From Mycolicibacterium chubuense (GTDB taxonomy: Bacteria > Actinomycetota > Actinomycetes > Mycobacteriales > Mycobacteriaceae): DNA of 39,805 nucleotides. Both the position numbers and the translations under genes were made by a program. The stretch covers positions 174,210 to 214,014 of the forward strand of contig NZ_JYNX01000031.1 of the NCBI RefSeq assembly GCF_001044255.1, read 5' to 3'. Numbering within the stretch: the stretch's first letter is position 1; each line of letters begins with the position of its first letter. A model generated the notes under the pieces. It was given only the letters and a program-made list of their open reading frames with translations, did no database searches and was not told where the DNA came from. Below, in pieces: positions 1 to 39,805 of this stretch.

Positions 1-862
1 CGTTGAGGTCGCTCTCGGCGACCAGCGACAGCGGACGGCCGAGTTCGCCTGCCAGCGAATCGGTTTCGGCCGACATCTCCTCGAGGATGTGGATGGCGGT
101 GGTGTCGACGAGCGCGTGGACGGCGTCCAGACGCAGACCGTCGGCGTGGAACTCGCGCATCCAGCGCAGCGCGCAATCCAGGATGTAGCGCCGCACCTGG
201 TCCGCGCCGGCATCGGCGATGTTGATCGACTCGCCCCACGGGTTCGAGCCCGAGGACAGGTACGGGCCGAACTCGGGCAGGTAGTTTCCCGACGGGCCCA
301 GGTGGTTGAAGACGGCGTCGATCAGCACCCCGAGGCCGCGCCGGTGGCACGCGTCGATCAAGCGGATCAGCCCGTCCGGGCCGCCGTAGGGTTCGTGCAC
401 GGCGTACCAGAGCACGCCGTCATAACCCCACCCGTGGGTGCCGCCGAACGCGTTGACCGGCATCACCTCGACGAAATCCACGCCGAGATCGACGAGGTAG
501 TCCAGCTTGTCGATCGCCGAGTCGAACGTGCCGTCGGGCGTGAAGGTCCCGATGTGCAGTTCGTAGATCACCGCACCCTCGATCGAGCGGCCCTGCCAGT
601 CGGCATCCGACCACGCATCGGCCTGCGGTTGCCACAGCTGCGAACGTTCGTGCACGCCCTCGGGTTGGCGCGGGGAGCGGGGATCGGGAAGCACTTTGGG
701 GTTGTCGTCGAGCACGAACCCGTAGCGCGCATCCGGGGCAGCGTCCACGACCGCGCGCCACCAGCCGTCCTCGGCGCGCTCCATCGGATGCAGGGTGCCC
801 TCGACGTCCAGGCGGACGACGTCGGGTTTCGGCGCCCAGACGGTGAACTCGTGCTCAGGCAT
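1..862 (-). CDS. treZ: Malto-oligosyltrehalose trehalohydrolase, N-terminal 287 residues (cut by window edge)
   Basis: TreZ hydrolyses maltooligosyl trehalose to release free trehalose in the cytoplasm, the last step of the TreX-TreY-TreZ route from glycogen. Reading the minus strand from the ATG at 862 gives a short N-terminal beta-sandwich domain (about residues 1-90, starting MPEHEFTVWAPKPD) and then a GH13 barrel. Barrel motifs visible are LIDAVFNHLG (about 180-189), the nucleophile Asp246 in DGLRLDAVHA, and the acid/base Glu283 in LVAESDLN at the very edge of the window. The frame stays open to base 1, so the C-terminal half lies outside. The start overlaps the end of treY by 8 bases, so the two are translationally coupled. 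Confidence is high because the family motifs and gene order both agree. Confidence 0.95.
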   Translation of the reverse strand, partial: MPEHEFTVWAPKPDVVRLDVEGTLHPMERAEDGWWRAVVDAAPDARYGFVLDDNPKVLPDPRSPRQPEGVHERSQLWQPQADAWSDADWQGRSIEGAVIYELHIGTFTPDGTFDSAIDKLDYLVDLGVDFVEVMPVNAFGGTHGWGYDGVLWYAVHEPYGGPDGLIRLIDACHRRGLGVLIDAVFNHLGPSGNYLPEFGPYLSSGSNPWGESINIADAGADQVRRYILDCALRWMREFHADGLRLDAVHALVDTTAIHILEEMSAETDSLAGELGRPLSLVAESDLN

Positions 863-3155
863 CGGCACGCACCAGCAACGCCACCGGAAGGTCGGCGAAC
901 AGGTCCGCCGCCGCCACCGCGTCGGTGTGGTTGCGGCCGGAAAGCCGGTCGGTCCACGCACCTGCCGGAAGCGTCACAGTGGTTTTCCCCCAATCGGTTT
1001 CGGCGAGCCGCACCGTCCACCGGCGTACCGCCACCACGACGTCGTCGCCGCGTCCGAACGCGAGGACGTGCTGGGCGTGGGTCCCGTCGGCGGGCACCGG
1101 GCGGTAGCCGCCGGCCAGGAACGACTCGGGGCGCTCACGGCGCAACCGCAGCGCCTCCCGCACGACGCGCAGCTTCGGATGCGTCAGCTCGGCCAGCGCG
1201 GTCCGTCGGGCCGCGTAGTCCACCGCACGCCGGTTGTCCGGGTCGACCAGGCTGTCCTCCCAGAGCTCGGTGCCCTGATAGACATCCGGCACGCCGGGCC
1301 CAGTGAGCGCGATCAGCTTCTGGCCCAGCGCATCGGCCTGCGCGTGCTCCTCGAGACGCGCCACCAGTTCGGTCAGCCCGGCGGCGACCGGTCCGTCGAG
1401 CACGGCGTCGATCCAGCTGTGCACCGCGGACTCGAAGTCGGTGTCCGGGTCGTTCCACGTGGTGTGCAGCGCGGCCTCGCGGATCGCCTTCTCCGTATAG
1501 GCGTGCAGACGTTCGCGCAACGCGTCGGTGACCGAGCCGTCGGCCGGCCAGACGCCGAAGATGTTCTGCAACAAGAAGAGTCCGGTGAGCGGATCGGGGG
1601 AGGGGGTCGTGCGTTCCCAGCCCTGCACCATCTCGGTCCACAGCGAGGGCACCTGCGAGAGCACCCCGATGCGGGCGCGGACGTCCTCGCCGCGTTTGGT
1701 GTCATGGGTCGACAGCGTCGTCATCGCGGTCGGCCACAGCGCCGCGCGCACCTGCGCCCGGGTGTGGAACTCCGCCGCGCTGACCCCGAAGTACTCGGGC
1801 TCACCGCCCACCTCGTTGAGCGAGACCAGCCGCGCGTCGCGGTAGAACAGGCAGTCCTCCATCGACTTCGCGGTCGCGGCGCCGCACAGTTGCTGCAGCC
1901 GCACCCCGACCTCACTGCCCGCGGCCAGGGCGGCGGTCAGCAGCTGGAGCGCCTCGGCCAGATCCGGCCGGGCGGCGACGGTCTCGGAGAGGGCCTCCGG
2001 CAGCACCAGCGGCAGCGACAGGTAGTCCGAGCGGTACACGCCGATGTGGCTGAGCAACTCGGCGATCGCCTCACCGAGCAGGTCGTGATCGCGACCGGTG
2101 GCGGCGGTCACCGCGCGGCGCACCCGGGCCAGCTCACTGGCGAGCGTGACGGTCACCGCCTGCACCTTGAGCCGGCGGGCCTCGGCGGTCATCCCGGAGT
2201 AGTCCACGCCGGCCGAGGAGATGAGTGCGGTCAGCGACTCCTCACCGGTGGGGTCGACGAACACGCCGCCGGCCTCGCGCAGTGCGTCATAGCCGGTGGT
2301 ACCGGCCACCGGAAGGCTCGGATCCAACGGTTCGGGGACGGCGAGGATCTTCTCGATGACGATCCACGCCTGCGGGCCGGCCAGTTCCCGCAACCAGCCG
2401 AGATAGCCGGTGGGGTCGGACAATCCGTCGGGGTGGTCGATCCGGATGCCGTCGACCAGCCCTTCGTCGAACCAGCGTTTGACCTCGACGTGGGTGGCGT
2501 CGAAGACCGCCCGATCCTCCTGACGCAGCCCGGCCAGTGAGGTGATCGAGAAGAAGCGGCGATATCCGCAGATCCCGTGTCGCCACCCGATCAGCTTGTA
2601 GTGCTGCCGGTCGTGCACCTGCGATCCGGTGGCGCCGTCGTCGGCGGTACCGGGGCTGATCGGATACGCCAGGTCACCGAGGCGCAACGTGTCCCCGTCG
2701 ACGACCAGATCGGCGACGTCGTCGTCGGAGCCCAGCACGGGGAGCACGATCCGCCCGTCGGGGTCCAGCGACCAGTCGATGTCGAAGTACGAGGAGTACG
2801 CGGAGTCCCGGCCGTGGGTGAGCAGGTCCCACCACCACGCATTCTGCCGGGGGATGTCGACGCCGACGTGGTTGGGCACGATGTCCACGATCACGCCGAG
2901 TCCGGCTGCCTTCGCCGTCGCGACGAGGCTCGAGAACCCTTCGGGTCCACCGAGTTCGGCGGAGATCGTGGTCGGATCGGTGACGTCGTAGCCGTGCGTG
3001 GAGCCTTCGGCGGCGGTCAGGATGGGGGACAGGTACAGGTGCGACACCCCGAGGTCGGCGAGGTAGTCGACGAGCTTCTCGGCGTCGGCGAACGTGAAGG
3101 CCTCACCGCTGGCGGCGCCGCGCATCTGCAGGCGGTAGGTCGAGAGAACGGCCAT
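855..3155 (-). CDS. treY: Maltooligosyl trehalose synthase
   Basis: TreY turns the reducing-end alpha-1,4 bond of a maltodextrin into an alpha,alpha-1,1 bond, giving maltooligosyl trehalose. The 766-residue product has the usual length. GH13 motifs are present in order: DIVPNHVG (residues 91-98), DGIRIDHPDG (235-244, nucleophile Asp240), VIEKIL with the acid/base Glu268, and a late STHDTKRGEDVRAR segment that is characteristic of TreY. The ATG at 3155 shares one base with the treX stop (TGATG), and the 3' end overlaps treZ. It is therefore the middle gene of a tightly coupled trehalose operon. Nothing in the sequence suggests damage. Confidence 0.97.
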   Translation of the reverse strand: MAVLSTYRLQMRGAASGEAFTFADAEKLVDYLADLGVSHLYLSPILTAAEGSTHGYDVTDPTTISAELGGPEGFSSLVATAKAAGLGVIVDIVPNHVGVDIPRQNAWWWDLLTHGRDSAYSSYFDIDWSLDPDGRIVLPVLGSDDDVADLVVDGDTLRLGDLAYPISPGTADDGATGSQVHDRQHYKLIGWRHGICGYRRFFSITSLAGLRQEDRAVFDATHVEVKRWFDEGLVDGIRIDHPDGLSDPTGYLGWLRELAGPQAWIVIEKILAVPEPLDPSLPVAGTTGYDALREAGGVFVDPTGEESLTALISSAGVDYSGMTAEARRLKVQAVTVTLASELARVRRAVTAATGRDHDLLGEAIAELLSHIGVYRSDYLSLPLVLPEALSETVAARPDLAEALQLLTAALAAGSEVGVRLQQLCGAATAKSMEDCLFYRDARLVSLNEVGGEPEYFGVSAAEFHTRAQVRAALWPTAMTTLSTHDTKRGEDVRARIGVLSQVPSLWTEMVQGWERTTPSPDPLTGLFLLQNIFGVWPADGSVTDALRERLHAYTEKAIREAALHTTWNDPDTDFESAVHSWIDAVLDGPVAAGLTELVARLEEHAQADALGQKLIALTGPGVPDVYQGTELWEDSLVDPDNRRAVDYAARRTALAELTHPKLRVVREALRLRRERPESFLAGGYRPVPADGTHAQHVLAFGRGDDVVVAVRRWTVRLAETDWGKTTVTLPAGAWTDRLSGRNHTDAVAAADLFADLPVALLVRADA

Positions 3156-5281
3156 CAGGCGGTCTTACGCAGAACGAGCAGGGACCGGGGCGCCAGCGTG
3201 ATCTTCTCGCCGGCCGCCACGGTCACGTCGGCGGCGCCGGTGGGATCGGCGGTGTTCAGGTCGGCCACCCATTCCTTGGCGTAATCATCTTGCGGCGCAA
3301 CGAAATCCTGGTCTTCACCGTGGGCGTTGAAGCACAGCAGGAAGGAATCGTCGATGACCCGTTCCCCCCGTTCGTTCGGTGCGGCGATCGCGTCGCCGTT
3401 GAGGAACACCGCCACGCACTGGCCCAGCCCGGTCTCCCAGTCCGCCAGGTCCATCTCCTTGCCCGACGGGGTCAGCCAGGAGATGTCGCGGACCTGGTGG
3501 CCGGTGCGGATCGGTTTGCCTTCGAAGAAGCGCCTGCGCCGGAACACCGGGTGGCTCTTGCGGAACTTGATCACCTTGCGGGTGAACTCCAGCAGGTCGG
3601 CGTTGGTCTCGCACAGCGACCAGTCCATCCAGGACAGCTCGTTGTCCTGGCAGTAGACGTTGTTGTTACCGCGCTGCGTGCGGCCGATCTCATCGCCGTG
3701 GGCGATCATCGGCGTGCCCTGGGAGAGCATCAATGTGCCGACGATGTTGCGCATCTGCTTACCGCGCAGCGCGAGGATGTCGGGATCGTCGGTGGGGCCT
3801 TCGACGCCGCAGTTCCAGGACCGGTTGTGGCTTTCGCCGTCCCGGTTGTCCTCGCCGTTGGCCTCGTTGTGTTTTTCGTTGTAGGACACCAGGTCAGCCA
3901 GCGTGAAGCCGTCGTGACACGTGACGAAGTTGATGCTCGCACTCGGCCGCCGGCCGGTTGCTTCGTAGAGGTCGGACGAACCCGTCAGCCGGGACGCGAA
4001 CTCACCTAGGGTTGCGGGCTCTCCCCGCCAGTAATCACGCACAGTGTCGCGATACTTCCCATTCCATTCGGTCCACAAACCTGGGAAATTGCCGACCTGG
4101 TAACCGCCTTCACCGACGTCCCACGGCTCGGCGATCAGCTTGACCTGACTGACGACCGGATCCTGCTGCACCAGGTCGAAGAACGCCGACAGCCGGTCCA
4201 CGTCGTAGAACTCGCGGGCCAGGGTGGCCGCCAGGTCGAAGCGGAAACCGTCGACGTGCATCTCGAGCACCCAGTACCGCAGCGAATCCATGATGAGCTG
4301 CAGCGTGTGCGGGTGGCGGGCGTTGAGACTGTTGCCGGTTCCGGTGAAATCCTTGTAGTACCGGGGGTCGCCGTCGAGCAGCCGGTAGTAGGCGGCGTTG
4401 TCGATGCCGCGGAAGTTGATGGTCGGCCCCAGGTGATTGCCCTCGGCCGTGTGGTTGTAGACGACGTCGAGGATCACCTCGATACCCGCCTCGTGGAACG
4501 CGCGCACCATCGTCTTGAACTCGGCGACCGCGCCGCCGGCGTACCTGCTGGCGGCATACTGGTAGTGCGGGGCGAAGAACCCGAACGTGTTGTAGCCCCA
4601 GTAGTTTCGCAGCCCGAGGTCGAGCAGGCGGTGGTCGTGCATGAACTGGTGCACCGGCATCAGTTCGATCGCGGTCACGTTCAGCGACTTGAGGTGGTCG
4701 ATGATCGCGGGATGCCCGAGGCCGGCGTAGGTGCCGCGCAGCTCCTCGGGGATTCCCGGGTGCGTCTGCGTCATGCCTTTGACGTGGGCCTCGTAGATGA
4801 TGGTCTCGTGGTAGGGGGTGCGCGGCGCCCGGTCGGACGCCCATTGGAAGAACGGGTTGATCACCACGCTGGTCATGGTGTGACCCAGTGAGTCGATGCG
4901 CGGCGGCACACCGCCGCTGGCGAGGTCCTCGGCGTTCAGGTCGTAGGAGTACAGCGCCTGGGAGAACTCGAAGTCCCCGTGGAAGGCCTTGCCGTACGGG
5001 TCGAGCAGCAGCTTGCTCGGATCGCAGCGGTGCCCCGAGGCGGGATCCCATGGCCCGTGCACCCGGAACCCGTAGCGCTGGCCCGGAGTCACGGTCGGCA
5101 GGTAGGCGTGCCACACGTAGCTGTCGACCTCGTCGAGGTTGACGCGCTCCTCGCGGCCGTCCTTGCCGATCAGGCACAACTCGACCCGCTCGGCGACCTC
5201 GGAGAACACCGAGAAGTTGGTGCCCGAGCCGTCATAGGCGGAGCCCAGCGGATACGGCGAGCCCGGCCAGACCGTCGTCAT
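3155..5281 (-). CDS. treX: Glycogen debranching enzyme (isoamylase type)
   Basis: TreX (also named GlgX) removes alpha-1,6 branches from glycogen, giving linear maltodextrins for TreY. The product of 708 residues starts MTTVWPGSPYPLG, has an N-terminal carbohydrate-binding sandwich (about 1-150), and then a GH13 barrel with DVVYNHTAEGN, DGFRFDLA (nucleophile Asp), LIAEPWDVG (acid/base Glu) and NFVTCHDGFTL. I chose the ATG at 5281 because it forms an ATGA overlap with the stop of the upstream acyltransferase gene; a GTG at 5293 would add four residues. The C terminus ends in the usual beta domain (RSLLVLRKTA). Very close similarity to mycobacterial TreX makes the call firm. Confidence 0.96.
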   Translation of the reverse strand: MTTVWPGSPYPLGSAYDGSGTNFSVFSEVAERVELCLIGKDGREERVNLDEVDSYVWHAYLPTVTPGQRYGFRVHGPWDPASGHRCDPSKLLLDPYGKAFHGDFEFSQALYSYDLNAEDLASGGVPPRIDSLGHTMTSVVINPFFQWASDRAPRTPYHETIIYEAHVKGMTQTHPGIPEELRGTYAGLGHPAIIDHLKSLNVTAIELMPVHQFMHDHRLLDLGLRNYWGYNTFGFFAPHYQYAASRYAGGAVAEFKTMVRAFHEAGIEVILDVVYNHTAEGNHLGPTINFRGIDNAAYYRLLDGDPRYYKDFTGTGNSLNARHPHTLQLIMDSLRYWVLEMHVDGFRFDLAATLAREFYDVDRLSAFFDLVQQDPVVSQVKLIAEPWDVGEGGYQVGNFPGLWTEWNGKYRDTVRDYWRGEPATLGEFASRLTGSSDLYEATGRRPSASINFVTCHDGFTLADLVSYNEKHNEANGEDNRDGESHNRSWNCGVEGPTDDPDILALRGKQMRNIVGTLMLSQGTPMIAHGDEIGRTQRGNNNVYCQDNELSWMDWSLCETNADLLEFTRKVIKFRKSHPVFRRRRFFEGKPIRTGHQVRDISWLTPSGKEMDLADWETGLGQCVAVFLNGDAIAAPNERGERVIDDSFLLCFNAHGEDQDFVAPQDDYAKEWVADLNTADPTGAADVTVAAGEKITLAPRSLLVLRKTA

Positions 5282-7461
5282 CGGACCGGCCACCAGCCGG
5301 TGGCGGCACCCAGCTGACGGCCCAGTTCACCGGTCATGGTCCTCATGTAGGTCGACGAGATGTGGTGAGCGTCGTGATAGATCAACACGTTCCCCTCCAC
5401 GGCTCGGCAGTAGTCCGGACGACACACCGCGTCGCTCATGTCGAGCGGCTTGAGCAGCGGGAACTGGGCGACGTAGTCCAGCGTCGGGTTGTGATCCGAC
5501 AGTACTTCGGATCGGGGGATTCCGCAGGAGATGGCGTCACCTCCGTCGGCGAGGCAGTCCGACGGGAAGAAGGGTTCGCCGTCGCGCACCATCCACGGCG
5601 TGTCCCGCATCGCCAGTATCGGAATTTTGTTGTCCGACAGTTCTTTCCAGATGCCCAGATAGCTCGAGGGCATCACGTCGCCCGGTTTGATGTTCCACGG
5701 CCGGGTGGAGGTCGTGAACACGAAGTCGGGCTTGTCGACGACCAGCTTGCCCATCACCCGCTGGTTCCACTGATGGCACTTCGGGTAGGGGTCGTTGTTG
5801 CCCATCACCAGCGGGACTTCCTCGGTGGTCAGCGGGCAGCCCATCTTCAGATAGGTGACGACCTTGAAGTGGTGCATCCGTCCGAGCAGGTCCAACGCGG
5901 TGATCCAATGCTCGGCGTGCGAGCCGCCCGCCAGGGCGATGGTGCGGGTGGCCGCCTTGTCGCCGTAGGTGCAGTTGATGACGCCGACGTTGTCGAAGTC
6001 GCTGATGCAGCCGTCGACGGTGGACTCGGGGATGTCGTTCTTGGCCTCGAGCGCCGTCGGGCGCATCGGCAGCTTGGGTACCCGGGCGTTGTTCACCAGC
6101 GCCCGCGCGCCCGGGTAGTCCCGCGGCGACAGTTCGGCGAGTTCCTTGCCGTTGGCCCGCAGCACGGTGACGTGTTCACGCCACGTGAACGAGGTGGCCG
6201 TCAGCGCGACGCCGAGCAGCGCCACCGTGGAGCCCAGCACGATCGTCGGGCGGCGCAGCCGGGTGCGCAGCGGCACCGACGGCGCTTTCGCGGCGGGCCG
6301 GGTCGCCGGCCGGCGGCCCGCGCGCAGCGGCTCCTCGACGTAGCGGGTGGTCAGCCAGGCCAGCAGACCGGACACCAGCAGGACCCCCGCGCCCTCGACG
6401 ACGTTGACCGCCGAGCGCCCGGTGTAGGCCAGATAGAAGATCAGCAGCGGCCAGTGCCACAGGTACAGCGAGTACGCCATCGCACCCAGCGACACGAACG
6501 GCGCGGTGGCCAGCAGCCGGTTCGGGGCGGGGAGGCGGCCGCCGGTGTGCGGGTCGGCGTACCGGTTGGCGGCCGACAGGATGAACAGCACCGTGGCGCC
6601 CACCGGCACCAGCGCCCACGGCCCGGGGAACTCGCGCACGCCGTCGATGAGTGCCCCGCAGGACAGGATCGCGCCGAGCCCGACGAGCGCGGCCAGCGTG
6701 CGCAGCCACATCGGGCACCGCAGCGACGGGACGACCGCGCCGACGAGGGCGCCCAGCAGCAGCTCCCAGGCCCGCGCGAAGCTGTTGTAGTAGGCCGTGG
6801 CCTGGTCGGTGTCGTGCGCGATGATGGCGTAGACGAACGACGCGATGGTCAGCGCCGTCAGCAGCACCACGAACGCGGTGCGCATGTGCCTGCCGAACAC
6901 CCGCCGAAACAGCAGCGCCGCGAGCAGGATCAGCGCCAGGAACGCGATGTAGAACTGCCCCTGCACCGACATCGACCAGATGTGCTGCAGCGGGCTGACG
7001 GCCTCCCCGGCGCGCAGGTAGTTCGACGCGGTGTTGGCCAGTTCCCAGTTCTGGTAGTACCCGAGGCTGGCCAGGCTCTGATCGGCGAAGGTCTCCCAGC
7101 GGGTCTCGGGCTGGATCAGGATCGTCAGCACCGCGGACACGGCGAGCACGACGACCAGCGCGGGCAGCAGCCGCCGGATGAGGCGGGTGATCTCGGGCAC
7201 CGGGCGCGGGAACGCACCCGGGGTCAGCACCCCGCGCAACAGCCGGCCCCCGAAGAAGAAGCCGGACAGCACCAGGAACACGTCGACGCCGCCCGAGACG
7301 CGGCCGAACCAGACGTGGAACACCGCCACCAGTGCGATCGCGATGCCCCGCAGCCCGTCGAGATCGTGGCGGTAGAACCCGGCGGTCCGCGTCCCCAGGG
7401 AGGTCACCGGTGGCGGCCCCGAGGCTTTCGTGGCCGGCCGGGCGGGAGCGAGGGTCATCAT
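5278..7461 (-). CDS. Membrane acyltransferase (OafA type) with C-terminal SGNH domain
   Basis: This 727-residue protein belongs to the acyltransferase-3 family, which moves acyl groups onto sugars on the outer face of the membrane. Residues 31-49 hold RHDLDGLRGIA and the conserved His49, followed by GVDVFLVLSGFFFGG. About ten hydrophobic helices follow to residue about 425, with LWHWPLLI at 334-341. The rest is an SGNH-like domain with AGGSHAEHW (Ser514) and a closing DAHH (Asp697, His700), the expected Ser-Asp-His set. It corresponds in position to Rv1565c of M. tuberculosis. The gene leads the operon and its stop overlaps the treX start (ATGA), so it is co-expressed with the trehalose genes. 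Its acceptor is unknown; trehalose or a trehalose-containing glycolipid is only a guess from the neighbours. An ATGATG pair gives a choice of start at 7461 or 7458. Confidence 0.9.
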   Translation of the reverse strand: MMTLAPARPATKASGPPPVTSLGTRTAGFYRHDLDGLRGIAIALVAVFHVWFGRVSGGVDVFLVLSGFFFGGRLLRGVLTPGAFPRPVPEITRLIRRLLPALVVVLAVSAVLTILIQPETRWETFADQSLASLGYYQNWELANTASNYLRAGEAVSPLQHIWSMSVQGQFYIAFLALILLAALLFRRVFGRHMRTAFVVLLTALTIASFVYAIIAHDTDQATAYYNSFARAWELLLGALVGAVVPSLRCPMWLRTLAALVGLGAILSCGALIDGVREFPGPWALVPVGATVLFILSAANRYADPHTGGRLPAPNRLLATAPFVSLGAMAYSLYLWHWPLLIFYLAYTGRSAVNVVEGAGVLLVSGLLAWLTTRYVEEPLRAGRRPATRPAAKAPSVPLRTRLRRPTIVLGSTVALLGVALTATSFTWREHVTVLRANGKELAELSPRDYPGARALVNNARVPKLPMRPTALEAKNDIPESTVDGCISDFDNVGVINCTYGDKAATRTIALAGGSHAEHWITALDLLGRMHHFKVVTYLKMGCPLTTEEVPLVMGNNDPYPKCHQWNQRVMGKLVVDKPDFVFTTSTRPWNIKPGDVMPSSYLGIWKELSDNKIPILAMRDTPWMVRDGEPFFPSDCLADGGDAISCGIPRSEVLSDHNPTLDYVAQFPLLKPLDMSDAVCRPDYCRAVEGNVLIYHDAHHISSTYMRTMTGELGRQLGAATGWWPVR

Positions 7462-7471
7462 GATCGACGGC

Positions 7472-7478
7472 TAATCTA
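7472..7478. promoter_or_regulatory. Overlapping divergent -10 elements for bioA and the acyltransferase-tre operon
   Basis: Only 23 bases separate the two divergent start codons. On the plus strand TAATCT (7472-7477) is followed by exactly 7 bases and then the bioA GTG at 7485, the spacing of a leaderless mycobacterial transcript. On the minus strand TAGATT (7478-7473) lies 11 bases before the acyltransferase ATG. The two TANNNT hexamers overlap by five bases, so polymerase can probably serve only one direction at a time. This is inferred from the mycobacterial -10 consensus. Confidence 0.6.
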
Positions 7479-7484
7479 CCGAAG

Positions 7485-8786
7485 GTGCCTGCGTTGACGC
7501 CTATCGAGATCAGCGCCATCGACGCCGCTCACATCTGGCATCCGTACAGCCCGATGGGGGCCGACGCGCTGGCCCCGGTGGTCGCCCTGGGTGCCCGTGG
7601 CGCCTGGCTGACCCTCTCGCACGAGGGTCGCACCGTCGAGGTTCTCGACGCGATGGCGTCGTGGTGGACCGCCGTGCACGGCCACGGCCATCCCGCGCTG
7701 GACGCGGCGATCACCCGTCAGCTCGCGACGATGAACCACGTCATGTTCGGCGGGCTGACCCACGAGCCCGCGGCGCGGCTGGCGCAGCTGCTCGTCGAGC
7801 TGACGCCGGCCGGGCTGGAGACGGTGTTCTTCAGCGACTCCGGGTCGGTGTCGGTGGAGGTCGCGATCAAGATGGCGCTGCAGTACTGGCGCGGCAGCGG
7901 CCACGCCGGCAAGCGCCGGCTGATGACCTGGCGCGGCGGCTATCACGGCGACACGTTCACCCCGATGAGTGTGTGCGACCCGCAGGGTGGCATGCACGCG
8001 CTGTGGACCGGGGAGCATTCACTGCTGGCCGACCAGGTCTTCGCGCCCGCGGTGCCGTCGGCCTACGACCCCGGCTACAGCGAGGCGTTCGAAGAGCAGC
8101 TGGCCCGGCACGCCGACGAACTGGCCGCGGTGATCGTGGAACCCGTGGTGCAGGGCGCGGGCGGCATGCGGTTCCACGACCCGCGGTATCTGGCCGACCT
8201 GCGCCGGATCTGCGACGAGCACGACGTGCTGCTGATCTTCGACGAGATCGCCACCGGGTTCGGGCGCACCGGTGCGCTGTTCGCCGCCGACCACGCCGGG
8301 GTGAGCCCGGACATCATGTGCGTGGGCAAGGCGCTGACGGGCGGCTACCTGACGCTGGCGGCCACGCTGTGCACCCGGCGCATCGCCGAGTCCATCAGTT
8401 CCCATCCGCCCGGTGCGCTGATGCACGGGCCGACGTTCATGGCCAACGCGCTGGCGTGCGCGGTCGGTGTGGCGTCGGTCGAGCTGCTGCTCGCCGGCGA
8501 CTGGCGCGCCCAGGTGCAGGCGATCGAGCAGGGGCTGCGGACCGGTCTGGAACTCGCGGCGGAGTTGGACAACGTCGCCGACGTGCGTGTCCTCGGCGCG
8601 GTGGGTGTCCTGGAGCTCGACCGCGACGTCGACCTGCGCATCGCCACGCCGGCGGCGATCGAGCACGGGGTGTGGCTGCGCCCGTTCCGCAATCTGATCT
8701 ACGTGATGCCGCCCTACATCTGCACGCCGGGGGAGATCGGCCAGATCACCTCGGCGATGACCGAGGTCGCGCGTGCACTAACCTGA
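7485..8786 (+). CDS. bioA: Adenosylmethionine-8-amino-7-oxononanoate aminotransferase
   Basis: BioA transfers an amino group from S-adenosylmethionine to KAPA, giving DAPA, the third committed step of biotin synthesis. The 433-residue protein is a class III PLP aminotransferase with [10 protein letters not shown] (61-70), [11 protein letters not shown] (117-127), [11 protein letters not shown] with Asp253, and the Schiff-base Lys282 in GKALTGGYL. It closely matches mycobacterial BioA throughout. The GTG at 7485 is chosen because TAATCT lies 7 bases upstream, giving a leaderless message, and no ribosome-binding site is visible. No BioQ palindrome is seen in front of it, unlike bioF and bioB. 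Its stop codon lies inside the BioQ box that controls bioF. Confidence 0.97.
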
Positions 8787-8796
8787 ACGGTGTTCA
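8784..8796. promoter_or_regulatory. BioQ operator and -10 element of the bioFD operon
   Basis: TGAACGGTGTTCA is a near-perfect inverted repeat (TGAAC/GTTCA arms, three-base centre) matching the BioQ palindrome known from M. smegmatis. Its exact reverse complement lies in front of bioB (12552-12564). The preceding TAACCT (8779-8784) is a good -10 hexamer, so the operator would cover the transcription start and BioQ binding would block initiation. The first three bases of the box are the bioA stop codon. Confidence 0.85.
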
Positions 8797-8822
8797 AGTC
8801 CCCGTTCGAGTGAGGAGTGCCG

Positions 8823-9965
8823 GTGACGCGCATCGGTCTGTCGCCGCTGGCGTGGCTCGACGACGTCGAGGTTCAGCGGCGCGCCGCCGGGCTGCGGCGG
8901 TCACTGCGCACCCGCCCGCCCGTCGAGGCGGAGCTCGACCTCGCCTCCAACGACTACCTCGGCCTCGCGCAGCACCCGCGGGTGCTCGACGGCGGCGTCG
9001 CGGCGCTGCGCACCTGGGGCGCCGGCTCGACAGGCTCGCGGCTGGTCACCGGCAACACCGAACTCCACGAGGTGTTCGAGCAGGAGTTGGCCGCGTTCGT
9101 CGGGGCGGCGTCGGCGCTCGTGTTCTCCTCGGGGTACACGGCCAATCTCGGCGCGGTCGTCGCGCTGTCGGGTCCCGGATCGCTGCTGGTCTCCGATGCG
9201 CTGACCCATGCGTCGCTGGTCGATGCCTGCCGGTTGTCGCGGGCCCGTGTCGTCGTGACACCCCACGCCGACGTCTCCGCCGTGGAGGCCGCGCTGGCTG
9301 CGCGATCCGAGGAGCGCGCCGTGGTGGTCACCGACTCGGTGTTCTCCGCCGACGGGACGTTGGCGCCGCTGCGGGCGCTGCACGACGCCTGCCGTCGGCA
9401 GGGTGCGCTGCTGATCGTCGACGAGGCCCACGGCCTCGGGGTGCGCGGCACCGGCGGCAGGGGTCTGCTGCACGAGGTCGGGCTGGCGGGCGCCCCCGAC
9501 GTGGTGATGACGACGACGCTGTCCAAGGCGCTGGGCAGCCAGGGCGGTGTCGTGCTCGGCCCCACGGCGGTGCGCGACCATCTGATCGATGCGGCGCGGC
9601 CGTTCATCTTCGACACCGGCCTGGCGCCGGCCGCCGTCGGCGCCGCCCGCGCCGCCCTGCAGGTACTGATCGACGAGCCGTGGCGCGCGCAGCGCGTCCT
9701 CGACCACGCCGCGACACTGGCCGCGCTCTGTGACGTCGCCGAGGTGCCGGCGTCGGCGGTGGTGTCGGTGATCCTGGGCGAGCCCGAGGTCGCGCTGGCC
9801 GCGGCGGCGGCGTGCGCACAGCGCGGCGTCCGGGTCGGGTGCTTCCGTCCGCCGACCGTGCCCGCGGGCACCTCCCGGCTGCGGCTCACGGCCAGGGCGT
9901 CGCTGTCCGACGAGGAGATGGCGCTGGCGCGTGACGTGCTGACCGACGTGCTGGCGGCCCGATGA
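8823..9965 (+). CDS. bioF: 8-amino-7-oxononanoate synthase (KAPA synthase)
   Basis: BioF condenses pimeloyl-thioester with L-alanine to form KAPA, using PLP. The product of 380 residues starts [14 protein letters not shown] and carries [12 protein letters not shown] (39-50), [10 protein letters not shown] (Asp200, His203) and the PLP lysine Lys235 in [12 protein letters not shown]. The GTG at 8823 is preferred because GAGGAG (8812-8817) lies five bases upstream; a GTG at 8817 inside that Shine-Dalgarno sequence is the alternative. The gene sits behind the BioQ operator and its stop overlaps the bioD start (ATGA), forming a coupled bioFD unit. The fold alone could also fit related alpha-oxoamine synthases, but the context settles it. 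Confidence 0.96.
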
Positions 9966-10639
9966 GTGTGCTCGTCGTCACCGGAACGGGAACGGGGGTC
10001 GGCAAGACCGTCGCCACCGCTGCGCTGGCCTGTCAGGCCCGGCTCTCCGGGCGCGACGTCGCGGTGTGCAAGCCCGTGCAGACCGGCACGGTCGACGGCG
10101 ACGACGACCTCGCCGAGATCGGCCGGCTGGCCGGCGTCGACGCGCTGTATCCGGGTTGGCGCTATCCCGAGCCGCTGGCCCCGCTGGCCGCCGCCGAGCG
10201 GGCGGGCGCCGCGCTGCCGACCCGGGCGGAGCTGATCGACCTGGTCGCCCGCGCCGACGCGCCGGGGCGCCTGACGCTGGTCGAGGGGGCCGGCGGGCTG
10301 CTCGTCGAACTGGGGGAGGGTGGCGTGACGCTGCGCGACCTCGCCGCGGACCTCGCCGCGCCGGTGCTGATCGTGGTCGCGGCCGGGTTGGGCACCCTCA
10401 ACCACACCGCCCTGACGCTCGAAGCGCTTGCCGCCCATGATGTTTCGTGTGCCGGCCTGGTGATCGGAGCGTGGCCGGCGCAGCCGGGCACCGCCGAGAT
10501 CGACAACCGGGACGCGCTGGCGCGGCTGGCGCCGGTGCGGGCTGCGCTGCCGGCGGGGCTGGGCACGCTCGGCACGGCCGACTTCGGTCAGATCAGCTCG
10601 ACGGCGTTCGACCCGGTCTGGTTGGCGGGCCTGCGCTAG
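9962..10639 (+). CDS. bioD: Dethiobiotin synthetase
   Basis: BioD closes the ureido ring of DAPA with CO2 and ATP, giving dethiobiotin. The 225-residue protein has a P-loop [10 protein letters not shown] near the N terminus (Lys15, Thr16), the second conserved CKPVQTG segment (about 36-42) and [11 protein letters not shown], the usual BioD signature. The ATG overlaps the bioF stop by four bases and the stop TAG shares its last base with the GTG of the next gene, so three genes are translationally linked. Its length is normal for the family. Confidence 0.95.
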
Positions 10640-11163
10640 TGGCGCACTCCGTGGAGGTGCTCTTCGACGCCGCCACCGAGGCCGTGCTGCGTGGTCTGTG
10701 GGACGCGCTGGCCGCCGCCGGGCTGCCGAGCCAGGCCGGCCACACCGCGCCGAGCAACCGACCGCACGCGACGCTGACCGTCGCCGAACACATCGACGCA
10801 TCGGTCGACATCGCCTTACGTCCGACGCTCGAACACCTGCCGCTGCCGTGCGTGATCGGCGCTCCGATGCTCTTCGGGGGCGGTCGCACCGTCACGCTCG
10901 TGCGGCTCGTGGTGCCCTCGTCGGAGCTGCTGGCCCTGCATGACGACGTCCACCGGGTGTGCCTGCCGCACATGCCGAACGGGCCGCTGCCGCATGCTGA
11001 TCCGGGTCACTGGACACCACACGTCACGCTGGCGCGGCGCCTGGCGCCCGATCGGTTACCGGCCGCGATGGCGGTGCCGGACCTGAGCCGCGAGGTGGAG
11101 GGCCTCATCACGGGCCTTCGACACTGGGACGGCAACGCCAAAGAGGAACACTGGATCAGCTGA
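10639..11163 (+). CDS. 2H phosphoesterase (2'-5' RNA ligase family) protein in the biotin operon
   Basis: The product has 174 residues and two His-x-Thr motifs, RPHATLTV (His43, Thr45) and TPHVTLAR (His128, Thr130). Their spacing is that of the 2H phosphoesterase superfamily, which includes 2'-5' RNA ligases and cyclic phosphodiesterases. No extra domain, signal peptide or membrane segment is seen. The GTG start at 10639 shares one base with the bioD stop (TAGTG), so it is translated as part of the bioFD unit and would fall under BioQ control. No role in biotin metabolism is known to me. A nucleotide cyclic phosphodiesterase is as likely as an RNA-end enzyme. Confidence 0.85.
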   Translation: MAHSVEVLFDAATEAVLRGLWDALAAAGLPSQAGHTAPSNRPHATLTVAEHIDASVDIALRPTLEHLPLPCVIGAPMLFGGGRTVTLVRLVVPSSELLALHDDVHRVCLPHMPNGPLPHADPGHWTPHVTLARRLAPDRLPAAMAVPDLSREVEGLITGLRHWDGNAKEEHWIS

Positions 11164-11170
11164 TCTGCGG

Positions 11171-11176
11171 TACCTT
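11171..11176 (+). promoter_or_regulatory. Probable -10 element for the exported-protein gene at 11185
   Basis: TACCTT fits TANNNT and lies eight bases before the GTG at 11185, with no ribosome-binding site between. A leaderless transcript is likely, although read-through from the bioFD operon is also possible. Confidence 0.45.
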
Positions 11177-11184
11177 CCTGGTCG

Positions 11185-11961
11185 GTGGCCAAGCGATCCG
11201 ACGAGGAGCCCGGCCGGACCTCCGACTGGAGCCCCGGCCGCGTGCACTGGTGGACGACCACCTCGATCGCGATCATCGGTGCGATCGTCGGCGGGACGTC
11301 GCTCATCCTGAACTTCTTCTATCAGCCGAGCCCGCCGCCGACCACGATCTCCTCAGGTCACTCCGAGTTCATGAAGCTGAGCTATTCCGACCGGATCGAC
11401 CGCTGCGTGCCGTACATCTCGGCGAACCTCCCGGCGTGGCAGGACCGCTGGCGCACGGCCCTGGACGGCAGCGGCGGCGCGCGCCAGAAGCCGCCGGTGC
11501 CGTTCGCCGGGCTCGGTGACGCGGACGCCAGGGGGCAGGCGATCGTGAACACCTATCTGGCGGTGGTCAACTACGCCGAGAAGCTCGCGCCCACCGACGA
11601 GGGCGAGAACCTGCTGTCGTGCATCTACGCTCCGGTGCTGAAAATGGATCCCGCACAGCGCTATCCGGACGTCGAGGCGCTGGTCGGCAGTGGCAACGAA
11701 ACCCCCAAGGCCGACAACATCGTGGTCGCCGAGAGCCCGACCTACACCCAGGGCGAGTTCGCCGGCGTCACCGCCGAGGGTCGTCCGAGCAAGATCGTCG
11801 AGGTGGTCATCCGCCCGGGTCCGAGCGAGGCGCACCGCCAGCTGGGGTTCGCGTTGGTGTCGGGCCACGAGCAGGGGGTCCGGATGTGGGCACTCAACGC
11901 CTCGGTGGACCGGGGTGATCCGCAGTGGATGGCCGACATCCCGCGGTACCGCGGCTTCTAG
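11185..11961 (+). CDS. Membrane-anchored protein of unknown function
   Basis: I do not recognise the family. The 258-residue product has a polar start (MAKRSDEEPGRTSDW), one hydrophobic segment at about residues 25-46, a proline-rich linker (QPSPPPTT) and a C-terminal domain of about 200 residues that should lie outside the membrane. The two cysteines seen (DRCVPYIS and LLSCIYAP) could form a disulphide. There is no lipobox at the end of the hydrophobic stretch. The GTG at 11185 follows a TACCTT element by eight bases. The gene converges on bioQ, and the two stop codons share the palindrome CTAG (11958-11961). No link with biotin can be inferred from the protein itself. Confidence 0.75.
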   Translation: MAKRSDEEPGRTSDWSPGRVHWWTTTSIAIIGAIVGGTSLILNFFYQPSPPPTTISSGHSEFMKLSYSDRIDRCVPYISANLPAWQDRWRTALDGSGGARQKPPVPFAGLGDADARGQAIVNTYLAVVNYAEKLAPTDEGENLLSCIYAPVLKMDPAQRYPDVEALVGSGNETPKADNIVVAESPTYTQGEFAGVTAEGRPSKIVEVVIRPGPSEAHRQLGFALVSGHEQGVRMWALNASVDRGDPQWMADIPRYRGF

Positions 11962-12536
11962 ACCCGCTGTTCCCGTCGCGCCAGGATTCCGTCGATCAGC
12001 AACTGCACCCCGAAATCGAAGCGGGCACCCGGATCGTCGGTCAGCAGTGAGGGCCCCTCGGGCAGCTCCGCCCCCGCCGCATCCCACTGCCGCCGCGACT
12101 GCTCGTCGACGGTGAACCCGAGCACGTAGTACACGACGGTGCGCGCGGTCAGCTCCGCGTTGGCGGTCGCCACCCCGGCGTCGAGGGCCGCGTCGCCGAG
12201 CCGGCCGAGCACGTCGGTCATCACGGCGGACTGCCCGGCCGCGAAGCTCGCCGACACCAGCTCGGCGCCGTCGGTGTGCGAGAGCAGCGCGTCACGCAGT
12301 TGGGCGCAGATGCCGGCGACGCGGGTGCGCCAGTCACCGGCGGGCGCGCCCACCGGCTGCAGGATCCGGTCGGCCACCGCGCCGAGCAGTTGCTGCTTGT
12401 TGGCGAAGTGCCAGTACAGCGCGCCCGGTGAGACCTCGAGCTCGCGCGCCAGCCGCCGCATCGACAGATCGGCGATCCCGTATTCGTCCAGCAGGGCCGT
12501 CGCCGCGTCGACCACGTCGCGTTTGTGGAGCTGCAC
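11958..12536 (-). CDS. bioQ: TetR-family repressor of biotin genes
   Basis: This 192-residue protein has a TetR helix-turn-helix at about residues 22-46 (IADLSMRRLARELEVSPGAL, then YWHF) and a helical C-terminal domain. Divergence from bioB across a BioQ box identifies it as BioQ, the biotin repressor described in M. smegmatis, not BirA. The GTG at 12536 is six bases beyond a TAGGGT hexamer on the minus strand (12548-12543), so the message is probably leaderless. The operator at 12552-12564 lies just upstream of that hexamer, so BioQ should also repress its own gene. The ligand is not evident from the sequence. Confidence 0.9.
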   Translation of the reverse strand: MQLHKRDVVDAATALLDEYGIADLSMRRLARELEVSPGALYWHFANKQQLLGAVADRILQPVGAPAGDWRTRVAGICAQLRDALLSHTDGAELVSASFAAGQSAVMTDVLGRLGDAALDAGVATANAELTARTVVYYVLGFTVDEQSRRQWDAAGAELPEGPSLLTDDPGARFDFGVQLLIDGILARREQRV

Positions 12537-12542
12537 GCCAGT

Positions 12543-13616
<1,074 letters not shown>

Positions 13617-13617
<1 letters not shown>

Positions 13618-13844
13618 TGGTGCGCGATCTGCCCGCGCCGGTGGGTGCCGGCGTCTACAACGTCTACACCGGCGAACCCGCGGGCAGTACCGTGCCGACC
13701 GCCGCCGCGCTGGGACTGGAACCGCCGCGGTTCTGTGCCGAATGCGGGCGGCGGATGATCGTGCAGGTGCGTCCCGACGGGTGGTGGGCCAAGTGCTCGA
13801 GGCACGGGCAGGTGGACTCGAGAGATCTGGAGTTGTACCGATGA
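13617..13844 (+). CDS. bsaP: Biotin synthase auxiliary protein
   Basis: The 75-residue product matches the small protein encoded after bioB in mycobacteria (Rv1590), recently named BsaP because BioB needs it to make biotin. Four possible metal or cluster ligands are visible: Cys40-x2-Cys43 (FCAECGRR) and Cys60-x2-His63 (AKCSRHG). The rest is a short polar N-terminal half. I chose the ATG at 13617, which overlaps the bioB stop by one base (TGATG); the GTG at 13614 is an alternative. The stop overlaps the start of the next gene (ATGA). The identification rests on family resemblance and position; the ligand assignment is inference. Confidence 0.88.
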
Positions 13845-14470
13845 GCCGGACGCATGCGGTGCTGTGGGTCGTGGTCGGGCTGGCCGCTGCCGGAGCGCTG
13901 TGCGGCGCGGTGTGGGCCTGGCTGGCCCCGCCGATCCACGGCGTGGTGGCGCTGACCCGCAGCAACGAGCGGGTCAAGGCGTACCTGGGCAACGAGGCCG
14001 ACCACTTCTTCACCGCGGCAGCACTTCTCGTCGGAATGCTGGCGGTGCTCGCCGTCGTGGCCGCGGTCGCGGTGTGGCAGTGGCGCCGCCACCGCGGACC
14101 GGTGATGATGGCCGCGCTGTGCCTGGGGTCGGTGGCCGCGTCGGCGGCCGCGGTGGGCGTCGGGGCGGCCCTGGTGCGCTGGCGCTACGGCCACATCGAC
14201 GTGGCGACGGTTCCGGTCTCCGAGCAGAACCGGGTGCACTACGTGACGGAGGCGCCGGCGGTGTTCTTCGGTCACACACCGCTGCAGGTGGCGCTCACGC
14301 TGCTGTTCCCCGCGGCGGTGGCGGCCATCGTCTACGTGCTGGCGGCGGTGTCCACCTCGCGTGACGATCTCGGCGGCTGGCCGCCGGTCGAGCCGGCCGC
14401 GCCGGTTATCGGTCGAACCGCGACAGAGGTTGACGCTCCACCCGTCGCCCCGTCATCACCTTCACCGTGA
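13841..14470 (+). CDS. DUF2567 membrane protein
   Basis: This protein of 209 residues ([20 protein letters not shown]...) has four clear hydrophobic segments at about residues 7-28, 50-75, 88-112 and 148-172. Short charged loops lie between them, and a proline-rich hydrophilic tail follows from about 180. It matches the DUF2567 family represented by Rv1591, whose function is unknown. A region of about 40 residues between helices 3 and 4 would be on one side of the membrane. The ATG overlaps the bsaP stop by four bases, so it is made with BioB and BsaP; a role in biotin transport is only a guess. Its last 65 bases overlap the convergent lipase gene. Confidence 0.85.
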
Positions 14471-15758
14471 TCGTGCCCAGGGTGAGCATCCCGCGGTAGG
14501 TCGAGGGGTTCAGCAGGGTGGGCCATTTGGTCCGCTTCACGTGCGTGCGCAGCGGCGCCCCGGCGAATCGGTCCCGGAGCCAGCGCAGCGTCATCGGCGC
14601 CGACATGGGGTGCAGCAGCAGGTGCTCGCTGAGCAGGTCGCGGTGGTAGGTCACGCGCGCTCCGCCCCGGGTGTAGGTGTGGGTCAGCTCGTCGATGTCG
14701 TCGACGGAGATGATGCGGTCGTGCACGGCCTGCACGATCAGCAGCGGGATCGTCGGTGCGGCGGTGCCGAGCTTGATGCTCGCGAAGACGTTCTGCACCT
14801 CCGGCGTCAGCAGGATCTCCTCGAGCGGGCGGTCGATCATGGTGGCCATGTCGCGGCCGGCGCAGGTGACCATCGCGTGCGCGGTGGTCATCTTCTGAAT
14901 CCGGTCCAGCATCGCTTTGCCCTCGTCGGTGGCGTGGGTCTGGATGATCTCGTCGAGCTCGGGGTAGATGTGGCACAGCGCGGCGACCACCAGCGCGGGC
15001 AGGCCGGCGTAGATGCTGCCGTTGAGCCGGCGGAACGCATGGCCGAGGTCGCCGACGGGCGAACCGAGGACCGCGCCCACGACGTTCAGCTCGGGCGCGT
15101 AGCTGTCCTGCACCTCGGCGGCCCAGGCCGAGGCCAGTCCGCCGCCCGAGTAGCCCCACAGCCCGATCGGCGACTTCGACGTCAGGCCGAACGACTGGTG
15201 GTTGATGGCCGCACGGATGCCGTCGAGGATGTGGTAGCCCGGCTCGTAGGGCGCGCCCCACATGCCGGCCGACCCTTCGTGGTCGGGCACCGAGACGGCC
15301 CAGCCCTCCGCCAGCGCGGCGGCGACCAGCAGGAACTCGAACTGCGCGACGGCGCCGATGGCCTTGGCGCCCCGGCGAAGGGCGTACGACGGGAAGCAGC
15401 GGCTCGCGACGGCGTCGATCGCGCACTGGTAGGACATGATCGGCAGCGGTCGTTCGGGATCGCGCTCGGTGGGGATCACCACGGTGGTGACGCCGGCCTG
15501 CGGGTCACCCTTGAAGTCGGTGGTGCGGTAGAGCAGCTGGGTGGCGGTGAATTTCTGCGGGACGAACCCGAGAAACGCCAGTTCGACGTCCCGGGAGCGC
15601 AACACCGTGCCGGGGCGGGCGTGCTCGAAACCCTCCGGCGGCTGGTAGAAGGGATCCTCGGCCGGGAGGATGGGCCGGTGCCTGGGCCGGAGCGGCTCGT
15701 GGTGGGGTTGGCCGATCCATTCGGCCCCGGTCGCCCGCGCCACATTGCCCAAGTCCAT
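14406..15758 (-). CDS. Secretory-type lipase/esterase (LIP family, alpha/beta hydrolase)
   Basis: The 450-residue product resembles the Rv1592c lipase family. The nucleophile elbow is GYSGGG with Ser204 after the core strand (SPIGLW). Acid and histidine candidates lie in AVHDRIIS and SEHLLLHP near the C terminus. Despite the family name, no convincing signal peptide is seen at the N terminus ([16 protein letters not shown]), so it may be cytosolic or leave by another route. It lies downstream of nrtR on the same strand, 42 bases away, and could be co-transcribed or have its own promoter beside the direct repeat at 15773-15791. Its 3' end overlaps the DUF2567 gene by 65 bases in the antisense sense. 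Confidence 0.85.
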
Positions 15759-15772
15759 CCCCGCATTGTTAC

Positions 15773-15791
15773 TTAAGAAGGCGTTAAGAAG
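15773..15791 (-). repeat. Direct repeat upstream of the lipase gene
   Basis: On the minus strand CTTCTTAA occurs twice with CGC between, an 11-base period or about one helical turn. It starts 15 bases before the lipase ATG, in an AT-rich island unlike its GC-rich surroundings. This spacing suits a regulator that binds as a tandem dimer, but none can be named. Confidence 0.5.
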
Positions 15792-15800
15792 CCAGCCGAC

Positions 15801-16505
15801 TCACCCGGGCGGGCGCAAAGCAGCGAATTCGTCGGTCACCCGGTAGCGCGGATCGGCGAAGCGGTACAGGGCGGCCGGGCGGCCCCCGCTGCGGCCTGAC
15901 CGGGCGGTGGTGCCCGTCCTGGTGATGACATGGCGACGCTCGAGCACCCGCTGCAGATTGGTCGCGTCGACCGGGTGCCCGAGTGCCGCGCTGTAGATGT
16001 CCCGCAGCGTCGACAGCGCGAATTCACCTGGTGCCAAGGCGAATCCGATGTTGGTGTACGACAACTTGGCCACCAGCCGGTTGTGCGCGTGGTCGACCAT
16101 CGGGCCGTGGTCGAACGCCATCGGCGGTAGGTCGCTGACCGGGTGCCAGCGCGTGTCCGACGGGAGCTCGGGCGTCGCGGGGGAGGGCACCAGGCCCAGG
16201 AAGGTGGACGCGATCGTGCGATCGCCCGGCACCCGGTCGGGGTCGGAGAACACCGCCAACTGCTCGAGGTGAGCGAGTTCACGCAGGTCCACCTTCTCGG
16301 CCAGTTGGCGCCGCACCGAGTCCGTCAGCGTCTCGTCATGACCCAGTCGGCCGCCGGGCAGGGACCACCTGCCGCGCTCCGGATCCAGGGCCCGCTGCCA
16401 TAACAGCACGTGAAGCGCCGGTTTCCCGGCGGTGGCGGGTCCCTGCTGCGGACGAACCTGGAACACCGCGGCCAGGACCTCGTGGTGAGTGCTACGATGT
16501 GGCAT
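15801..16505 (-). CDS. nrtR: NrtR-type Nudix repressor of NAD synthesis
   Basis: The 234-residue product has an N-terminal Nudix domain (about 8-150) and a C-terminal winged-helix domain (about 155-225, ending [13 protein letters not shown]). That is the layout of NrtR, which represses NAD biosynthesis genes and senses NAD-derived nucleotides such as ADP-ribose. The Nudix box runs from Gly52 with Glu58 and Arg66 in place, but Gln67, Lys71 and Asp73 stand where Glu, Glu and Gly are expected, so hydrolysis is probably weak or lost. The ATG at 16505 is seven bases beyond TACAAT on the minus strand, giving a leaderless message. It diverges from nadABC across a large palindrome, its likely operator. 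Mycobacterial NrtR has been shown to regulate this nad operon. Confidence 0.9.
16490..16498 (+). promoter_or_regulatory. Extended -10 promoter of nadABC
   Basis: TGCTACGAT contains TGN directly before the hexamer TACGAT (16493-16498), the extended -10 form common in mycobacteria. Transcription would begin near 16505, just before the NrtR palindrome. A repressor bound there would therefore block the polymerase. Confidence 0.6.
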
Positions 16506-16528
16506 GTTTTCGATTGTAAGTCGAAAAC
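16506..16528. promoter_or_regulatory. NrtR operator palindrome with the nrtR -10 inside it
   Basis: GTTTTCGA (16506-16513) and TCGAAAAC (16521-16528) are perfect eight-base inverted arms around a seven-base centre. The palindrome abuts the nrtR start codon and lies just downstream of the nadA -10. Its centre, read on the minus strand, contains TACAAT (16518-16513), the nrtR -10. One bound dimer would thus shut both directions. Assignment to NrtR is inferred from position and symmetry. Confidence 0.75.
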
Positions 16529-16551
16529 CTGGAAGAGTGAAGGAGACGGCG

Positions 16552-17595
16552 ATGACCGTACTCACGGGGTCCTTCGACGCCGCGCTGGCCGACAAGATCG
16601 TCGACGGCCCCGAGGGCTTCTCCGGCGTCGAGGGCGACGCCGCCTGGGCGGCGGAGGTCCGCCGACTTCTCGACCTGCGGGGCGCGACGCTGCTGGCGCA
16701 CAACTATCAGTTGCCGGCCATCCAGGACGTCGCCGACCACGTCGGCGACTCGCTGGCCCTGTCGCGGATCGCCGCCGAGGCGCCCGAGGACACCATCGTG
16801 TTCGCCGGTGTGCACTTCATGGCCGAGACCGCCAAGATCCTCTCGCCGGACAAGACCGTGCTGATCCCCGACCAGCGGGCCGGCTGCTCGCTGGCCGACT
16901 CGATCACCGCCGATGAGTTGCGCGCCTGGAAGGCCGATCATCCCGGCGCCGTCGTGGTGTCCTACGTCAACACCACCGCCGCGGTGAAGGCCGAGACCGA
17001 CATCTGCTGCACGTCGTCGAACGCCGTCGAGGTCGTCGCGTCGATCCCGGCCGACCGCGAGGTGCTGTTCTGCCCGGACCAGTTCCTCGGCGCGCACGTG
17101 CGCCGCATTACCGGCCGGACCAACCTGCACGTCTGGGCCGGCGAATGCCACGTGCACGCGGGCATCAACGGCGACGAACTCGCCGCGCAGGCCCGCAGCC
17201 ACCCCGATGCGGAGCTGTTCGTCCACCCCGAATGCGGATGTGCCACCTCGGCGCTGTACCTCGCCGGTGAGGGCGCCTTCCCGGCGGACCGGGTGAAGAT
17301 CCTGTCCACCGGAGGGATGCTCGACGCCGCCAAGACCTCGCACGCCACGCAGGTGCTGGTCGCGACCGAGGTCGGCATGCTGCACCAGTTGCGCCGTGCC
17401 GCACCGGGTATCGATTTCCAGGCCGTCAACGACCGGGCGTCCTGCAAGTACATGAAGATGATCACGCCGGCGGCGCTGCTGCGCTGCCTGGTCGAGGGCG
17501 CCGACGAGGTGCACGTCGACCGCGACGTCGCGGCCGCGGCCCGTCGCAGCGTGACCCGGATGATCGAGATCGGGCAGCCCGGCGGCGGGGAATGA
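16552..17595 (+). CDS. nadA: Quinolinate synthase
   Basis: NadA condenses iminoaspartate with dihydroxyacetone phosphate to quinolinate, using a 4Fe-4S cluster. The 347-residue protein has the family's three cluster cysteines, Cys112 (AGCSLADS), Cys199 (WAGECHVH) and Cys298 (SCKYMKM), which align with the known E. coli trio. It also has [19 protein letters not shown] and HPECGC. The ATG at 16552 is chosen because AAGGAG (16540-16545) lies six bases upstream; an in-frame ATG at 16504 falls inside the promoter region. The stop overlaps the nadB start (ATGA). It is controlled by the NrtR palindrome upstream. Confidence 0.97.
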
Positions 17596-19154
17596 CCGCC
17601 GCCACCGGCTGCGGCGGCGCCGGCGTCTGGCGCCGCCGAGCCGACGTCGTCGTGATCGGCACCGGGGTGGCCGGGCTGGCCGCCGCGCTGGCCGCACACC
17701 GCCGTGGCCGCACGGTCGTGCTGCTGAGCAAGGCGGGGGAGACCGCCACGTTCTACGCCCAGGGCGGCATCGCCGTCGTCCTGGCCGGCGTGCACGCCGA
17801 CGGTGACTCGATCGACGCCCATGTGGCCGACACACTCGCCGCGGGCGCCGGTCTGTGCGATCCCGAGGCGGTGCGGTCCATCGTCGCCGACGGCTCCCGG
17901 GCCGTCGCCGAATTGGTCGGCGCCGGAGCCCATTTCGACGAGTCCGCGCCCGGCCAGTGGGCGCTGACCCGCGAGGGTGGGCATTCCCGGCGACGCATCA
18001 TCCACTCCGGTGGCGACGCGACCGGCGCGGAGGTGCAGCGCGCCCTCGACCACGCCGCCGCCCACCTGGACATCCGCCGCAATCACGTCGCGCTCGACCT
18101 GCTGATCGACGACGGCGCGATCGCCGGCGTCTCGGTGCTCAGCGAGGACGGCCTCGGCGCCGTCTACGCGCCCTCGGTGATCCTGGCGACCGGCGGGGCG
18201 GGGCACCTCTATCAGGCCACCACGAACCCCGAGGGGTCCACCGGCGACGGGGTCGCGCTGGCGATGTGGGCCGGAGTGCCGGTCTCCGACGTCGAGTTCG
18301 TCCAGTTCCACCCGACCATGCTCTACACCGGCCCGGCCGGCGGGCGGCGACCGCTCGTCACCGAGGCACTGCGCGGCGAGGGCGCCAGACTGGTTGATGC
18401 ACAGGGCAACTCGGTGACTTCCGGAGTGCACCCGATGGGCGACCTGGCCCCGCGCGACGTCGTCGCCGCGGCCATCGAGGCGCGGCTGGCCGAATCCGGC
18501 GATGCCTGCGTCTTTCTCGACGCGCGGGGCGTGGCCGACGTCGCGCGCCGCTTCCCGACCGTCACCGCCGCCTGCCGGGCGGCGGGGCTCGATCCGGCGG
18601 CGCAGCCGATCCCCGTCGTTCCCGGTGCGCACTACAGCTGCGGGGGCGTGGTCACCGATGTCCACGGCCGTACCGCGATCCCCGGTCTGCTCGCCGCCGG
18701 CGAGGTGGCCCGCACCGGGATGCACGGCGCGAACCGGTTGGCCTCCAACAGCCTGCTCGAAGGTCTGGTGGTGGGCGGTCGCGCGGGAGTCGCAGCCGCG
18801 GAGCACGCCGTCGACGCCGGTCCGGCCCGGGTGGTCGCGCCGGTACCGTCGCCGCGGCCCGTGCTCGCCCGCCCCGAGCTGCAGCAGGCGATGAGCCGGC
18901 ACGCCTCCGTCGTCCGCGACGACGCCGGGTTGGGTCTGCTGATCGAGCGGCTCGACTCGGCCGCTTCGCGAATCGTCAACTCGCGCAGCACCTTCGAGGA
19001 CGCCGCGCTGACCACGGTGGCCGGCGCCGTCGCCGCCGCCGCGCGGGCCCGCACCGAGACCCGCGGCAGCCACCACCGTCGCGACTTCCCCGACACCGAC
19101 CCGGCGCAGGCGGCCAGTATCGTCTGCGCTCCGGTGGCAGCGGGGTGCCGATGA
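17592..19154 (+). CDS. nadB: L-aspartate oxidase
   Basis: NadB oxidises L-aspartate to iminoaspartate, the substrate of NadA, using FAD. The product is 520 residues long. An FAD-binding GTGVAG (23-28) follows an unusually long N-terminal stretch of about 18 residues. [19 protein letters not shown], and the late [20 protein letters not shown] are all typical of the succinate dehydrogenase/NadB flavoprotein family. It overlaps nadA by four bases and nadC by four bases (ATGA at 19151), so all three enzymes are made together. NadB is preferred over fumarate reductase because of context and the absence of partner subunits. Confidence 0.97.
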
Positions 19155-20017
19155 GGGCCACGACGTTGTCGGCCGACGAGCTCACCGACGCTCGTGCGCT
19201 GATCGGCCGCGCACTGGAGGAGGACCTGCGGTACGGGCCCGACGTCACCACGCTGGCCACCGTGGCGGCCGACGCCGCCACGACGGCGTCGGTGGTGGCC
19301 CGCGAACCGGGGGTGATCGCGGGCGGGGAACTCGCGCTCATCGTGTTCGACGAGGTGCTCGGCCCTGACGGCTACCGGGTGACGCACCAGGTGCCCGACG
19401 GCACCCGGCTCGAGGCAGGCGGTGCGGCGCTGACCGTGGAGGGTCCGACGCGTGGCCTGCTGACCGCCGAACGGACCATGCTCAACCTGCTCTGCCACCT
19501 GTCGGGTATCGCCACCGCGACGGCCGCCTGGGTCGACGCGGTGTCCGGGACCTCGGCCCAGATCCGGGACACCCGCAAGACGCTGCCGGGTCTGCGCTCG
19601 CTGCAGAAGTACGCCGTGCGGGTCGGCGGGGGCGTGAACCACCGGCTGGGACTCGGCGACGCGGCGCTGATCAAGGACAACCACGTCGCCGCCGCCGGCT
19701 CCGTGGTGGCCGCGCTGCGCCAGGTGCGCGCGGCTGCGCCCGATCTGCCGTGCGAGGTCGAGGTCGACTCGCTCGAGCAGCTCGACGACGTGCTGGCCGA
19801 AGGGGTCGAACTGGTGCTGCTGGACAACTTCCCGGTATGGCAGACGCAGATCGCCGTGCAGCGGCGCGCCGCCCGATCACCGGAGACGAAGCTGGAGTCC
19901 TCCGGCGGGCTGTCGCTGGAGACCGCTGCGGAGTACGCGGGCACCGGCGTGGACTACCTCGCCGTCGGGGCGCTCACCCACTCGGTGCGGGTCCTCGACC
20001 TGGGGCTGGATCTGTAG
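19151..20017 (+). CDS. nadC: Nicotinate-nucleotide pyrophosphorylase (quinolinate phosphoribosyltransferase)
   Basis: NadC joins quinolinate and phosphoribosyl pyrophosphate with loss of CO2, giving nicotinate mononucleotide and ending the de novo branch. The 288-residue product carries the phosphoribosyltransferase signature: RDTRKTLPGLRSLQKYAV, then VGGGVNHRLGLGDAALIKDNH, and later LESSGGLSLE. The ATG at 19151 is chosen for its ATGA overlap with the nadB stop; a GTG at 19145 is possible. The next gene begins four bases after its stop codon. Confidence 0.96.
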   Translation: MRATTLSADELTDARALIGRALEEDLRYGPDVTTLATVAADAATTASVVAREPGVIAGGELALIVFDEVLGPDGYRVTHQVPDGTRLEAGGAALTVEGPTRGLLTAERTMLNLLCHLSGIATATAAWVDAVSGTSAQIRDTRKTLPGLRSLQKYAVRVGGGVNHRLGLGDAALIKDNHVAAAGSVVAALRQVRAAAPDLPCEVEVDSLEQLDDVLAEGVELVLLDNFPVWQTQIAVQRRAARSPETKLESSGGLSLETAAEYAGTGVDYLAVGALTHSVRVLDLGLDL

Positions 20018-20020
20018 CCG

Positions 20021-20470
20021 ATGCGCGTACCCCCGTCCGCGGCGCTGGCCGTGGCACTGCTCTCGCTGGGTGTCTCGGCGGCCGCGCTGGTCCGGTCCTT
20101 CGACCACGGCGCCGACTACACCGACGCCCAGCGCGCCGAGGCGACGGCCACGATCTGCACCGCCTTCGCGACAGTCCGGACCGGGGTCGCGACGAACACC
20201 AATGTGACGCCGCCCGGCGACGTCAGCGGGGCGCTCGCGGCGGCCGCGAACGCCCGGCTGGCTCTGTCGGACGGCGGGCAGTACCTGCTCGCCCGCCTGG
20301 ACCCCGCCACGCCGGGTGATCTGGCCGCCGAGGTGACGAGGTTCGCCGATGCGCTGATGGACATCGGCGCGGCGGCCACCGCGGGAGTGCCCAACACCGA
20401 TCCCGCGCAGGCCAAGCGGCTGGAGGCCGCGGAGGCCGCCAGTGCCGCCGTGAGCAACCGCTGCCGCTAG
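20021..20470 (+). CDS. Small alanine-rich exported protein of unknown function
   Basis: The 149-residue product starts with a hydrophobic segment (MRVPPSAALAVALLSLGVSAAALV), either an uncleaved anchor or a signal peptide, followed by an alanine-rich, probably helical domain. Two cysteines (ATICTAF at about 46 and SNRC at the end) could form a disulphide outside the membrane. The segment from about 60 to 140 is rich in Ala, Asp and Thr and lacks any motif I can name. It starts three bases after the nadC stop and is surely part of the nad transcript. Its function is unknown; it is not a known NAD enzyme. Confidence 0.8.
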   Translation: MRVPPSAALAVALLSLGVSAAALVRSFDHGADYTDAQRAEATATICTAFATVRTGVATNTNVTPPGDVSGALAAAANARLALSDGGQYLLARLDPATPGDLAAEVTRFADALMDIGAAATAGVPNTDPAQAKRLEAAEAASAAVSNRCR

Positions 20471-20473
20471 CCC

Positions 20474-21112
20474 TCAGATGGTGGCGGGGCCCCGGCGCAG
20501 CAGCGAGAGCACGACGGCCGCGGTGGCGAACAGCCCGGAGAACACGCGGTTGAGCACTGTCTGCTGGCGCGGGGTCCGCAGCCAGGTCAGCAACCGGACC
20601 GCCAGGCCGGTGTAGAGGCCCATCACCACCAGGTCCACGGCGACCATCGTCACCCCGATCGCGAGGTACTGCGGCAGCAGCGGCGCCGTCGGCACCACGA
20701 ACTGCGGCATCACCGCGAGGAAGAACAGCAGGCCCTTCGGGTTGGTCGCGTTGACCAGGAAGCCCCGCGCCACCAGCGACGCGCGTCCGCCGGCGACCAC
20801 CCGGTCGACCTGGGTGCGCAGGTCCACCGCCGCGGTGCGCCACTGCCGGATCGCCAGATAGGCCAGGTAGGCCACGCCCACCCACTTGATGATCGTGAAC
20901 GCCAGGATCGAATTGGACACCGCGGCGCCCAGGCCGACCGCGACGAGGGTGAGTTGCAGCATCAGGCCGATCTCGAGACCGATGATGCTCCAGTAGCCGC
21001 GCCGCACCCCGTGCGTCAGGCCGGTGGCCATCGACTGGATGGCGCCGGCGCCGGGGGAGACCGCGATCAGGATGGCGGCGCCGAAGAACGCCAGCCACAT
21101 CTGCGTGCTCAT
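20474..21112 (-). CDS. LysE/RhtB-family amino-acid exporter
   Basis: The 212-residue product has about six hydrophobic segments and begins [25 protein letters not shown]. The SPGAG motif in the first helix and the NPKGLLFF motif before the fourth are hallmarks of the LysE/RhtB translocator family, which exports amino acids such as lysine, homoserine or threonine. Which amino acid it carries cannot be told. The ATG overlaps the stop of the upstream nitroreductase-family gene by four bases (ATGA on the minus strand). It converges on the small exported-protein gene with only three bases between stops, leaving little room for a terminator. Confidence 0.9.
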   Translation of the reverse strand: MSTQMWLAFFGAAILIAVSPGAGAIQSMATGLTHGVRRGYWSIIGLEIGLMLQLTLVAVGLGAAVSNSILAFTIIKWVGVAYLAYLAIRQWRTAAVDLRTQVDRVVAGGRASLVARGFLVNATNPKGLLFFLAVMPQFVVPTAPLLPQYLAIGVTMVAVDLVVMGLYTGLAVRLLTWLRTPRQQTVLNRVFSGLFATAAVVLSLLRRGPATI

Positions 21113-21534
21113 GAGGCGATGTCGGCGACGAACACCCCGGACCGTTTGGCCACCACCTGCGCCATCCGCGGCAGCGACGGGTCCGTGGTGCCCGCCGGCA
21201 GCACCCGGGGCCGCACCAGGTGCAGTTCCTTGGCCCCGATCCGGATGTCGGCCTCACCGGCGGCGAGCACGTTCTTCACCCAGTTGGTCTTGCCGTGCGC
21301 GAGCCCGATCGCCAGCACCGAGCCCTTGCGGTAGGGCGTGACGATCGTCTCGTAGTCCTTGCCGGACGTGCGGCCGCGGTGCTTGATCACGCCCAGGCCC
21401 GGCATCCGCTTCGACAGTGGACGCAGCAGCGGGTTGATGTACTTGATCTGCAGCCGCTCGAACCACGGCGGGAAGATCATCGGCACGCCGGGCGCGTTGT
21501 TGGGGTGGCTGCTTCTGCTCGGTCGATCGGACAC
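21109..21534 (-). CDS. Deazaflavin-dependent nitroreductase-family protein
   Basis: The 141-residue product matches the Rv1598c/DDN-like family, small split beta-barrel proteins that bind coenzyme F420 or related cofactors. The visible core is [24 protein letters not shown]-like sequence at about residues 47-70. WVKNVLAAG and the conserved RPRVLP follow. I chose the GTG at 21534 because GGAGG lies five bases upstream on the minus strand; the frame is open much further but only as a shadow over hisD. It heads a two-gene unit with the exporter and diverges from hisD by 36 bases. The substrate is unknown. Confidence 0.85.
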
Positions 21535-21551
21535 GACGCCTCCGATACTGA

Positions 21552-24627
<3,076 letters not shown>

Positions 24628-24631
<4 letters not shown>

Positions 24632-25248
24632 CAGCAAAACTCGTGGTGCTGGACTACGGCTCGGGAAATCTCCGATCCGCCCAGCGGGCGCTGGAGCGTG
24701 TCGGCGCCGAGGTCGAGGTCAGCGCCGACCCCGGTGCCGCGATGGCCGCGGACGGCCTGGTGGTGCCGGGTGTCGGCGCTTTCGAGGCGTGCATGACCGG
24801 GCTGCGGAAGGTCGGCGGCGACAAGATCATCGCCGACCGCGTCGCGGCCGGACGGCCAGTGCTCGGCGTGTGCGTGGGCATGCAGATCCTGTTCTCCCGC
24901 GGCGTCGAGTTCGGTGTCGAGACGGCCGGTTGTGGGCAGTGGCCCGGCTCGGTGGTCCGGCTCGATGCGCCGGTGATCCCGCACATGGGATGGAACGTGG
25001 TCGACGCCCCCGCGGACAGCGTGCTGTTCGCGGGCATGGATCCGGCCACCCGGTTCTATTTCGTGCACTCCTATGCCGCCCAGCAGTGGGAGGGCGACCG
25101 CGGCGCGGTGCTGACGTGGGCCACCCACCACGTGCCGTTCCTGGCCGCCGTTGAGGCCGGTCCGCTGTCGGCCACCCAGTTCCACCCCGAGAAGAGCGGG
25201 GACGCCGGCGCCGAGTTGCTGTCGAACTGGATCGGGGCGCTAAGTTGA
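24628..25248 (+). CDS. hisH: Imidazole glycerol phosphate synthase, glutaminase subunit
   Basis: HisH releases ammonia from glutamine and passes it to HisF. The 206-residue class I amidotransferase has the nucleophile Cys82 in [10 protein letters not shown] and the His186/Glu188 pair in TQFHPEKSG. The oxyanion strand [12 protein letters not shown] is also present. The GTG overlaps the hisB stop by four bases. Its partner HisF is encoded three genes on. Confidence 0.96.
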
Positions 25249-25253
25249 CCGGC

Positions 25254-25997
25254 GTGAACGCACCGAAGCTGGTCCTGCTGCCCGCCGTCGACGTGGTCGA
25301 GGGGCGCGCCGTGCGCCTGGTGCAGGGGCAGGCGGGCAGCGAGACCGAGTACGGCTCGGCCCTGGATGCGGCGATGACATGGCAGCGCGACGGCGCCGAG
25401 TGGATTCACCTGGTGGACCTCGACGCGGCGTTCGGTCGCGGCTCCAACCGGGACCTGCTCGCCGAGGTGGTCGGCACGCTCGATGTGGCCGTGGAGCTCT
25501 CCGGCGGTATCCGTGACGACGAGTCCCTCGCCGCCGCGCTGGCCACCGGATGCGCCCGGGTCAATCTCGGCACGGCGGCATTGGAGAACCCGCAGTGGTG
25601 CGCCCGCGTGGTCGCCGAGCACGGTGACAAGGTCGCGGTCGGGCTCGACGTGTTGATCGCAGACGGTGCGCACCGGTTGCGTGGCCGCGGCTGGGAGACC
25701 GACGGCGGCGACCTGTGGACGGTGCTCGACCGCCTCGACGCCGAAGGCTGCTCGCGTTTCGTCGTCACCGACGTCACCAAGGACGGCACGTTGAACGGGC
25801 CCAACCTGGATCTGCTCTCGGCGGTGTGTGAGCGCACCGACGCCCCGGTCATCGCCTCCGGCGGGGTGTCGAGCCTGGACGACCTGCGGGCGATCGCGAC
25901 CCTGACCGGCGTCGGCGTCGAGGGTGCGATCGTCGGGAAAGCCTTGTACGCCGGTCGATTCACGTTGCCGCAGGCGCTGGCCGCGGTCGACGCGTGA
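25254..25997 (+). CDS. priA: Phosphoribosyl isomerase A (HisA/TrpF dual enzyme)
   Basis: This beta/alpha-barrel isomerase acts on ProFAR in histidine synthesis and, in actinobacteria, also on phosphoribosyl anthranilate in tryptophan synthesis. The 247-residue product has Asp13 in [27 protein letters not shown], the AFGRGSN loop, LSGGIRDDE, the second catalytic Asp in [15 protein letters not shown], and [12 protein letters not shown], all like M. tuberculosis PriA. No trpF is present in the trp block, which supports the dual role. I chose the GTG at 25254; a TTG at 25245 overlapping the hisH stop is the alternative. The stop overlaps impA. Confidence 0.94.
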
Positions 25998-26812
25998 CCC
26001 TCGACGACCGGCAGCTCTCGGAGCTGCTCGACACGGCTGCGGGCGTCCTCGACGGTGCCTCGACGCAGTTCGTCGCCGGGCATCGCGCCGACTCCGCGGT
26101 CGCCAAGAAGGGCGACGACTTCGCCACCGAGGTCGACCTCGCGATCGAACGCCGGGTGGTTGCCGAGCTGCAACGGCTGACCGGCATCGGTGTGCACGGC
26201 GAGGAGTTCGGCGGCGAGTCGGTCGATTCGGAGATGGTGTGGATCCTCGACCCGATCGACGGGACGTTCAACTACGCCGCGGGGTCGCCGATGGCGGCGA
26301 TCCTGCTGGGGCTGCTGGTCGGCGGCGAGCCGGTGCTCGGCCTGACGTGGCTGCCGTTCATGGCGCAGCGCTACACCGCGATCGTCGGGGGTCCGCTGCG
26401 GTGCAACGGCGGTGAGCTGGCGCGCCTGGAGCACGGGGACGTACGCGATGCGATCGTCGGCACCGGCACCTTCAACATCGACTCGCGGGGGCGCTACCCC
26501 GGCCGGTACCGCGCGACGGTCTTGGCGAATCTCAGCAGACAGTGTTCGCGAATGCGCATGCACGGGGCGACGGGCATCGACCTCGCCTACGTCTCGGCCG
26601 GAATTCTCGGCGGGGCAATCAGTTTCGGTCATCACATCTGGGACCACGCAGCGGGCGTCGCGCTGGTGCGCGCGGCCGGTGGCGTCGTCACCGACCTCGC
26701 CGGGGAGCCGTGGACGCTGACGTCGCCCTCGGCGCTGGTGGCTGCGCCGGGAGTGCACGAGCAGATGCTCGAGATCGTCGCCTCGGCGGGGAATCCGAAG
26801 GACTACCTGTGA
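25994..26812 (+). CDS. impA: Inositol monophosphatase-family phosphatase in the his operon
   Basis: The 272-residue product is a magnesium-dependent sugar-phosphatase-family protein with HGEEFGGES (metal ligands), the signature [14 protein letters not shown], and the late [10 protein letters not shown] with its conserved Asp. It matches the ImpA protein encoded between hisA and hisF in mycobacteria. Family members dephosphorylate inositol phosphate or histidinol phosphate. In M. tuberculosis a different gene (Rv3137) is assigned as HisN, so the position here suggests but does not prove a histidine role. It overlaps priA by four bases and hisF by four bases, so it is made with the pathway enzymes. 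Confidence 0.93.
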
Positions 26813-27594
26813 GTACCGGAGGCGATGTCGCGACCCGGGTGATCCCCTGTCTGGACGTCGACGCCGGCCGCGTCGTCAAGGGGGTCAACTTCGAGAACCT
26901 GCGCGACGCCGGGGATCCCGTCGAGTTGGCCGCCGTCTACGACGCCGAGGGCGCCGACGAGTTGACGTTCCTGGACGTGACGGCGTCGTCGTCGGGCCGC
27001 TCGACGATGCTCGAGGTGGTGCGGCGCACCGCCGAACAGGTGTTCATCCCGTTGACCGTCGGCGGTGGGGTGCGTTCGGTGGCCGACGTCGACATGCTGC
27101 TGCGTGCCGGGGCGGACAAGGTGTCGGTGAACACCGCCGCGATCGCACGCCCTGAACTGCTCTCCGAGCTCTCCCGGCAGTTCGGATCACAGTGCATCGT
27201 GCTGTCGGTCGACGCGCGCACCGTGCCCGCGGGTGCCGAACCCACGTCGTCGGGCTGGGAGGTCACCACGCACGGCGGTCGGCGGGGGACCGGCATCGAC
27301 GCGGTGGAATGGGCCACCCGCGGCGCCGAACTCGGCGTCGGAGAGATCCTGCTGAACTCGATGGACTACGACGGCACCAAGGCCGGATTCGACCTCGCCA
27401 TGCTGCGTGCAGTGCGCGGCGCGGTGTCGGTGCCGGTGATCGCGAGCGGCGGCGCCGGCGCGGTGGAACATTTCGCGCCCGCGGTTGTTGCAGGTGCCGA
27501 TGCGGTGCTCGCGGCCAGCGTGTTCCACTTCCGGGAGCTGACCATCGGTCAGGTGAAGGCCGCGATGGCGGCTGAAGGGATAGTGGTCCGATGA
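26809..27594 (+). CDS. hisF: Imidazole glycerol phosphate synthase, cyclase subunit
   Basis: HisF joins ammonia from HisH with PRFAR and closes the imidazole ring, also releasing AICAR. The 261-residue barrel has the first catalytic Asp16 in [15 protein letters not shown] and the second in [11 protein letters not shown], with [10 protein letters not shown] and [13 protein letters not shown] as phosphate-binding loops. The GTG at 26809 overlaps the impA stop. The open frame continues upstream inside impA but that part is a shadow. The stop overlaps hisI by four bases. Confidence 0.96.
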
Positions 27595-27938
27595 CTCTCG
27601 ACCCGGCGATCGCGTCGCGGCTCAAACGCGACGCCAACGGCCTGGTCGCCGCCGTGGTGCAGGAGCGCGGCACCGGCCAGGTGCTGATGGTGGCGTGGAT
27701 GGATGACGACGCGTTGGCCCGCACGCTGGAAACCCGTGAGGCGACCTACTTTTCGCGCTCGCGCGGGGAGCAGTGGATCAAGGGCGCGACCTCCGGCCAC
27801 ACCCAGCAGGTGCACTCGGTGCGGCTGGACTGCGACGGCGACACCGTGCTGCTCGAAGTCGACCAGGTCGGCGCCGCCTGCCACACCGGCGACCACACCT
27901 GCTTCGACGCCGACCTGCTGCTGGCTCAGGCCGACTGA
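27591..27938 (+). CDS. hisI: Phosphoribosyl-AMP cyclohydrolase
   Basis: HisI opens the purine ring of phosphoribosyl-AMP. The 115-residue product is the cyclohydrolase alone, without the HisE domain. Zinc and magnesium ligands are visible in [16 protein letters not shown] and in [29 protein letters not shown] is also typical. It is the last his gene; its final 13 bases overlap the 3' end of the convergent bcp gene. HisE and HisG are not in the window. Confidence 0.96.
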
Positions 27939-28390
27939 CGCTTGCGCAGCGTTTCGAGCGCCTTGTCGGCGTGGGTGTCCATGCTGAACTCGCTGGCGAT
28001 CACGTCCAGCACCGTGCGGTCGGTGTCGATCACGAACGTGGTGCGCTTGACGGGCATGAACTTGCCCAGCAGCCCGCGCTTGACGCCGAACTGCGTGGCC
28101 ACCACGCCATCGGTGTCCGACAACAGCGGGTAGTCGAACTTCTGCTGGTCGGCGAACTTGGCCTGTTTGTCGACCGGGTCGGCGCTGATGCCGACCCGGG
28201 TGGCGCCGACCGCGGCGAACTCGGCGGCCAGGTCGCGGAAGTGGCACGCCTCCTTCGTGCACCCGGGCGTCATCGCCGCCGGGTAGAAGAACAGCACGAT
28301 GGGCCCGTCGGCGAGCAGCCCGGTCAGGCTCCTCGTCGTCCCCGTCTGGTCCGGCAGTTCGAACTCGGCCACGGTGTCGCCACGATTCAT
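27926..28390 (-). CDS. bcp: Thioredoxin-dependent peroxiredoxin, Bcp/PrxQ type
   Basis: This 154-residue protein reduces peroxides with a catalytic cysteine. Cys44 (peroxidatic) and Cys49 (resolving) lie in [12 protein letters not shown], the paired arrangement of atypical two-cysteine Bcp enzymes. A thioredoxin-like fold is evident ([36 protein letters not shown]). I chose the ATG at 28390 because TACGGT lies seven bases upstream on the minus strand, giving a leaderless message; a GTG at 28399 falls inside that -10. It diverges from trpE. It corresponds to BcpB (Rv1608c). Confidence 0.93.
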
Positions 28391-28397
28391 GGTTCTC

Positions 28398-28416
28398 ACC
28401 GTACTTCTGGGAGAAT
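28398..28416. promoter_or_regulatory. Divergent bcp and trpE promoter region
   Basis: Minus strand: TACGGT (28403-28398), then seven bases, then the bcp ATG. Plus strand: GAGAAT (28411-28416), which keeps the key A and T of TANNNT, then six bases, then the trpE GTG. Both messages would be leaderless. That leaves no room for a trpE leader peptide or attenuator. Confidence 0.55.
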
Positions 28417-28422
28417 GCCGGT

Positions 28423-29946
28423 GTGCAGTCCACCGCCAGCCTCGCTCTGACGTCGCGTGAGGACTTCCGGGCGCTGGCCGCCGAGCACCGTGTGGTGCCG
28501 GTGACCCGCAAGGTGCTCGCCGACAGCGAGACGCCGCTCTCGGCGTACCGCAAGCTCGCCGCGAACCGGCCCGGAACGTTCCTCCTGGAGTCCGCGGAGA
28601 ACGGGCGGTCCTGGTCGCGGTGGTCGTTCGTCGGCGCCGGCGCCCCGTCTGCGCTGACCGTGCGCGACGGCCACGCCGCCTGGCTGGGCGTCACCCCGCA
28701 GGACGCCCCCGTCGGCGGTGATCCGCTCGAGGCGCTGCGTGCCACCCTCACGCTGCTGGAGACCGCGGCGCTGCCCGGTCTGCCGCCACTGTCGTCCGGG
28801 CTGGTCGGCTACTTCGCCTACGACTTCGTGCGCCTGCTCGAGCGGTTGCCCGAGCTCGCGGTCGACGACCTCGGGCTGCCCGACATGGTGCTGCTGCTCG
28901 CCACCGACATCGCGGCGCTGGACCACCACGAGGGCACCATCACGCTGATCGCCAACGCCGTGAACTGGAACGGCACCGATGAGCGCGTCGACGAGGCCTA
29001 CGACGACGCGGTCGCTCGGCTGGACGTGATGACCGCGGCGCTGGGCGAACCGCTGGCCTCGACGGTGGCGACGTTCAGCAGGCCGGCGCCGCTGCACCGG
29101 TCGCAACGCACCGTCGAGGAGTACACCGCGATCGTCGACAAGCTCGTCGGCGACATCGAGGCCGGCGAGGCCTTCCAGGTGGTGCCGTCGCAGCGTTTCG
29201 AAATGGACACCGACGCCGATCCCCTCGATGTCTACCGGATGCTGCGGGTGACCAACCCCAGCCCGTACATGTACCTGCTCAACGTGCCGAACGCCGAAGG
29301 CGGACTGGACTTCTCGATCGTCGGCTCCAGCCCGGAGGCGCTGGTCACCGTGAAGGACGGGCGGGCCACCACGCATCCGATCGCGGGCACCCGCTGGCGC
29401 GGGGACACCGAGGAGGAGGACCTCCTGCTCGAGAAGGAACTGCTCGCCGACGAGAAGGAACGGGCCGAGCACCTGATGCTTGTCGACCTCGGTCGCAACG
29501 ACCTGGGCCGGGTGTGCACACCGGGCACCGTGAAGGTCGAGGACTACAGCCACATCGAGCGCTACAGCCACGTCATGCACCTGGTGTCGACGGTGACGGG
29601 CATGCTCGCCGAGGGCAGGACCGCGCTCGACGCGGTGACGGCCTGCTTCCCGGCCGGCACGCTGTCCGGGGCGCCGAAGGTGCGGGCGATGGAACTGATC
29701 GAGGAGGTCGAGAAGACCCGTCGCGGCCTCTACGGCGGTGTGTTGGGCTACCTGGACTTCGCCGGCAACGCGGACTTCGCGATCGCGATCCGTACCGCAC
29801 TGATGCGTGACGGCACCGCCTACGTGCAGGCGGGCGGCGGCGTCGTCGCCGACTCGAACGGCCCGTACGAGTACAACGAGGCGGCCAACAAGGCCCGCGC
29901 GGTGCTGAGCGCGATCGCGGCCGCCGAGACGTTGAGCGAACCGTGA
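28423..29946 (+). CDS. trpE: Anthranilate synthase component I
   Basis: TrpE makes anthranilate from chorismate with ammonia from a separate TrpG. The 507-residue product has the tryptophan-feedback motif LLES (54-57), [29 protein letters not shown], and the chorismate-binding [13 protein letters not shown] and [17 protein letters not shown]. The GTG at 28423 follows a GAGAAT element by six bases. It overlaps the next gene by four bases. Neither trpG nor trpD is in the window, as expected for mycobacteria where they lie elsewhere. Confidence 0.96.
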
Positions 29947-30521
29947 CCCGCCTCGGGCAGCTCCTGCTGGTGGTGGCCGCAGCCGGGCTGTGGGGCTCGT
30001 CGCGCCTGACGTGGGTGGAGGTCACCTCGTTCGACGGCCTCACCCATCCCAGGACCGACGAGCTCACCGGTGCCACCTGGTCCACGGCGCTGATCCCGTT
30101 GGCGCTGGTGGTGTTGGCGGCTGCGGTGGCGGGACTGGCGGTGCGGGGCTGGGTGCTGCGGATCCTGGCGGTGCTGGTGGCGGCGGCGAGCGCGGCGATG
30201 GGCTACCTGGCGATCAGCCTGTGGGTGGTGCCCGACGTCGCGGCCCGGGCGGCGCGTCTGGCCGAGGTGCCGATCACCGACCTGGTGGGCACCGAGCGGT
30301 ACTCGACGGGCGCGGTGCTGACGCTGGTCGCGGCGGCGCTGTCACTGGTCGGCGCGGTGCTGCTGCTCAGATCGGCGACGCGGGGCGGCGCCGACGCGGC
30401 GCGGTACACCCGGCGTCGCACCGAGGTCGAGGAGCCTGGCGCGGAAATGTCGGAGCGGATGATCTGGGACGCGCTCGACGCCGGGCAGGACCCGACCACC
30501 CCGGACAACAAGGGGCGGTGA
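29943..30521 (+). CDS. Tryptophan-operon-associated membrane protein
   Basis: The 192-residue product has four hydrophobic segments (about 5-20, 45-65, 70-95 and 120-142) and a polar C-terminal tail. It belongs to the family found between trpE and trpC in actinobacteria (Rv1610 type), whose function is unknown. Loops such as [15 protein letters not shown] after the first helix are conserved in the family. The GTG overlaps the trpE stop by four bases, so the two are coupled. No catalytic motif is visible. Confidence 0.88.
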
Positions 30522-30543
30522 CGGGCTGTGGTGTGGTGGCGAC

Positions 30544-30549
30544 TACCCT
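30544..30549 (+). promoter_or_regulatory. Possible internal promoter before trpC
   Basis: A 72-base gap, the only sizeable one in the trp block, holds TACCCT (TANNNT form) 45 bases before the trpC ATG. A nearby AT-rich stretch, CGTAAAGAATC, may hold a second -10. It could give trpCBA-lgt some transcription independent of trpE. Confidence 0.45.
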
Positions 30550-30593
30550 TCGTAAAGAATCAAACGGCCGTCAGGGGAAGGGAAACGACAGCT

Positions 30594-31412
30594 ATGGGTT
30601 CGGCAACCGTCCTCGACTCCATTCTCGAAGGGGTCCGTGCTGACGTTGCCGCTCGCGAAGCCGTCGTCAGCCTGGCCGAGGTCAAGGAAAAGGCCAGGCA
30701 CGCACCGGCGCCGCTGGACGTGATGGCGGCGCTGCGTGCGCCGGGCATCGCGGTCATCGCCGAGGTGAAGCGCGCCAGCCCGTCGCGCGGTGCGCTGGCG
30801 TCCATCGCAGACCCCGCCGAGCTGGCCCGCGCCTACGAGGACGGCGGCGCGCGGGTCATCAGCGTGCTGACCGAGCAGCGCCGCTTCCACGGCTCGCTCG
30901 ACGATCTTGACGCGGTGCGCGCGGCGGTGTCGATTCCGGTGCTGCGCAAGGACTTCATCGTGCGGCCCTACCAGATCCACGAGGCCCGCGCCCACGGCGC
31001 CGACCTGCTGCTGCTGATCGTCGCGGCCCTCGAACAACCCGCCCTGGAATCGCTGCTCGAACGCACCGAATCGCTGGGCATGACCGCCCTGGTCGAGGTG
31101 CACACCGAGGAGGAGGCCGACCGGGCGCTGCAGGCCGGAGCCAGGCTGATCGGTGTGAACGCCCGCGACCTGAAGACTCTCGAGGTCGACCGGGACTGCT
31201 TCGCCCGCATCGCGCCGGGGCTGCCGAGCAACGTCATCCGGGTCGCCGAGTCGGGTGTGCGGGGGACCGCCGACCTGCTGGCCTACGCCGGTGCGGGCGC
31301 GGACGCCGTGCTCGTCGGCGAAGGTTTGGTCACCAGTGGGGATCCCCGCGGCGCCGTCGCTGACCTCGTCACCGCCGGCACGCATCCGTCGTGCCCGAAA
31401 CCTGCGCGCTAA
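30594..31412 (+). CDS. trpC: Indole-3-glycerol phosphate synthase
   Basis: TrpC closes the indole ring to make indole-3-glycerol phosphate. The 272-residue product has the same length as M. tuberculosis TrpC and the signature [12 protein letters not shown] (55-66), [21 protein letters not shown], and [12 protein letters not shown]. The ATG at 30594 lies downstream of a purine-rich GGGGAAGGGAAACG stretch and matches the family start ([20 protein letters not shown]). The trpB GTG follows the stop directly. The TrpF activity fused to TrpC in enteric bacteria is absent here. Confidence 0.96.
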
Positions 31413-32671
<1,259 letters not shown>

Positions 32672-32675
<4 letters not shown>

Positions 32676-33460
32676 GCCGGTTGGCAAGCGTTTTCGCGTC
32701 GTGCCGGGATGAGGACCGGGCGGCGCTGATCGGCTACCTGCCGACCGGGTTCCCGGATGTCGAGACCTCGATCGCCGCGATGGTCGCCCTGGTCGAGGCG
32801 GGCTGCGACGTGATCGAGGTCGGCATCGCGTACTCGGACCCGGGCATGGACGGCCCCACCATCGCGGCGGCGACGGAGGTCGCGCTGCGGGGCGGGGTGC
32901 GGGTGCGGGACACGTTCCGGGCTGTCGAGGCGATCAGCAACGCCGGCGGCCACGCCGTGGTGATGACCTACTGGAATCCCGTGCTGCGCAAGGGTGTTGA
33001 CGCATTCTCCCGCGACCTCGCCTCGGCGGGCGGGCTCGGGATGATCACGCCGGACCTGATTCCGGACGAGGCCGACGAGTGGCTGGCCGCTTCGGAGGCG
33101 CACGACTTGGACCGAATCTTCGTGGTTGCGCCGTCCTCGACGCCGGAGCGGCTGAGCGCGACGGTCGATGCGTCCCGGGGATTCGTGTACGCGGCGTCGA
33201 CGATGGGTGTGACCGGTGCTCGCGACGCAGTCTCCAACGCGGCGCCGGAACTCGTCCAGCGGATCAAGGAACTCTCCGACATCCCGGTCGGTGTCGGTCT
33301 GGGCGTGCGGTCGCGCGAGCAGGCGGCGCAGATCGGCTCCTACGCGGACGGGGTGATCGTGGGGTCGGCGCTGGTGTCGGCGCTGACCGACGGCGTCCCC
33401 GCGATGCGGGCATTGACAGAAGAACTGGCTGACGGGGTACGGCAGAGGATCACTGCGTGA
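32672..33460 (+). CDS. trpA: Tryptophan synthase alpha chain
   Basis: TrpA splits indole-3-glycerol phosphate and channels indole to TrpB. The 262-residue barrel has the catalytic Glu49 and Asp56 in [29 protein letters not shown], and the phosphate loop [12 protein letters not shown]. It overlaps trpB by four bases at its start and lgt by four bases at its end (GTGA). The link to lgt ties membrane lipoprotein processing to the trp transcript. Confidence 0.96.
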
Positions 33461-36400
33461 CATCGACGGTCTTGGCGTACATCCCGAGTCCTTCGCAGGG
33501 TGTGTGGCACCTCGGCCCGTTCCCGCTGCGGGCCTATGCGCTGTTCATCATCGCCGGCATCGTGGCTGCGCTGGTCCTGGGTGACCGGCGCTGGGTGGCA
33601 CGCGGTGGCGAGCCCGGCGTCATCTACGACATCGCGCTGTGGGCGGTGCCCTTCGGTCTCATCGGCGGTCGGCTCTATCACGTCATCACCGACTGGCGGA
33701 CCTACTTCGGGGAGGACGGAGCGGGATTCGGGGCCGCCCTGCGGATCTGGGACGGCGGGCTCGGCATCTGGGGCGCGGTGGCGCTGGGCGCCATCGGAGC
33801 GTGGATCGCCTGCCGGCGGCGGGAGATACCGCTGCCCGCGTTCGGGGACGCGATCGCGCCGGGAATCATCCTCGCCCAGGCGATCGGGCGGATCGGCAAC
33901 TACTTCAACCAGGAGCTGTACGGGCGCGAGACGACGCTGCCGTGGGGCCTGGAGATCTACGAGCGGGTGAATTCCGCCGGGGTGCCGGACTCGCTGAACG
34001 GGGTGTCGACCGGGGAGCTCATCCAGGTCGTCCACCCGACGTTCCTGTACGAGTTGCTGTGGAACCTGCTGGTGTTCGCGGCGCTGCTGATCATCGATCG
34101 CCGGTTCCGCATCGGGCACGGCCGACTTTTCGCGATGTATGTGGCCGGGTACTGCGTGGGCCGGTTCTGGATCGAGCTGATGCGCAGCGACGCCGCGACG
34201 CACCTGGCGGGCATCCGGGTGAACTCCTTCACGTCGACCTTCGTGTTCATCGGCGCGGTGGTGTACATCATGGTCGCGCCGAAGGGCCGCGAGGATCCGA
34301 TGCTGCTGCGCGGCAAGCAGGAGGGCGACGAGTCGCGCGCCGAGGAGTTGGTCAAGGATCTGGCGGTCGGCGCGTCGACGGCGGGTGTGGTCGCCGCGGC
34401 GACCGTCGCGGCCGAGGACGACGAGAAGTCGGTGGCGCAGGCGGCCGAGGACGACGCCGACGAGACCGATGTCCTGGTCGGGCGGGAAGCGGACCTGGAA
34501 ACCGTCGAGGGCGACGAGGTCGCTGACGGTGAGGAGTTGGTCGTTCCTTCCGACGACAGCATTGAGCCCGAAGCGGGCCTGGGGTCCGTCGAGGGTGACG
34601 AGGTCGCTGAGGCGGTAGACGGTGCGGCCGAAGCGCACGCCGTCGCGGTCGACGGTGAGGAAGCGGCCGAGGCGCTGGTCGAGCCTGAGGGCGAACCGGA
34701 GTCACTGGAAGCAGACGAGGTCGCGGACGCTGTTGATCTGGCGGACGAGGCGCCCGAGGTGGCAGTTGAGGGTGAGGATGCCGCTGAGGCGTTGACCGAT
34801 GAGGCCGAGAGCGAGTCTGAAACTGCCGAGCCGGAGGCGGGTCTGGGGTCGGTCGAAGGTGACGAGGTCGCGGAGGCTGTGGGCGATGCTGCGGTGGCTC
34901 ACCAGGTCGCCGTGGAGGGCGAGGACGCTGCTGAGGCGTTGACCGATGGGGCCGAGCTCGAGACTGCTTCGCCCGAGGCGGGTCTGGGGTCGGTCGAGGG
35001 TGACGAGGTCGCTGACGCTGTGGGCGATGCTGCGGTGGCGCACGAGGTCGCGGTGGAGGGCGAGGACGCTGCTGAGGCGTTGACCGATGGGGTCGAGAGC
35101 GAGCCCGAGGCTGCCGAGCCGGAGGCGGGTCTGGGGTCGGTCGAAGGTGACGAGGTCGCGGAGGCTGTGGATGACGCCGCCGTGGCGCACGAGGTCGCCG
35201 TCGAGGGCGAGGACGCTGCTGAAGCGCTGACTGATGAGGCCGAGAGCGAGCCCGAGGCTGCCGAGCCCGAGGAAGAGCCCGAGTCTGCCGAGCCGGAGGC
35301 GGGTCTGGGGTCGGTCGAGGGTGACGAGGTCGCGGAGGCTGTGGGCGATGCTGGGGTGGCGCACGAGGTCGCGGTGGAGGGCGAGGACGCTGCTGAGGCG
35401 TTGACCGATGGGGTCGAGAGCGAGCCCGAGGCTGCTGAGCCCGAGTCTGCTGAGCCCGAGTCTGCGGAACCTGAGGCGGGTCTGGGGTCGGTCGACGGTG
35501 ACGAGGCCGCCGAGGCTGTTGACGATGCTGCGGTGGCGCACCAGGTCGCCGTAGAGGGCGAGGACGCTGCTGAGGCGTTGACCGATGAGGCCGAGAGCGA
35601 GCCCGAGACTGCGGAGCCCGAGTCTGCCGAGCCGGAGGCGGGTCTGGGGTCGGTCGACGGTGACGAGGCCGCCGAGGCTGTTGACGATGCTGCGGTGGCG
35701 CACCAGGTCGCCGTAGAGGGCGAGGACGCTGCTGAGGCGTTGACCGATGAGGCCGAGAGCGAGCCCGAGACTGCGGAGCCCGAGTCTGCCGAGCCGGAGG
35801 CGGGTCTGGGGTCGGTCGACGGTGACGAGGCCGCCGAGGCTGTTGACGATGCTGCGGTGGCGCACCAGGTCGCCGTAGAGGGCGAGGACGCTGCTGAGGC
35901 GTTGACCGATGAGGCCGAGAGCGAGCCCGAGACTGCGGAGCCCGAGTCTGCCGAGCCGGAGGCGGGTCTGGGGTCGGTCGACGGTGACGAGGCCGCCGAG
36001 GCTGTTGACGATGCTGCGGTGGCGCACCAGGTCGCCGTAGAGGGCGAGGACGCTGCTGAGGCGCTGACCGATGGGGCCGAGGCAGAGCCCGAGGCCGAGC
36101 CCGAGTCTGCCGAGCCCGAGTCTGCTGAGCCCGAGGCGGGTCTGGGCTCGGTCGACGGCGATGAGGCCGCCGAGGCGGTTGACGATGCTGCGGTGGCGCA
36201 CCAGGTCGCCGTAGAGGGCGAGGACGCTGCTGAGGCGTTGACCGATGGGGCCGAGGCCGAGCCCGAGTCTGCCGAGCCAGAGGCGGGTCTGGGGTCCGTC
36301 GAAGGTGACGAGGTCGCTGTGGCTGTTGACGACGCCGCGGTGGCGCACGAGGTCGCCGGCGGCGACACCGACGCCGTTGAGACGTCCGACGAGCCGGCTG

Positions 36401-36627
36401 CCGACGACAGCGATGAGGCCACATCGACCGATGACGAGGCATCTGCCTCTGACACGGCTGCCGTCGAGGGCACGGGCGCGGCTGAAGCCCTCACCGCCGA
36501 CCCCGAGCCACCCGCGCCGACCTCGCCACCGGCCATGACTTATCGCGAATCCCGCACTCCGACAACCATTCCCGCGGAGGTCGGCCAGCGGGTCCGGCAG
36601 TGGATCCGTCGGCGCAGGAACCGCTGA
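33457..36627 (+). CDS. lgt: Prolipoprotein diacylglyceryl transferase with a giant acidic repeat tail
   Basis: Lgt moves diacylglycerol from phosphatidylglycerol to the lipobox cysteine of prolipoproteins. The first 275 or so residues are a normal Lgt: hydrophobic helices, RIWDGGLGIWGA (96-107), the family signature GRIGNYFNQE (144-153), HPTFLYELLWN and GRFWIELMRSD. The remaining 780 residues are an extension that should lie in the cytoplasm. A linker (276-370) leads into twelve repeats (about 371-967) of 43-59 residues built on PEAGLGSVxGDE...AVEGEDAAEALTD. A further acidic stretch follows, then a basic tail (VRQWIRRRRNR). From residue 344 to 1029 there is no Lys or Arg. Mycobacterial Lgt proteins usually carry some tail (468 residues in all in M. 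tuberculosis), but this one is over twice that. GTG start overlaps trpA. Confidence 0.93.
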   Translation: MTSTVLAYIPSPSQGVWHLGPFPLRAYALFIIAGIVAALVLGDRRWVARGGEPGVIYDIALWAVPFGLIGGRLYHVITDWRTYFGEDGAGFGAALRIWDGGLGIWGAVALGAIGAWIACRRREIPLPAFGDAIAPGIILAQAIGRIGNYFNQELYGRETTLPWGLEIYERVNSAGVPDSLNGVSTGELIQVVHPTFLYELLWNLLVFAALLIIDRRFRIGHGRLFAMYVAGYCVGRFWIELMRSDAATHLAGIRVNSFTSTFVFIGAVVYIMVAPKGREDPMLLRGKQEGDESRAEELVKDLAVGASTAGVVAAATVAAEDDEKSVAQAAEDDADETDVLVGREADLETVEGDEVADGEELVVPSDDSIEPEAGLGSVEGDEVAEAVDGAAEAHAVAVDGEEAAEALVEPEGEPESLEADEVADAVDLADEAPEVAVEGEDAAEALTDEAESESETAEPEAGLGSVEGDEVAEAVGDAAVAHQVAVEGEDAAEALTDGAELETASPEAGLGSVEGDEVADAVGDAAVAHEVAVEGEDAAEALTDGVESEPEAAEPEAGLGSVEGDEVAEAVDDAAVAHEVAVEGEDAAEALTDEAESEPEAAEPEEEPESAEPEAGLGSVEGDEVAEAVGDAGVAHEVAVEGEDAAEALTDGVESEPEAAEPESAEPESAEPEAGLGSVDGDEAAEAVDDAAVAHQVAVEGEDAAEALTDEAESEPETAEPESAEPEAGLGSVDGDEAAEAVDDAAVAHQVAVEGEDAAEALTDEAESEPETAEPESAEPEAGLGSVDGDEAAEAVDDAAVAHQVAVEGEDAAEALTDEAESEPETAEPESAEPEAGLGSVDGDEAAEAVDDAAVAHQVAVEGEDAAEALTDGAEAEPEAEPESAEPESAEPEAGLGSVDGDEAAEAVDDAAVAHQVAVEGEDAAEALTDGAEAEPESAEPEAGLGSVEGDEVAVAVDDAAVAHEVAGGDTDAVETSDEPAADDSDEATSTDDEASASDTAAVEGTGAAEALTADPEPPAPTSPPAMTYRESRTPTTIPAEVGQRVRQWIRRRRNR
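34567..36357 (+). repeat. Twelve coding tandem repeats in lgt
   Basis: Units begin at 34567, 34696, 34831, 34972, 35119, 35293, 35470, 35632, 35794, 35956, 36130 and 36277. Their lengths are 43-59 codons, differing mostly in the PESAE-type spacer at the end of each unit. Eleven units begin PEAGLGS and one (34696) begins PESLEA. The first units are the most divergent and the middle ones nearly identical. A degenerate half-unit (DLETVEGDEVAD) precedes the array at about 34495. Confidence 0.95.
35473..36063 (+). repeat. Perfect 162-bp tandem repeat, 3.65 copies
   Basis: Comparing the sequence with itself at a shift of 162 bases shows no mismatch through this 591-base stretch, including third codon positions. 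The period is 54 codons, so copy-number change keeps the lgt frame. Such identity points to recent duplication or ongoing slippage. It is also a place where short-read assembly could miscount copies. Confidence 0.95.
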
Positions 36628-36630
36628 CAG

Positions 36631-36639
36631 TTATCCACA
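36631..36639 (+). other. DnaA-box-like 9-mer TTATCCACA
   Basis: TTATCCACA, the classical DnaA-box consensus, lies just after the lgt stop and 52 bases before the DUF222/HNH start. A single box away from the origin may be chance or a titration or regulatory site. It may belong to the 13E12-type element. Confidence 0.5.
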
Positions 36640-36660
36640 GGCCGGAAATTGGTGCCGGCC
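36640..36660 (+). terminator. Possible lgt terminator hairpin
   Basis: GGCCGG and CCGGCC form a perfect six-base stem around a nine-base loop, 12 bases after the lgt stop. No U-run follows, as is common in mycobacteria. The call is tentative. Confidence 0.3.
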
Positions 36661-36678
36661 GGTGTCGGCCGCCGCAAT

Positions 36679-36684
36679 TAGGAT
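36679..36684 (+). promoter_or_regulatory. -10 element of the DUF222/HNH gene
   Basis: TAGGAT is followed by exactly seven bases and the ATG at 36692, with no ribosome-binding site. This is the leaderless pattern and decides the start codon. Confidence 0.6.
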
Positions 36685-36691
36685 CGAATGT

Positions 36692-38119
36692 ATGTTCGAT
36701 GCCGGTGATCCTGCGACGCTGATCGACGCGATGGCTGCGGCCTCGCGGGCGGAGTCGGCGGCGATCGCCGAGCGCCTTCGTGCGGTTGCCGCGCTGTATG
36801 AGGTGCGTTGCGTCGATTACGCGGAGGCGCAGTTCTGGCGCACGGACGTGTTCGAGGCGGTCGCGGCGGAGGTGTCCGCGGCGCAGAACATCAGCCGGGG
36901 GCGCGCGGGATGCCAGGTGCGGGTCGCGGTGTCGCTGTATCAGCGCCTGCCGCAGGTGGCGGCGGTGTTCGCCCGCGGCGACATCGACTATCGGGTGCTG
37001 CAGATGGTGATCAACCGCACCGCGAACGTCGAGGACGACATCATCGCCGGTCTGGACGCGTCGCTGGCCGAGCAGGTGCGCAAGTGGATGCGTCTCTCCA
37101 AGAAGAAACTGCGTGACCGCATCGACGTGTGGGTGGCCGACTACGATCCTGCCGCGGTTCGGGTGCCGCCCACCGTGGCGGAAAACTGCTACCTCGAGGT
37201 CGAAGCCCACCCCGAGGCGGCGGGTATGGCGATGGTGGGCGGTGTGCTGGATGCGGTCGACGCTTCAGCTTTCGATCAGCGCCTGGACTTGATCGCGGAC
37301 TCGGTGTGCGCCAACGATCCACGCTCCAAGCAGCAGCGCCGCGCGGCGGCGTGTGGCGCTATGGGGCGGCTGGAGTCGTCGTTGGCCTGCCTGTGCGGAT
37401 CCACCGACTGTCCGGCGGCGAAGGTGCGGGAGTCTGCCGCGCAGGTGGTCGTTCACGTGTTGGCTGAGCAGGCGACGCTGGAGGGGACCAGTCGGCGGCC
37501 GGGGTATCTGTCCGGGTTCGGTGTGCTGCCGGCCGAATCGGTCCGCAAGGCCGCCACGACCGCAAAGCTCAAGCCGGTGCGCTTCCCGAGCAATGAGCCC
37601 GAATCCGGTTACCGGCCCTCGGCCGGGCTGCGGGACTTCTTGCAGTGGCGGGATCTGACGTGCCGCTTTCCGGGATGCGACCGCCCGGTGGCTGGATGCG
37701 ATCTCGACCACACGACATCGTGGCCGTTCGGACCCACCCATGCCTCCGGCCTGAAGCATTACTGCCGCACCGATCATTTGATCAAGACCTTCTACACCGG
37801 GCCGAACGGGTGGAGCGACGAGCAGCGCCCCGACGGCACGATCGTGATCACGGCGCCGACCGGGCACGTCTACACCACCGACGCCCTCGGGGGAATCCTG
37901 TTCCCCGGGTTGGCGGTACCGACCGGGACCATAACGACCTCGACGCCGGTCGACGGCGCCGGGCGCACCGCGATGATGCCGATGCGCAAGACCACCCGAG
38001 AACAAGACCGCCGCGAGCGAGTCAAACAGGAACGCCGGCGCCGCCTCGAACTCAACGCCGAACAGGAACGCCAACGACAAGCCTGGCTGGCCGCCACATA
38101 CGAACCCCCACCGTTCTGA
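36692..38119 (+). CDS. DUF222 / HNH endonuclease-domain protein (13E12 repeat family)
   Basis: The 475-residue product has an N-terminal helical DUF222 domain (about 1-300) and a C-terminal HNH nuclease motif. The HNH part begins at Cys324 (CRFPGCDRPVAGCDLDHTTSW, with His340 as the first His) and continues through HYCRTDH. A highly charged Arg/Glu-rich tail (about 435-465) ends the protein. This is the 13E12 repeat family, present in many copies in mycobacteria; in M. tuberculosis such elements serve as integration sites for the phiRv1 prophage. The ATG at 36692 fits the leaderless promoter TAGGAT and the usual family start MFD. It interrupts the lgt-to-gltB region and may be a lineage-specific insertion, though no flanking repeats are seen. 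Confidence 0.9.
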   Translation: MFDAGDPATLIDAMAAASRAESAAIAERLRAVAALYEVRCVDYAEAQFWRTDVFEAVAAEVSAAQNISRGRAGCQVRVAVSLYQRLPQVAAVFARGDIDYRVLQMVINRTANVEDDIIAGLDASLAEQVRKWMRLSKKKLRDRIDVWVADYDPAAVRVPPTVAENCYLEVEAHPEAAGMAMVGGVLDAVDASAFDQRLDLIADSVCANDPRSKQQRRAAACGAMGRLESSLACLCGSTDCPAAKVRESAAQVVVHVLAEQATLEGTSRRPGYLSGFGVLPAESVRKAATTAKLKPVRFPSNEPESGYRPSAGLRDFLQWRDLTCRFPGCDRPVAGCDLDHTTSWPFGPTHASGLKHYCRTDHLIKTFYTGPNGWSDEQRPDGTIVITAPTGHVYTTDALGGILFPGLAVPTGTITTSTPVDGAGRTAMMPMRKTTREQDRRERVKQERRRRLELNAEQERQRQAWLAATYEPPPF

Positions 38120-38144
38120 GTCGACGGTCTGGCATGCTTGGGGC

Positions 38145-38573
38145 ATGACCGAGCCGCAGTTCAGTGGCAGTGAGGGTGGCAACCCCTACATGCCTCCGCC
38201 GCAGCAAGCGGGATACCCGCCGCCCGGCCAGCAGTACGGTCCGCCGCCGGGGCAGTACCCGCCTCCGCTCGGCCAGTATCCGCCGGCCTACATGGACCCT
38301 GCCGCGCCCTACGGTCGGCACCCGCTGACGGGGGAGCCGCTGTCGGAGAAGTCGAAAGTGGTCGCGGGACTTCTGCAGCTGCTCGGCCTCCTGGGACTGG
38401 TCGGCATCGGCCGCATCTACCTCGGCTACACAGGCCTCGGCATCGCTCAGCTCGTCGTCGGGCTCATCACCTGCGGCATCGGCGCCGTCATCTGGGGCAT
38501 CATCGACGCCGTCCTGATCCTCACCGACAAGGTGCGCGACCCCGAGGGGCGTCCTCTGCGCGATGGCACCTAG
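38145..38573 (+). CDS. TM2-domain membrane protein
   Basis: The 142-residue product has a disordered N-terminal third rich in Pro, Gln, Gly and Tyr (repeats like PPPGQQYGPPPGQYPPP) and then a TM2 domain. The latter is two hydrophobic helices at about 70-90 and 95-120 with GRIYLGYTGLGIAQL between them. TM2 proteins are common in bacteria and mostly uncharacterised. The ATG at 38145 is 25 bases after the HNH gene. Its last 11 bases overlap the following DUF2752 gene, so the two are coupled. Confidence 0.88.
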   Translation: MTEPQFSGSEGGNPYMPPPQQAGYPPPGQQYGPPPGQYPPPLGQYPPAYMDPAAPYGRHPLTGEPLSEKSKVVAGLLQLLGLLGLVGIGRIYLGYTGLGIAQLVVGLITCGIGAVIWGIIDAVLILTDKVRDPEGRPLRDGT

Positions 38574-38976
38574 CCCGCCGTCCACCCGCCGCAACCGGCT
38601 GCTCATCGGCCTCGGCACCGGGGCCGCGCTGGTGGGCAGCCTCGCCTACATCGGGATCGGTGACCCGCACAGTCCCAGCTTCGTGTTCCCGGCCTGTCCG
38701 TTCAAATCTCTCACCGGCTGGCTCTGCCCGGCCTGCGGCGGACTTCGGATGACCCACGATCTGCTCCACGGTGATCTGGCCGCGGCCTTCGTCGACAACG
38801 CCTTCCTGCTCATCGGACTACCGTTGCTTCTCGCCTTCGTGATCGTGCAACGCTCCCGCGGCAAACGCGTGTCCAGTATGCCGATGCTCACCGTCATCAT
38901 CGCGGCGGCCGTCGTATGGACCGTCGCCCGGAATCTGCCCGGATTCCCGCTGGTCCCGACCGTTCTCAGCGGGTAG
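38563..38976 (+). CDS. DUF2752 membrane protein
   Basis: This 137-residue protein belongs to DUF2752. The hallmark is ACPFKSLTGWLCPACGGLR with Cys45, Cys55 and Cys58, which could bind metal or form disulphides, followed by THDLLHGDLAAAFVDNAF. Hydrophobic helices lie at about 13-32, 78-95 and 105-122. Function is unknown. It overlaps the TM2 gene by 11 bases, and such pairs recur in actinobacteria, so they may form one membrane unit. Confidence 0.88.
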   Translation: MAPSPPSTRRNRLLIGLGTGAALVGSLAYIGIGDPHSPSFVFPACPFKSLTGWLCPACGGLRMTHDLLHGDLAAAFVDNAFLLIGLPLLLAFVIVQRSRGKRVSSMPMLTVIIAAAVVWTVARNLPGFPLVPTVLSG

Positions 38977-38990
38977 CCGCGCACCCCCGC

Positions 38991-38999
38991 TGATACACT
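38991..38999 (+). promoter_or_regulatory. Extended -10 promoter of gltB
   Basis: TGATACACT has TGN in front of TACACT (38994-38999). Transcription would begin near 39006, giving a leader of about 54 bases that contains the hairpin at 39016-39045. Confidence 0.6.
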
Positions 39000-39015
39000 C
39001 GCACGACGGGCCGGT

Positions 39016-39045
39016 GCAGTCCCTGACATCGAATTTCAGGACTGC
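39016..39045 (+). promoter_or_regulatory. Leader hairpin abutting the gltB ribosome-binding site
   Basis: Bases 39016-39026 (GCAGTCCCTGA) pair with 39036-39045 (TCAGGACTGC) with one bulged C, around the loop CATCGAATT. The 3' arm ends at the base before GAGGAG (39046-39051), the gltB Shine-Dalgarno sequence. Folding or protein binding there could change access for the ribosome. Confidence 0.55.
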
Positions 39046-39059
39046 GAGGAGCATCGTCC

Positions 39060-39805
39060 ATGCTGTTCTCGGCATTGCCCGAACCCCAAGGCCTCTACGA
39101 TCCCGCCAACGAGGCTGACTCCTGCGGTGTGGCCATGGTGACCGACATCCAAGGGCGGCGCTCGCACGGGATCGTCACCGACGGACTCATCGCCTTGGAG
39201 CACCTCGAGCACCGCGGCGCGGCGGGTGCGGAACCCAACAGCGGCGACGGGGCCGGCATCCTGATCCAGCTTCCCGTCGAGCTCCTGCGCGAGGTCGTCG
39301 ACTTCGACCTGCCCGCACCCCACGCCGACGGCACCAACACCTTCGCCGCCGGGATCTGCTACCTCCCGCAGGATCCGAGCGCCCGCGACGAGGCGTGCGC
39401 CGCCATCGCCGCCATCGCCGCCGAGGAAGGCCTCGAGATCCTCGGCTGGCGTGAGCTTCCCGTCGATCCCGAGGGCGCCGAGGTCGGTCAGACCGCGCTC
39501 GGCTGTATGCCCCACATGGCGCAGTTGTTCGTCGCGGCACCGGAGCACCACGGCGTCCGTCCCGGCGGCAGCGATCTCGACCGCCGGGTGTACCCCCTGC
39601 GCAAGCGTGCCGAGCGCGGCGACGTGTACTTCCCGTCGCTGTCCAGCCGCACCATGGTCTACAAGGGCATGCTGACCACACTGCAACTGCCGCAATACTT
39701 TCCGGATCTGCGCGACGAACGCTGCCTGAGCGCGATCGCCATCGTGCACAGCCGCTTCTCGACGAACACGTTCCCGTCCTGGCCGCTGGCCCACCCGTTC
39801 CGCCT
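39060..39805 (+). CDS. gltB: Glutamate synthase large subunit, N-terminal 248 residues (cut by window edge)
   Basis: GltB makes glutamate from glutamine and 2-oxoglutarate. Only the start of the amidotransferase domain is in the window. The N-terminal nucleophile after removal of a 21-residue propeptide would be Cys22 in [10 protein letters not shown]. Class II amidotransferase motifs follow: [21 protein letters not shown] and, near the edge, [20 protein letters not shown]. The ATG at 39060 has GAGGAG eight bases upstream. It has its own promoter and a structured leader, so it is not simply part of the TM2-DUF2752 unit. In M. smegmatis, too, gltB follows the lgt region. Confidence 0.96.

Follow-up and report, generated by a model that had tools for sequence, protein, structure and literature searches.

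A long acidic C-terminal tail with a conserved module and a basic/aromatic tip in Lgt of Mycolicibacterium chubuense and other mycobacteria

Introduction

Lgt carries out the committed step in lipoprotein biogenesis, and the Mycolicibacterium chubuense gene raises the question of why such an enzyme should end in a 781-residue acidic tail. In the 39,805-nucleotide stretch of DNA analysed here (the window), the lgt open reading frame (33457-36627, forward strand) starts with GTG and encodes 1056 residues with no internal stop in the ORF list. The nearest named relative is M. chlorophenolicum. M. tuberculosis Lgt carries at its C terminus a large extension with no homologue among known proteins, which a comparative alignment truncated at residue 303 (PMC13251419), and M. 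tuberculosis lgt has been called essential (PMC3850990). M. smegmatis has two Lgt proteins, of which MSMEG_3222 is the major enzyme (PMC13251419). The existence of a large extension in M. tuberculosis Lgt is already published; the module and tip anatomy is added here, neither element being described in the parts of that account (PMC13251419) on which we draw.

Results

Identity of the core

The core is a recognizable Lgt (Table 1). Pfam LGT (PF01790) matches residues 16-272 with E 1.1e-63 and 215.2 bits against a cut-off of 24.9, and TIGR00544 scores 137.9 bits, above its cut-off of 118.9; a preliminary description had ended the catalytic domain near residue 275 and continued the frame unbroken to 1056, as we also find. 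The residues essential in E. coli Lgt include Y26, R143, N146 and G154, and Actinobacteria have Trp in place of H103 (PMC13251419). Y27, W105, R145, N148 and G156 are invariant among 30 mycobacterial Lgt proteins, the E. coli and window numbers of these positions being matched by an inferred offset. The one solved structure related in sequence, 5azb/5azc (E 3.9e-10), aligns to core residues 8-248; because its chain has 300 residues, it lacks the long tail of the window protein. Lgt has seven transmembrane helices and a cytoplasmic C terminus (PMC8048626), in agreement with the earlier placement of the tail in the cytoplasm.

The top NCBIfam match, NF009611 (PRK13108.1, 476 positions), scores 584.6 bits over residues 3-455, so the NCBI model already covers part of such a tail, although the match stops ahead of most of the array units and the tip. 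Since this score falls below the equivalog cut-off of 636 bits, the window protein would not be filed under NF009611 by NCBI's rule, though it is plainly kin; the model matches all 30 members of alignment A1 at E 0.001.

Table 1. Features of the trpA-lgt region, in window coordinates
Feature	Position	Strand	Basis or remark
trpA, gene upstream of lgt	32672..33460	+	Pfam Trp_syntA, 230.7 bits; ORF list
Lgt core, residues 1-275	33457..34281	+	Pfam LGT, TIGR00544, 5azb/5azc match
Juxtamembrane segment (KGREDPxxLxG) and first acidic stretch, residues 276-343	34282..34485	+	Shared residues; Lys/Arg positions
Lys/Arg-free stretch, 686 residues (344-1029)	34486..36543	+	Lys/Arg positions; shuffles
Array of 12 units, residues 374-968: 35-aa module alternating with variable-length Pro/Glu-containing linkers	34576..36360	+	GLGS starts; profile
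Three DNA-identical 162-bp units, residues 675-836	35479..35964	+	Copy number uncertain, draft assembly
Basic/aromatic tip, residues 1042-1056 (VGQRVRQWIRRRRNR)	36580..36624	+	Like place and chemistry in 102/123 closed tails

The long frame is a genuine coding frame

Overlapping lgt on the antisense strand are ORFs of 696, 548 and 545 aa, so an open frame alone is weaker evidence than it might appear. Across residues 344-1029, however, the five other frames contain 1-54 stops and 14-216 Lys/Arg codons, and the Lgt frame alone is free of both. None of these 686 codons specifies Lys or Arg, whereas 200 shuffles within codon positions gave on average 15.6 such codons and never fewer than 9. We therefore reject a chance open frame in GC-rich DNA. 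The pN/pS of 0.45 within the array is not taken as proof because one antisense frame yields 0.446. Pseudogene read-through or assembly error is likewise rejected, given that 141 of 142 distinct trpA-linked mycobacterial Lgt proteins have an in-frame, net-negative C-terminal extension, some of them from single-contig genomes. The overlap with trpA had been offered as evidence that the tail is genuine; the overlap is real (the trpA stop and the lgt GTG share 4 bases), but it argues for coupling of the lgt start and not for the tail itself.

Charge and layout of the tail

Residues 276-1056 carry a net charge of -237 (254 Asp and Glu, 17 Lys and Arg). Successive Lys/Arg positions pass directly from 343, the last ahead of the array, to 1030, exactly the gap first noted. 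Next to the membrane, K276, G277, R278, E279, P281, L284 and G286 are common to 121-141 of the 141 trpA-linked tails longer than 40 aa. The charge-hydropathy rule puts the tail on the disordered side, and from its composition it is probably disordered. Neither the tail nor a single unit matched any Pfam family at E up to 1, and a search of PDB sequences gave weak matches alone (E 0.27 and 0.7).

A conserved 35-residue module

There are 11 exact GLGS starts, set 47-59 residues apart except for one spacing of 88 that conceals a degenerate unit, and the unit profile counts 12; the twelve repeats and the roughly 19 acidic residues per 54 of the preliminary description both hold, with 19 counted in the translation of a 54-aa unit. 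The exact number of units is insecure because the 162-bp units are identical, the longest exact repeat is 429 bp and the genome is in 96 contigs. A 97%-identical relative assembled as a single 5.73-Mb contig (G054) shares this layout, its 649-aa tail holding 9 units. Against the 12 units of the window, there are 9 in L112 (97% core identity) and 9 in L032, a gapped draft (98%).

The module, in which a His is near-invariant, was counted 236 times, in 51 of the 145 mycobacterial tails; at the same profile threshold (set above 1000 shuffled tails) it was absent from all 55 tails of other genera. Between species, module identity is 0.56, compared with 0.18 and 0.23 for the flanking 12-mers and a baseline of 0.18; the module value is inflated by the choice of units on profile score, and it comes from the 179 of 236 units that were neither too short nor near an end, with species pairs whose cores are >90% identical left out. 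Within the window genome the repeat unit was found nowhere else, all 13 matches lying within the Lgt frame. Across 60 genomes 71 of 73 module matches fall inside an Lgt frame, and the other two lie in what looks like an Lgt tail severed by the contig boundary. In these genomes the module reads as a conserved element seen, bar these two contig-edge matches, in Lgt tails alone. In a crude test of self-similarity, only 24 of 126 tails scored higher than 1.5 times the best shuffle.

Distribution

Such a tail is no peculiarity of one Lgt; with 141 of 142, net-negative tails are the rule among the trpA-linked mycobacterial Lgt proteins examined. Closed tails span 49-781 aa, and in one fully supported clade of seven they reach merely 61-83 aa. 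The five mycobacterial Lgt proteins examined that do not adjoin trpA have tails of 29-69 aa. The 147 proteins are part of the matches, drawn from 30 loci, 80 named loci and 60 chosen regions, with most second Lgt copies left out. In Lgt proteins sampled from other genera of the family the tail measures 12-360 aa; this set is an unfair guide to tail length because its 40 regions were partly picked for long frames and its 30 loci were top-scoring. The LspA of the window genome has no matching tail, being 197 aa long with no acidic extension.

The basic/Trp tip

By a definition set post hoc, with the ends already seen (a net charge of at least +3 over the final 15 residues, or an LWGV motif), the tip is present in 102 of 123 closed tails, including 70 of 70 of at least 300 aa and 0 of 10 below 100 aa. 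These counts leave out 14 open rows and five closed trpA-linked rows (L036, L083, L090, L138 and L156) whose ends, on visual inspection, seemed to be out of frame; judged on charge alone, 94 of 128 closed rows pass, L036 and L090 among them. The 21 tip-less tails belong to a few lineages, in several of which the acidic tail measures 120-250 aa. On the core tree, parsimony requires 6 changes in tip presence (123 rows).

In the 94 tails selected by the charge of their last 15 residues, the last 20 residues are 33.5% Arg and 5.4% Trp, whereas the remainder of these tails is 1.3% Arg and 0.08% Trp. Over the last 12 residues of the 102 tails, Asp plus Glu falls from ~40% to 2-3% and Lys/Arg rises to 42-62%. 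Among 17 kin tails including that of the window, identity is 0.62 in the last five residues, 0.37 in the next five and 0.12-0.21 past residue 15, counting from the C terminus. The chemistry is reached differently by lineage (RWLRRRR, RRWWRRR, RRVLWGV). The tip DNA pattern has three matches in the window genome (reversed-pattern control, one), one being the Lgt tip itself; at a second, L263, no ORF has such a tail. An FtsA-like amphipathic helix is unsupported, with 4 of 102 tips at p<0.05 against shuffles. A causal link between tip and tail length is also dropped: the kinship-aware median p was 0.5, not significant, and of 8 independent pairs (starred branches) ~2 were concordant and 6 showed no difference.

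Discussion

The Lgt tail has the parts, distribution and conservation described above, and it resembles a hooked tether, not useless padding. We give a probability of roughly two in five to the reading that the tail is a disordered, polyanionic tether that bears docking modules and is held to the inner leaflet by its tip. Such a cytoplasmic tail would have three parts: a Lys/Arg-free acidic tether, copies of the 35-residue module within it and the Arg/Trp tip at its end. The tip may attach to the inner leaflet, which is anionic, or to another polyanion located there, and the chain would therefore loop with both ends pinned. Charge repulsion in the acidic linkers could hold the chain extended, and the modules would offer repeated binding sites to a cytoplasmic or Sec-side partner that might help deliver preprolipoproteins to Lgt. 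Attachment of the tip to the membrane is putative, as are binding of a partner to the modules and any influence on lipoprotein traffic. The pure polyanionic tether or brush proposed earlier captures the in-frame polyanionic extension but overlooks the basic/Trp tip and the conserved module. A more specific form of the idea, which we consider possible though doubtful, is a modular scaffold in which His-bearing modules on a membrane-pinned loop make Lgt a multivalent hub for a specific partner; in many mycobacteria this partner (Sec, signal peptidase or a chaperone) would be gathered beneath the membrane.

Other explanations dispense with the hook. The n-region of a signal peptide remains on the cytoplasmic side. 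In lipoproteins this n-region is positively charged (PMC8048626). An acidic tail might draw such n-regions, or parts of Sec or the ribosome, and raise the local substrate concentration beneath the membrane, with the tip secondary. Acidity is kept more widely than the tip (141/142 against 102/123), as such a trap would have it; yet it leaves the sequence-conserved module and tip unexplained, and closed tails vary from 49 to 781 aa with no known parallel change in substrates, and we think it unlikely. Rather unlikely in our estimate is a loose repeat expansion, in which nothing beyond net charge and solubility is maintained and tandem duplications of GC-rich sequence lengthen and shorten with little effect. 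The differing unit numbers of close relatives (12 against 9 in both L112 and L032), the divergence of linkers at or near the composition baseline and the clade of short tails all suit it, but 686 codons without Lys or Arg, a module kept between species and a tip retained at the distal end despite wide variation in tail length do not. The basic tip could also fold onto the acidic chain or the Lgt core, giving self-contact or autoinhibition in place of membrane binding. Opposite charges do share one chain, and tip chemistry varies by lineage as if charge and an aromatic residue sufficed; the enrichment of Trp nevertheless suggests an interface beyond charge alone, and we regard this fold-back as improbable.

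If the modules and tip do bind a partner or the membrane, as the tether reading proposes, lipoprotein maturation in mycobacteria would have an added cytoplasmic layer, one absent from the tail-less model Lgt enzyme. The anatomy of core, acidic linker, 35-aa module and tip renders the role of the tail directly testable. In plan, the window Lgt is like FtsZ and FtsA, with a folded core, a variable disordered linker and a short conserved tip; homology is not claimed. FtsZ has a C-terminal linker and conserved peptide, and FtsA a membrane-targeting tail. Both are soluble proteins, whereas Lgt is already seated in the membrane, and its tip would therefore close a loop.

Results

The Pfam LGT domain occupies residues 16-272 of the window protein (see the table below), and the 781 residues that lie beyond it contain 254 Asp and Glu against 17 Lys and Arg. 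Between residues 344 and 1029 there is no Lys or Arg at all, compared with a mean of 15.6 and a minimum of 9 in 200 trials in which bases were shuffled within codon positions. The repeat array comprises 12 units by profile and 11 by exact start; the copy number needs caution, because the genome is assembled as 96 contigs, three consecutive units are identical in DNA and exact repeats extend to 429 bp. Where checked, the countable features in the preliminary description were right.

Coordinates of lgt and its downstream neighbor in the window
Feature	Position	Strand	Description
lgt frame	33457-36627	+	open over 1056 codons
DUF222 protein	36662-38119	+	directly 3′ of lgt; Pfam 215.9 bits

The Lgt core was detected in 147 of the 148 genomes searched within the genus, and the open frames listed reach 1101 codons. 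The 147 distinct Lgt proteins that we read came from 30 core-search loci, 80 named loci and 60 fetched regions; 142 lie directly 3′ of trpA, of which 128 have a closed frame, and the other 5 are found at different places. The tail is net negative in 141 of the 142 trpA-linked proteins, open frames included, and L090, the sole exception, seems to be out of frame. Among the closed trpA-linked proteins, tail length ranges from 49 to 781 residues. In the five Lgt away from trpA the tail measures 29-69 residues and its net charge is -2 to -9, a minority of the second copies in the genus being covered. In other genera, tail length was 12-360 residues and net charge +4 to -103 across 68 distinct Lgt, a set that does not sample those genera evenly. 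The tail is real and general among the trpA-linked mycobacterial Lgt of our sample, an acidic feature found genus-wide; among the 128 closed tails, that of the window protein is the longest. A genome in one 5.73-Mb contig, whose Lgt core is 97% identical, encodes a 649-residue tail with nine units.

In the M. chlorophenolicum draft (L032), an N lies inside the array and the tail then drops out of frame with Lgt, which marks a gap in the assembly of the repeats; contigs of other relatives, such as L033, L034 and L041, also stop within the tail. At L138 (G134:C4:782256-784457), a full Lgt match is followed on the same strand by a partial one (query 3-220), an arrangement resembling a tandem duplication. 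In G045, a 6.3-Mb genome from the genus in a single contig (98% complete), the best core match reached only E 4.5e-49, so the usual trpA-linked Lgt is apparently missing there or very different.

A profile of the window units, iterated across the full set of tails against a null of 1000 shuffled ones, identified a conserved 35-residue module in 236 units from 51 of 145 mycobacterial tails (accepted above 10 bits; top null score in the last round, 6.1 bits) and in 0 of 55 tails from other genera. Its consensus is G[LV]G[AS]VEG[DE]E, followed by Ala at 13 and 17, [AV]H at 20-21, AVEG at 24-27 and Ala at 31; by eye, its two VEG halves, with a spacing of 20, resemble the products of an internal duplication. 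Between species whose cores differ by more than 10% (179 units, 46 species), module identity was 56%, a value inflated by selection of units on profile score, versus 18% and 23% for the flanking 12-mers and a composition baseline of 18%; the contrast is nonetheless large. Scanning 60 whole genomes gave 73 module matches in 18 genomes, 71 of them within an Lgt frame and the other two at a contig edge, in what is apparently a truncated Lgt tail; in the window genome, all 13 unit matches fell within lgt. Neither tail nor unit matched Pfam at E up to 1. The module is Lgt-specific within the data searched, yet it is not general: the profile search detected no copy in 94 of 145 tails, and only 24 of 126 passed a crude self-similarity test.

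Alignment of the tails from the C terminus revealed a switch in chemistry at the end that was absent from the preliminary description. Over the last 12 residues of 102 tails, Asp and Glu fall from about 40% to 2-3% and Lys and Arg rise to 42-62%, while Trp makes up 19% of positions -8 to -5 and is nearly missing (0.08%) from the remainder. Examples of such ends are RVRQWIRRRRNR, RLRRLFRRNR, RRWWRRRR and RRVLWGVEVHRD. A tip was scored where the last 15 residues carry a net charge of at least +3 or where an LWGV motif occurs, a criterion fixed after the ends were inspected. Of the 123 closed rows that remain once five apparently out-of-frame ones are set aside, 102 have this tip. It is present in 70 of 70 tails of at least 300 residues and 0 of 10 below 100 residues, an association that is lost on correction for kinship on the core tree (FastTree; median p 0.5). 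Tip presence requires six changes on that tree, and the 21 tipless rows consist of a clade of seven (tails of 61-83 residues), nine rows from a clade of 10 (172-250 residues, ends without a basic cluster), one pair and three singles. Outside the genus, a basic end was recognized by eye in 6 of 68 proteins (L187, L202, L203, L212, L219 and L222). Tipless tails of 49-122 residues occur at L141, L144, L106 and L111, which come from two genomes of 3.27 Mb, a size typical of M. leprae-type genomes, and from M. tilburgii and M. lepraemurium, as if the tail had eroded alongside genome reduction.

Discussion

PMC8048626 places the Lgt C terminus in the cytoplasm and assigns Lgt substrates a positively charged n-region. 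By composition, the window tail would be disordered. Since the chain ends in an Arg/Trp cluster, and would begin at a transmembrane helix and be repelled by an anionic membrane, it is best read from its sequence as a loop with each end anchored, along which the modules would serve as putative repeated docking sites. Two alternatives are live, one in which the tail would act as a polyanionic trap for substrate and one in which it would be a loose expansion of repeats. The acidic character is retained in more tails than the tip is, which favors some direct role for charge.

The preliminary description of the tail holds as to its reality and falls short as to its structure, which includes both module and tip. 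Among the literature matches listed, no title or abstract treats the tail, and the portions of the Lgt literature examined contain no description of modules or tip; PMC13251419 reports a large C-terminal extension in M. tuberculosis Lgt that has no homology to known proteins, and adds that M. smegmatis has two Lgt, of which one is the major enzyme. The case is thus one of a known enzyme bearing a tail with two elements, the repeat module and the tip, for which no description was found in that literature. The NCBIfam model PRK13108.1 takes in part of such a tail because it spans 476 positions, and the window protein scores 584.6 against it, under the cut-off of 636.
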